64,000 bases of DNA from Perkinsus chesapeaki. Lineage: Eukaryota > Perkinsozoa > Perkinsida > Perkinsidae. The stretch spans positions 62,001 through 126,000 of the forward strand of contig JAAPAO010000017.1 in NCBI GenBank assembly GCA_013115145.1. Reading direction: 5' to 3'. Positions 1 to 64,000 of this stretch are shown one piece after another. The notes under the pieces are model-generated. The model did no database searches. It had not been told where the DNA came from and was given only the letters and a program-made list of their open reading frames with translations. The translations under genes and the position numbers were made by a program. Every line of letters starts with the position of its first letter. The first letter of the stretch is position 1.

Positions 1-430
1 AGCTCTCCTCGACCGCCTTCGTCCCTCGCCGAGCCTCCAGCGTATCTACAGGCTCCTCCGCGTCAACCTCTTCAACAGGCGGCCTGGACTTCCGTCTCTG
101 ACTCCTCTTCCGTTCCTTGACGGGCTCTGCCACCTCCTCCAGGCGCCGCGAGGACCGCCGTGCGCTTTTACGTCGCAGCTTGCTTTTTCGTGCCGCACTG
201 TGGGTCTGTCTCTCCTCGTCCTCTTCCCGTTCCAGGAGCCCGGCTCTCCCGAAGTCCGCGTCTGAATCCACAGAAACATCGGCAACCTTCTCCGGCCGCA
301 TCTGCGGTGGCGCTTCAACCCTCGCCGCCGCCGCCGGTTGCTCTGCAGTGGCAGCACGTCGGGCATTTTCCGCGAACAACGAGTGTGCCTGGCGAGTACA
401 GGGATGCAGTCCGGTAGAGCCGCGTGGCAT
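1..430 (-). CDS. Charged hypothetical protein, 5' part only
   Basis: An open frame starts at the ATG at 430-428 and runs without a stop to the left edge, giving 143 residues; the 3' part is outside the window. After an N-terminal stretch beginning MPRGSTGLHP the protein turns strongly charged, with an acidic block (LEREEDEE) followed by Lys/Arg/Ser-rich segments (RRKSARRSSRR, KERKRSQRRKS) that look like bipartite nuclear targeting signals. GC at third positions is high, as in the neighbouring gene. No family is recognised; a nuclear or chromatin role is only an inference from composition. Frames on the plus strand here are the complement of this Arg/Glu-rich coding and are not counted. Confidence 0.5.
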   Translation of the reverse strand, partial: MPRGSTGLHPCTRQAHSLFAENARRAATAEQPAAAARVEAPPQMRPEKVADVSVDSDADFGRAGLLEREEDEERQTHSAARKSKLRRKSARRSSRRLEEVAEPVKERKRSQRRKSRPPVEEVDAEEPVDTLEARRGTKAVEES

Positions 431-856
431 GTGATAACCTACCATCTCGAGGATCCTATTAGATGACATAATATAAAGATCCAATTTATCTACAACTCGT
501 TCGAGCCTAAAGGACACTCATACTTCTATGGGACATCAGCTCGCTACCTGTCACAAAGACGATCCAGTCGGAGGTCTGTCAAGGATGCGACCGAATGCGG
601 CATCGCCCCTGCATGCACATTCGGCATGCGATAAGCGCTGCTATAGGGGTCATTTCTATCGTTGGTGACCATGTCCAAAGGGACCAGTAGCTACTCTGGT
701 TAGGGTAATTGACAACACAACAGTCTATCCTACATCACCAAGATCAATTGAATGCTGCACGTGCTCTTCATGGCCAACTTCCCCTGCCGTGCCCGATACT
801 GCACGGTGGTAGTCACGGCCTGCTAAGGCTCTGCGTCGATACAGTACTGGGAGCAG
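431..856. other. Intergenic, no gene seen
   Basis: No coding frame with family similarity or coding-like composition was seen. It lies between the start of the gene at 1-430 and the stop of the large gene at 857-6165, so it should hold a promoter for the first and a 3' end for the second; neither shows an obvious motif. Confidence 0.4.
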
Positions 857-3800
857 TCATCCAATTGGCGCATCACTAGTTCCGAAGAAGGTGCCAACCT
901 CAACGATGTCACCGAGGGAATCTACGGCAGCCCACCAAGAATGCTTCTCAGGTCTTGCCAAAGGCCGATAAGGCAGCACTGCTGCCACCACACCATTCAC
1001 CTTCACCACAACAGCGTTGCCTTCGGTGGAGGCCCTCATCTCTAGGACGTCACGCTCCTTGATGAACTGGGAGTCATCACCAGCAACCTCGCCAGTAGGA
1101 TTCCCATAGAGTCGGTGAACCACAAGCATGCCGAGGCTGTCCAGCTCATCGATGCTGGGTGCACCGGAAAGGCCATCATTGATCATACCGATCCCCTGGT
1201 CAGCTTGTAGCAATCCTACGGCGATTCCCCACGGTCTGGTGGGGTCCGAGACCGCATTGATGAGAACAGTAAAGCCACTACGGACGTCGATGGGGGAAGC
1301 GGAAATGCAGACCCCCTCAAGGCCTGTACCAGGCAGCTCGCTAGGGTGACCAGCACCGACAGTCTTAGGACCACCATGGACGAAGCTGACCAGGGGTAGA
1401 GGCGGGCGCCCAAATACTGAGCACTGAATAGTGGCCGAGGCATCCATGAGGTCCAGAATGCCCCACATGGAGCCGACTTCGGACGGCATGGCAGCATCAG
1501 AAAGCACCACTGCCTCAGCATTGACTTCCACCTGGAACCTGAAGAGCAACAATACCAACGATCTCCGCATCACATGCCAGATTACCTGCCCTCTTCAGTG
1601 AGGGTAACTCCGAGGACATCTCCTGGACGCAGCTTGCTAGGGTGGTAGTCACTATGGCAATCCACAAAAGCAGCTCCATTGAAGAGTTGACCATCATAGC
1701 CACACACAGCAACAACGCCTTCAACCTCATCAGCCGTTTCACAGCCCACCGTAACCGGTCTCGATCTACCAGCGGCCAGACCTATAGTGAGACCCGCGGA
1801 AGAGCCGCTACGTGAGCTGGTGCATTCACCGACATAGACCTCCAAGCCCCACGTGCCATCCGACCGCAAAGCGAGCGGGATAGGCACTACCGCAGGGCCA
1901 TGGGATGGGTTAGAAATGTCCGTCATGGCGATGCGGCCGCCCTCCAGAGGGACTAGCCTCTCAGATAGACTGCTCAGTCCGATATTTTCGGGGCAGGCTA
2001 CAGATATCGACTGAATCCGTCTGCACTGATGCCACAGTTCCACAGTGGCTCTGAGCTCCTCCTCCTCCTGCTGCTGGTGGTGATCCATGTAGGCTAGGAG
2101 ACGGCATACCAATACCTCGCCGGCATTGAGGGCCACATCACTACAGAGGACTGACTCAGGTGATTCATCATCATCAGGGGAGAAACTAATCATCATCTGG
2201 CCTGATCCCGATGAGTCTTTGAAAATCTCAACTGCAATGAGACAGGCATCCGCAGGAGGATGGCCGGTGTCCAAGCCAAGCGGTGCTGTGGCTAGGGCTG
2301 ATACCTCCTCAGACTGATCCAGCAACCTGTGGTTTGAATCTGCCGACTCGGTGTAATCCGATCGAAGATGGGCAGATGCGGCAGAGGAAGGCATATCACT
2401 TCCGGCGTCCTTTAGCGAACTACTCATCTCTGAGTTGTGGCTTTCAGATTCACTTCCAGGATCCGACTGATACTCTGGCCCATCAGACTCGGGCTCCCTT
2501 TTGTCACTGGTGCCTAGATTCCGTCGTCCAATCACTAATTGCATTTGAGCCCAGCCCTGAGCGAGGAACGCTGCCACCCCACCAGGTTCATCACCACCAT
2601 GAAACGGTTCCGTAAAACTGCTACGTTCTGAGATCTCCTGACTTGTCATCACTACACTCCCGCTGGATCCAGTTGCAGACCGAGGTTGTGCCGAAAGAGA
2701 ATCTTCGTCAGATGTAGGGGAGGCAGCGGCGCCATGCGCCCAATCTTCAGGATCGGATACGTCTGATCCAGAAGTATCGGAGATATCTTCAACATTATTA
2801 GCTGCGATGGCTCGATGGGTGGGTTCAGCTATCTTCGACTTCTGCCAAGACCCTTGGTTACTAACCGAGCCTATCTCCTCCTTGTGGCTTTGGTTACTAA
2901 CCGAGCCTATCTCCTCCTTGTGGCTTNNNNNNNNNNNNNNNNNNNNNNNNNNNNNNNNNNNNNNNNNNNNNNNNNNNNNNNNNNNNNNNNNNNNNNNNNN
3001 NNNNNNNNNNNNNNNNNNNNNNNNNATTGTGGCTTTGGTTACTAACCGAGCCTATCTCCTCCTTGTGGCTTTGGTTACTAACCGAGCCTATCTCCTCCTT
3101 GTGGCTTTGGCTACTAACCGAGCTCAGCTGCTCCTTTATAGAAGGTGAGCCAATAGACTGCATGCTCATTAGTCGTGAGCCCATCTCCTTCGGTGTGCCT
3201 TCGTTTAAAGACGTTCCACTCCAGTGACCCCTCCGATTGGCTACCCCTCCCTCTTCCACTGTCTGTCCAGCTGCTCCCCAACTGGTAGGCGCCGAGCTTC
3301 GTGGAGAACCCTTCTGTGGATTAGTTGCATCGACAATAACCATAGAAGGCGCATCCATCACTCCCGCTAAGCTCATCTTCACATCAACCAGTAGACCACC
3401 GTGCGTTTCCTCACCACTGTGTAGCAGGTCACTTCCAACCAGGTCATCACAGTAATTCGACTCAGCATCATGTCCGCGGCTCTCAGTGCCCTCATCGCCC
3501 ACGCCCGACTCTTCATGTATAGTCTCCACCTCGACCATCCCATGACCCAGTTCACTGTCCTCGTCACCATCACTGCCAAATGACTCTGCTAAGCTGTCAT
3601 CGACGCCGATCAACTCAGCTGCGAGCTGATCCGCTTCTTCCATTGGGGATTCTGTCGCCGTCAGACTGCTGCTAGTTGGTGATACCGACAGCAGTTGCCC
3701 TTCATCACTAGGTAAAGCCACCTCGACTACAGCACCTACACGTGACGGTCGGCTGAGAGCCTCCAGCAAGGCAGCTGAAACCCGTGCCATGGGCGAGCCG

Positions 3801-6165
3801 TTGCCGGTCTCACTGATAGCATCAGACCCGCGCCGAAGATCTCCCGATTCTTCACTGTCCGTGGCTACTGCAGCCATGCCTAGGCTGTCCGTGGCTACTG
3901 CAGCAACCGCCATGGTTTTCGGCCCTTCCACAGAGAGCGCGCGGTCACTGAAGCCCGCACCACCTAACATCTGCCCATCGCCGCTTTGGGATGAGACAGA
4001 GTCCTCCTCCTCCCCCTCTGACCCCGATAGCTCATCATCGCCATGGACACCTGACACATCACTCTCTCGATCAGATGTACTCATCGCAGGGGTGATAGGC
4101 AGCAGGCCAGTAACCTGCTCTGGGTTCTGGTCAGCAGCCGACTCATCCGAGGTCATCTCCCAGCTACTACCAGACGCCCCGTCAACCGAGTCATGAGATG
4201 ACTGGCTCTCTTCGACAGGTGGCTCCTCCTCCTCCTCCACGTCCTTACCTTCTTCATCTTCTTCAAACCGTACCTTCTTAACCGTGGCACTGCTGCCGTG
4301 GTCCTCTACCACACTTGGTCCCTGGTCGACATCCTCATCAATAACCCTCACATCTGTTCCACCGTGGCCGTTCACTACTCTAACCTCAACTACGACCCTT
4401 CTCTCTGACATGGGAGCCCGGCTGACACTACCACTGCCGACTTGATGGACTAGGCTCAAAAGCGCCTCCGAGTGTTGCTTTTGGACATCGATGACAGGCT
4501 TGAGGGCTTCCTGTAGGATAGTCAACGTGGGTGGCTCCTCCACAAGGGCTTCCTTGGCTTTAACTCGCTCGAGGGACGATCTCGTCGAATCAGCGGTGAG
4601 GTTGTCAACAGTGGTGACAGGCTGGGTGACAGAGCCGACGGCAGGCAGGGGAGGTCTGGTGATAATAGACACTGCATCACAGGTGCCCAATAGGTCCACT
4701 ACCGGCCAAAGCTTCTCATCTGCCGCTAGACTTGGCATCTGTGATGCCACTGCCATCTGCTGCCCATCAACATACAGGATAACCTTCATCGATCCTTCCC
4801 GCACCAGCAGACCTATTACCTGGCCTGCACGCAAGTCAGTCGGCCTCCACCCTGTCTGCTCGTACTCACCGATACTCGTGTCGAAGGACTGCCCATTGAA
4901 GCCCATCAACATGGCAGGCTGGGCCATCTCAGCAGCCAGCATCGGTGGCCTGGCCAACTGCTGCCTAAGTCTGACCACCCCCACCGTGAGCCCATCCAGG
5001 AACCTAGACTGGTCCACCATACGTTTAACCCTTAAAGCATAGTACCACCCCAGGCCTGGTATTCTCACCAATGGACCATCTCCCATTACTACTCTATGAT
5101 AGGGCTCATTGTGGTCGATGACAGAGGCCAGCTTACCGTCACTGGACAGCACTATATTCCGCCCGACCCTACTCCATGTCCCAAAGCATCTAGGCTTGCC
5201 AGGAGCCACTGAGTTATCGCTAGGAGGAGGAGGCAGCGAAGGGAACGGCAATAGTGACACTGCTTCGACCGAACCGCCGAGGTCGGCGTAAACGAATACA
5301 GCTCTGTCCAGCACCGGCAGCCGTGGGACCCTGCGTCTCGGAGGGCGACCAACTGACACGCTGTTGATGTAGACGGACAGGTAGCTGCCACCAGTGGCGT
5401 CATCAGGAGCGACCAAGAGACCAAGCCTGTCACCTACTGCTGGGGACCATGGCCCTTCCATATTGACCTCATCACCCTCCTCGACAGTCCATGCAACCGA
5501 ATCCTCCATCACCATAGCACCATCCGATGGCTTCCTCAGTAGCATGTCCGGGCTGCATAAGGTATACCCTATCCGAAACCGACTACCAGATGGTCGCTGC
5601 TCTGTCGAAGGCCTTAACCTCTTAACGCAGACCTCAAAGTACACCACAGCACCACCACGAACAGAGCATCTACCATTCCCATAAACTATTGTCCCATATG
5701 GGCAAGTTGCCAAAGCTATCTGGCCGCACTCTGACACTTCCACATTATGGCCCACAGCCTCCCTAGACCACGCTACTAGCTCAGACACCACAGCTCTCTC
5801 TTTAGCGTTGTACTTGCCGGAGCGATAGGCTAGAGCATCTAATCTACGTACTTCATCTTTTAGCCTAGCTTGTGTGCTTTCTATAAACGATAGTTTCTCT
5901 CGCATGCCGAGAGGCCTAAGCCAAATCCATCCAAGCCACCACCCACTCTCCCCCTGTACTACTACTCTGGCCGCTCTATACAATCCTGCTCCATACTTTC
6001 CGCTAACTCAGATGGCTCCAAATGTGACCATTCTGGCGCCCTCTTCTTCCTCGCCTTCGCCACTGCTGCCGATCCCCTGCCTAGCTGCCTCAATACATCA
6101 TCATAAGCGCCTCTAAGAGCCTCCATGTCCCCTTCCGTAAACATGTGGTATTTACTGATCGCCAT
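857..6165 (-). CDS. Large protein with four tandem Neuralized/SPRY-like (NHR) modules
   Basis: Three exons are read: 6165-5966, 5915-1586 and 1538-857, joined across introns of 50 and 47 nt (GTAGTA..TTAG and GTAATC..TTCAG), about 1740 residues if the gap length is right. Residues 1-120 form a helical N-terminus. Two beta-sandwich modules follow; the second has NHR-type signatures: a start like W-S-R-V-G-R-N-I-V-L, the middle GLTVGVV, and the end VVDLLGTCDAVSI. Two more divergent modules lie at the C-terminus (GLTIGLA..GDVLGVTL and AVDSLGDIVEVGTFFG). Between the pairs is a roughly 700-residue acidic Ser/Glu-rich linker containing the 12-residue repeat SVSNQSHKEEIG, where the assembly gap falls. 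NHR/SPRY modules bind protein partners, so a scaffold role is likely. Family assignment rests on motif reading only. Confidence 0.68.
2855..3130 (-). repeat. 36-bp in-frame tandem repeat interrupted by assembly gap
   Basis: A 36-bp unit encoding SVSNQSHKEEIG is repeated about twice on each side of a run of 99 N (2927-3025). The flanks read in different frames across the N run as written, so the true gap length cannot be 99 and the array is probably collapsed. The last unit at the 3117 side is diverged (GCTACT for GGTTACT). Confidence 0.85.
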
Positions 6166-6463
6166 ACTTGGGCGGGAGGAGGAAGGCCTTCATCCAACAA
6201 CAACTACTCTACACTTCTATACCTTCCACAAATCTATCTTAAACCGTAAAAGGACACAAATTTTGAGTTACAGTTCCAACTTCCCTACCAAACAGTTCCC
6301 CAAGAACTTACTCTGTATTACAATGGAAAATTTGCTCGGAAGATAACGCCACGCTCGCCATATAACGCAAGTTCTAAATCACGGTTGATGAAACTGTCAG
6401 AAGTAGTACCAAGAATACATTCATAAAGCGTCAGAAAAACAACAACAAGGAAGATGAGGAGGC

Positions 6464-7716
6464 TTACAGCTGCCACTGGAACTGAATGGTGAAACCGTCG
6501 CCATTGGACTCATACCGACGAGTGAAGTGACCATCGGAAAATGTCGAGGACTCGGAGTGGTCACCGCCGTCGTCATTACTGGCAGAGCACAGGTCATGGG
6601 ATGTCATCTTAGCTCGACAGATCGGACAGGTCGGGGCACGCCTCAGCCATCTACGCCCACATTCTTCATGAAGATAGTGTCCACAGCTCATCTTGTAACT
6701 GATAAGTGATGACCTAGACTGACTCAATGCCCGCGTACAATAGTTGCCATTCGATACCGCTAAGATGCATGCACCTTATCTAATACGCTTTATGTTGGTC
6801 CACAGACTGGGCATATCGACCAACCGACGTCCTCATTGTTTATTATTGCTTCGCCTCTACCGTATTCCCCTCAGTATTACCATTTATCTCCTATATTATA
6901 TTCCTCCATGCATATGGCACATGCCTCCCCCACTATACCATCCCCATCCTCCAGCTCAACAGCTGATACCCCCTCCAAGGACTCTGGAGTCCCTAAAACG
7001 ATATATGCTCTTTCACATAACGCACATTTGCAAGCTCGAAATCCCTTCCCAAACCAAGTCGGGTAAATCGCTATTCTGGGTTCCCGATGTCGCGCAGGAA
7101 GCCACTTAGATTTCCCACTTGAAACGCGATACCAATAAGGCCCATGTTACCATCATTAGTGTCCCACAGATGTGCCGCCTTCTCCTCTCCAAGCACCTCT
7201 ACCAGAAGGGCATTGATCCTCTCATCCAGAGCATCTGGATCCTGTCGCAATGAGGATGGTATTCCTGCCGTTGCCGAAGATATCCTTTCCGCCTAAAACC
7301 GACCTTATCAAGCTCTAAAACCACTATTACAATTCCTCCCATGAAAGGGACCCATGACAGGTAGTGGCTGGCGAAGTAGTTAACCCTATCAGCAACACCC
7401 AGGGCGGCTTGGACGGCCTCGGGGTACCTGTCACCACCGATCAGCAGCGATGGTGACCAGCGGTGGGGTACTACGTCCGAACCATTATCTGTGTTATTCG
7501 AGCGAGAGCTGTTGCCTCCTCAGGATTAGTCTCCGCGAAGCCTATATAGTAAGGAATGGGCACTTCTATCATATACTGTATGTTACCAGCAAATCTCTGG
7601 GCTATGGTGCTGAATAGGCCATCTGGATTGGTACTGGACTCGGGTGAGGTTACAGGCTCATCTGGACTAGTAGAGGAGGAACTACTCACTTCCTCTATAT
7701 TAACCATTATAAGCAA
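6464..7716 (-). CDS. RING-H2 finger E3 ubiquitin ligase
   Basis: Five exons (7716-7475, 7427-7331, 7292-7151, 7070-6881, 6698-6464) add up to 906 nt, 301 residues. Introns are 47, 38, 80 and 182 nt. The C-terminal half holds CALC, then a RING-H2: CAIC, an 11-residue spacer, CGHYLH, EEC and CPIC, with the spacing of the C3H2C3 class; the ring is split by the 182-nt intron and only becomes complete when this is removed. The N-terminal half is Ser/Pro/Glu-rich followed by helices with hydrophobic stretches (LSWVPFMGGI). RING-H2 proteins recruit E2-ubiquitin; substrate unknown. The third junction has an alternative: reading on would end at GNPE with a stop and exclude the RING. The joined model is preferred because it alone yields a whole domain. 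Confidence 0.75.
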
Positions 7717-8069
7717 ACTTCAAAGTCGAAGCTAGCCTCTTGCCCGAGGAATCCAAAGGATCATGCGCAGAAACTAAAAATTGGTGAACGTGAGTCGCTT
7801 CGCTCCGCTTTTAAAATGTAAAACGCGCGCGCCTACACCACAATACCATATTTCTTAGTAAGCTCTTCTTCTCGCGAACATGTAACGATAACTACTGTAA
7901 ATAAAAGCATTACGTTTTTGTTACCTCTACTAGAACATCTGCATGTCAAACCCCTCTGGGACCTCATTTGAAAAGCCCACTACGGGTTACCACTGGTAAC
8001 TTACCAGTATAGAGATTTATCGATCTGCGCAATGTCTCCTATACCATATTTTGAGCGAATTCTCTGTCT
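7717..8069. other. Intergenic, no gene seen
   Basis: Upstream region of the RING gene and of the gag-like remnant. It holds a short G/C alternation (CGCGCGCG near 7828) but no coding frame that could be supported. Confidence 0.35.
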
Positions 8070-8614
8070 TTGACGGTGACGAGTTTTCCGCCGTTTGAAG
8101 AGGCCCCCTTCATTATCCATATTCAGGTATTAATTCCCATGACTAAACGGTCGTCAGGAAAGAGGCGGTCCGCCGAAGACACTTCTCGTGACGGTGGCTC
8201 CTCACCTGAGAAGGTCACTCCAGCCCAGGCCGAGACCAGACAGGCTGTAATTGATAGAAATAACGCATTTGCCGTGGCCGATACCAAAGTCCATGGGGCG
8301 GCCCGACCGACGAGATGTCCTATCAGAAGTGGCGTAGCCGTATAGTGACGGCTTTAAAGTTGCCATGTCTTAAGGAAGGCAAGGCGGGAGTTTACTACGT
8401 GTTGAGGTGCTTGAAGGACCCTGTCTTTGGGGAGGTCTGTCGCATGGCTCTCGATGGTCTCACCACCGAGCAGATCATCGATAGGCTGGATAAGCGCTAC
8501 GGTCATAGTGGTGACACCAGGGACTTGCTGAGGGAGTGGTATTTAATAAACCAAGGGGAAGATGAGGAGCCGGCTCATTACGCTACGAGGATCTCGGCGT
8601 TGGTGAAGCTTATT

Positions 8615-8665
8615 AGGGATGTTGCTGGCATTACTGTAGGCTACAGTAATGCCAGCAACATCCCT
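8615..8665. repeat. Perfect inverted repeat, 25-bp arms, 1-nt centre
   Basis: Arms 8615-8639 and 8641-8665 are exact reverse complements around a single G at 8640. It sits inside the broken gag-like frame just after the codons for RDVAGIT, and sequence beyond it no longer matches the sister copy until about 8700. Confidence 0.9.
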
Positions 8666-8997
8666 GCTGCTAAGCAGCATGGGAAATTCAAGGGAAGTAT
8701 GTAGGGACTTTAATACCAGAATTGAGGGACAAAGTTGAATGGGTATTGGGCCCCAAGCAGTCCAGTCTTGAGGAGGCGTCTGAGGTCGCTCAAAGGCAAT
8801 GGGAGGGTATGGGCAAGACCAAGGATGAGGTCATGGTCGATAGGGATGGCAAAAGCACGGATCCAGTGGACAGGCTCCCTCTGTGTCTGGATCCTTGGGG
8901 ATGATACCCGTACGCCGTCTACTAATGAAGTGCTTTAGCACTCTAAAGGGTGGTGGTCGGGGATGGAGGTGGAACAGGATAAGGGTATGGATTAGAG

Positions 8998-9342
8998 ATG
9001 GAAGGATATAGGGTTCAAACCTTTCACAAGGCTCCTGTGATGGTTGACTCGGGCTCACAAACCACTCTCACTGGGGATCTCTTCTCCCCCCAGACCCTGA
9101 TGGCTTCCCTAGCATTTGCTTCGTGGCCATCAGACTGGGGGCTAGGGATCCAGGTGAGAGGGTTTCTGGACGAGATATTTGGTAATCCTTTTTTTAATAA
9201 CCAGTCCTACCTTGATGTCATTCGTAACGAATGGCATCAAAGGGAAGAATACTATCGTTTGTCCCTTTTAGGGGCATACGAGAATCGGTACTATTCCTTT
9301 AAAGATGCTCCTTCCGATGACTCGTCTATGCCGCCTAACTAA
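8998..9342 (+). other. ORF with retropepsin-like DSG motif inside the broken element
   Basis: A 114-residue frame starts at ATG 8998 and lies in the segment that interrupts the gag-like remnant. Near its start it reads PVMVDSGSQTTLTGDLF, which resembles the active-site loop of retroviral-type aspartic proteases (hydrophobic-hydrophobic-D-S/T-G). The rest (GFLDEIFGNPFF, EWHQREEYY) shows no protease features I recognise. It could be a fragment of a gag-pro region or a chance resemblance. It ends where the trinucleotide repeat begins. Confidence 0.3.
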
Positions 9343-9343
9343 A

Positions 9344-9489
9344 TCTTCATCATCATCATCATCATCATTGTTACTGTACTTGTCATCACCATCATCATCA
9401 TCATCATCATCATTGTTACTGTACTTGTCATCACCATCATCATCATCATTGTTACTGTACTTGTCATCATCACCATCATCATCATCTAT
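9344..9489. repeat. Compound ATC/GAT repeat with a 20-nt spacer motif
   Basis: Runs of ATC alternate three times with the spacer TTGTTACTGTACTTGTCATC, making a small minisatellite. On the minus strand it is an open frame of Asp runs broken by GDDKYSNN, on the plus strand Ser runs broken by LLLYLSS; neither need be expressed. Confidence 0.85.
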
Positions 9490-10246
9490 GTGGGGATCCT
9501 GGAACGGTGCTGCTGCTGGTGGGCTATCATATTCATTATTTAAATTTAAAGTAATGGATACTGTTAAGTTATCTGGGCTTAGTGATAGGGAGGCCAGAAG
9601 GTACCTGTTGCGGTGCTTGAAGGGGCCAATTAGGCAGCAACAGGTTAAAAAGTGGGTTAAAGGAGGGCTACCATTCAGCACTATAATGGCCTGCTTGGAC
9701 AAGCAGTTCCTTCGGGAACGTAGAGGCTTTGGGGTTTTTGATGAGTGGAGGGAAATTCACCAGGAGGAAGGGGAGAGCCCTGAGCACTTTATCCCGGATA
9801 TATATCTTTATCCCCTTATTTATTTAAGGGGAGGATATCGGCCTATGTCAGGGCGATTAAACAGGAACTTCACTTTGAGATACAGCCACCGGAGCAGGGC
9901 TTCCGGTTCCTGGAGGGGTTCGTCCGACCGATACGCTTCAAGCTTTCGCTGGACTTCATGAGAACTACTAACCCGACGATAGACGTTATTATGCCCAAGG
10001 CGTCGTATTATTGGAATTTGGAGAGGAGGAGGGAGATTGACCCCACCAGGATGCCCTGCAACTTTTATGCCGACGAGCACAAGTGTCGGTTTGGAGTTAA
10101 CTGTCGGTTTAGGCACATCGACAGTATCTGGTGATCATTGCTGACACACCGGAATAAGATTGTATCAACCCTTTTCGCGCTCATGTGGTTGGTGGTTGTT
10201 ATTGCGATGCTGAGTTAGCCAAGTGGCAGGTGTTGTTTCTTTGGCC

Positions 10247-11506
10247 ATGAGCCGCATTCGATTCGACTCGGACGATTGTTCTCCGTGGAGCGCCACGTTG
10301 ATTTTACGGCGAGAGGACATTAAGCCGTGGGGTGGTCCTACAGAGGAGATGTCTTATCAGGAATGGAAAAGCAAAATTGAGTTTGAGGTCAGGGACTCCT
10401 ATGGATTCCGCGGCCAGGAGATTCTCCGCCTCCTTAACTACCTGAAGGATCCTGTCTTCGGAGAGGTCTGTCGGTGGGCTGTTGAGGGCCTCACCATCCA
10501 GGACATATTCCAGCGGTTGGATGAGCGGTATGGGTATAGCGGGGGGCCTCGGGAGGCCTTTGAGAAATGGTCAACATTGAAGCAAAGACCGAAGGAGAGT
10601 CCTTTTACATTTGAGTATAGAGTAAGTTCACAGGCAAGGCTTATTAAAAGGGTTACTGGTAACGAACTGAGCGACGCCGAGATAGGTTACAAATATAGAA
10701 GCGGCCTCCTGCCGAACCTGAAGGAGTACGTGGATTACCATGTGGGGCCAGAATGTGGGAACATAGACGAGATTAGGGAATGGGTTATTAATTACTGGCA
10801 CATTTATCCCGATCAAACGCTTAATAAGTCACCGAGCCATGAAACAAAGGCAGGGGAAGAAGAGCCGGACACGGATACTGTCGAGGCGCTGCCGTTGTGT
10901 GTTGCACCGTGGAGTGGGAGGGATGATGGTATGCCGCATGAGATGTGGAAGATGATAGTGTCGGATACAATCAAGGTGTATGGGCTGAGGCCGTGGGAGG
11001 CCGATCAGTACATCAATCGTTGCCTCACTGGAAGAGCACTGCAGACAGCGAAGTCCTGGGGTGTTTACGGTGCTGATGAGAAGTTTGAGAAGCTGAAGGA
11101 GTGGCATGGCTCCTACCGGCAGTTTGGTGTCCATGAAAAGTGGTATCGAATGGCGGAGCGAGACGGGGAGAGCCCGGATACGTTTTATGGGAGGCTGATG
11201 GCCTATGTTCGAATGTTGAGGCATGAGCTGGGGGAGGACTTGCCGGACAAGGAGGTAGAGTTCAGGTTTAAACAGGGACTGAAGCCGGAAATAAGGGAAG
11301 AGCTCGATGAGTACTTTGCACGCTTTCCGGATGAGAATCCTCAGACTACCGAGAAGATGCTGGAGGTAGCATCGTTTTATTGGGAGCTTGCCAGGGGGAG
11401 AGCTGGCCATCAGGGAGGGAAGCGATGCCGGTTCTATTTCCAGCCTCAGAAGTGCCGGTTTGGGGACAACTGCCGATTCGAGCACCAGAGGAAGATTGGG
11501 GTCTGA
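10247..11506 (+). CDS. Gag-like protein: two capsid-like halves plus CCCH zinc finger
   Basis: A single uninterrupted frame of 419 residues; I chose ATG 10247 because the frame upstream opens with GTG only. Residues about 30-190 and 225-385 align with one another: each has a helical Retrotrans_gag-like pattern, with a motif of the type (E/R)-x-W-x-x-(L/M)-x-(Q/E)-(R/D)-x-x-E-S-P followed by F-x-x-R/G-L/V and an aromatic G-L-(L/K)-P segment. The C-terminus carries CRFYFQPQKCRFGDNCRFEH, an exact C-x8-C-x5-C-x3-H (CCCH) finger in the place where gag proteins usually have a CCHC knuckle. No reverse transcriptase, integrase or LTR was found nearby. It may be a gag-only element, a non-autonomous retroelement, or a domesticated capsid gene. 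The broken copy just upstream shows that the locus has been duplicated. Confidence 0.72.
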   Translation: MSRIRFDSDDCSPWSATLILRREDIKPWGGPTEEMSYQEWKSKIEFEVRDSYGFRGQEILRLLNYLKDPVFGEVCRWAVEGLTIQDIFQRLDERYGYSGGPREAFEKWSTLKQRPKESPFTFEYRVSSQARLIKRVTGNELSDAEIGYKYRSGLLPNLKEYVDYHVGPECGNIDEIREWVINYWHIYPDQTLNKSPSHETKAGEEEPDTDTVEALPLCVAPWSGRDDGMPHEMWKMIVSDTIKVYGLRPWEADQYINRCLTGRALQTAKSWGVYGADEKFEKLKEWHGSYRQFGVHEKWYRMAERDGESPDTFYGRLMAYVRMLRHELGEDLPDKEVEFRFKQGLKPEIREELDEYFARFPDENPQTTEKMLEVASFYWELARGRAGHQGGKRCRFYFQPQKCRFGDNCRFEHQRKIGV

Positions 11507-12246
11507 GGGGATATGTTTCCCCACAAAAAGGCCTCGGTCTAATTTATCTTTTTAGAAGGTTGCATTGTGTTTAGTAATCACCAGAGACCACTATGGGTAG
11601 CTTCAGTAGTGTCTTGTAGAAGGATACCTGTGACCTGGGGCAATTTAGCTGTTATCCTTTACTGTGGGCCTAGCGTATAGCCTATCGTATAGGCCTTCAG
11701 GTCGAGGTAATCGAGACCGGATTGTTGCACCCTGTTGTAGAAGATAGTAGCGAGGGACGAGGGACGATATGGGCGGATGTCTCTCGTCGAATAACGTGTC
11801 TACGGTTACAGAGCTGCTGGCTGCAATTAGAACATTTTTCGTTTGTGAATTTTTAATAAGAGTGAGAGCTCAGGTCTCCATGGAGGGTTTAACGGGCGCG
11901 CAGTGGCGGCGGAGGAAGTACCAGGAAAGCTACTTTTCGGGAATGCAACCTTAAACTCTGTCAAGACACACACTTGCGGTTGAATGTTCGAACCATGCGC
12001 CATGGTGGCGCTGGGGAAGTTAGGGCTGCTTAGCGAGGAGGAAGGAAGTGTTGTGTCTGATGTTGAAGCTGAGTTGTAGAGGAAATGTTTGATAGTGTGT
12101 AGCTCTTGACAAATGACAAGTTGGATGTCGTAGTGTTGTGTTGTTCATTTCGGGTGGGGGTAGATGAGCCATATTGAGCACTCAAAGGGGGGGCCTGCTG
12201 CAGTGTTTTGGCCTCCGTGGCTTAGTGAGGCTTCCTTTTGGTAACT
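11507..12246. other. Intergenic, no gene seen
   Basis: About 740 nt between the gag-like gene and topoisomerase. A small frame at 11769-11954 has no family resemblance. No LTR or target-site duplication could be recognised. Confidence 0.35.
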
Positions 12247-15200
12247 ATGGTGAAGGAGGAGAAGAAAGTGAAGAAGGAAAAAAAAGATAAGAAAGTTAAA
12301 AAAGAGAAAAAAGAGAAAAAAGACAAGAAGGAGAAGAAGGACAAGAAAGAGAAGAAGTCCAAGACCACAGCCACCAGCAGTAGCCGGCCAGGTACCAAGG
12401 CCCCTGCTGCACGGAAACCGAGGGCAAAGAAGGTAGTAAGGCCGCTGCTGAGGTACCAAACTTGTACCTGGCAAGGGGGATCATGTACGGCCATTACGGT
12501 CATGGTTGTAGCCCTGGTTAGGCCGTGATGGCGAACTTGGGAGTGGATAAGGCTGTTATGGAATCACATACCGACTTCTATCATTTTAGGGGTGAAACGG
12601 AGCTAGTATAGTAGTGCGTGAAGTATCTTATTTACTGTAACCCTAGAGCGTTTACACATCCACATTTATGTGTTGATGGGCACTGTGGAGCAGTCTGGTG
12701 TGTTAGGAAGGAGATGCTAAGTCGGCAACTGGTGGTAGGAAACGGAAGGCAATAGTGAGGACTGAGGAGGACTTTGAGCCCTTTAATAGATGGTGGGAAA
12801 AGGATCCCGAGGTACTACTGAGGAAGGGGGCGTTCGCCTTGGACGTGATGATATTGGAGGTAGTGGAACTATAACAGCAGGAAGTAGTATAGTATCTTTT
12901 ACTATTGTAGTTGTGGTTGAACATCTATAGTGTTGTTTCTATAGGATACCGATAAGAAGTGGAACTATCTAGAGCATCACGGTATGATGTTCACCCCACC
13001 CTACGAGGCTCATGGTGTGAAGATGCTGTAGGAGTGTAGTGGGGGAGCTGGGTGGCAATCCCTGTATGACAGGTATAATGGTGAACCAGTAGATCTACCA
13101 CCAGAGGCAGAGGAGGTCGCAACGTTCTTCGCTCAAACCTTAGGTGAGATGCTGTTGGTCACTATACGGGTATAAGTTTCTTTATGAGTGAAGGCCTCTG
13201 TTCTCTTCTGTCTAGGCCTCTATTTTGTTGGTTGTAGTCTACAACTGGGAGAGTGGCCCCATAGACAGCTCTAAAAAGGCAAAATGGAATTTAGCTTCTA
13301 GTAGACATAACCATCTAACATTATAGAACTTGTCACTTAAACCACCGGCCTTGGTGTCTAGTGCACCAGATGATATAACCATTTGTACGTCTTTAATCCC
13401 GAGGACCGATGCTTCGATTATACGGCCGCATAATTAGTGGTACGTACTGTGTCCCAGTCTGTGTGGTAGATTGTACTAGGTAATAGAGATACCCTACAGA
13501 TGTAGCGTTATCGGAACCGGGAAAGGTCAAAACACCTTCCGAATTATACGAGGATATGTGTGAATGAACTCCCTCTATGCGACACCATAATTTCCGCCAT
13601 AAACGGTTTCCATAGCTCTGTCAACTTCTCGACGCGCGAAGATAGTATTTTGACTTTGCCTGATGTCCTTTCATGACATTCGAGGAAGGGTGGTTTGATT
13701 GGGTCGCCTCAGGGACGGACTGGTGCCAAAAGGAGAAATTCCAGGACAACTTCTGGACAGATTTCCAGACTAAACTGCCCACGGAATTGAAGTCCAAGAT
13801 AAAGGATTTTAAGAAGTAAGTCGTGGGTTCGATCCCTGGGGAGGGTATTTTATTCAGATGTGATTTCGAGCCAATCAAGAACTTCTTGGATAAACGTAGC
13901 GAAGCTAAGAAGGCTCGGACTAAGGAGGAGAAGGAGGCAGAAAAGGAGAAGAAGCAACGGGAGGATCATCCCTATACCCATGTTATAGTGGACGATCTGA
14001 GGGAAAGGTAAACCCATGGACAGACGGCGATACTGGACGCTGCCAGAGAAGGAACTTATTCTGGTGTGGGTGTTCGTAATGTTACAGTACGAATTAGTAA
14101 TTCTCGAAGGTTATAAGAATTTGAGTGGCTGGTATGGGTTCGAGTAGTTTAGACGTCGTTGTGGAGTCGTTGATTATGTGAGTTGAGAATATAATTAATA
14201 GGATATATTATACCGGCATTCCAGCTGCTCCTGCTCCTGCTCCTGCTGCTGCTTCCATGGTATCTCAAATGGTATGGTATACAGTACGGGTATTAGTAGT
14301 CTGTTGAAGATAGGCTTGGTGATGGTGCGGATCAATTCGTGTCTTGTGATAACTTAACACTCGGTGGTGGTGGTAAATTTTGATGAACGTCAACGGGAAG
14401 AATTGTGGAAATCGATTCGATGACAATTTGTGGGAAAATCTGCTCTAGGCAAGGCTTTGTTTCGTTGTTTAGAGTTGGCAACTTCCGTGTGGAGCCACCT
14501 AATCTCTTCCGAGGTCGAGGAGACCATCCCAAGATGGGCAAGCTGAAGCAGTACATTATGCCAGAGGATGTCACCGTCAATTGTGCAGCTGACGCTCCGG
14601 CGCCGAGAGTAGACTTGGTAGCGAATATGTGAGTGTCATGCCCTCGCTCATGCTCAGTGCCCAGTGCCGGGCCATGCCTACCGCGACGTTGTGCACGACC
14701 CTGCTGTTACATGGCTGGCGTGGTTCACTGATACTATCAATAATCAATTCAAGTAAGAAACGGTAAGATATTCTTTATAGTGCGATTGATCGATGAAGAT
14801 ACGTATTCTTAAACGCTGCGAGTGGATTCAAGGGACAAAGTGATTGGCTGAAATACGAGAAGGCACGGAAACTAAAGAAGTGAAATAATAAATGGTGGGG
14901 TTAGTGTGTTGGAAGGCACGGTTGTTGCTGGCAGGTATATTGGAGGTATTAGAGCTGATTATACGAAGAAGATGAAGTCAAGTGATAACGATGAGAAGCA
15001 GCTTGGTACGGCAGTGTACCTTATTGATAGGCTGGCATTGAGGGTAAGGAAGAGGTCGTCAGGAATAACACCTCCAAATGGGATCATTCGCTACCGTAGA
15101 TCGACTTAACTCGGTTGAGCTCGGTGTTGCGGTAATTGGTCGGTAAGCCTGGCTTAACTATTCATATCTATTAAGGGGAATCCTGTTAGTGGCATACTGC

Positions 15201-16922
15201 TGCTGTTCAGGTTGGTAATGAGAAGAACACTGACGAGGAGGCGGATACTGTGGGCTGCTGTAAGGAATCTCTAATGCCTGCTTTCAACACAATTTACCAT
15301 CTCAGGCAGCCTGCGAGTAGAGCACATGACATTCGAGCCTGATAATCAAATCACACTCGATTTCCTCGGCAAGGATTCCATCCGCTATTTCAATACTGTC
15401 CCCGTTGATGCGTAGGATTGGCTGGGAGGAGCGGCGAACTGTTATTGCCTATGCCAGACTGGTTTATAAAAATCTGAAGTCGCTCACTAAGGGACGGAAG
15501 CCGGATGAGATGATATTCTCCATGGATCCCTCCAAGGTCAATGAGTACTTCAAGCAGTTTATGTCGGATCTCTCAGCGAAGGTTGGCAGGTTGATTCCCA
15601 TCTGCCCTCGACCGTTGATGTTTCAGGTCTTTCGTACCTATAATGCCTCGATTACGCTGGAGCAAGAACTGTGTAAGTAGACAGTTAAAAGGCTTCCTGG
15701 TTATCGAGCCGTGTATATATTTTACTTGGCACGTTGATTATTCAGTAACCGTATGTACTTGCTCGTATCCTATAGTTACATATACAGCCCCTCACAATGA
15801 AATAGAATATTTCGTACTTTCAGTTCTCACTCAATCTTCAGTGTTGTAGCTTGAAATTCTAAGCAAGAGCAGTAGAATGAGAATCGAAACCGTGACACCA
15901 ACGTTGTTGCATTCGATCATTTACTAGTTACTGCTATTATCTACTAACATGCTTCCTATTGCTCGACGGTATACAGTGGAATCGGGTGGTATGTTAGTGT
16001 GGTCAGTGGTGTCTGCAGCAACTCGGTTTGTGTCATAACCACGGTTCGGCAACAACATAAGATGCGCTGTACTAGGTTAAGCGCTGCCGTGGTGTCGGTT
16101 ATTCTAGTTTGAAATATCTCACCATACAGAGAAATCTATGCGTCTACCAATAGGCATGTCTCAGGCAAGTTTGATCCGAATGAGCATGATATTAGTGACC
16201 CTAGTGAGCTGGTGAAGTTCTATAACGATGCCAATAGAAGAGTCGCCATTTTGTGTAACCATCAGGTGAGCCACTATTACTTATATGCTGCACACTTGTC
16301 TGCTATTTAGAGAGCTCCACCGAAGCAACATGAGGCAGGAATGGAGAGGCTCAAAAAGAAGCTTAGCGATCAGGAGGTCGCTCGCCATACCGAATTCTTC
16401 TCTAATCGTGCCCGTCTTTATTAGGCAGTCCTACGGGGCCTGGAAGGTCTACGGGACGAAGAGCTTGGCAAGAGCGTCTCGAAGACAGTAAGCATCCCGT
16501 AGGAGCGTTGAGAAGAATGCCTGCCCGTTCAGGTTAAAGATATCATTGCCGAGAAGAATCTTAAGTTCTCCAACATGGACGCGTTAGTTCGGAAGATTAA
16601 ATCTCAGACTTTAGCAGGTAGGAATGCATTTCGGGCGATGCTGAGGTGAAGCTGTCGCTTTAGTGGAGCGAACTAAGATTCAAATAGCGGACAAAGAAGA
16701 CAATAAAACCGTGTCACTGACTACCTCCAAGATCAACTATATGGACCCCAGGATATCTGTTGCCTTCTGCAAGTCCCTCGACTGCCCAATAGAGAAGGTG
16801 GGTCGACTAGTAAGAGAAAGAGCCTCTGTTGGATATTCGGCTTCGGTCTTCAGATATTTGCGAAGACTATTCGGAACAAGTTCCCATGGGCGATGCACAC
16901 AAAGAGCTCGTGGAGGTTTTAG
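12247..16922 (+). CDS. TOP1: DNA topoisomerase IB (eukaryotic topoisomerase I)
   Basis: Relaxes supercoils by transient single-strand cleavage in the nucleus. Twenty exons were placed (12247-12432, 12707-12811, 12945-13027, 13073-13143, 13713-13815, 13858-14007, 14473-14617, 14658-14752, 14799-14879, 14935-15043, 15211-15259, 15306-15411, 15458-15581, 15627-15670, 16130-16265, 16311-16376, 16425-16487, 16533-16617, 16664-16797, 16854-16922): 2004 nt, 667 residues, all phases consistent. A Lys/Glu-rich N-terminus is followed by the core ([27 protein letters not shown]). All five catalytic residues are visible: Arg in LALRVGNEK, Lys in FLGKDSIRY, Arg in VFRTYNAS, His in CNHQRAPP and the nucleophilic Tyr in KINYMDPR. 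It ends [13 protein letters not shown]. Introns range from 40 to 569 nt, most 40-56. The end of exon 1 is the least certain junction, because its frame stays open past the chosen donor. Confidence 0.95.
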
Positions 16923-17203
16923 ACAGTTGTTACGTGTCGTCGGAGATTACCATTGTTCTACTTCGCGGTCCGTTCTGCAAGCACTGCCCCATTGGTTTCT
17001 GACACCTCTAGCTGTGCAAGTCTATTGCTAACGTAAAACATTATGTGTTGTGTTGTTGCTTATATTACTAACGGGGACAATTCGTTGGTCTCGTGATGGC
17101 GCGGAACCGTGACGCATCCCATCCGATGTTTTGCGTGCTGGGGCGAGCCCGGGGGCTTCCGACTACATTCATACTTTTAGTAGTCGACTTTTTCCTGACG
17201 GAC

Positions 17204-19688
17204 ATGACCAGGGACAGACAGCCTGAACCCCTGAAACTGTCCGACCTTCGATCGGATCTTATTCGCCAAGAGGAGACTATCATTTTTGCTCTGATAGAAA
17301 GAGCCCAGTTCAAGCAGGTAGGGTGCGCCCTAACCACTCCACAGAGCTATTACCTTTCAGAATCTGTCGAACTATTCCCTATGTAACCAGATTGGTACAT
17401 GCTCCAAGCTGGACTATTTCCTTACAGAGACCGAGAAGCTCCATTCTAGGTTCAGGAGATATGAGATGTTAGAAGAGCCCTTCACTAACCCCAAATTCGT
17501 ATGTTTCATGCCACATTGCCGCCTGAGCCTCGAGCCTTTGCATATTCAGCTTCCCGCGCCCTTTTTCTCCGAAGCCCACGATGGTCCCCAAAGGATCGTC
17601 CCCAACACCATTAACGCCAATAGTCGGCTGAAATCGTAGGATTCTGAGAGTAGGTCTCGGTAACCAACTGTAGGTTCTACGTTAAGAATGTCATACCATT
17701 GATATGTCGGCCTGGAGAGGAGGAGGTGTCAGCGGCCTTGGGTACTCAACATTACTGTGTGCTGCTGTTGGGTGCAGCTGTCTCGGCTGAATAGGTGCAT
17801 CGGTGGTTAGGGATGTGACAGCACTACAGGCTATGAGTAGAAGGATACACTATGGCAAACTGGTTGCTGAGGCCAAATTTCAGGCTAATACTCCACTGTA
17901 GGCAGTTCCCGCTCATGTCCTTCCGACAGTGTGAGGATGATAAGGCCCCCTGTCGACTATTCAATAATATCTTTTCCTGGTCCATAGTAGCTCTAATGGC
18001 TCTTCGGTGAGGCTTCCATATTCGTACCACTAGCGATCACCTCCAACTTCAATGCGAATGATGGTGTCCAAGCGAAGTCTGTTTCTTTAGATACTCTCAG
18101 TTGATTCGGGCGCAGGACGCTGACGGTCTCATGGATTTGCTCACGGACTCCGCCGTCGAAGAGAAGCTCCTGCAGAGAGTTCGCGAAAAAGCCCGGGCCT
18201 ACGGCAGGGATATCCAGAACGGTAAGCTACTGGCTGGTGCTGGAAGGTATGGCTCTCAGGTGGGTCTGAGGTTGTAGTCGACGATTCTGCGCTGAAGGTA
18301 GATCCTGAGAATGTCGTCCTTGCTTACAGAGAGCTCATGATACCCCTCACTAAGGAGGTCCAGGTTGGTTCGAGGTATCTTTGCGCATCCGGAAGAATTC
18401 GATCCTGCAGGTCGCCTACCTCCTTCGACGTCTAGATTCTTTGGTCATTGCAGTGACCGCTGGATGGGGAAGAGTGGCAGCTATGGAGTACACCATGGGA
18501 GACAGGGGGAGCATCAGTCCGCATGCCTCCGGTCGTGATGCCAGTGCCGCTGAGCTCAAAGTCCACGAGTAGGAGGCCAGTGGAAGCTTCTTCGGTGTAA
18601 TCCTTTTCAGCTCGGTGAAGAGCGTTTTTGATGATGTTGCTAGCGGCGCCGTTAGCTTCGGTGTGGTCCCCCTAGACAGCAGTGTTACAGGTACGCAGAC
18701 GTTCAGTTCCGGAGGGGTCATATCATTTCAATGCAGGTGTCGAAATTCGGACGTTGGAAGCTTTGATGGATAGTCATAGGCAGAATGGAGCCAACCTGGT
18801 TATTAGCGACCAGCTGTCGCTGCGCCCCAGGTGCGAAAACCATGGCAAGTTGTCGCGTGGTTAGTTGGCTGGTCAGTTACGCTGTTATATCCCATCCAAA
18901 TGGAGGCAAGCCTGTACCTCTAACAAGAGCATCTGTGGTTATAACTACTAGCATGGCTTCTGAATACTGTAGAGCTGAAATCACTGCGGTGCCGGGCATC
19001 AAGACCAGACTGGTAGACTGCTACTTTGAAGCAGTTGAGAAGGTACCACAATTCCTGCTACTGACAGCAAGGCCCTCTCCCTCCTCAGCTCATAGAGGCT
19101 TTAAAGGACGACAAGAAGGCTGTGGCTATTATCCCGACACCTTACCTATATAAAATGATGGAGATGTATGGCCACGAGTTCAAGTCGATCATCATACCCA
19201 ATTCGGACCTTGGCAACATTAAGCTTCAGTAGATCACGCTTTTCGCCCCAACAAACAGAACAGTTCTCTCAGATTCGGTATCCTCCGTCGTCCACTGGCA
19301 TATGGCCCCGCAACTGGCTCGGACCGCACTCTCATTGCTTTCAATGTCGATCACAGCCATGGTTCCCTGATGACCGCCTTGGACTGCTTTAGAGTATCAC
19401 AAGTCAATCTGTCAAGTCTTCACTCATTCCCCGCTAGTAAGATCCCCTCCCGATTAGCCGCTCCAGTCGCCTACCCTCAGGCTCTGGCTTTGATTTCGTT
19501 GCCATCGCTGATGGTCATCCTGATGCCGAGGAAACTAGACATGCCGTCGAGCTTTTGATGGGTGCCAGAACTGCTGCGGGCACTAAACCGAACTGGGCTA
19601 AAGTAAAGTCGCTTCGTGCGCGTGCGTGCAGTCGTTCTTGCATTCGCAGGTGCTGGGCTGCTTCCATGTCCCGGAGGAGGACCGATGA
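17204..19688 (+). CDS. Chorismate mutase fused to prephenate-dehydratase-like and ACT domains
   Basis: The first ~270 residues are an Aro7/AroQ-type chorismate mutase: LSDLRSDLIRQEETIIFALIER at the start, SRRIHYGKLVAEAKF (catalytic Arg and Lys of yeast Arg157/Lys168), DSAVEEKLLQRVREKA and IPLTKEVQVAYLLRRLDS at the end. The exon encoding that last helix reads straight on into a prephenate-dehydratase-like domain (MGDRGSISPHAS, then FGVVPLDSSVTG, then IIPTPYLYKMMEMYG) and an ACT domain (TLIAFNVDHSHGSLMTALDCF, VNLSSLHSFP), ending AKVLGCFHVPEEDR. The PDT active-site TRF motif reads LQF, PIENS reads PLDSS, and the ACT ESRP reads HSFP, so dehydratase activity is doubtful. ATG 17204 is chosen; an in-frame ATG at 17096 would add 36 residues with a hydrophobic stretch, perhaps targeting. 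One junction near 17760 fits only with a GC donor. Confidence 0.87.
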
Positions 19689-20163
19689 GTGTGTCAGAAG
19701 GCGTATCTCTTTTGTTTGTTGTTTGTTGTAAAACTCGACGTGTTTCTTATCGTCATGATATTATCCGGTGGTATAACACTAATGATATGAGTTTCATTTT
19801 TCACTGAGGCCGGCTCGAGCGTTGTTATTCTCATACCACAAAAGAAAACTTGAACAAACTGAAATTACGGTTTTTATCTGTTAATAAATCACAGTGCATG
19901 TAAGAAACAGACACTGTCGGGCTTTGTGGGATTCGAATGGTCTACAAATACAATAGATTAGAACCCTCCCTCAATAATCGGGCCAACACTATAAGTTACG
20001 CAACACCCGTAGATATCTCATCTGACAACATCATCATTCATGTCCGACCATAAACAGTTTAAGATGGTAAGGGATTAACACGTACACTCAGAAATGAGAT
20101 GACATTAACAAAATGACGCCCAAAGCCTGCTGCTTCAAAATGTCCACCGGACGTTGCGGCGGC
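19689..20163. other. Convergent intergenic region, no gene seen
   Basis: Lies between the stop of the chorismate mutase fusion (+) and the stop of the next gene (-). Only 3' flanking sequence is expected; a G/T-rich tract TTTGTTTGTTGTTTGTTG begins about 25 nt after the upstream stop. Confidence 0.4.
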
Positions 20164-23100
20164 TCAGCCTAATAGAACGAAGGAATCAACCTCCGTGTAG
20201 AAGGCATCGTCAGCGATGATGGACCAGTCTGAGAGAAAGCTCTACTGTCGAGAAGTGACAGGCTTCCTTACCATCATCGAACTCTGACTCATCTGTACCC
20301 CAATCCGAATCCTCGAAATCTAGCTCATCATCTGGCTCACGGAGAGGCATGGGGATGGCCAACTTTCGGGGCTGAGATAAAAGGAAAAAATGGTATGAGT
20401 AATGTCTTGATAAGGTATACCTCGTAGATCTGAAGGTCAGTGCAGTAGGGTCTTGGGAGGGTTATAACAGCATCTTTACTCATAACTGGACGCTCGGTGA
20501 TGATCTAAAGAATACCTCACAATCGCCACGGTTAACAAGCCTACCTTGGTAAGGCAATTAGAGCCGACATCTCTCATAGTCGGAGAACCTACCAGGAAAT
20601 CACACGAATTCATCCATCGGTGCTGCAAGTTACCCTGGTGTTGTTCTTCTATGTCCCGATGGCGAACCTCAGGAGTCCAGACTTGCGAGGGACGAGAGCA
20701 GCCCTGGTGAAATGTTATTGTCATCTAACGCCAGTTGCCGCCTTACTTGATAAAGCTGTATGGTAGTGCAAGTCTGTGCAGCGTCGAGACGTTCGTCCCA
20801 ATCGGCCATAGCCTTCCGTTCCCGAGTCGCTTCCATCTCCGAGAGCCACGCAGTCTGAAGCACGACAACTGCAGGGCAGTGACAAGGTACGGTCTACCAT
20901 GGCCTCAAGCAGCTCTTTGCGCCGTCGCTGCGCCTCGAAATTACCTGCGGAACTCACTTGGTAACCAGAAATGCATCGCTACCTCGACCAACCTTGGTTT
21001 CCTGCTGACTTTTCTATCTGGATCCGATTCAGCACCGGGGTCTGTCTAAGGGGCTCCTGAGCAATAACCTCTCACAGGCAAGCCTGGGCACGGCTCACCC
21101 TAGCCATCGAGGAGCAGGAAGCGGAAGAAGATCCGTACTCGGAGACTTCGGTGAGGCACTCAAGGCTGGTGTCCGGGTCATCGGGGTCGGTAGAAGCATC
21201 GAGGAAGATAGACTCATCCGATTCCAACGATAACTCGGAGACTATCTCATCGTCAAGCGTGAGTATTCTAGCCTCAGAGGAGCCCTCGACAGTAGAGGAG
21301 CACTCTGAGGTCAAGCCGCTCTCCCAAACCTCGAACGGAGGGGCGGCGTCTGAGATGGCAGCAGGCGGCTCCTCGGCAGATAGGAGATAGTCCGAAGTAG
21401 GCCAGCCGCCAATTGGTACCGGCGGAGCCTGAAAAAATATCTTCAGTAAAGGTGACGCATGGTGTGGTACATTATAGGGAACCAGCTCCACACAAGGCAC
21501 CCCTGAAGGGACATCTTCTACAGAGCTGCTGCTGCTGCTGTCCGGTAGCTGCTGACATGAGAACCTTAGCTGAGAGGCTGAGGGATGAAGGTGATCTCAC
21601 CAATGGACGTCGTAGATCCTGAATCTCATCAGCCAGAGAGATGTAAGGGATGCCTGAGTCGTCTGTCTTAACTAGTTGCATAATCTCTAGCATGCTCCTT
21701 ACCAGTCATGGTGTCCTCATAGTCGAAGTATCGAGGCTGATCTCCTACCTCTTGCAGCCAAACCTCCTGACAGCTGACCGGTTAGCGACAAAGGTTCAAA
21801 GTCACATTCCCCAGCGTACCTGATATCGCCTCAGCTCTGCCTCTGTGATGCGGGGCTCCCAGTCGTCCGCGGTCCATGAGACCTGTTATAGGCAGCAGCT
21901 GCGACGATGGTCAAGGCCAGGTGTCTCACATTAGACACTGCGGATGATGCTTCTGTTGTCTTTTGCCTTTTCGTGACGTTGGAGTTAGGAATATCATCAT
22001 CTTCATCGTCATCTTAACAAAAGGTTCCAAGAATCTTTCGGGTGCGTCACTGACGCGCTTACCTCCATTCTCCACCGCTTCCTCGATCCTTCTCTTGAAA
22101 ATGGTAGGGCTTTTGCTGACAACGATCTGACAAGAACAGTACGACTATGTCGTCGGCCGTAGACATGCCTCATCCTCAGCCAGGTCGAAGGCCTCCATGC
22201 AGGTGAGGAGGTCCCTGAGGCTCAGCATGATACTGTAGACGGGATTGATGGCCCATCTCATCGACTCGGAGGCGGATATCTGAAAACGAAGGGGGTGTCG
22301 GAAAGGGGCAGGCCAGGAAGTAAGTGACCAGTTTGTGGACAGAAGTGAAGTTGAAACCAGAAGTTCTATGACTGAGTGGTGACAGAACTTCTGAAAAGGA
22401 TAAGGTCTAGCAGCAGGACAGAGGCCTTGGTGGCTTACGGAGCTCGACGCCGACCTCAGGGCTAGCAATGGTGGCCGCGTGATGACTACCCACGGAACAG
22501 AAGAGCTGAGGAGGGCGTAGATAGGGGGTATATAGGGGATCCTTACTGGAAGAAGAGGCTCATCGAGTCGAGGAAGAGGAGGAGATCTGCGTAGTGATGA
22601 TGGTAGGCTGAGTGGTGCCTCAATTGGCATCTACATAGGGACACTAGGATACTATAGAGGGTCGGTGGCGAGCCTTACCTGATACTGGCATAGAGGAGGT
22701 CTAGGGAACCACATTTCGATGGTATCTTGAGTAGCGAGGGACGTCTCCTTCCTGAACGGGCGTCTGGATGATGGGACTAGCAGTTCTGTGGCACATACTT
22801 ATCTTCTAGCTGCCTCTTAGGGGAGGCCTCAAACAAGCCGATCAGGTCGACGCTGATTTGTAAGCATTCAACCACTTCTATAAAGCAGCAGCTCACCTTG
22901 TAGCTGCTTGGCGAGTAGCATCCAGCATCTTGACAGCAGGCTCGGCAGATTGCCACCTTAATGGTGTCCAGAATTCCTCCATGTCGAAAGTAGGCAATGC
23001 GACTGGTGATGAATAATCCTCCTGAGGAATCTAGTGACGTTAGTTGGATGGAGCATGCTTCTACCTTGGATTCGTCTTGCTCTTTAGGACTATCTTTCAG

Positions 23101-23272
23101 AGGTATGGGAACCTTGGGGCGAGGGTAAGCCCTGAGATCTTTTATAGTCTCTGAAAGATATGTTTGAGGTCGGAAAGAAGCTACGTTGAAACTTACCTTC
23201 AAGAAGTTTGATGCAACCAGTGAGAGTCTCATGGTCAGGCAGATCGAAGTCTATAGAGTAGACTCTCGACAT
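20164..23272 (-). CDS. Multi-exon hypothetical protein, acidic C-terminal half
   Basis: The start is taken as ATG 23272 (MSRVYSIDFDLPDHETL); several exons follow across introns of about 38-55 nt, for instance GTAAGT..TTTCAG after CIKLLE and GTAGAA..CCTCAG after EQDESK. Readable blocks include FWTPLRWQSAEPAVKMLDA, VDLIGLFEASPKRQLED, SWTADDWEPRITEAELRRYQ, EVWLQEVGDQPRYFDYEDTM, a long Ser/Asp/Glu-rich exon (21072-21490) and a coiled-coil-like stretch (EMEATRERKAMADWDERLDA). The end reads EFDDDWSIIADDAFYTEVDSF with a stop at 20166-20164. I do not recognise a family. The middle exons (about 21500-22150 and 22400-22560) are not fully resolved, so this could also be two genes. Confidence 0.5.
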
Positions 23273-24073
23273 GGTTATCGACAAACTAATAACAACGTCT
23301 GAGAAGGGCAACTGCTAACAGCAAGATACCCCTGCATAGCAGTTCTCGTAACAAATGGCCTCGAATGGGTGGTAGTCAACATAAGACAGTTAGAAGCCTA
23401 CTGGGGGCTTTCAAGGTTGCTATGAGATCACCAGTACCAAACAAGGAGAACAATAATTCTCTACCGGAGCGTTTGGAAACTCCTCAGCGCACGAAAAGGT
23501 TTTTATTGAAGACGTGATCAGCTTGGAGATGCCGTGGGATGTGTAAAGCAAGTAATCCAACATAACCGCATCCCCCTAGCAGGGCTTCAAACAGTTCTGA
23601 AGGCTTAGGGACAAGTTTCCCCGTTCTCGAGACGACGTTCTGGAAAATAATCGGATCTTGCGCTGTCGTGCAACTTGCAGGAAACAACAATTTCGATTGT
23701 ACCGATGGGAGAGTCATGGGTGGGCTGGAGCTCAAAATGACAACCAAAAAGAGCCGGTTTCGTTGTGGGGATGTAGATGTTACTCGGAGCAAGGGTAGCG
23801 AATCGACCTGTGTCGAATCTTTCCTCGAAGTTCGTCAGTGTAGGCCTTTACGGTGCTTAGCCTATCGACGCTAGTTATATCGATACTTACAGCTTACATG
23901 TATTGTGAATTTCACAATGTGAACCATTATTGGGGATACCTTAGGGGTGATTTGGCGGAAATATGGTATTATTAAATTCAGCACTAGAGGAACGGAGGCA
24001 ATGTTGCGCCACGCTAGATATGTCGTTAAAAAGAGTTGTCGAGTATCTTACAGTAGTTGAGCTCAGCTTAAAG
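23273..24073. other. Divergent intergenic region, no gene seen
   Basis: Between two divergently transcribed genes, so it should contain both promoters. Short frames at 23484-23792 (-) and 23668-23874 (+) overlap each other and lack coding character. Confidence 0.35.
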
Positions 24074-25338
24074 ATGCGTTTCAGCAAAAGGCTCGCTTTG
24101 GCGATGCAAGAGGGGACCTTGCCCTACCTCTCTCAGAAGACAATAAAGCATCATTTAGTAGGCCTAGAGAAGCTGTCCAAGACCTATTCTAAACAAAATG
24201 TAAGGCGGGGGATGATAGTAATATAATTGTTATTAATAGGAAGTTATGGAAGAGGAGCCTATGGCCTCCTTGATATTTGTTAACACTGAGAGAGCTAGGT
24301 AATAGAGGAAAATACGGTATGGCTTGTATAGGTAGGTGTGGTAGGTATGGTATACCTCAGAGGGATGTTCTTTTAACTGTTGAGGAAATACGGTATCAAG
24401 ATGGTGAGATGTTTAGTGTTATTGACCGAGATATTGAATGTATTATGGGAGCTATAGAGGAGCTAGAGATGGGACTTATGCACGAGGTAATACACAGTGT
24501 GGGCGCTATTTTACGGTTTTTCTATCAGATTATGCAGTGGATATCCAATGCCAATGAAGGGGGGCTCATCCTAACAGAACGACAAGTGGAATGTGCTCCT
24601 CAGAAAAGTGGTCAGAAGCTAGCTCGGGCACTGGTAGTGGTAGATCTGGTTGTATTAGGTTGTGTGCTAGTTCCTCGTATTAGGTTGCTCATCACGTGAA
24701 ATGCCTTGGTACCGAGGCCGCTTGCTCCTGGGTCGAGTCCTATATCCGAAGCTACTGCCACTTCCATGATAACCTTACGAAGCTTATGGACTATGTCGAT
24801 GTTAACCTAGCGGGCTTTAGGAAGCTGCTGAAGAGGCATGACAAGAATATCCCCAAGCTGTTCCACGCAAGGCAGACTCCTTTCCTAGGGTAAGGGCAGG
24901 AGGAGGAGGGTGGGGTGATGGGTTGATTAGGTTCCAGTCGATTGTCACCAGGGTCACCATGAAGCTCTTTGTGGTGTCGGTGAAGGTGCATACCTTGCTT
25001 AAACAAGCTATCGACGAGATCGACCTCCAGTCACAAAGTACAGGCCCGTCGTCTGAGGTGGAGGCCCTCAGAGTTTTATTGGGTAAGCTATCACAGACGG
25101 CTCTTAGCTTCATGTGGCGGTTTCAGGGCCAGCACCGGTCCTAGGTGCAGAGACTGCTATGGTGGCCCATATAAGGTTTCCGAATCTCTTTGAGCCGGAA
25201 GTATCTGGATCAGACCCACAGCAACCTCAATACGAGCTGAGGGTGTGCAGTAGAGACTCGACCCCGGCAGCAGGACAGGAGACGTCGCATCATCATCGAC
25301 ATCACCAAGGTCATGCCCCCGCCGAGGCCTACAACTGA
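24074..25338 (+). CDS. SPX-domain protein
   Basis: The start MRFSKRLALAMQEG has the shape of an SPX N-terminus (M-K/R-F-x-K-x-L). Further exons give a helical block (EIRYQDGEMFSVIDRDIE) and the SPX core YCHFHDNLTKLMDYVDVNLAGFRKLLKRHDK, i.e. N-x-x-G-F-R-K-x-L-K-x-H-D-K. After that a helix pair (LLKQAIDEIDLQSQ) and a short C-terminal tail rich in His and Gln (ETSHHHRHHQGHAP) follow, with a stop at 25336-25338. SPX domains bind inositol pyrophosphates through basic residues and report phosphate status. Here no EXS, VTC or transporter part is attached, so it looks like a stand-alone SPX regulator. Junctions between 24226 and 24720 are not settled. Confidence 0.7.
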
Positions 25339-25622
25339 GAATCGTGGCGCGCAAGATGTTGATTATTATTGCTGCTGTTAAAGAGTAGTGCATGTTTTGG
25401 CCGTCTAGTAAGCGTGTAAGCTCTTTCGGGTACGCTACTACTACAGGCCGTTGTTGTTGCTGATGCTGCTCCTCCGGGGCAGGCCATGACCTGCTGCTCG
25501 GGGCTGGGCCTTAGGAACGTAGCATAGATTCCGCACACTGCGGCGGATGGAGGCGTCAGTTGTGGTGTTGTTGAGTTCATCGGGTGATTGATTTTATCGG
25601 CAGTTTAATCTTCTTCACCAGC

Positions 25623-27082
25623 ATGACCACTACTACTGAAGACAGCACTGCCCCGGCTAAGGTGACTATTGAGGAGACCGCCAAGGTCACCGTTGAGGAG
25701 GGCACTCCTAAGGTGGACCTACCTGAGGGGGCCACTAAGCCACAGTCTGAGCCTATCGAGGATGATGGCAAAGACCACACTCCCACTGAAGACATGAACC
25801 GCCTCGTTCACTTTAATGCTTTGGAGCCTTCTCATGTTGGCACCATTAAGGACGTGTCAGCTGCTAACAAGCTGATTCAGAGGAAGTACGCTCCCAAGGA
25901 CTTCCATTGGTCCAAGTCCGCTGAGATTCACAGGATTAGGAGGAAGCAGATCATTGAAGCGTAGACGCATTCACCGTCTCCATTTACGTAGCTCCTCTCC
26001 TCTTCAGCCATCCGGAGATCCTCAAGGTCCAAGGTGCTGATAACAAGGGTGCCATCTTTGCCACTTGCACTGTGCTCATCCAGTTCATCATGTGCGTGGT
26101 GGTCCGTAACTGGTCCTGGCCATCGGTTATCTTCGCTACCTGGGTAAGGTGGTGATGGTGATGTTGTAGTTAGCTTCATCACTTTTCTTCTTGATCAGCT
26201 TGTATCCGGCTTTATGGAGCATTCTATTGTTATGGGTGGTCACGAGCTGTCGCACGATATGTTCTTCAAGACCAGAATCTACAACAGGATATTTTCGTAA
26301 GTCATCACAGTACTTCCGTTTCGCGTCGTGTATTGCATATATGTGATCTACTCAACCTCATAAATATCTTTATTGTATCATCATTGTCAGGCTCTTCCTT
26401 AATCTCCCCGTTGGTGTTGCTATGATGGCCACCTTCAGAAGGTATCATCTTGATCACCATACATCTCAAGGTGTCCCCGGTGTCGATGTCGATCTGCCCA
26501 CCAGACTCGAGGCTAACTTGTTCCAGCATAAGTTCGGCAAGTTCTTCTGGGCTCTCAATCAGCCATTCTTCTATTCGTTGAGGCCCCTCTTTGTGCACCC
26601 CCTCCCCATGAACTTCTACGAGCTTGTCAACTGGTTGGTCCAGATCCCTTTTGATATCATCGTAGTCAAGTACCTCGGATGGAAGTCCTTTTTCTACCTT
26701 ATCGGTGGTCTCTTCATGGGCTTGAGCATTTTCAACCCCATCTCTGGTCACTTCATCGCCGAGCATTATGAGTTTGTGTACGGCCAGGAGACCTACAGCT
26801 ACTACGGTCCTGCCAACTGGATTGTCTACAACGTTGGGTAAGTGCTACGCTCCGCCTATCCTTCCATCTTTTACTTTCAGTCTTCATAATGAGCATCATG
26901 ACTTCCCTAACGTGGCTGGCTTCAATTTGTGGAAGGTGAAGGCTATTGCTCCCGAATGGTAAGAGGAAGCTTGCTTGTAATTACTGTCATTATATCGTTG
27001 CTATAGGTATGATATGCCCAGCTACACCTCCTGGTCCAAGGTCCTTTATCAGTTCATCACGGGCGAGAATCTTAATTTGTAG
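25623..27082 (+). CDS. DES1: Sphingolipid delta-4 desaturase, copy A
   Basis: Introduces the 4,5 double bond of ceramide in the endoplasmic reticulum. Six exons (25623-25960, 26008-26143, 26199-26296, 26391-26837, 26881-26958, 27007-27082) give 1173 nt, 390 residues. The three histidine boxes of membrane desaturases are intact: HELSHD, HLDHH and HNEHHDFP. Family motifs include the N-terminal NRLVHFN and APKDFHWSKS, then [15 protein letters not shown]-type [12 protein letters not shown], and the end YDMPSYTSWSKVLYQF. Hydrophobic stretches flank the first box and follow the second. The N-terminus has an extra acidic Thr/Glu/Pro-rich 60 residues compared with animal enzymes. Introns are 43-94 nt. 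A second gene of the same type lies 3.8 kb downstream on the same strand. Confidence 0.94.
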
Positions 27083-27409
27083 GCCACGACTCCACCAGGC
27101 TCCTTCTTCCCTTCACCTTCTTCTGTTGTTAGGTACTGCCGTGTTATGCGTAAGCATGCATAAATCGGTTTGTTGAGTGTTGACTGTTGTTGTAACTGAA
27201 GACAGCTGCTACAGCTTTGTTCATTTTCCCGTGGTTGATTCTGTATAGCCCTATTCTACAGGGCAAATGCTAATTATTGTTCCTTATGACGTGTGCTGCC
27301 GTAATTAAGGCAGTCTACCATTTATACCTCATAATAATAATAATACTACTAACAGTGTATCTTTTTCGAAGAGCTTATGAGGAATATTAATAATGTGTTG
27401 AGTTAGTAA
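27083..27409. other. Intergenic, 3' flanks
   Basis: AT-rich sequence between the desaturase stop and the stop of the small minus-strand frame, with an (ATA/ATT)-like run near 27330. No gene seen. Confidence 0.35.
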
Positions 27410-27682
27410 TCAACAACTGGGAAGGGGGAGTGAGGCAGCACTCATCGGCGTTGGGGAGAGAGGCTCATCAACAGCCGAACGTGGCATTTTGCAGCTGCTG
27501 TTGATGATTGAAATCAGGTCTGAAATTGCAAAATCAGAGTCTAGTCCTAAACATCTAAGCTTTGACAACAAGCGCAATAGGTAGTCGATAGTCTCCTCCC
27601 TCTCCCGCCGCTCCCGCTCTCTGTAACTGTCTAGATTCACGGCTGTATCCGGCTCCTCATGTTGCAGTGTGTTATTGGTCAT
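27410..27682 (-). CDS. Small hypothetical protein
   Basis: A 90-residue frame starting MTNNTLQHEEPDTA. It has a highly charged helix (SYRERERREREETIDYLLRLL) running into an amphipathic segment (DFAISDLISIINS) and a Pro/Ser tail. Coding is suggested by the coherent amphipathic pattern, not by homology, and there is no other frame competing on either strand. The start codon lies about 110 nt from the divergent gene at 27774. Confidence 0.45.
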   Translation of the reverse strand: MTNNTLQHEEPDTAVNLDSYRERERREREETIDYLLRLLSKLRCLGLDSDFAISDLISIINSSCKMPRSAVDEPLSPTPMSAASLPLPSC

Positions 27683-27773
27683 CGCACAGTATAGTGAGAG
27701 GAGGTGGTTGAATATGTTCTACTATGTTAACCTACAGTAAAGAGTTTAACATCGTTTTACCTCTGGTTTACGA

Positions 27774-28998
27774 ATGCCTATTACTGCTCCCCACCTCACG
27801 TCCCTACAAATGAGGATTCTGAAGAATCTATCCCATAACAACTTGCCAGAGGATCTGGAGTATACCATTTACACCTACATAACACCCTCGACTAGGCCTA
27901 CAAGGTGCGACCCAAGAGCATCATATCAATTACCGTTGAAGTTTGAGCCCGTCGCATCCTCGGTCATATTTGATCCCACTGGCCGGTTGATGGGTTCTTG
28001 GGAGGGTGATGATGACAAAAAGTTATCGTGTATCGGTCCTGGCTCTAAGAGAGCTTATGGTCCCTTCGGCCGCTCACGTGGTCAGACGAGTGAACTATCT
28101 ATAGCCATAGAAGGTGATATCTTGCTTTCTGTTTTAATGGGCGATGATCACCTCTATTGCGTGGGTCACGAGTCACAAACATTCTTCATCACTGGAACCG
28201 TAAAGCCGCCGACGGCAGCTGGGTTGAGGTGAAATCGTTTGAGTTTCCCAAGACAGTGAGATAAAGCCCGCTGGTGGGCATCTATTTGTATTGTTGGAGG
28301 ACCCCTATGATTTACACATGATGACGGCCAATGACGGCCTCGACCGCTTCGAATTCGTCACTCAACTGTCATGTTCCAGTCCAGATGATCTATTTTCGGA
28401 ATACACGGATGAGGAGTTTGTGAACTTCATGGTCGAGCATGATGAGGAGTACGATGAGATCTTCCTTGATGCTATTGTCCATGACAATCATGTAACCCAT
28501 ATCCTCTTCGCTAAGGCCGATCGTCATCTCTGCGTCTGGCGTCCTGGCGTGGGTGTATACCAGACCCGTGTGCCGAACATCTGCATTTGTAGATTCGTGC
28601 CTGGTACCAACGGGAAAGTAGTGGCTGGTGTCTTTGGCCATGATAGGAAGCCCCGTGGGTTTAACATATTTAATATCTATGATGGTAAGGTGCCCGGGCG
28701 CTCATTATCAGTTGAAAAACGGTTAAGGGTGGTCTCGCTCGTCATCATGCCTGATTGGCGTGTGTCTCTGGTTACTTATAACGACTGGGCACCTCAAGGA
28801 GCTAGAGGCGTCGCTAAGGTATTCCAGCTATCTAAAGGGACGGGCTCGTTTTACGATCATGGGTTCAACTCCCACTTACATCATTATGATGACTGTTATA
28901 ATGAGGGTTATGATTCCGATGGTGAGAGAGAGCTATTGGGCCTCAATGACAGGTACAGCAGTGATGGTTATGAGGATTACTACGACAACGACTGGTAA
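27774..28998 (+). pseudogene. Member A of a local unknown family, two frameshifts
   Basis: Paralogue of the intact gene at 29211-30488. Shared landmarks: the N-terminal LPEDLEYTIYTYI (LPEELEDLIFTFI in B), EIKPAGGHLFVLLED (QVKPASGYVFVLLRE), HLCVWRP, CRFVPGTNGKVVAGVF and IYDGKVPG, then an acidic Tyr-rich tail ending YEDYYDNDW. Between roughly 28165 and 28265 the homologous sequence passes through all three frames: ...HESQTF in the first, ADGSWVEVKSFEFPKTV in the second, EIKPAGG in the third. No GT-AG intron explains these changes. Either the copy is dead or two bases are miscalled. No known domain is recognised; the block HLCVWRP..CRFVPGTNG suggests a beta-rich fold. Confidence 0.65.
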
Positions 28999-29210
28999 AT
29001 AAGGATCATTATTACCTTTAAGTGTTCTCATGGTATCGATCAACTTTAATTATTTCTCATCACGTGACGATGTTGTGTTGTCGATCGAACTCTTACTAGT
29101 ATTAGAATAGTCACCTTCCTCCTCGGAGCTCTCCCATTGCAGTGGACGGGTTAGATATCCCTCGTTGGCAGTGAGATGTGCTCTACGTAGCCCACTATTG
29201 AGTTCAACTA

Positions 29211-30488
29211 ATGCTGAGACGTATCTACGATGCCGTCGCAACCGTTATCAATATGTTGTGGCCGTCGGGTCGCGGACGGCTGGGGGGGAAGCCTTTCAAG
29301 CAGGGAGCTGCTTATATAGCGGCTTTACAACTGACTCTACTGGAGAGCCTTTCTGATAGCTTACCTGAAGAACTGGAGGATTTAATATTCACCTTCATCA
29401 TGCCCATGAGAACACCTTCTTTTTGTGTGAAGAGTAGTCACTGTTTCCTGCCCTATCATTTACGACCTATTCCTTCAAATGATTCAACCGGGCTAAATGC
29501 GCCGCTGGTCTTCGGGGGAGAAATGCCGGAGAACAGAGGTATGGTTTACCATTCTTATCCGGGTAGCATGGTAGCACATGCTGCTCCGGTGACTCCGTTC
29601 ATCTACTCGGAAAATATCTGCTGTATCTCGGATGGACACCTACTCTACTATGATGATTACGTGTACAAGAATACGGTTTGTCGTATCGATATCCTGCAAG
29701 AGACTAGCCCTATCATTCAATTCCGATTCTATGACGAGATACGTCAAGTGAAGCCTGCAAGTGGTTATGTATTCGTGCTTCTTAGAGAGAGCGATGAGCT
29801 GTATATGATAGTGAATGATGATTACACTTATATAACCAGGTTGCCTGAGGTACCTATGTATACACATACTGATGTCTTCTTGGATGCTCTCGTTTACGAT
29901 GGTGAAGTTACCCAAGTCCTTTATAATCCAGATGGTCAACATCTTTGCATCTGGCGACCGTGCTTTGATGAGATATTCCGAGCTAAAGTTCCCGGGCCGT
30001 GCACTTGTAGATTCGTGCCTGGTACCAATGGTACTGTAGTGGCGGGAGTCTTTACCAGAACATGTAATTATGAAGAGCGTCGTTGGTTCAACGCCTTCCA
30101 TATCTACGATGGGTTAGTACCCGCTAAAGGCGTCCCAGTGGGACCTGGAATAGTTGTATCCGTTATCATCTCGCTATCATGTATCTTGTTGGTAAAAGTG
30201 GTTCTATACCAGCGGGAAGTTAAACAAGGACGTGTCGAGACTTATGCTTTCGACTCCCAGTGGCGCTTGCCGCTTGGACCTGATCCTCGCCCGCTCGAGG
30301 AAGATGACGTTGCCGATATATATCCTCCTGGCTTTGAGTTCTATTCAGCTAATCATCCCTATAATCGTTGCTCTATCAAATATAGTGCTGATAGAAAGAT
30401 GATTGAATATATCAAGGAGCCTGACTATTCCAGTTCTCAGTTCGATTCAGATGATGATGATGATGATGAGTGGGCCTACTATGAGTAG
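29211..30488 (+). CDS. Member B of a local unknown family, intronless
   Basis: A single frame of 425 residues. An N-terminal LPEELEDLIFTFIMP segment looks like an F-box-like helix pair, followed by a long beta-rich region with HLCIWRP, CTCRFVPGTNGTVVAGVF and FHIYDGLVPA. One hydrophobic stretch (GIVVSVIISLSCILLVKVVLY) could be a membrane span or a buried strand pair. The C-terminus is acidic (FDSDDDDDDEWAYYE). It lacks introns in a region where neighbours have many, which may mean origin by retrocopying. Both members of the family lie between the two desaturase genes. The function is unknown. Confidence 0.7.
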   Translation: MLRRIYDAVATVINMLWPSGRGRLGGKPFKQGAAYIAALQLTLLESLSDSLPEELEDLIFTFIMPMRTPSFCVKSSHCFLPYHLRPIPSNDSTGLNAPLVFGGEMPENRGMVYHSYPGSMVAHAAPVTPFIYSENICCISDGHLLYYDDYVYKNTVCRIDILQETSPIIQFRFYDEIRQVKPASGYVFVLLRESDELYMIVNDDYTYITRLPEVPMYTHTDVFLDALVYDGEVTQVLYNPDGQHLCIWRPCFDEIFRAKVPGPCTCRFVPGTNGTVVAGVFTRTCNYEERRWFNAFHIYDGLVPAKGVPVGPGIVVSVIISLSCILLVKVVLYQREVKQGRVETYAFDSQWRLPLGPDPRPLEEDDVADIYPPGFEFYSANHPYNRCSIKYSADRKMIEYIKEPDYSSSQFDSDDDDDDEWAYYE

Positions 30489-30891
30489 TGAGAGCTATTG
30501 CGAGGGTTTTATCAATCATTGATGAAGATGTGATTGGGGAAGTCAATCACCAGTACTTGGTATTTACTGGTGATTGGATTTGCCCACCCACCTTTCAGGA
30601 TCTGGTGGAGTCTCTACTTCAATTTCACTTATCATTCTTGAACGTCGTTGAGGGCAGCAGGACCTAACGTCTTACGATAATACGCTCCTATTGCTGTCCT
30701 GAACCTGTGAAGCTCGCGAGTTTGTCACTGGTGGCTTCAACACTAATTGTAATACTTCATTACAAAGTCTCTGAATGTATTCCGATGCCATCTGCGTTGG
30801 GAGCTAGCCCCTCAAGTGTGCATGAGGTTCGTGATGTATCTCACCAGCGGAAGATATGACGAGGATTCGGTAGACTAATTCATCCTTTTTA
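30489..30891. other. Intergenic, upstream of desaturase B
   Basis: No coding frame supported. It contains a short imperfect hairpin (30540-30575: AATCACCAGTA..TACTGGTGATT). Confidence 0.4.
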
Positions 30892-32804
30892 ATGGCCCCA
30901 TCACTGAAAATGCCTTCTAACACCGATGAGGCTATGAGTCTGCCATCGGAGATGAAGACACGGAACGTAGAGAGAAATGGAGAGGGAGGTGATAGAACTC
31001 CAACTAAGGAGATGAACAAGATGGTGCATTACGATGTCCTCGAGCCTTCAGAATGCAGTAAGAGGGAATTCATTAGAGAAGGAGTGAACGTCAAATCCGC
31101 CATGCCAAGATTTTTTCTCGTCCGCACGCCACAATTCTAGAAGTAGCTGGTGTTATGAATGTCTGTAAGTGGTATTATATTATGTTTTTTATGATATCTT
31201 TTACGATTACCAATGCTGCTTGTTTAGAGCCTGTACAGGACATCTCCGCCCATGCTGATGAGATTCAACGCAAGCATGCTCCTGACGACTTCCACTGGTC
31301 CCACAGCCCAGAGCTCCATAAAATCAGAAGGAAGAAGATTTTACAGACGTAGCGACAACAACACGCTTGCTAACTTTCATTGCGATAGGCATCCCGAGAT
31401 ATTGAAGGTCCAAGGCCCGGACCCGCTCGCTGCGGTGTTCTGTGTGGGCACTATGCTGGTACAGTTTATCATGTGCTATGTTGTACAGGAGTGGTCCTGG
31501 CCGGCTTTGCTAATAGCAACATATGTAAGACGGTCTCTGTTGGTCATGTTGGATGTTAGTTGATAAGGTTGTGTCGGGGACGATGAACCACTCGTTGGTG
31601 TTGGCCATGCATGAGCTATCCCATGACCTGTTCTTCAAGTCTAAGATGCTCAACAAGGCATTTTCGTAAGCATAGAGGAAGAATGATATGAAAATAAATT
31701 ACGAGAAAACTGCACCGTCCGAGAATCGAACTCGGGTCACAACGATGGCAACGTTGTATTCTACCACTAGACCAACGGTGCTGTTAACCAGAAAGTGCTT
31801 TAAACACGAAGCCCGGTTCAACTCTCAGCTCTTATATTCTCTATTACTCATTCAATTTAGTCTTTCTACCCACCTATCTATCTCCCCTACTCTCCTTTGT
31901 TCAGTATCTTCTGCAATTTACCCACCGGCGTAGCCTCCGCGGCGACATTCAGACGATATCATCTCGAACATCACTCCTCCCAGGTAACGGGTGCCTGCGA
32001 TCCTCACACTGTGCCGTCTGTGGTGCCTCCTTGTGCTCGTTTCCTCCAACCTCTCTCGTACTTGTAGTCATTTAACAACATTTCACCCCGTATGGGCGTG
32101 GCATCTCGGATGGATATCACAGTTACCCTTCGGCATTCAGCTCTTCTAGTTGAAGATCGCACATAAAGCAGCGTCTTGCTCTCAGGGCGTTGACAAGATA
32201 GATGTCGATATCCCAACACATGCTGAAGCGAAGCTCTTCCGTTCAGTTCTCGGTCGATTCGTATGGGCACTTTTCCAGCCGGTGTTTTACGGCCTTCGAC
32301 CGATGGTTATTCGCCCGTTGCCAATGGTCAAGTATGAGGCCATCAACTGGCTCGTTCAGCTCATCTTCGACATCGCCGTACTCAAGTTTCTGGGTTTGAA
32401 GTCATTTTTCTATCTGCTTTGGGGCAGCTTCTTCGGTCTTGGCTTGCACCCTATCTCTGGCCACTTCATCGCGGAGCACTTGGAAGCAGTGTACGGCCAG
32501 GAGACATTCAGCTACTACGGACCGCTCAATCTCCTGGCATACAATGTTGGGTAAGATAGCTAGTACCAAAGTCCGGGTCAGTGGTGTTAGAAGACGGTCA
32601 TCAGATACCACAACGAGCATCACGATTTCCCTGCCGTCGCAGGTCGCAATCTGCCCAAGGTGAAGGCACTCGCTCCTGAATGGTGAGCCCAACCGTGGCG
32701 CGTGACTGGTTAGAGCTGTGTGGCTTAGGTATGACATGCCGAGCTATGATTCCTGGACCAGAGTGCTCTACGATTTCATCAGCAAAGGGAATACTAACTT
32801 GTAG
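30892..32804 (+). CDS. DES1: Sphingolipid delta-4 desaturase, copy B
   Basis: Eight exons (30892-31057, 31228-31348, 31389-31524, 31568-31665, 31905-31983, 32186-32550, 32605-32682, 32729-32804) give 1119 nt, 372 residues. Histidine boxes HELSHD, HLEHH and HNEHHDFP are intact, so the enzyme should be active. It shares several splice sites with copy A (after IRRKK.., after the Trp/Tyr of FATW/IATY, within the Ser before the second exon of the core, at YNVG and at APEW) but has two extra introns: one near the N-terminus (170 nt) and one directly after HHSSQ (202 nt). The intron at 31666-31904 holds an antisense tRNA-Gly. The N-terminal extension differs from that of copy A, so the copies may differ in location or regulation. 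Confidence 0.93.
31711..31781 (-). tRNA. trnG-GCC: tRNA-Gly (GCC)
   Basis: The reverse complement starts GCACCGTTGG and ends ACGGTGC plus discriminator A, giving a perfect 7-bp acceptor stem. The anticodon loop is TTGCCAT with anticodon GCC, the T loop TTCGATT and the D arm GGTCTAGTGGTAGAATAC with box A. It is nested antisense in an intron of desaturase B. Confidence 0.95.
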
Positions 32805-33248
32805 GGCTCACTCCGACAATGCAATGTGTTCATCTTCATCATCAGGCTGTTGAGCATTAGCATCTGTTCGTGTCTCTTGGATGAACTCTTTGATTCGTTA
32901 TATAGAATTTATTATCTATTTTTGTCCGTGTGATATTCGACGAAACACTTGTCAAATTACCTCCCCTCACGAACGCATGTATGCACTCCGGCATCATCAC
33001 TATGATCATCAGATACTGTCGAGTGAAGCGCACGAAGGCGTGATTTCTTTTAAACAAAGTGCTGTCCGAGCGCTATCAGAATTATCCGGCTCTACGACAG
33101 CTCGAGTGATCCGGCTTATCGTTTTGCTGCAAAGCACGCGGAGTATCAGATTGAGTAGCACTATGACGTAGAATTTTTTCATGTACACGTGATCGATTGT
33201 GTTAACAGTGACCTGAGAAACAAGCCGTCATGAGTCTAATCGAAAACA
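32805..33248. other. Intergenic, no gene seen
   Basis: Between desaturase B and the secreted protein gene. A frame at 32881-33171 (+) overlaps one at 32857-33057 (-); neither has coding character. Confidence 0.35.
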
Positions 33249-33888
33249 ATGACAACAATCGAACATGCCGCCCGATGCCTCATCGGTACCAACCTCACAG
33301 CGCTCATTTTGTCGGTAACAGCCATTGTAGTCCTACAAGGATGCACTTACAACGAGGTGATGCTATGAAAAAAACAGACGAGTACTTCAGGAAACAACAC
33401 TCGCTCATCTCTCAGTGTTCGATGGCAAGTAGAATGGACCCCGGTAACTCGGTAAATGTTTATTTCGAACATGATGGTGCCTATCCAAGGGTCAGAGTAT
33501 TAAATGCCAGATGCTCAACCAGGGGAACGTACCGATGTCACATGAAGTAGCGAATCATGATCCATCCTAGAGTCTGGAGGAGCACGCTCCCCCTACGGAC
33601 CATCGGTAACTTCACGACGTCATGTAAAGAAGCCGCCGAATTCGTGCGGCCCACGTTGGAGGTAATCATTAACATGGCATGCTTGGACCCGAACCCAGAA
33701 GACAAGCGCGCATGGGTAAGCTGCCGACAGATGCTAACTTATTACTGTCGGACTCTTCACAGAAATTCTGCGTTGCCGACTTCTCCGACCATCGGCTGGT
33801 TTTCCGATTTCTGGCCGACGACTCGCTCGCTGTGACTCGGGTCTACTGCTTCTCGGCCCCCCGGTTGTGGAGTGACTACACAATGTAG
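33249..33888 (+). CDS. Putative secreted or membrane-anchored small protein
   Basis: ATG 33249 opens a short exon encoding a likely signal peptide or anchor (LTALILSVTAIVVLQGCTYNE). Downstream exons read WRSTLPLRTIGNFTTSC, KEAAEFVRPTLEVIINMACLD and, after a 48-nt intron (GTAAGC..CACAG), KFCVADFSDHRLVFRFLADD ending LWSDYTM with the stop at 33886-33888. Cysteines in the predicted luminal part suggest disulfides. Exons between 33369 and 33557 are not settled. No family recognised. Confidence 0.45.
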
Positions 33889-35564
33889 CGGCAGAAGGAG
33901 CTCGCCGCCCCGTGAATAATGTTGCAGGTGGCTAGATCCCGAGGAGGCTGTGGTTCGTGGGGTTGTTGAAGACGATTGTCAAAAAGTTACTAGACAGAAG
34001 GAAAACGAGCTAGCCGAGCTCGGTGAAAGGATATGTCAATCGTACAGTAACTTCGCAGAACCCTGATGATAATGCCTGGTGGTACGCATCTTCATTGTCC
34101 CCCGTTTATTTGCATCTCGTGGCAAATTGCATCCGGCAATATACTAGGCGGTGCCTAGTAGGCGCAACTGGAATGCAAAGCTGGACATTATAGCTACTAG
34201 CTGTACAGCTGATTATCTGCGACGATATTACCATGTCATTACCATTTGTTAAATTATTGTTGTGGTCATTGAATGCTCGAGCCAGCTTATGGTGTTGAGT
34301 TCGAAGCATCAACGACTCAAACGTAACGCTCCAAACAAAGTTTCCTCGACAGTGCCAGTACGTACCGCCCAGAGGCTGCTGCTTTACAAGTCGTTTAAAA
34401 GAGTTGAGAGTCATCTTTTGCATAACGCACGTGAAAGTTCTTCTTATAATGCATCTCAGACTCTCGGCTTCCAGTCAGTTCCAAATAGATCTTCTCAGCG
34501 AGTTGGGATTTAACATAGTTACCGATAGATCAACCACTTGGGTGCGCCTACGTTTAGCCTCTGCTCCGTGGAGGCACCCTCGCATATTCTTCGCACAGCA
34601 TTTTCAAGAAGTCGTTTTCCCCCAGTCCGGGTTAGAATGTCAGCGGCTAGACCACGAAGTCCCGCGTTAGCTACTGACGATCGGATAGCTTCCTAATCAA
34701 TTTGTAGACGACAAACGCAAGGTTGTGCACCGCTCTTGTGAATTAGGGGAACTATGTGAAGTATACGTTATGTACAGTAATACCATATTGCGCGAGATTT
34801 GTTCTCACAAGATGGGCCCCCCTTCTTGAAATACGATTCCATTCATCGATGGGCTCAAGTAAAGAGAAAGTTGTGCGGCGCTGATGGTAATGGAGAGACT
34901 TACCTAACGTGGACCATCAGCCGAAAATCCACCTGGCGGGCACCTCTCACTCCAGCTTCGCCTTTGGATGACGTGTTCAGGGAGAACGTTCTCGTTAGTG
35001 ACCTTTAAAGGGGCGAGGGGGAGGCAGCTAAGACTGTCCCTTAGTGGGGACGACTTATCTGCTATCACTCGTGAACGTGACAGATAAAGGGGTTCATGGG
35101 GTAAAACGCACTCGCACTCGACCTCCCCGCATGCCATACAGAAAAAAAACAACCGCTTTAAGTTGCGGACAGCCAATGGTACATACACATCATGGTCGAA
35201 GGGACAGGAGGTGTCTACAAATGAAATGGCTACACTCGTTGGCGTAGAAGTCTGTGAGTGAGCAAGCACACTCTGCATCTATATTGTATATTTTGCTGAC
35301 TTGCCGCATTGCTCGGCTGACGTAATTGCTGGGTAGTTGAGTTCCTGTGACGTTCAGTCGTCGATGGATCATCCCTGTTACTATCGTGCAACAAAACAGT
35401 TGTGATTGACACTAATGAGAATTAGTTGTATTAGCTTATAAGCTCTGGAATGAGGTGTTTCTCAAAATGAACGGGATAATAAGTGACTAGAGGAAAGGAT
35501 GCATACAAACAAGTGAAATAGAGGGTGTGCGGCATTCCCACCCTGCCGGCCATCACACCTTGCT
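33889..35564. other. Long stretch without a supported gene
   Basis: Frames at 34262-34513, 34404-34670, 34799-35008 (+) and 34904-35278 (-) overlap or contradict one another and none shows a known motif. Around 34850-35008 the plus frame (GNGETYLTWTISRK) is the most protein-like but stands alone. I see no RNA gene. Confidence 0.35.
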
Positions 35565-36677
35565 CTAAGGACCGGGCTTTAGCTTGGCAACACCCAGTCT
35601 GTTATCGACCGGTTGAAACTCAATATAGTTACCGACAAGTGCACCAGCAGGAAGTTGCCAAGTGTAACCCTCCAGAGGCATGATCATAACAGTGCAGGGC
35701 TGAGCTCCTACAAACTTTCTCACATAACCTTGAGATGAGATTTCCAAAGGGACATCCCCGTCTGGTCCGAGATAAAAGGTTAATGATGGCAGATACTTCC
35801 TTAAGGGGCAGTCCACTATGTAACTATTTCTTTTTCCATCAAATACGATATCTACTTTCTGGCCACGGATGTTGGAGGCCGCCCCAGCAAGCGCCTGTAC
35901 CAAGCCAGTGGAATATATGGATGGAATTCGAATGTAGTTGTCTCCAGTACGAATAGTGGCTCTCTGGTTGATCCCCAGAGTTGTTCTTCCTGCCTGTATG
36001 GACAGACTGCGTAGCTCTACAACGTAGTCATCAATACTTAGCAATGGTACATAACGTAATGGAATCACGTATTGTGTTGGATCCACTCCTCCCAGGATAA
36101 GTTTGCCACGGAATATATCAGATTCCTTAGTCGGTCTCAGAAAGAGAGTGAAAGTTGCCGTTTTCAATACCCTCTTGGACCTCAGCTGGTCCATTAGTGA
36201 AAACCCAGTTCCGTCGATGTCAGGTTTGAGACCAAGATAGTTAGCTGATGGGAACATCGGGGGAGGAGGGTCTTGGCCACCAATTAAACCAAAAGAGATA
36301 TCATCTGCACCAAATACGTTAGCGGAGTATTCGAATGCAAACAACTGAGTGTTGCGAACCTTGAATACTCTGGGGGGACCACGAGGGTCGGAGCAGGAGA
36401 AGCAAACGAACATGAAAGTTCGACACGCTCCCAGGCCTGTGAATAGTTCATACCACTCTTTCCAGACCAACAGAGTCGACGTCGAGCCGGTATCAACTAT
36501 AGCAACCATAGGTTGTTTATTCACACTCAAGGGACCATAGATAGCATAACCGGTTCGAGGGGATTCCCTATAGGTTATGCCCAATGACATGACCGTGCCC
36601 TCAGACTTGTTTGCCATCATGGCACAGATTAGGCATACCAGGATTAGTTTCATATATCCAAGCAGTTCGATGTACAT
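35565..36677 (-). CDS. Pepsin-fold aspartic-protease-like protein lacking second catalytic Asp
   Basis: One intronless frame of 370 residues. A signal peptide is likely (internal ATG at residue 9: MKLILVCLICAMMANKSEG). The first active-site loop is intact (AIVDTGSTSTLLVW), and the family pattern continues with ISFGLIGGQDPP, FSLMDQL and LILGGVD. The second loop, normally D-T/S-G-T/S, reads ATIRTGDNYIRIP, with Arg in place of Asp; the flap tyrosine motif YGTG/YGSG is also not seen. Two-lobed aspartic proteases need both aspartates, so this is probably a non-catalytic homologue, unless it pairs with another protein. A damaged relative lies at 47644-48758. Confidence 0.8.
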   Translation of the reverse strand: MYIELLGYMKLILVCLICAMMANKSEGTVMSLGITYRESPRTGYAIYGPLSVNKQPMVAIVDTGSTSTLLVWKEWYELFTGLGACRTFMFVCFSCSDPRGPPRVFKVRNTQLFAFEYSANVFGADDISFGLIGGQDPPPPMFPSANYLGLKPDIDGTGFSLMDQLRSKRVLKTATFTLFLRPTKESDIFRGKLILGGVDPTQYVIPLRYVPLLSIDDYVVELRSLSIQAGRTTLGINQRATIRTGDNYIRIPSIYSTGLVQALAGAASNIRGQKVDIVFDGKRNSYIVDCPLRKYLPSLTFYLGPDGDVPLEISSQGYVRKFVGAQPCTVMIMPLEGYTWQLPAGALVGNYIEFQPVDNRLGVAKLKPGP

Positions 36678-37145
36678 GTATTAAACGACTCCGATATTCC
36701 TTTTGTCGCGTTTCGTTCTACGTCACCGACATGTGACTCCTGATCGTCCCCCTCACTCAATGGTTTCGGGTCGTCATTGAAAAACTTCAATGTAAATGTA
36801 TATCAGCGGCAAGGCGTAACAATTTCTCTCGGGTCCTTTGGTGAACTGGTGCTATTCATGGCGTTGGAGTACGAGAGATCGAAGAGAGCTGAGGAGAAAT
36901 TCATGCTACCATAATCGGCAAGCATGCTCTCTCCAGATTTGCGTGTTCAGTTAACATGAAGACAAATCGCGGTGGTCGTGAATGCCGTTGAGTAGTTTTG
37001 CGTGTGCTTCATCCTTCCGGTATTTTAGCAGTGATCTTATCCAGCCCACTATAAAACGCAAGCCTATGCAGCGAGCACCGAAACCGCTGATGAAACTGAT
37101 TGAGCGGCAGCACAACGTCAGTGTTTATCGTTCAAGCTGTTGCCA
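36678..37145. other. Intergenic, no gene seen
   Basis: Between the start of the aspartic-protease-like gene and the stop of the EGF-like membrane protein, both on the minus strand. A plus frame at 36982-37221 is only the complement of the latter's last exon and flank. Confidence 0.4.
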
Positions 37146-38616
37146 TCACTGCCTCGTGCCGGCAATCTCGGGATTGAAAGCTGGCGGCGCCGTCGCTTGC
37201 GGAAAACTAGGGGCCTGCTGAGTCATCGGAACACTCTGAAAATAAGGAGCTTCACATAAGCATCGTGAATTCCATTCCCCAACTGGGTAGGATAAGCCGT
37301 CAGCGGGATAGAACGATCTTTCTCACTTGCGTCTGAGGATGCAGTCCATTTTGGTACATCTGCGTGGAGGGTTGTTGATTAGTAACATACTGATACCCAG
37401 TGGGTGGAGCCGGCTGCTGGTAGATAACCTGCCCTGTGGGTGCAGTCACTTGTGTCGGGTACACCTTACGAACGAAATACAAACATCAATCAATAATGGA
37501 ATCCTTACCACATTCGACTGTTGCTGCGGATGTTGTTGTTGTTGTTGTTGTTGGTATTGTGATGGAGGCTGAGGCCCTTTACCGTCGTCGTAGGTGTCTT
37601 CTATAACCTAGGCAAGTTAACATAGGCCATCCCCCCGAGGCTGAGATCGCCGTCTGTCGACCAATAAAGCGCCCCAGAGCACGTACCGTAACAGTCGTGC
37701 CTTGATCTGCGAGGAATGGTTGCTGGTAACCGTTAGAGTAGACCACCGATTCCGTCTAAGATAATAAATTGTAAGAAACAAACGCCAGTTAGATACCTGG
37801 GAGCTTCCCGCTGCACAACAACATATTATTATTCCTATTATAACAGCTATCTGAAAGGGGCAGCAGTTGTTGGAGAAGTGAACTGGTGGAGCTACGTACT
37901 GCAATGAGTGACATTATGAAAATTGGCACCCATGACACTCCACTGTGAGTGTACACCACTGTGCTGGAATGATACGGGTCATCAACCTGCAGGACAAAAT
38001 TTCCCAACAGGGCCATTTCATGGCGCGTGACTTAACTATAATAGGTGCAGGGGCGACTGGTGCCGGTATGACCATCGGCATCGGCACCACTGCTGGCACC
38101 ACAGCCGGATGGACCTGGTCAACGGTGAGTAGCGAAACTGGATGACCACCACATCACTTACGTAAGGGGACCTGTGATGTATAATAGTTGTTCGCCGGAC
38201 CACTCGGTATCTGATGGCAAGAGCTCCGCGCTACCACTCCAGCGGCAGCGGTTTCACCCATCGCTTTCCCCAGCAAGCTTGGCCGCTTGCTCATCAAGCT
38301 CACTGCAGTCACTGCCGTAGAACCCCGCGAAACATCGGCACGTGAATGCCTCCTCGTTGCCGCGGTCTTCGGCCGATACTAGCAAACACGTTGCCCAGTG
38401 CTCCGTACGCGATACCTACCTGCAGCCCTAACGCATTGACCGTTACCGTTGCACTGCTGCGCTGTGGAGGCTGACGGGTTCTGAAGGTGAGGACTCGAAA
38501 GCCACAGGTATCACGGACTAGCTTACGCATTCTGTGGCGGCTACGGTTTGAGGCTTCTGGGAGAGAAGCAGGAAAATGACCGGCAGCACACAGGCCCGGC
38601 GCGGAAAAGTACGCAT
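37146..38616 (-). CDS. EGF-like type I membrane protein with Pro/Gln-rich tail
   Basis: The start at 38616 gives a signal peptide (CVLPVIFLLLSQKPQTVAATEC). After short introns comes an EGF-like domain: QQCNGNGQCV, then FTCRCFAGFYGSDC, the classic C-x-x-G-x-C ... C-x-C-x-x-G-F-x-G-x-x-C arrangement, whole only after a 41-nt intron is removed. A Pro/Val-rich spacer (VPMPMVIPAPVAPAP) follows, then VDDPYHSSTVVYTHSG and one membrane span made of two exons (IFIMSLIA plus IAVIIGIIICCCAAG); the CCC triplet just inside could be palmitoylated. The cytoplasmic tail is Tyr/Pro/Gln-rich with a Q7 run and ends ending in AGTRQ. An adhesion or sensing receptor is plausible. Exon joins around 38150-38280 are the least certain. 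Confidence 0.72.
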
Positions 38617-38741
38617 ACCGAATTTATCACAAGCTGGTGTAATTGGACTGTGGGGGAACACTACAGTGGAAAGGGAATGAAAGATGTATTCAATTGTGGT
38701 AGATTGGGGATACTTCAAAATCGAAGAAATGATTCTTCTTT

Positions 38742-39680
38742 TTAAACCCTATCAATCGCCGACTCCTCCATGTCGAAGGTGACATGCTGATTGCTTTCAT
38801 CAGTCTTATGATGCATGAAATGGATTACAATGTAACCGATACCAACACAGCAGAGGTATCTGAAATAGGGATATGGACGGCGGAGCGAAGCAGTAACTTA
38901 CAGGCCGACAAATCCGAGCCAGAAAGTCCACGAGGATATCCAAAGAGTACCCATGAAAATCTGAGAGAAAAGATACTCCGAAGAAATGAGGCTTCGGTGC
39001 GCACTAGAAAGATTCCTCGGCCCAGATTATTCTTTAGGAAACCGAACTGCTCGTAGATCATATCCTGAAGCTTCTTAATCTGAAACCAGAAGCGTGAGGA
39101 AGAGGGCCAGAAGAACGACGCACCCCAGGCCAGCTGGTGTTGGACTCGGCAACGGCCAGAACAAATGCGAATATTATCATATATCTGATTGTGAAGTAGC
39201 CATACCGCTCCCTCCGCGAACCTTACGCATTCATCACATATAGTGCCGGTGATGCTATATTAAATACATTGAGGAACGATACTATTGAGATGGCCAAAAC
39301 CGCTAGCGAGCCAACAAATGAAAAAATCTGAAGTCAAGCATTTACCGTATCCAAAGGCAAGGCGCTACCTTCAAACGCAGAGGGTTATGTACAACATAGT
39401 TCCCGACACCACGAGCGCCGCTGAGCTGAAGAGATAAGAGGTCGCAGGTTCGATCCGCGGCGGGGGCACTCTATCTTGCTACCACAGTCGAGCCAGCATT
39501 GGTGATGACACTTCGGGCTACTCCTGTCTGAAAGCTTTCCGTCATGGAGCTCTTTCCTATGGGATGCTGCTGGGGCTGCTGAGGGGATGAACCTGACCTT
39601 AAACGTATCTTACGCTGCCTCGAAGATTCCTCACCATCAAAAGGATCTTCTGTTGACATTGATGAGAGATTCACTGACAT
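38742..39680 (-). CDS. TVP15/COPI-associated-like four-span Golgi membrane protein
   Basis: Exons 39680-39483, 39425-39369, 39327-39227 and 39184-39124 are placed, with further exons to the stop at 38744-38742; introns are 41-57 nt. A Ser/Gln-rich N-terminus (DPFDGEESSRQRK) is followed by NPLRLKIFSFVGSLAV, a second span (MIIFAFVLAVAE), the loop YEQFGFLKNNLGRGIFL and two more spans (WTFWLGFVGLYLCCVGIGYIV). The acidic residue after the second span and the FGFL..GRG loop are the marks of the COPI-associated/TVP15 family, membrane proteins of the early secretory pathway. The C-terminus (FDMEESAIDRV) is cytoplasmic. The first intron contains a tRNA-like T-arm by chance. Confidence 0.68.
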
Positions 39681-39847
39681 TTATCCTTTCAACTGAACCC
39701 TTACTCCCGCGTCACTCCATAACTCCACAGCAGCACACAGCTTCGAAACACAGTCTGAATTGCGGACAGTAGGACCGCATCTGGAAACTTGCGAAAGTCT
39801 ACGCCTGAGTGATCTTAACCAGGGCCTTCTCGAGGAACGTAGTGCCT

Positions 39848-41179
39848 TCAGCGCTTGAGCTTGCCACCTAAAGCGATATCTTCAGCGGTGGGCAGCGGTG
39901 GTTCATTACGCTCTTAGTGACCTGAGACTTCATCATCATGAACTTGACGAAGTTGCATCCACATTCCTTCTTCCTGAGAAATAGGGGACAGATTAGAGAA
40001 CAGAGAAACTTGACGTATAAAAAGCTTAATAGAAAACATCGCGAACTGTTTGATGCCAGCAGCTTGAGTGTTTCAAGAAGCATTTTCAGACACAAGTCAT
40101 GTTACTCATATTTGTTCAAGTAGAGAAAGTAGAATTCGAATAGGGGATCTATTATTACCACATTTCCGCCAGAAATACTCCTGAACCCCAGTTCTGACTT
40201 ACATAACTACACACTCCTTGCCATTCTCATCCTTTGCATCACGGAACACAGCACGCTCTGCATTGGTGAAGTAAGTACCTATACTCTCTATAGGGAACAA
40301 TGGGAAGATACCTCAACTTACAGAAGGGTGCATCAAGGCTTTGTGAGAGGCTCTGAAGGAGGATGGAGCCATCCTTTTCTACACGTAGCCAGTAGTACAC
40401 AATCACCCTAGTCTTGTCGGCACACCTAATAAAGACCAGTACAAACCGGCGAGATAGACCGGAAACCTTACATGGGGATCTTGGGGATTGGCGTTACCAT
40501 GTTGATCCTCTTACACAGTATCTTATCCTCTGGCGCCTTTTCATCGACAAACCTGAAATACCGGATTCAGAGGATTTCAGATTGTATTGGGAATGCTTTC
40601 CTTCGCCCCAGTGTGACTACTTGAGCCACGAGGTCTCCTCGAAGTCGAAGGCACCTCCTTGCAGCTGCCATTCTTTAACAAGCCCATCCTCAAGGAATGC
40701 CTTCATGAGAGTAGAGGTGTTGATAGACTCCAACTCATCGGCTTCATTCACTACTTCGTATCCATGCTTTGGTAAGGTCACATAGAAATCTATACAAGTG
40801 AGGATGCTTTATAAGATACGCCCTTAATGACTAGCAGTGGGTAGCTTTAATAGTCTAAAGTATAATGCTGCTATTACAGCGTCGTCACACCACCGAAGAT
40901 GGGCCCCGGGCTATATGCCCTGTGACCAACTAATAAGGTGCAACGTGAATGTATTATTACATACAGTAACATATAATCCAAACTGAGGTATAACGATATA
41001 ACGGCGAGCCGAAGTGTTAATTTCATACCAAATTTCCCACACATAGTACTGTCAGGACTGTAGGATATTCTACAAGCCCAAGCTCTTATAGCAACCCTTG
41101 CATCATTACCTTTCATTTCTGGTATGGTGCATTCATCTGCCTTATTAAAAACACTCTCGAAGGCGGTTTGTGCAGTTGA
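39848..41179 (-). CDS. Multi-exon hypothetical protein, possible lipid-binding (START-like) core
   Basis: Start region MSTAQTAFESVFNKADEC near 41179. Well-supported internal exons read FYVTLPKHGYEVVNEADELE, LVKEWQLQGGAFDFEETSW, FVDEKAPEDKILCKRINM, VSGLSRRFVLVFIRCADKT, VIVYYWLRVEKDGSILLQSL and, after GTAAGT..TATAG, YFTNAERAVFRDAKDENG. The order of alternating strands with a final long helix, and the phrase DGSILLQSLSQSLDAP, is reminiscent of START-type lipid-binding domains, but this is a guess. The last part (ERNEPPLPTAEDIALGGKLKR, stop at 39850-39848) may belong to this or to a separate small gene; the link between 39870 and 40200 is unresolved. Confidence 0.45.
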
Positions 41180-41875
41180 CATAATATATGTTTTAATCAA
41201 TGTAATGTCTGAAGCGACTGTACTAGCCCCAGTGTGACGAACAGAGCTACGTCCTTCTGAATTGGAGTAGTGTCAACACAAAACGCAAGTAATGATAGAA
41301 TCCATGTAGAGTCCGCATGCTTCTATACAGGACGGGGCCTTCGATAAAGGCTTGGTCGTGGAAGAGCACTTTCCTTCGGAAGGTTTCACAGTTACTTAAT
41401 CTAGCACTTGCCAGAGCTTCTTAAGTGTCTCAATAGAAAGCGCAGAATTGGCTCCACAAAGCCCCAACTATTACTACATTCATGTGGGAAATGATTATGA
41501 AGGCCACTGTGGGGTTGACCAGGAAGATATGCCAGGAGAGAGAGTCGTTGATACCAACGAGACTTATCAAAGAACCCAGTTAGTGTGTCCATGTTTTTCG
41601 AACTAACAAAAATTCGACAAACTGTGGTGATCATAGCGCTCGCCCAAAAATCAAGTCGAAAGACGAACAGAAGGTAAGTCTACATGGAAACCGGACATGG
41701 CGTCTAAGTTCTGAGCTAGAATCCCTGGAAAGTAATAAGGTATATAATTGACTACATTATAGTTCGCAATCGGTAAGTACGTAGTCAATCACATTGCATC
41801 TAGTAAGTCAACTGAGTATGCACAAGTGTCGACAAACCTTATATGAATGTAACCTAGCATAGTACCATTCCTAGC
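41180..41875. other. Divergent intergenic region, no gene seen
   Basis: Upstream of both the hypothetical gene (-) and the centrin-like gene (+). The small frame at 41401-41634 (-) has no support. Confidence 0.35.
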
Positions 41876-42572
41876 ATGACCAATCTCTCTGACACTGACC
41901 TTGCAGAGTTCAGAGAGGTATTCCGGTTGCTGGACACAGATGGGAGTGGTAGCATATCCGCGAATGAATTGAAAGGCCTTCTAGACTCCATTGGTGAGCC
42001 AGTCGATTTGTCACCAATCGATTGCTAGTATACCTATAGGCATGAGTTTATCTATGGATGAACTCGAGGAGCTAGTAACCGAGATCGACAAAGATTGCTC
42101 TGGTAGCATGGGGATCTCCAACTAACCTGCAAAATATCCTTTAGGCGCCATTGAATTCGACGAATTCACATCGGTACTTTCACGGGACGTCAATCCACCG
42201 TTCTCAGCAGCCGAGGTTGAAGAGGTGAGACCGTACCATAATTTCGGGGCCCCCAGCAGCAGCTCGAAAGCAGTCATTCCGAATGATAGCAAGACATGCC
42301 CCTCCGGGACATATACGGTTGAAAGATCTCGACGAGGCGTTGAGAGTTCACCTACGAGACGTAGACCATCACGAGATTAATGACATCATACGCGCCTACA
42401 TGGTAGGGTTGAGCCATGTTGATAGCTCATACGGTGCTGTTAGGATTCGACAGTCGGGCATCCTTCGAACCCCGACGGAGAATACATCAATTACCAGAGC
42501 TTTATAGACTTGATGATGCGCGAGCTAGTTGTTACTAAAAAGAAGAAACGCTCTACCAAGAAAAAAACATAA
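41876..42572 (+). CDS. Centrin-like EF-hand protein
   Basis: Five exons (41876-41993, 42040-42102, 42145-42224, 42274-42402, 42444-42572) give 519 nt, 172 residues, the usual centrin length; introns are 46, 42, 49 and 41 nt. EF-hand 1 (LDTDGSGSISANEL) and EF-hand 2 (IDKDCSGAIEFDEF) have full calcium ligands. EF-hand 3 is degenerate (IARHAPPGHIRLKDL), and EF-hand 4 carries extra residues between the Asp and the DGE part (YMDSTVGHPSNPDGEYINYQ). The tail is lysine-rich (TKKKKRSTKKKT) instead of the aromatic centrin end. Centrins act in basal bodies and flagellar roots; this divergent form could equally be a caltractin-like protein of another structure. Confidence 0.85.
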
Positions 42573-43417
42573 ATAGCGAAGTAGCAGCAACTTGTCCCCA
42601 ATAGTGTGTGCGTTAAAGTTGCCTCAATAACGATCCAAGTGCCTCAATATGCTACAGAGTAGAGCAAGTACGCTCATGGTATAATGCGTCAAACTCTTGA
42701 AGCTTCCTGGCGGACCGAATACGGTCAATTGAAAGCGAGGCTTGGTTTCGGAACGCTTCCGAGTTGCGTGTTGGTGTATGTAACAGTGGCCGGCTCAACA
42801 CAATCCGGTTGTTATTTGATCTACCCATGGAACTCCATGACTCAATATGCTATGCATTGTCATGCAGTAGCATAGATTGGTCCCCCACTGAGGGCGGATC
42901 AGGCCAAACTTGGCTTTTATATGGGGACCTATCACCGTAATCGAAATGTAGCAATACAGCCTTTCACTCTCTGGACTATCACAAGGCGGGCCAGTCTAGG
43001 GCTGTTCTTTATACGTTCACGACATGCCCCGCGGAAGCGAACCACGCTGGGAGCGCCAATCGCGTCTCCGTTATGGCCGTGCAGTTCCGTTAAAGCTATT
43101 GCCCGACTCTGGTTCGGGTGGGAGGCTGCAATCCATCGCGGGAATGGCAGTAAATAATATTACTAAATGGGTGTCGACATCCATCCTGGATGATCCAGGG
43201 TGTACAAGCAAGCGCGTTGAGAGTGTGAAAGATGCACAGGCACCGGCACTGTAAGCAGTAGAAGATGACGGGATAATCGAATAAAAAAAGAAGAATGGTA
43301 TCACAAGACACCTGCTATTCATGAACATAAGCCTCGTTATTAATATTGATCCGGATCTCGAGGCTTTTGTTGTTATATAGTGATTGATATAAATGTAGAT
43401 ACGCACCCTCAGTGGCT
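42573..43417. other. Intergenic with one dispersed repeat copy
   Basis: Holds the 165-bp repeat at 42794-42958 and otherwise no supported gene. Frames at 42921-43254 lack coding character. Confidence 0.35.
42794..42958 (+). repeat. 165-bp dispersed repeat, copy 1
   Basis: Matches 49901-50065 in direct orientation over the same length, by eye about nine positions in ten, including GACTCAATATGCTATGCATT and GGCCAAACTTGGCTTTTATA. There are no net insertions between the copies. Confidence 0.85.
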
Positions 43418-46168
43418 ATGAAGTCTTTGTCGCATAAACAAGCAGATAACGAAGAAGATGGGCATAGTCACGTATCAGATAGTAACACCAGTGATGATGA
43501 CGCGACATCATCATTGGACGAGAGGAGTAGTGTTGACAGTATTGATATAGCCAAGACGCATCAGTGGGAATCCAAAGACAAGGGAAGGACCACAGAACGA
43601 ACACAAGGGAAGATATACACTATTAAGCAAACGGGGAAAGAGCTCAACGATGTCACTACACGAATAGAGAACATGATACAAACAGTCATACATGATAATG
43701 ACAATAATAATGATGATGATGGTGAAGAAATCGCTACAAAGCAGTATCACATGTGGGACCATTTGGTATAGTTATGTGCGTTGGTTCAGGAAAACTATCA
43801 ACTCCCAGCGAGAAAAAGATAGAACAAAACGAAGGAATATTGTAGAGGATTTGGGTAAGAAAGTCCTCCATAACCAACCTCGGAGATTACTTCTGAATAG
43901 TACACGATGCTTCACGACGAAGTAGAACGGTAACCGACATGCTCAGTATGATGATGTCGTACAAGGATAATAATAAGGCTGGTAACGTTATTCGTATCGG
44001 TCATGTCCAACATATCAGAAGCATTACAATAAAACGAGTGGACTTAGCGTTATATCTCAGATGATGATGAGTGTTCGGCCGCCCTTGCTGACCACATATT
44101 ATCAAGGTCATCTAGCCTTAGTAGTGATGCCACTGTACTTGGTGATGTAAAGACACATATTGACTACTCTGAGGCTGTCGGGGAATATACAATGGAGTCC
44201 TGCGCGGTAAGGGACAACTAGTCACATATACTGGGCACCTCACTTGAGCTACTCCAGACACTTAATAAACTACGGCTGTCCGTCATAGAGGTGCAAGAGA
44301 AGCTCCAACATGACAGCCGCGCAGTGAAGTAGTGATAGCGCTCATGAAAGAGTATTGATAAAATAATAAGGGCTGATGAGATGATGAAGTCTCCAAATAC
44401 GAAGGAGTCGAATGCAATGAAGAAACTGTTCAATAGCTGGGAGAGGCACACAACACTCACACAAGAGATTAGTGACCATGAACTGTATAGCAAACTAAGT
44501 GTGATGATATCTCAGAGGGTCTGGAAAATGAGTTGAGTATCATGGAGGCAGCAATCAGGAGGATAGATGAAGGCTCAGATGGGAAAGGGAATACTCGAAG
44601 AGGAAGTACTGCTAACGGAATGTAGGATTTATATACAGTGCCGTGTACTCTTGCTGTCACAATGAAGGCAGTCTAGAGATCAAACGGATGCGCTCATAGA
44701 AGCGGTAAAAAAGAAGACAAGAAGGGAGACTATACGAGGAGAGATCGAAAAGATAATGCCAAGTGGTGGAAAGATAACGGGAGAAATGAATATGCTTACC
44801 CTACAGATAACATGATACTACAAGTGCCAATATTAAACGATCCTGATGCCGACGAGGATGTATTGAACGCCGAAGCAGAAAGAGTATTGCAATTGGAATT
44901 AGATAAAATGAGAGGAACGCTCGCAATGCTCGAGGAGGAGATAGCTTATATAGAAGTGAAGACTACATGTCTGCTATGTGTTTACTGTGCTCTCCAATCA
45001 CTAGGGAGGTACATCCAATATAGCTGATGAGGAATATACAACAGAAGACCTTCAAAAGTAAGGCATCAGTGAATATTATTCATGATTATATTCTCTTCTC
45101 ATTTGGGAATCTATGCCGAGCAGAATGATATTAGTTGGCAATTTGATCAGAGCGACCGAGACAGTTATCCAAGAAACAAAAGAGCTAAGAGTTGGACTGG
45201 TGAGAAAGAAGAAATTGATAGATGTTGCGGAAGGAACGCTGAAAGCTCTTGATGAGGAGATGGATAGGCTTTTGAGCCAATTACGTGACATGCACAGAGG
45301 AGGTCCTGCAGGACCATCAACCGAAGGCAGGTCGGTATTGGCTCGAATACAAACCAAAACAATTGTAGAGGAAGACGAGCAGTGGGATGCTTTGCGGAAG
45401 AGTGCTCAATCTGTTGAATGGGATATTACCCGAGAGGGTGCGGAAAAGGAGTCTATGTTATTGATGGAGAAATTGGTGACCGCAGGAGATGAATTGGCCA
45501 AGTTGATGGAGAAAAAGAGGGTGGGGAAGCTCTCCTGGTCAAATTTGAGTTTGTTAGTTTGGTAGTGATATCAGATATTACTCAACGCACTAGATGACGC
45601 TAGGAAAGAGCTAGCAAATACCAAGCTGAAGGTGGCCAAACCGGTTCGGGTAGCTGTAGTTGAAGAGCCTACTTCCGTGAAGGAGAGAAGTGTCCCCGGA
45701 TTGGCAGCAGAGGTCATCTCCATTCGAATGTGTAAGGCGATGCTCGAATGATAGTTTTAGGTTGAAGAGCTACGTAGAACACTACGAAGTCAAACACGAG
45801 AAATAAATAACTTGAGAAAAGAGTGGTATGAAGCAAAAGAGAGAGAAAGAGCCCGAAAAGCGAATGCACGAGTTAGTATACTTGGACGAGCTCAAACGAT
45901 AACCTTGGAGGAGCTAGAAGTGATTAACGCAGGCCGAGTTGATGTTATGGACGAGTCTGTTCGTACAGCAGAAGAAATACTTCGACGAGTGAATATGCAT
46001 GCATCTAATACATGATATTCGCAATTTTAACCAGCGGCTCTTCAATGGTATTGTACATTCGTTGAGTTATTGTAGCAATTAGAGGTTGCACTACGAGATA
46101 GACAACTCGGCAATGATTTGCCGAGAAATCATTTGCGGCGAAGTCTCAGTGATAGCGTTGAGAAATAA
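43418..46168 (+). CDS. Coiled-coil protein, multi-exon
   Basis: Starts MKSLSHKQADNEEDGH, an acidic Ser/Asp-rich N-terminus, and continues through many short exons. Later exons are strongly helical with heptad-like spacing: LNAEAERVLQLELDKMRGTL, ETKELRVGLVRKKKLIDVAE, LKALDEEMDRLLSQLRDM, LRRTLRSQTREINNLRKEW and EAKERERARKANARV, ending HLRRSLSDSVEK with a stop at 46166-46168. No globular domain is seen, so a cytoskeletal or scaffold role is the default guess. Junctions between 43770 and 44800 are not resolved, and the N-terminal exon could be a separate gene. Confidence 0.52.
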
Positions 46169-47643
46169 GACGATTGAGTGATGGGGTATGATAGCGTGGA
46201 CCCGCCGGTGGTAGAGCCGCCAATAATACTTTGGTGTTAGGGGTTAGACAGATTGATAACCATTACCAGGAGTATAGATAATCGTACTATTGGCAGGAGT
46301 GTTGATTCATGACGCTCCATTCCATCACCAAAATGTGGTTGATAGCTGACTTATGGTTTATTCTTCGAGAGAATTCTCAGCGCTCGCTTTCCCTTTGCTC
46401 TCATAACCCCTTCATTGGTTTAATACGACCCTTTCTCACTTACTCTCGTACCAAAGTCATTCCGACACCTTTACTTTCTGGCTGGAATTACTTTCTCCTT
46501 AGAGAGCAAATAGTATTTGGTCCTGCCTCCCTCGCCTTTCATTTCTTGAGTTTTGACTCTGCCAGATGTACGATGGTATTACTGAACGCTAACACTGCTG
46601 AATATTTTTTTCTTTCACATCTGCGAACATCTCTCATTTATGTTGCCTTTGTTTTCATCCCTTCCTCGAACCACATTGACACAGTGTGTGACGCACACAA
46701 TGACTTTAGGTGTTCCAGCAGTGGTTCATGCAGGATTTTATGTTCGGGAGGGATCCGATTCCCCTGGAAGCAGGGATCCATCTACCCCGTTTCACGAAGG
46801 TTCCTAGAGGCAGCCTCACTTTTCGAGAAGGTTCCTGCTCCAGGAATCCTAGAGGAAAGTAGTTCAGAGAATTCGCGCCGCATCGCGCGACCGCTCTAGG
46901 GAGGTTCCTGCTCTACAAAGTAGTGCATTGAATTACTTGAGGGCCTCATGATGAGGCCCTCATCAGAGCGAGCAGAGCTGGGCATAGCTTCCTCGAGGGA
47001 CGTCTGAGGTTCCTGGATGGAACCCTGCCTGGAAGGGTACGTATGGGCAGGTGAGGTGACTAACTACTGGAAGACTTCCAGTGAACGCACGAGTGTAGGC
47101 TGCCGAATTAGTGTCTTTCCCACTTAGCGATTCTCAAGGTGGAATTGCTTTATATTCAGGGGCAGCTGCCCTGGGCCTGCCCCCTTTCTCCCGGCTGTAG
47201 CTCCATTCTAACAACCTACTTATATGCCGGTTGCTCTGAGTTTGACAGTTCACGAGACTTGAGAGCCCGAAGCACACTAGTTTCAGCAGCTGAAGCTTAA
47301 TTGACTTTCCCACATTGTGAGAATGCTTGTCGATCACTTTATTGTTTCCGCTTAATCCCAACGATTCTATAGCACTTCTATATACTATATACCGATCATG
47401 CTATCCGTCAACAATGGACCATTGTCAATGGTGCCTTGGAAATTCCAATATTATCTGCGATTGTTTTATTGATCTTGTACAACTAAACTATCTTTCTGAT
47501 TCAAACTGACCTATCAGTACTATGCTGTACGAAATATAGTACTCCCAAGTGAAAATGAGATAAGATGACTGAGAGTGATGACCTATGATAGAGCGTAACG
47601 CCCTGGGGCACCCATGCAGGGCCTGGCGAGCCTCAGTATTGAT
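46169..47643. other. Long intergenic region
   Basis: A 196-codon plus frame (46309-46899) is present but reads as low-complexity hydrophobic and Ser-rich sequence with no motif, in a pyrimidine-rich tract. The region 46795-47020 repeats the motif GGTTCCT with variants and has a palindrome. No gene is supported. Confidence 0.35.
46938..46962. repeat. Perfect inverted repeat, 12-bp arms, 1-nt centre
   Basis: TGAGGGCCTCAT and ATGAGGCCCTCA around a single G at 46950, the same geometry as the larger palindrome at 8615-8665. Confidence 0.85.
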
Positions 47644-48758
47644 CTAGGGCTTTAGCTTGGCAATCCCCAATTTCATTTCGATCGGTTGGTATTCAATATA
47701 GTTACCGACAAGCGCACAAGCAGAAAGCTCCCAAGAGTCATCCGCGACCTCTGTGATCATAACAGTGCATAACCGGTCTCCAGCATACTTTCTTACATAA
47801 CCCTTAAACGAGATTTCCAAAGGAACGCCTCCATTTGGTCCGAGATTGAAGGTTAGTGTTGGCATAAATATCCTCGAAGAGCATTCCATCCGGTATACTT
47901 CTTCCTCTTCATCCCATTTGATATCGACCACCGACCCACGGATCGTAGAGGCAGCTGATGCGAGTTGCTTCGCCATAACAGCGAAATGCGGTTGTGGAAT
48001 CCCGATGTATTTGTCACCAGTATGAATAGTGGCTCTCTGGTTGATCCCCAGAGTTGTTTCTCCTGCCTGTATGGACAGACTGCGTAGCTCTACAACGTAG
48101 TCATCAATACTTAACAATAGTACATAACGTAATGGAATCACGTATTTTGTTGGATCCACTCCTCCCAGAATGAGATTACCAAAGAATACATCAGGTCGTC
48201 CAGTCGGTTTCAGAAAGAGAGTGAAAGTTGCCGTTCTCAATACCCTCCTGGATCTCAGCTGGTCCATTAGTGAAAACCCAGTTCCGTCGATGTCAGGTTT
48301 GAGACCAAGATAGTTAGCTGCTGGGGAAATAAGGGGAGGTGGGTCTTGGCCACCAATCAAACCGAAAGAGATCGGACCCACACCAAGAACTTAGCTTCGT
48401 ATTCAAATACCACCACATCAGCCTGGCCGACTTGGAAAGTCATTCTCGAACCATGAGGGCAAGGTTCGGGACAGGAGAAGCAGGGGAATATCGAAGTATC
48501 ACAGGCACCAGGGTGGGTTTCATTTTCGTACCACTCTTTCCAGACTAACAAAACTGACCTCAACTTGGTATCAACTATAGACCTCATTCTCCCCCCATTG
48601 ACGGCCATGCTACCATATATGCCGTACCCTTCTTCCGAAAGCTCTTTGTAAAATATATCGAGTGCGATACCTTTACTCTCGGACTCACTCATTGCCATGA
48701 GCCAGATGAGGCATATTAGCATTGGCTTCACATACGAGCAGCAGAATCGAGAAGTCAT
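47644..48758 (-). pseudogene. Damaged aspartic-protease-like paralogue
   Basis: Same family as 35565-36677: ISFGLIGGQDPP, LGLKPDIDGTGFSLMDQL and YVVELRSLSIQAG are shared almost residue for residue. Damage: the first active-site loop reads SIVDTKLRSVLLVW (DTG changed to DTK), the second ATIHTGDKYIGIP (Asp replaced by His), and near 48390 one base is missing, so EYEAK passes into the wrong frame and stops, while the rest continues in the next frame. A signal peptide is still visible (MLICLIWLMAMSESES). If the missing base is a sequencing error, the protein would be a second non-catalytic homologue, not a pseudogene. Confidence 0.78.
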
Positions 48759-50212
48759 AAGGTCTCAGTAGTGAGATTATAGAAGTATTCGCACGGTGGT
48801 TCTTGACGCCGCGGAGCGTGACGTATGCGTGACTCACGCTTATAGCGCCATGTAGTCGGGTAGTACGGAAGCATCGCTAGGGACTCGACATGGTTATGTT
48901 ATGGCGTACTCGTATTAAGCTACCCAACTTGCCAAAATATAGCACTTGTATTCGAATCTTGGATGGTGAATGGATGAGCTATCTCACTTGCCCATTTGCG
49001 ACCTGATTATCGCATTATATTCTTGTATGCGCCGTCGCCTGCTCCCTTGAACATGCGTGTACTAGCATTTGGCGTGTAATGATACCACCTTAACAATGAG
49101 GATAAGCATTCTACCCCAGGAGTGAGGAAATAAAACAGGGTACTTGAATTGAAGTAAAATAATTACTAACGTATAAGCCGGATAAGTGGTTACCTATTAC
49201 GCAATACCAAGCATGGAAATGTGTATTACATGCGCCCTCGAAATAAGGTTTTCCTGCGTACATTTTCGTGCGTACTTATCCGTTCGGTAGACTCCATTGG
49301 TGCTACTAATGATTTATTACGAACTTAGCAAGTTTAGCTCCTATAGCAGACAGTTTACATAGACTAACACTCGGTAGGTGCATTATCGGATTTGATCGCC
49401 ACGGGAGGGAGAATTGTGTAGACAATTTATTTCGAAGGGACTCAAAAAGATCAACGTCACCAAATCATCGTTTCAAATCACCGTACGGCCAGAGATAAAC
49501 CATGTTTGCCACTTTACATCGCGAATCAGGAAGCACTGTAGTTGGGGTGCAAAAAGATGGTTCTAGTTGAGCGGTTCTACCAAGGGAAGAGCACGAGCAG
49601 CAGGAGTCGCAGCTTGCCTCCAACAGTGCATCATAGTCGTCTAAAAGACACCTAGTGAACACAGAAGCAAAGCCGGACAAACGGATGACAAACTCCCTGC
49701 AACTTGCAAGCTGCAAGTATGGTATCGATCTACAAGGACTGGTCGATAATTCAATACAGTTCTATAGCGGCCTTGAGCCGCACCAAAGTCTGCTTATCAT
49801 AACCGCACTGTGCAGTGAGCGTACAGACTGTACAGTATAATATACTATGCTGGGAGAATTGTTATTTGTTACTATGGTTCGATACTATCAGGCCGATAGA
49901 CTCAACACAATTAGGTTGTTATTTGATCTATCAATTGAATTCCATGACTCAATATGCTATGCATTGTCATGCAGTAGGACAGATAAGTCCCTCACTGAGG
50001 GCGGCTCAGGCCAAACTTGGCTTTTATATGGGGACCTATCATCGTAATCGAAATGTAGCAATACATAGCATTATTGCCTCCACGAAGCTGAACCGATCCT
50101 CCAGCCGAGACCCTCAACCGAAGCATCCACATAATTGCTGCGGCTGCTGCCATCCTAAGAGGGTTTTATAATCATCTTGTCCTCATTATTTGCCGACTTT
50201 GTCGCGCCAGAG
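48759..50212. other. Intergenic with the second dispersed repeat copy
   Basis: No supported gene. The minus frame 49465-49716 is Ser/Cys-rich without known motif. Contains the repeat at 49901-50065. Confidence 0.35.
49901..50065 (+). repeat. 165-bp dispersed repeat, copy 2
   Basis: Direct-orientation match to 42794-42958, 7.1 kb apart. Similarity appears to end abruptly on both sides, which fits an insertion or a duplicated fragment of something larger. Confidence 0.85.
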
Positions 50213-51185
50213 CTAGCCGCGGCGTTGACCACTCTGCTCCCAAAGCTGCAAGATGCTGCACCACCTTCGAGCTTCGAAACTGCTAATGACTGAGAAGCAT
50301 CGGTTGCATAATGCAACTTGCATCATTTGAAGTGTACGTCGACCTACGCTAGAGTTCTGCATTTTCCCACTGAGTGCAGCACGACTTGACAACACCCTTG
50401 CAGCCGTCTGCCATCGTTTCTTGAGAGCTTCCAACTCGGAGTTCTTGCTATCCACCTCAACTTGCAGACCCTTCAGATCAGTCTGTGCCTGACGCAGGAC
50501 ACTAGCGGATGGCACCAAAATGAGGAGCTCTGCGTGCGGCGGTACAGTGTACTGATTACACCAAGTGTAGTAGTGCGAATTATGCGGTCTCTCTGTTTCA
50601 CGTACAGTGCCTCTGTAGTGTTCTGTCTGTACTACAACGCATGTATCGACTGTGACAATCTGACGCCAGTCAGTCAGGTGAATTTAATGAGATTCAGATA
50701 AGTTTATATAGGGTGATTTGGTGACTGTCTTCTTACCCATCGTCTGCTACCTCGAGGTTTTGTAATACAAATGCAGGGCGGCGCATCGCACTGTGCGGTA
50801 ACAATGCACTATGGCCAAATTTGTGGTTACCAATAATGGACGGGTTGAGTTTAATCAATTCTGGGTTGGTACACGCATAAAAAAAGTTTGAACTCTCTGT
50901 GTTGCACCACAATGACGAAAATACAGGTTTAGGAAAACTCAGTATGTGAATACTGGAAGCCATGGACGAACCACTTTCGAACTCGAGATGATCCACTAGC
51001 TCTACAAAAATGTGCATTCGCAGACACGATCGAGATATCCCTGCCTCACTTTCTCAACCTCGGCCTTCAAGGCATCGACCTGCCACCTCAGAAAGCGCAC
51101 TCTCAGGGTAGCATAGGTTAGTGTAGAAAGAACAACAGCTGCACAAGCTATATAGGGTAGTCGACCTGGTACATATTCACAGCCT
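50213..51185 (-). CDS. Membrane-anchored coiled-coil protein (model incomplete)
   Basis: A hydrophobic segment (PYIACAAVVLSTLTYATL) followed by a helix (RWQVDALKAEVEKVRQGYL) lies near 51020-51170. Then come exons reading SIHILSFPKPVFSSLWCN, LNPSIIGNHKFGHSALL and IVTVDTCVVVQTEHYRGTV, TWCNQYTVPPHAELLILVPS, and finally a coiled coil (VLRQAQTDLKGLQVEVDSKN, ELEALKKRWQTAARVL). One intron between 50745 and 50655 (GTAAGA..CGTCAG) is well placed. The start codon is not found, so the 5' exon is missing from the model. No family recognised. Confidence 0.45.
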
Positions 51186-51189
51186 GCTA

Positions 51190-52002
51190 TTGTATTTCAC
51201 CCTCACCTTTCACTTCCTTCAAGGCTCTTGTGATACGAGATCGTGCGTGGCTGTCATCGATAAGGCCAAATGCACCGAAGTGACTGAAACAGCTGTCCGG
51301 CAAGCGCGGGAGCGGGACACCTACTCTATAGACACTTTAGTGACCATTGAGGGCTTATTAATTGTTGAGGTCGACGACATTGTTAGTAAAATAATTGGGC
51401 AATCAACTGACGGTAGAGATTCCGGTCGTTCCACGAACTCAATAGAAGAGATGCTATCACGGACAAGTATAATAGCAGGTATCGAGTACCGAACAACTGC
51501 CAGACTTGCCAGTGCGGAAGAAGAGCTGAAGCTCTTGAGATTCTGCTGTCGCATCATGCTCTACCCAAGCATTGACCAAAGGTGAGAGGTAGTGGAACAT
51601 GCCAGACAGCACGATGGAAAGATCTCTCCCACGGGACCGTAGAAGGTACGCTAGCTGGAGCTCTGGCGATGTGTAAAATACGTCGGCGAGTTCCTAAGCA
51701 GTGAGTCCTCTCTTTTGTCAGAGTCTAACTTGATTTATCGAAAGTTAGTGCACTCTACAGTATTATATAGAAATCGGTTCCGTGTTACCTCGCGGCGTTC
51801 CAGAATGATGCCAAAGGGTGAGTCCATAGCAACCTCGATGATATCTTCAAGCGCGGTCTTATACCCTACCAAAAAAGATAGAGCAAGCAGATGGATGCCA
51901 CCCTACTGCTCAACAGAGCTCCTGCCTGATCTCAAGGCTCCCGGCTGCGTAATTCCTGGAGCTCTCTCTGTCTTCTCACGGCACAGCCCAAAGCTAGCGA
52001 AG
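51190..52002. other. Unresolved stretch with competing frames
   Basis: The plus frame 51190-51585 has a coherent helical segment (ERDTYSIDTLVTIEGLLIVE), while minus-strand reading at 51790-51900 also looks protein-like (YKTALEDIIEVAMDSPFGII). Neither could be joined to a complete gene. Confidence 0.3.
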
Positions 52003-55000
52003 CTAGTCGCCGATTAGCCAGGGCGATACCGCTCGGCAGGAAAGTCTGAAAGACAGGTAAGGGTACAGCAGAGACTCCACCGTTTCAGATTGTACTGAGA
52101 GCGGATCCTCGTTGGCGAGGGCCTTGGCTATTTTGGCGGTGACCAGCCGATCCTCCGCAGCTGAGGGCTGAGCCACCTCGGTTAGGTCAAATAGAAGGAA
52201 ATCGAGGATGTGGCGGAGAATGGGAACATCCAAGGCCATCAACTGGGTCATAGGGGACCTACACAACTATCGATATGAGATACGGTTATCACTGGCAGAC
52301 CAATTCAACAAGGATCATATTGACACCACCCAGGTAGATAACAGACACATCAACACACACAAGTGAAAGAGAACATGCAGGGCTTGAAGGGCAGGGCGCA
52401 GGTAAGAGAAAGTTCAGATAAGAGTGTCGATGTCGGGCAGGTCATCAACCGTCCATGTGGAAGTACCTAAGCTTAGCTCTCTCGACTTATAGCGGAGTGG
52501 GAAAGACTGACCGGAAACAGCACCACTATCACGGACAACGCGGAGTTTCTTCGGGCCGCCCGGGTCTCGAAGTGAGGTCCCCTGTAGGTCCATCAGTTGA
52601 GCTACTCCAGCCATATCAACCGCTCGAACAAAGGCGAAACTGAAGTGAGCGAATTAACAATAGCCATGACGTGGTCTGCCCACCGGCGAGGCTTGAGGGT
52701 TATCGGGCACGCGAGGACTTTGCACTCTGTTAATCGAATGCCTTTCTTGCTTGTTAACCATTTGGAAAGGTGTTCTTGATCCATATCTAGAACATGACCA
52801 ACAGACGGCAATACTACAGGAACCACTCAATTGCAGCGTCACCAGATGGAAGATTCTCGAGCCTCACACCTAAGAAGGCGGACTTCCCCATGCTACTCAA
52901 AGAGCCTCGGCGACCCTTCAACAGAGATAAACCTACAAAAGCTCAACAGAAGCTACTGAGAGCTGGCATCTCACCGTCGAGCTTGAGAGAAGCCCTTCTC
53001 ATGCTTTCCTTCTTCCTTGATCTAGCAGCTGGTAGCAAGCTTTGGCTCAGTTCATGATGACCAGAGTGCTTCGCTATGTCGGATGCCGTCCGACCTGAGC
53101 TTACACACTCAGTATGCTATCGGCATCAACAAGGAGCACCTTCATTGTCCTTCTGACTGCATGATCCACCAGAACAGATGAGAAGGTCAGCCATGTCAGC
53201 GCGGCCCATCTCAGCGCAGTGCATCAGAGGCGTCCACCCTCGGCTGCTGTCGGCGTACTTGAGCTGTCAGCAGGGAATTCAGTGCACCGCGAGGCAGCTC
53301 CTTCCTACGTGATCGATCTCGTCTTCACGTTGCACCTCCGAGAAGACCCTCAAGAAAGCCCTCAGATCCACTGCGGTGACACCACGGTTTCTGATGAGCA
53401 GCATCAGCGCCGATCTTCCATCCTTGTCGGTCGCCAACAGACTGAAGTACAGCAGCACTCAAGCACAAAGCAGTGATCATGTACCGTACGCCTTGTCTCT
53501 CTCCTGCTCGACAATGTTTTGGTATAGGGCCAAGGCTGTCTCGACGAAGCCAGCAGCGCATGCTACAAGTATCTAATGATCGGGTAATCGTACGAGGCAT
53601 ATTGCATCCCTCCAGTAGTCACTCACTGCGTTCATGCCTCTGCTATCGACGACATGGATGGAATGCTCATTCACATCACGTTCATCCGGCGGCCTAGCAA
53701 CTGCGCTAGGCCGTCCGAAAGAGCTACGAGCCGGCAAAGCGGGAGCGATGGCAAACAGTGGCCGACTCAGTATCTCCAGACACGCCTCAGTTGATCCACT
53801 GAAACGACACTTCAACTGCGGAAAGCACGAATGGAGGCTAGTCCTACCAGTCAGCTGCGTAAAGCAGCGCAGTGAAGCGTCTTGACGGAGAGAGGTCCGC
53901 TGCCGTCAAGAGCTTTTTATTGGAAGGCTCGAGTGTGTCGACGGCCAGCTTGACTGTGGCCCGGTTATCCGACTTGATCGCCAGAGACAAGAGGGTGTCA
54001 CCTGCAGCAGTTCAACAAACATGCCACTGCTGGGGGTTCTTCAAAGGGTACCAGTGAAAGAGACGTCGTGTGCCGGACCATCGACCTTGGCACCGGCTTC
54101 GATGAGCATAGCGCAAATCTCAGAGTGACCAGCGGCTGCCGCAAAGTGGATGGCCGTCCAGCCTCCGAGCCTCTCGCGGATGTCCGTTCCTGAAGTTGAG
54201 ATTCAGCAGTGGGTCAGCGGGGTAGTGGGCTTACTGGCACCCGTCCTTAATAGAGTCTTTGCCAAGAGATGCAGGCCCCTAACGAAGCGATTCTATCTGC
54301 ATATTTGGGGACAAAGACTGACCTCATGCAGGTCCACATCAGGGCCGACATCTTCCGCCCTTCTTGGTCGTCATCTACGGTGTCCGGAGAGGCACCAGTC
54401 TCAAGGCACTCTTGCAGCTAAAGTCGAACACTGCAACCATCACCACTAGGGGTCAAAGCTTACTGCGGCAACTTGGGCTTCCTGTTGCTCCTCGGAGGCG
54501 CCACATGTCTTCGCAATGTCCAGCAACCTGTAGGTTGCTGCTCTAAGCCCAGTACCGACACCGGTGTTACCGATCAGTTGCCTCGGCCAAGTCCAGTAGT
54601 TTCTTCCGGGTCTTTTGCAACATTCTCTGATTCACGGTATCATCTTCATCAGGAAGAGACAATAGGTCCACTGCTACTCTAGGGTCAGCACCTGTCGGCA
54701 GAGTAACCACAGGATGATGACTGGGGAGCTAACCTCTGGCAATAAGGAGCTTCACAGCATCCATCGACCCATCCAAAGTTGACTGGGCGACTGTGCCCCA
54801 GTGTGTCCGGTCGTCAGCTCCGTACTCGATAGCATCGGCATCGGCGGTATCTATTGGAAGAGCTCCGCAAGGGATGGAGGCCTGTTGGCCTTACTTGGTT
54901 CCGCAGTGGCCGGGCAAGTGCTGCCCTCATCAACGCCTGCCGCAATGAGTTGCTTCATTCCGTCTAGGTCATTGGTCTTAGCCAGTCTGAATGAAGAAAC

Positions 55001-57127
55001 GATAACCGTCTGGGAAGCTTGCATGGTTGTACCTAAGAAGCTCTCTATTAATCTGTGATGCGCCTTGCAGCCACTCGATTGCTTTCAACTGATGCTCGAC
55101 TAAAACAGGGGTTCCGCCATTTACGAGCTCCTCGGTTACACACCTGAATCCACTGGCTGATGGCCCCACCGGTCTTCCGCGTCCAGTCGGCAGCCAAACT
55201 CGCGTGCTAGTATACCAACCTGACCAGAGTTCCAATGCTGTGCGCTACAGGCAGGAGTCGCTCCTTACGGTGCTGAGTTTGCCCTGCCGAGCCGCCCAAT
55301 GAAGGCTGGTCTGGCCGTCCATGTCCTGGGAATCTACACCGTCACCGTGGTCGTAGCTGTCAGCTCTTGGCACTGCTGCAGCTTTAGGTCTGAGAACTTA
55401 TCCACCACAGGGCTCCGATGACTATCGCGTTACGGGTTCCGAATAGCGGTGGCCAGGAATCTCACACACTCGTCATGGCCGTTCATAGCTGCCCAATGGA
55501 GAGGCGTCCAGCCCCGACGATCGGGTCGCTGATAGAACACATAGTAGCGCCGTTCAAACATCCACTCTTTACTTCGATATCAGCCTTCATATTTACAAGT
55601 AGCCTAGCCATGGCCACGTTGCCCCGGCGACAAGCGATCTGATTAGGATCTCACTCTGCTAGCCGACAGAAGGTTCGTTACTGATAATGCTGTCACGTCT
55701 TCCTCGCTTCCAGGTGACTCTAGGAGCAGATGAGGAGGGAGCTGCTTCTGATGGGGACCTGATAGAGTGAGGGCGCCATCTGTCCGGGGACGTTCGGGCG
55801 GAGTATGATCGTAATAATGATGTGATTAACGGACATTAATAACATCACGATCGATTAACTATTCAAAGGGCCTTCCCTTACCCTCCGCGGCAACAGTCTG
55901 ATGAAGCCCATCATACCGTGCAAAGACCTTCATTAAAGGGTCCCCCTTATCGCCTGGATGTTGGGCAGCTATCATGGGCAGTGACCACCCGAACTCATCG
56001 TGACAGCTGAGACTTGAATGCGATTCCCAAGTAAGGGGAGAGGCCCCCACCTGGCTATCTCTTCCGGGTCGACGTCATGGAAAGCTTTGTCAAGAGCCAC
56101 AGAGTTCATCTTGCGGCACGCAGCAATAGCAGCCTTCTTATCGAGCCGACGACTGTATCTGAGAGTGAAGATGCATTAAGTTCGCACTCGTATAGAGTTA
56201 CACTTTAGCCGGTGGAGTCGGTGGGACTTCATCTTCCTTGTCTCCCTCGACAGGATCCTCAACAAACGACTCGCTGCCAACCCTGGACTTCTTCTTCTTC
56301 AAAACCGACTGTTGTCTGGTTGGCACCGTCAGGCTGAAGTATAGGGGATGTAAGCTGCCAATCATATCGGCAGCTACTTTTTCGACTCCGTTGCGTGTTT
56401 CTTGCCGTCAGCCTCTGCATGACTGGGAGGCGCGCCTCTTCGCGAAGATGCAGCCGTCATTGCAGATGTCTGCTGCGCCCAAAATCATGATCGAGGGGCA
56501 TTGACCAACACCAGAAAAATTCTGCCTCAGAAACGGAGAAATGATCTCCAACAACATCACCAATAAAGGTGCATGTTAACGCCCTCAACGACCGGTTTCA
56601 CCGGCACCACTTCGTTAACGTCTGCCAGGCGCCATATCCTGCCAGATTCAGTAATAGGGACGAAATTGTCGTCTAAGGGATGCGTTGGGTCCGGCTCGTA
56701 CCTACAGAGGCGAGTGACGCTACCGCGAAACAGTGAAGCTGTGAATAATAACAGGCGGCTAATAGGCGCCTATCATTGAGCTTACTCCATGCCAGCTTCC
56801 ATTATCACTATGTGCTCTGCAACTGGACCAGAGTTTCCAGAAGATGGATCCTCTCCATTAGGATAGCCAACCAACTGAGGAAGCGAGAACCTCCAGAATG
56901 CGCAGAGCCGCCAAGCTTACCGGGTCCCCGTGATGGTCCTCTACCCAGTAGGTCTGCCTTAAGTTAACGACAATGTGCATCCGAGCAACCAGACCTTAAC
57001 TTCAACCGTACCCCGCTCGTTGTAGAGGAAAGCTCTCACCTGCCCCTCGGGCTAGCTGAATGGCGTCTCGGTAGATGTGCCGCTTCTCGGTACAGTAGCG
57101 ATTCCCGTAGAACCGGTACAAGTCCAT
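52003..57127 (-). CDS. Ankyrin-repeat protein with a lineage-specific N-terminal module
   Basis: ATG 57127 opens MDLYRFYGNRYCTEKRHIYR; the next exon has VNLRQTYWVEDHHGD, a module also found in the neighbour at 57725-58850. Further exons read ESGRIWRLADVNEVVPVKPV and a Lys-rich segment (VLKKKKSRVGSESFVEDP). From about 55860 down to 53600 there are at least seven ankyrin repeats, e.g. GWTPLHWAAMNGHDECVRFL, DGQTSLHWAARQGKLSTV, GWTAIHFAAAAGHSEICAML, DTLLSLAIKSDNRATVKLAV and QIACRRGNVAMARLLVNMKA. The C-terminal part includes LDVPILRHILDFLLFDLTEV, like the helical end of ankyrin-SOCS type proteins. Ankyrin repeats bind proteins. Exon boundaries between 52300 and 53600 are not worked out, and the 3' end is tentative. 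Confidence 0.72.
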
Positions 57128-57228
57128 TTGTGGATCTGAGATGGAGCACTCGCTCAAGGTACTCTATCGGGATTTTTCGAGCGTCTCGTTTCCATGGCGG
57201 GCGCGGGAGACAACGAGAATGACGCGCA

Positions 57229-57501
57229 TCACGGGCGCAGGAAAACCGTTGCTATGGAGATGATCAGCGTACCTAAATTCTCACTGAATTTTTCAATACC
57301 CGTTAATTGAAACAACAGTTTGGCAGTGCGCTGCCATCCGAAAACAGTCGCACTGTGATATTTTAGAAAGGACTGCGTCACGTTACCCGTCTCCTTGGTC
57401 CCAGCTATCCAGAACTGCTTGTCAACACGGGACCCTGCAAATTTATGGATCTCGAATTTGTGCCGTATGTTTCCTAAAACAGATATCGACACTGTCCTCA
57501 C
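57229..57501 (-). CDS. Fragment of a local family (IAGT..GWQ motif)
   Basis: The frame contains SRVDKQFWIAGTKETGNVT and VFGWQRTAKLLFQLTG. A related block (ARVDRAYYIAGTTEPG, then LGWQKLWIQEW) lies near 58860-58950. The shared R-V-D-x-x-(F/Y)-(W/Y)-I-A-G-T-x-E-x-G pattern shows a duplicated exon, but no complete gene was assembled here. It could be the last exon of a gene or a relic left between the ankyrin gene and tRNA-Asn. Confidence 0.4.
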   Translation of the reverse strand: MRTVSISVLGNIRHKFEIHKFAGSRVDKQFWIAGTKETGNVTQSFLKYHSATVFGWQRTAKLLFQLTGIEKFSENLGTLIISIATVFLRP

Positions 57502-57624
57502 AGAGAAGGCACACTTCCAACCACGGTCTCACGGTTCCTCTTGAATTCAGAGACCGACTCGGTGAACGCAATCCGTGTCTCAAGTTCCTATTATAGAGGG
57601 CGAAATGAACACTTCCGAAACATG

Positions 57625-57697
57625 GCTCCGCTAGCTCAGTAGGCAGAGCGTGTGGCTGTTAACCACAAGGTCGGTGGTTCGAACACATCGTGGAGCG
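57625..57697 (+). tRNA. trnN-GUU: tRNA-Asn (GTT)
   Basis: Acceptor GCTCCGC pairs with GTGGAGC (one G-T), D stem GCTC/GAGC, anticodon stem TGTGG/CCACA around CTGTTAA with anticodon GTT, T loop TTCGAAC. The T stem has a mismatch next to the loop (G53 against A61) and one G-T pair, so it may be weakened or a recent pseudogene. Confidence 0.85.
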
Positions 57698-57724
57698 CTT
57701 TTACTATCCAATTAGCATCGAACA

Positions 57725-58850
57725 CTAATCTCTACCTATCTTTGCTTCTGCTATCGTTGCTCGAATGTGCGCCTCCATAGCTGGAGTAAAACAGTTGAAG
57801 TCGCCAGCACTTTCATCTTGGCGACCTGCTCGAGGATCATATGCACACAAGCCAGACAGACCGCCCCACAACTTACTCGCAAGCTCTGCTATTCTGGCTA
57901 GGCAAAAATGAGCATCGTCGATAATGCCCTGAGAATAGCTTATGGGACTACAAGGAGCGTTGAGGGAAAGACGCAATTACGAGAAACCGCAGCTTGCAGC
58001 ACCTTCTGCCATCCTGTATGGAACCACTTCGAAAAACCACTCTTTTTGAAAAGGGAGGGTGCTATCTCGTGAAGCTCGGAAACTACGGCACAGGACGCGT
58101 TAGCTGACAGCTTATTGACGAGGTGCATCCACGGCACAAATTCCGTCAGAGTAGGACGTCCCAATAGAAGCGACATCCAGCGTTTTAAACAAGAACTTTT
58201 GTACGTCCGATATGGTTTTGGTTCTCCACAGTTGGCAACAACACCACCACAGGGTAATGACAGAAACGCTATTGAGGGATGTACAAAGACGTAACATGAA
58301 AATGCTCACCACTGGGAATACACACCACCAGTCGTTATCACACCATTGGCATCAGCTATCTTCCACGGATTGGCCTCTGTGGACACCGGTTTCATGCGAG
58401 GTATGCCGGGGGGTAAGGGGTCGTCAGATATTTCTGGTGCACCTTCCGCCCTGAAACCACCCTGGTCACCGGTGCTTCAACTGCGTGTCTACTCAAGGGC
58501 ACATTCGAAGGCGAAGGAGTGAGATGCCAGCGTCTTCCCTGATAGTGTCCTGCAGTCCACGAAATCTCGGGAGCCGAATACCTGCAGACTGATCAACCGC
58601 ATGATCGGCAGCTCCGCAGCGGCCCACCTTCTCCCCGTTGCGTCCCTCCACCCAGTAGGTCTGTCGAACATTCGCCACCATATGAACCCGCAAGACCATA
58701 CCTGAGATAGCCCAGTAACCCCAGCTGCAGCAGTCAGGTCTTTTTGCTACCCTTAGCTCGCACCAACTGCATCAACTCTGTATGGGTGTTGACAGGTTCT
58801 GTCGAAAGTCTGAAAGAATCCTCGAAGGGATAGTAGCCTCGGTGGCCCAT
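57725..58850 (-). CDS. Paralogue of the ankyrin protein's N-terminal module, no ankyrin repeats
   Basis: ATG 58850 opens MGHRGYYPFEDSFRLSTEPV; after an intron (GTAGCA..CTCAG) comes MVANVRQTYWVEGRNGEKVG, matching MHIVVNLRQTYWVEDHHGD in the ankyrin gene with the intron in the same phase. The next part (PVSTEANPWKIADANGVITT) matches ESGRIWRLADVNEVV there. The remaining exons, SELHEIAPSLFKKSGFSKWF, HTGWQKVLQAAVSRN and LCAYDPRAGRQDESAG to the stop at 57727-57725, resemble a block at 59431-59709 (EAHKMCPRLFGKS..LGWQWVEVSQCAV). Module function unknown. Confidence 0.5.
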
Positions 58851-58899
58851 TCCTGAATCCACAACTTCTGCCATCCTAACCTAGCAGTGACCTCCTAAC

Positions 58900-59709
58900 C
58901 TGGCTCTGTCGTCCCCGCTATATAGTAAGCCCGGTCGACCCGTGCAGCCGGTATCGAATAAAAATCAAGCTGATGGATGATGTCACCTAAGTACGCATCC
59001 AGCCCAACGGCCTTCCAGCAGGCTACCTCTCTCAACCGCTTCTAGGACCATGCGAACATGTTCCCGCATGGGCTCGGTAAGTGGCAAGGTTGACAACGTG
59101 GGCTCCACTGTAAGCGTGTCTGAAGGGAAAGCTACTACCAAGTGTTAAGGACTAGTAGAGACTTGATCGCGCAGAGACAGCAAAGGGTTCTTCGTGTCGT
59201 ACACACGTTACCGTCCAAGCAGATAGACTATTACCATACTTGTATAATACGAGTCGTATTACGCCACGTCAAAGAAATACCAACCACCCACAGTCGCCCA
59301 CAGAAGTTCGGTACAGAAGAAGGATGTCGCAATAAGATATCTCCTAAGCTGCTCATTTACTAGTCTCAGTGTTTTCACAATACCAATCTCTATCGTACTC
59401 GATGCCGCTGCCAGCTTCCGCATCTGCTCTTCAGCTTGTTTCAGGAAAACCTACCACAGTGACATACATCTCCACTGCGCACTGGGAGACTTCTACCCAT
59501 TGCCACCCCAAAGTGAGCCAGCTGGTCATCGGACTTTTTCCGAATAGCCTCGGGCACATCTTATGGGCCTCTGCTATGGCCTGATGGGTGTTGGTCTTTT
59601 TCCACAACACATGCAAGAAACCATTGTAGTTGATGGGCACATGTGTCCCTATCATTAACACGCCCGCCCCGGCGCCTTGGTTCAATAATGCAGATGTAGT
59701 AGAGGCCAT
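58900..59709 (-). CDS. Further member of the same local family, incomplete model
   Basis: Exons recognised: IGTHVPINYNGFLHVLWKK, EAHKMCPRLFGKSPMTSW and LGWQWVEVSQCAVEMYV (59431-59709), a helical stretch (KQAEEQMRKLAAASSTIEIG) and MREHVRMVLEAVERGSLLEG (58990-59080), then HQLDFYSIPAARVDRAYYIA. The middle part, 59100-59360, does not resolve into exons. It may be one gene or the remains of two. It lies between the gene starting at 58850 and the haem genes. Confidence 0.38.
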
Positions 59710-60264
59710 ATTAATGGCGCTAATACGGATTCTTCAAGCATGGCTGGCGAACACACCTCACTTAGTGGAAGTGATACTAATGCATATGCTACTAATCACT
59801 GTACAGTCCGTTATTATCATACTGCAGTTTATGCCCCTTAGTAGCCCCTCTATATCATTTCGGTGTAATCGATTTCTTCGAATATCAGTGCCATGTGTGA
59901 GAGTTCAGGTCCCTCATTCGTAGAGGATTATACCTATACTATTTTAACAGTCTAATTCAACCTTAACGTGTCCGCCCTAAACTCTCCTTGGTTGTTGTGA
60001 TCTGCAAAGTCGCACGGAAATTCCTCCACGTATCCTTAGCATACACACTTGGCTTGAGGAAAGCCTAACAATGGGGATGTATTCTTGTACATACGCGCGC
60101 GATGAAACGAACTTCGCCAGTGGAAAGAGCCTAACACTCTACAAAGGAGAGACCTCGACTCTCACACACAGGTACTATATGCGGGAAAAAACTGATTATA
60201 CTTCAACCTGTGGAGAGGTGTATATTTTGTACTTAAGTTTCAACCGATATCTCCCTTAATACAA

Positions 60265-60297
60265 CGAAATATTCTATTTCATTGGGGAGGGCTGTAG
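60265..60297. repeat. 33-bp repeated element, copy 1
   Basis: CGAAATATTCTATTTCATTG followed by GGGAGGGCTGTAG; nearly identical to 60849-60881 (about 28 of 33 positions). Confidence 0.7.
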
Positions 60298-60429
60298 CAG
60301 CTCTACACGTAGACACCCAACACAACCACCTCGTCGGCCGTAAGTACTCAGGCATTGAGTCAACACAAATGAGGATGCCACTAGAAACTCTCGTGAAACA
60401 GTGAAACAGTGTGGGAAAGCATGGAGTCC

Positions 60430-61422
60430 CTAAGTCTTCTGTTTTTTCCTCATGGAATGCTCCCCGCCGCCAACTCTATCACAAAACTCGGAAAAATTCA
60501 GACACACGGTGATCCTCTCTTCGGGTATGCCCGCGCCCCTCAGAGCCTCGTAGGTGTGGCCAGGACCGCAGCCGTGAACTTTAACCTAATGGTTGAATCT
60601 TAGACACGAGAAGGAAGGAGCGGTATGACTAACATCATGTATGGCAAAACCGACACCCACGAGCAGTTCCGAGTTCGGCGGTCCGAGAATTTTTTGCGAG
60701 AAGTACTACTTCTGAAGTAGTATGGTAGATTTAATCAACACAGTTTGATGCAACTGTGAATCCCCCCACAGCGCGATAGTACAGCCCGACGCCATGTTTA
60801 AAATTTCACTCTTTAACACTCAATATTGAGTGACGAATCGATAAGAAACGGAATATTCTATTTCATTGCGTCGGGCTGTAGATCACGAACTTACCCTATC
60901 GACCAGACCAGTAGCTAGCCTCCGAGCCTCGCTGAACGCTGAGCCGCTACCCCAGAAAATATGTGTGGCTGTTTTAAGATCGGCCGGGCAGCTTTCCACA
61001 GAGTACTTAGGCTTGAGGGTATAGGTGCCAAGTGCATCCATCTACAAGAGGAATGTGATGCGGAAATACCAACACGGTATATCAAACACTCACTCGAACG
61101 GCTTCTCCGAAGGCCGCAGTGGCGTGCTGCTTCTCGGCGGCATCACAGTGGGTGACCTTTACCCATCTCTTTAATTTCGGTGCCAATGCTGATAGATCCG
61201 GGTCTTCCTGTACGCCTAGACTATCAGCACTCCCTACATGCAGCCACTACAGTGTCGGAGAGTCCCTGGGAACCTACCAGTGCACCACAAGCCCTTCTTG
61301 GCCAGCTGCTTCCAACTGGTAGTGCCAGCAACCCATACAGGTATACCCATAGAGTTAATAGTCTCTATAAGCTTATCAGGCGATGAAGGCAACGCTGAGG
61401 CCTTGGAAATCCACAGACCAAA
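60430..61422 (-). CDS. HEMD: Uroporphyrinogen-III synthase
   Basis: Closes hydroxymethylbilane into uroporphyrinogen III. The exons read GLWISKASALPSSPDKLIET and GIPVWVAGTTSWKQLAKKGL (the TSanaV..vG.kTa..L...G pattern of HemD), WVKVTHCDAAEKQHATAAFG, MDALGTYTLKPKYSVESCP, ATHIFWGSGSAFSEARRLA and, after a ~290-nt intron, VKVHGCGPGHTYEALRGAGI (the IGp.TA.aL.e.G signature), ending KKQKT with the stop at 60432-60430. HemD sequences are always weakly conserved, so the call rests on the order of these patterns and on the adjacent HemC. The N-terminal exon upstream of 61422 (within 61430-61690) is not settled; the coding may be continuous with hydroxymethylbilane synthase. Confidence 0.75.
60849..60881. 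repeat. 33-bp repeated element, copy 2
   Basis: CGGAATATTCTATTTCATTG followed by CGTCGGGCTGTAG, at the 5' end of the long HemD intron; see 60265-60297. Confidence 0.7.
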
Positions 61423-61690
61423 CTGAAAAAATTATCTTAACCTCGGAAGGAAGGCGAGTCGCCAAACTTGAAATGCACCACCAAATAGTTCACACAATAT
61501 ACCACCGCGGCTTCATCTATGGCATGGTGGACCGTAAATAAGTCACGGCTCGATTTACTAAATAGCGCTCCCAATGAAACTAGGAGAGCTTACCAAACCC
61601 ACCCGGCTACGGAAAGACCATCTTATCTCACAAAACGAGGAAAACAAATGACGGCTCGACGTGGACCGGGCCATGTCAGGATCAAGCGCG

Positions 61691-64000
61691 TTATGCATCC
61701 CGCTGAAGGCCTACCTCCTGCCCGCCATCTCTGAGCATCCCCATAAGTTTCTCGCCGGCATCTTTCACCACTTCCCGTTCAAACAATGACATGCCCCCAG
61801 CACCACCAACCTGGCAGGATGTAGCGGAAATGTGGTACTAAATTGCCTACTTGCAATGGCGCTGGGTCCCCTTCCTTCAGGCGAAGGTCGTCTAGAAGAG
61901 CATTCTTAGGAGTGATACGGCGATCCAGCAAGTCTAGACCAGCATGTGTTCGGCCACATAGGAAGGTAACTGTACCGTAACTACGAGGTAGTATGGTACA
62001 GCCTATCTTCTGATGGCATCCACCACCGTATCTACAACGACAGCAACACATCGGCACATCAATGTCATCAACAAAGCAGGAGCTGCTGCTCCGCCCTTCA
62101 ACGTGCTTCACAGCTCTGGTACTACGACAATATATGAAAGAACGAATTGACACTATATGTTTCGTGCAGCTGAGGATGTGCAATGATCAATTCAACTATG
62201 GCTTGGAAAACATATAGCCATTCACTTCTACTGGTATACCCGCGTCCGTATGCCGCACCACGGGCTCATAGATATTCCCCGAAGCAGCCGATAAGCCAGT
62301 TCACTTTCAACGCTGCTTCACTCTGGACCACCCAAGAATGGTCTTCCCAATGCCTACGAGTTGAGTATCTCCTTCTCCTTCCAAGCCGCATCAAAAGTAC
62401 TTCTATCATTCAACACCTTCACCATCTAATAGCACCATAATAACCCCACCAACCTCCATCCACTCTACACCGTTACCTTCCTCACATATTCCTTCTCTGG
62501 TGCAGTGCTAACCTCAATTCCCAGCGCCCCCTGGGCCGCAGCTGTAGGGTTACTAGATAGCGGAAGCACCATACAGTAACAGGAGGCTACAAATCTGTAA
62601 TCAGACAACTACACCAGAAACCGCGCGCCACAAAACTGCCTACCCCTTAACGAGCTCTCGACTCTCTTTAAACTCATCTTTAGTACTTCGTACGAATCTG
62701 TCCACGGCGGCCTTCGCCAACACCAAACCGTGTGGGCGCGGCCCGAGGGTATCGTCGTGCATCTCAGGGTCCATCAGCTTACGCATGCGTGTCTAGGAAC
62801 AGTGATGGGGTTTCTATCGGCCTTCCTCAGATGAGTCCTAATATTGCCTCGCCAAATGGATCTAGAATCTCCCTACTGGCCGAAACCTAACCGAATTCTG
62901 CTAATCTTGAATCCAAATTTTCCTTCCTCCCAACACACATAGACGGCCACACGCGTAATACGTCTAGAAGAGGTTATCGCCTCGCCCAATCCGTAGTGGT
63001 TCACCTGTATGTTGCCGCGGACATCTCGGAACTGAACCGTGGAGACTCCGGGTACCACAGTATTAAGGAACGGTGTTAGGTTAAATTGACGGCGCGGTGA
63101 CGATGACAGCACAATGAGCGTGCCTCCGTTCGCAGCGCTGATAACAATACGCTGACGAAGAGCCGTTGAGGTAAGTAAGCTCACATCTCGGGCAGCGCAT
63201 CTTTACGTATAATGATCATGTCTCTTGGATCCGCCCTGGGTAAGGTGGAGGCCACTGTCGTGCCGGGTTCCTCTGCCAACGGAAGGTCCTTCCATGAGTG
63301 CACCACAAGGTCGAATGACCCTGAAAGATAGGTGTTGCATCCAATTACTATGGAATGGGAAAAATGTAATAGACAGGCTACATCGCATTCCCAAAGGAAA
63401 TGTGTGGCTGATTCCTCCCCGTTCATCCTATCAAATTAATAGCGAGTTGCCCAGCTTAACCTGGGTGGCCAGTTCACCTCGGTCGGGCAAGCTGGACACA
63501 TGGGCGACTAGGTCTAGTTACCGCTCATGTCCCAATTAGAAGCTTCATTTCATGGAAACACATTACCCATCAAGAACCCTATAACGAACCAGCTTATACC
63601 CTATGGCATTTTACGAACGTCGTCCCGTTAGAATATGCGCACTACTACTCCGTAGAAAAGATACACAGTCGGAATCTGCGGATTCGGTCCTTACTCACCA
63701 TCCAACAGTCCATCTCTGAGGAATGTCGTGAAGACTCCTGTTTCTGGCATCTTCCACAAAGGGTCCTTCAAGTTGGCGTCACCAGGGGCTTCCCTGTAGT
63801 GGCACTCTATCTGAAGGTATATTCTCAACAAGAAGAAGAAGAAAATGTCCAGGCCAGACAAAATACGAACTTATTTATTCGATAAATTGCACTGACTCTC
63901 TATGAGATCACAGGCCCTCAGTGAGTGAAACCTAATTCCAACCCTAGAAAGACACTTAGGGTAACACACTGTGTTAACAAGAAACTCACACCGAGGCGTG
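61691..64000 (-). CDS. HMBS: Hydroxymethylbilane synthase (porphobilinogen deaminase), 5' end outside window
   Basis: Polymerises four porphobilinogens in haem synthesis. Resolved exons: 63810-63699, 63320-63185, 63137-63005, 62792-62644 and 62552-62477, with consistent phases. Motifs in order: GVFTTFLRDGLLDG, DLVVHSWKDLP, RADPRDMIIIRKD, LSSSPRRQFNL, VRGNIQTRMRKL, AAAQGALGIE, then VLNDR and QSEAALKVNWLIGC, where Cys (codon 62286-62284) aligns with the dipyrromethane-cofactor cysteine at the same distance from the conserved Glu as in other enzymes. After it EPVVRHTDAGIPVEVNG is in another frame, an apparent one- or two-base shift. The C-terminus ends AGEKLMGMLRDGGQE. Reading on gives a stop at 61693-61691; splicing at GTAGGC instead would join it to HemD. 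The first ~60 residues lie beyond 64000. Confidence 0.86.

What the first reader, a model, noticed from the sequence alone, without database searches (positions are those of the whole stretch)
17204..19688. Aro7-type chorismate mutase fused to a PDT-like/ACT module that has lost dehydratase motifs
The bacterial P-protein joins a short AroQ-alpha mutase to PDT and ACT. Here a long fungal/plant-type mutase is joined to them, and the last mutase helix (YLLRRLDS) and the first PDT strand (MGDRGSISPHAS) are in one exon, so the fusion is genuine. The PDT part keeps its outline but has LQF where TRF is essential, PLDSS for PIENS and HSFP for ESRP. One reading is that the dehydratase has become a purely regulatory effector-binding arm for the mutase, which would be a new way to control aromatic amino acid synthesis.
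Basis: partly seen in the sequence, partly recalled or inferred. Interest (0 to 1): 0.82.

Follow-up and report, generated by a model that had tools for sequence, protein, structure and literature searches.

The report
Chorismate mutase with dead dehydratase tail
In the oyster-parasite relative Perkinsus and many other protists, the enzyme that starts phenylalanine and tyrosine synthesis carries a second enzyme whose active-site residues are gone, while in Perkinsus a copy with intact residues sits elsewhere in the genome, which suggests the dead part was kept as a control arm.

Summary
17204-19688 is one 15-exon Perkinsus chesapeaki gene (568 aa; 14 of 14 introns GT-AG; same as NCBI's 'chorismate mutase aro7'): a fungal/plant-type (Aro7) chorismate mutase joined to a full-length prephenate-dehydratase (PDT) fold and an ACT domain. 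TRF, PIENS, SHPQ and ESRP read LQF, PLDSS, TTSM and HSFP. One detail is doubtful: the model puts the first PDT strand at VIAVT, next to the mutase; 'GDRGSIS' lies in a low-confidence loop.

Three findings extend the interpretation. (1) The fusion is not special to Perkinsus: of 79 fused proteins compared (Alveolata, oomycetes, Amoebozoa, Euglenozoa, unnamed sources) only 8 keep both E-N and TRF, and the two with organism names are amoebae. (2) The same genome carries a motif-intact PDT in a separate PDT-ACT-dehydrogenase-aminotransferase gene. (3) In 14 of the 79 the second dehydratase lobe is missing, yet ACT stays.

Best reading: a dead dehydratase retained as a regulatory arm (mutase-PDT*-ACT). 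Loss of dehydratase activity is very likely; regulation of the mutase by the arm is inferred, not shown. New variant of a known kind; ten searches of an open-access library listed no paper describing it.

The parts
17204..19688 (+). whole coding region, 15 exons: 17204-17317, 17361-17498, 17550-17635, 17674-17741, 17795-17897, 18091-18221, 18260-18363, 18411-18568, 18611-18690, 18737-18830, 18877-19042, 19089-19228, 19273-19436, 19481-19602, 19650-19688
   Evidence: translation equals P0001 (568 aa), all introns GT-AG; a protein search of the genome returns this locus alone (12 exon matches)
17204..18440 (+). Aro7-type (fungal/plant) chorismate mutase, aa 1-258, in exons 1-8
18441..19300 (+). 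degenerate prephenate dehydratase (PDT) fold, aa 259-470; strand 1 VIAVT aa 260-264 follows the mutase helix directly
19322..19667 (+). ACT domain, aa 478-562, across introns 13 and 14
18669..18683 (+). PLDSS in place of PIENS
18944..18955 (+). TTSM in place of SHPQ
19224..19276 (+). LQF in place of catalytic TRF, split by intron 12 (19229-19272, 44 bp)
   Evidence: acceptor test; P. olseni protein agrees
19421..19432 (+). HSFP in place of ACT motif ESRP; the Asn of iNL and Gly/Leu of the GAL motif are kept

Best explanation
The gene makes an active Aro7-type chorismate mutase whose C-terminal PDT-ACT module no longer dehydrates prephenate. Dehydration, dehydrogenation and transamination are done by a second protein (PDT-ACT-PDH-aminotransferase). 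The dead PDT fold is kept as the link that couples an ACT domain, which senses an aromatic amino acid (Phe or Tyr, most likely as an ACT dimer), to the mutase, so the first committed step answers to the end product. Shown by sequence: the fusion, the motif losses, the motif-intact second PDT, the retention of ACT. Inferred: mutase activity, loss of dehydratase activity, ligand, direction of control.
For: Residues corresponding to yeast R16, R157, K168, E198 and T242 are present; N194 is D and E246 is Q (counted on the alignment; their roles are recalled). The PDT motifs are lost here and, by the E-N plus TRF test, in 71 of 79 fused proteins, while 104 of 118 PDT-PDH proteins pass it (the 118 were chosen by an N.TRF pattern; of the 14 that fail, 7 have PIQN and 7 lack or misread that part). 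ACT positions persist in the fused set: Gly 77/77, Leu 76/77, Ser of ESRP 74/76. In the 53 degenerate full-length rows mean column conservation is 0.61 in ACT against 0.47 in PDT lobe 2 and 0.44 in the TRF strand; in PDT-PDH it is 0.66, 0.66 and 0.68. 14 of 79 lack the second PDT lobe but keep ACT, 5 of the 14 from transcript sources; the Diplonema model folds as mutase, lobe 1 and ACT. A motif-intact PDT lies at G000:C246 in the same genome. The dead part is maintained between P. chesapeaki and P. olseni: lobe 1 68/87, lobe 2 75/105, ACT 65/85, against mutase 226/250. Fused PDT-ACT parts lie on one side of a branch against PDT-PDH (SH-aLRT 100; 27 and 24 rows).
Against: ESRP, recorded as a ligand-binding motif, is altered: its Arg is present in 1 of 76 fused proteins (P0015), its Glu in 51 and its Pro in 26; 6 of the 7 motif-intact fused rows with that position filled also lack the Arg, so Phe may not be the ligand. 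The Asn kept in the fused ACT is mostly Asp in PDT-PDH proteins, so its role is uncertain. The P. marinus protein ends at KLQ, without ACT; this looks like a gene-model error at the intron but was not shown to be one. The mutase has its own effector site in yeast and plants (recalled; 4ppu and 2csm titles), so the arm may be redundant, though the near-invariant Ser at 137 is Ala here. Lobe 2 is kept in Perkinsus although an ACT tether alone would not need it. The mutase tree needs 8 fused/unfused changes, so the tail was gained or lost several times. No biochemistry, no RNA, no oligomer model.
Confidence: 0.6

Rival explanations
1. The tail is a dead passenger: the dehydratase died after the PDT-PDH-aminotransferase protein took over, and the fold persists only because it stabilises or oligomerises the mutase, with no ligand-dependent control.
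For: The PDT lobes diverge faster than the mutase in Perkinsus; mutases without the tail exist, e.g. yeast (256 aa), Porphyridium and Ectocarpus.
Against: ACT columns are conserved better than PDT lobe 2 in the degenerate rows (0.61 against 0.47); where PDT lobe 2 is deleted, ACT is still kept.
Confidence: 0.22
2. The degenerate PDT clamshell still binds a ligand (prephenate, arogenate or an amino acid) between its two lobes and reports on it, so it is itself the sensor, with ACT as a second site.
Against: The second lobe is absent in 14 of 79 fused proteins, so this cannot be the general role; the fold match shows no function.
Confidence: 0.1
3. The tail is still a dehydratase or has a changed catalytic activity using other residues.
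Against: TRF, PIENS and SHPQ are all changed at once here; the same genome has a motif-intact PDT.
Confidence: 0.06
4. Gene-model artefact: two genes, or a wrong splice at intron 12.
For: No RNA evidence; the P. marinus model ends at KLQ.
Against: Same fusion and similar junction in other species, some from transcript sets (P0044, P0053); none of three acceptors restores TRF.
Confidence: 0.02

Closest known systems
Bacterial P-protein PheA (AroQ-alpha mutase-PDT-ACT)
   Same: Order mutase-PDT-ACT; Phe lowers both activities of PheA (PMC10520331, passages)
   Different: Here the mutase is the long Aro7 type, the PDT motifs are gone, and a separate motif-intact PDT exists
Yeast Aro7 / plant CM1 chorismate mutase
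   Different: Those end after the last mutase helix; here about 310 residues of PDT-ACT follow
Prephenate dehydratase with ACT (3mwb, 6vh5, 2qmx)
   Different: TRF, PIENS, SHPQ and ESRP replaced; 18-21% identity
PDT-ACT-PDH(-aminotransferase) fusions of protists
   Same: The PDT-ACT module is homologous; found beside the fused mutase in eight name-matched species or transcript sets
   Different: 118 of the 120 listed contain [NS].TRF; no mutase part
Balamuthia-type fused Aro7-PDT-ACT (P0006)
   Same: Same architecture and similar junction
   Different: PDT motifs intact (VENS, SHPQ, TRF), PF00800 187.6 bits against 34.2 here

Membership tests
Chorismate mutase, Aro7/plant type (TIGR01802) | score over the curated cut-off | tested here: met
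   249.6 against 170.9 bits
Chorismate mutase, Aro7/plant type (TIGR01802) | active-site residues (yeast R16, R157, K168, N194, E198, T242, E246; roles recalled) | tested here: inconclusive
   five of seven identical; N194 is D and E246 is Q (alignment); Q is the majority residue there in 47 aligned relatives (consensus TKEVQV)
Chorismate mutase, Aro7/plant type (TIGR01802) | mutase activity | not testable with these tools
   no assay
Prephenate dehydratase (PF00800 fold) | sequence and fold of the family | tested here: met
Functional prephenate dehydratase | catalytic TRF | tested here: not met
   LQF
Functional prephenate dehydratase | PIEN(S/T) and SHPQ motifs | tested here: not met
   PLDSS and TTSM
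Functional prephenate dehydratase | NCBIfam PDT equivalog cut-off | tested here: not met
   NF008865 43.8 against 219 bits; NF008866 18.6 against 359
ACT amino-acid-binding domain | fold | tested here: met
ACT amino-acid-binding domain | Pfam PF01842 match | tested here: not met
   no hit at E 1
ACT amino-acid-binding domain | ESRP and GAL motifs | tested here: inconclusive
   GSL kept, HSFP for ESRP
Bacterial P-protein (PheA) | short AroQ-alpha mutase | tested here: not met
   long Aro7-type mutase

The most novel reading that the evidence does not exclude
Across distant protist groups (Perkinsus, chromerids, oomycetes, Euglenozoa) the branch-point mutase of Phe/Tyr synthesis is controlled through a pseudoenzyme: an ancient fused dehydratase whose catalytic job passed to a second protein and whose fold was kept, then in some lineages trimmed by a whole lobe, as the coupling element between an ACT sensor and the mutase.
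Probability: 0.5. Interest if true: 0.75.

Novelty: new variant of a known kind. Interest (0 to 1): 0.62.

Why it matters
Yeast and plant chorismate mutases, in which the effector binds the mutase itself, are the model for eukaryotic control of the Phe/Tyr branch (recalled). This family suggests a second, widespread eukaryotic design in which a dead downstream enzyme is retained as the control arm. It gives a graded series in living species (motif-intact, degenerate, half deleted) on which one can test how an enzyme domain becomes a regulator, and it warns that reading these proteins as prephenate dehydratases from a domain hit would be wrong.

Tried and rejected
Single-exon Pfam scans were almost blind; the spliced protein was needed. 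Pfam searches of the own genome for CM_2 and PDH_C found nothing, but the window's own mutase was missed as well, so this shows only that short exons defeat the profile; a protein search returns the window gene alone. Alternative acceptors at intron 12 give no TRF. P0251 and P0253-P0255 end after PDT lobe 1 without ACT; I suspect frames cut at an intron and left them out of the 79; in the mutase tree P0251 and P0253 were entered as 'unfused', as were P0054, P0089, P0252, P0256 and P0257, some of which may be incomplete. That tree (87 rows, thinned from 171 mutases) needs 8 fused/unfused changes and is poorly resolved, so gains and losses of the tail stay open. The label 'intact' in the trees and is looser than the E-N plus TRF test: it includes P0012 and P0050, which fail it. 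The list of 14 truncated forms leaves out P0021 (Phytophthora palmivora), which shows the same gap but whose congeners keep the segment; two of the 14 (P0045, P0066) also end before the last ACT strand. Dropped before the tally: P0058, P0041, P0083, P0258 (tails not recognisable as PDT-ACT), leaving 79 of 83 with tails of 170 residues or more; the 79 still hold the partial models P0003 and P0276. Of 120 listed PDT-PDH hits 118 were used, chosen by an [NS].TRF pattern, so their TRF count is not independent; P0131 has only the dehydrogenase part, and P0226 shows no such motif and was not examined further. The protein lists are capped at the best 120 of 479, 2262 and 796 hits, so they are not a census.

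Full report

The motifs. PIENS reads PLDSS, SHPQ reads TTSM, TRF reads LQF and ESRP reads HSFP. [quoted passage not shown] LQF depends on intron 12 (19229-19272). Three acceptors were tried; none gives TRF, and the P. olseni protein also reads KLQFGILRR. The P. marinus model stops at KLQ, where the intron would begin.

The first PDT strand is most likely VIAVT (aa 260-264), directly after the last mutase helix; the GDRGSIS stretch falls in aa 279-292 with pLDDT under 50 and is not shared by P. olseni or P. marinus. Two alignments disagree on this, so I call it likely. The fusion point is in one exon (18411-18568) either way.

The working dehydratase is elsewhere. A PF00800 search of the same genome finds one other locus, on contig C246 (95.8 and 23.9 bits), and the P. 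marinus protein P0132 matches ten stretches along C246:10383-14428 at 45-75% identity. This gene joins PDT, ACT, prephenate dehydrogenase and an aminotransferase. Its PDT motifs are intact: IENT, SHPQA, N-R-T-R-F over a GT-AG intron, and ESRP. P. marinus and P. olseni have relatives of it with NHTRF. The contig end is AT-rich (23-32% GC in three sampled stretches, 34-49% in two further in, against 47-53% in three C79 stretches). The best hits by score to my joined query are unnamed full-length proteins (41% identity over 99%); the Perkinsus proteins, whose models are incomplete, show the highest local identity (58% over 35%, 51% over 49%). I take it as a Perkinsus gene on that ground and because no closer copy turned up in the assembly; contamination was not formally excluded. 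The intron in the Arg codon of TRF there and intron 12 of the window gene split the corresponding codon at the same phase; this may be chance or shared ancestry.

The family. Searches with the protein and with an alignment (best 120 of 479 and of 796 listed) show the same fusion in Perkinsus, Chromera, Vitrella, many oomycetes, Amoebozoa (Balamuthia, Planoprotostelium, Arcella), Diplonema, a transcript labelled EG_transcript (Euglena gracilis by my recall of the label) and many unnamed sources (taxonomy). I compared 79 fused proteins (83 with a long tail, 4 dropped) with 118 of the 120 listed PDT-PDH hits. The 118 were selected by an [NS].TRF pattern, so their TRF count is not independent. Fused against PDT-PDH, gaps left out: Thr of TRF 19/79 against 118/118; Arg of TRF 72/79 against 118/118; Glu of PIENS 70/79 against 105/113; Asn of PIENS 13/79 against 111/113; Gln of SHPQ 11/64 against 117/118; Arg of ESRP 1/76 against 118/118. 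So the Arg and Glu are often kept; the Thr, Asn and Gln mostly are not. Gly and Leu of the ACT GAL motif are kept in the fused set: 77/77 and 76/77. Both E-N and TRF are kept in 8 of 79; the two of these with organism names (P0006, P0060) are amoebae. Rows are related, so these counts are not independent events.

Pairs in one species. By name or shared label I could match both proteins in eight cases, by eye from the listings: the three Perkinsus, Phytophthora infestans (P0059, P0153), Nothophytophthora (P0064, P0144), Arcella (P0012, P0201), EG_transcript (P0045, P0167) and GHVL (P0044, P0232; same accession prefix). In all eight the PDT-PDH partner has TRF; in seven the fused one lacks it, and Arcella keeps TRF but has PIRNS. 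Whether amoebae with a motif-intact fused PDT lack a second one was not tested.

Erosion in steps. Fourteen of the 79 lack the second PDT lobe from after the lobe-1 strand up to the TRF strand, yet keep ACT (two of them without its last strand); five of the 14 come from transcript sources (P0007, P0009, P0039, P0045, P0066). The Diplonema member models well (mean pLDDT 86.8, pTM 0.82) as mutase, lobe 1 and ACT. In the 53 degenerate full-length rows mean column conservation is 0.56 in lobe 1, 0.47 in lobe 2, 0.44 in the TRF strand and 0.61 in ACT, against 0.64, 0.66, 0.68 and 0.66 in PDT-PDH. In a tree of the PDT-ACT part (51 rows) the 27 fused rows lie on one side of a branch against 24 PDT-PDH rows with SH-aLRT 100 (quick search, long branches warned of, no bacterial rows). 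The last mutase helix motif YLLxR was found in 27 of 28 fused proteins printed (not in P0012), and by eye strand 1 follows within a few residues. A single old fusion is therefore the simplest reading. Against simplicity, the mutase tree needs 8 fused/unfused changes, so tails would have been lost repeatedly; that tree is weak and some 'unfused' rows may be incomplete.

Constraint. Between P. chesapeaki and P. olseni identity is 226/250 in the mutase, 68/87 in PDT lobe 1, 75/105 in lobe 2 and 65/85 in ACT; between P. olseni and P. marinus lobe 1 is 70/86 and lobe 2 86/105, ACT missing in the P. marinus model. For comparison, P. marinus against P. olseni in the PDT-PDH-aminotransferase protein is 75/106 over the TRF-ACT stretch, 69/120 in a dehydrogenase stretch and 274/364 in the aminotransferase. 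The dead part is thus kept about as well as its working cousin. No DNA of the other species was at hand, so no dN/dS.

Mechanism. In E. coli PheA, excess Phe lowers mutase and dehydratase activity by 55% and 85% (PMC10520331, passages), so an ACT domain can act on a mutase through a PDT. I propose the same wiring with the dehydratase dead. The ligand is uncertain because the Arg of ESRP is lost in 75 of 76 fused proteins, and in 6 of 7 motif-intact ones with the position filled. In the mutase the near-invariant Ser at 137 is Ala in Perkinsus; that this belongs to the classic effector site is recalled. If so, control may have moved to the tail in Perkinsus.

Literature. Ten searches of the open-access library listed no paper that by title or abstract describes a eukaryotic Aro7-PDT-ACT fusion or a dead dehydratase on a mutase; three listings were cut (20 of 48, 10 of 77, 12 of 15). 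I saw passages only of PMC11439500, PMC11528492, PMC10845154, PMC10520331, PMC11843938, PMC3608921 and PMC3846528; PMC12459221 gave no passage for the terms asked. Two papers sought were not held. Most subscription journals are outside the library, so 'not in print' is not claimed.

Noticed in passing
G000:C246:~10000-14430 (L001-L003, L012-L018): PDT-ACT-prephenate dehydrogenase-aminotransferase fusion gene in Perkinsus; three post-chorismate activities in one chain, on an AT-rich contig end in a mid-GC genome.
   Followed up: partly
window 19229-19272 and L003 4737-4814: An intron splits the codon before the Phe of (T)RF at the same phase in both the dead and the working PDT gene.
   Followed up: partly
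P0007, P0009, P0011, P0018, P0031, P0036, P0039, P0040, P0043, P0045, P0066, P0074, P0078, P0114: Fused mutases whose PDT lacks the second lobe but keeps ACT.
   Followed up: yes
P0251, P0253-P0255: Fused mutases that end after PDT lobe 1 without ACT; P0253 stands for 38 sequences; perhaps open reading frames cut at an intron.
   Followed up: no
P0003 (P. marinus): Public gene model ends at KLQ, where intron 12 begins in P. chesapeaki; ACT part missing, probably a model error.
   Followed up: no
window 16113-17028: Upstream exons of a eukaryotic DNA topoisomerase I (PF01028, PF14370).
   Followed up: no
window 10214-11506: Gag-like open frame of 430 aa ending in a CCCH-type finger; looks like a retroelement piece (by eye).
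   Followed up: no
window 35565-36680 and 47644-48390, - strand: Two similar open frames that look like pepsin-type aspartic proteases (by eye).
   Followed up: no
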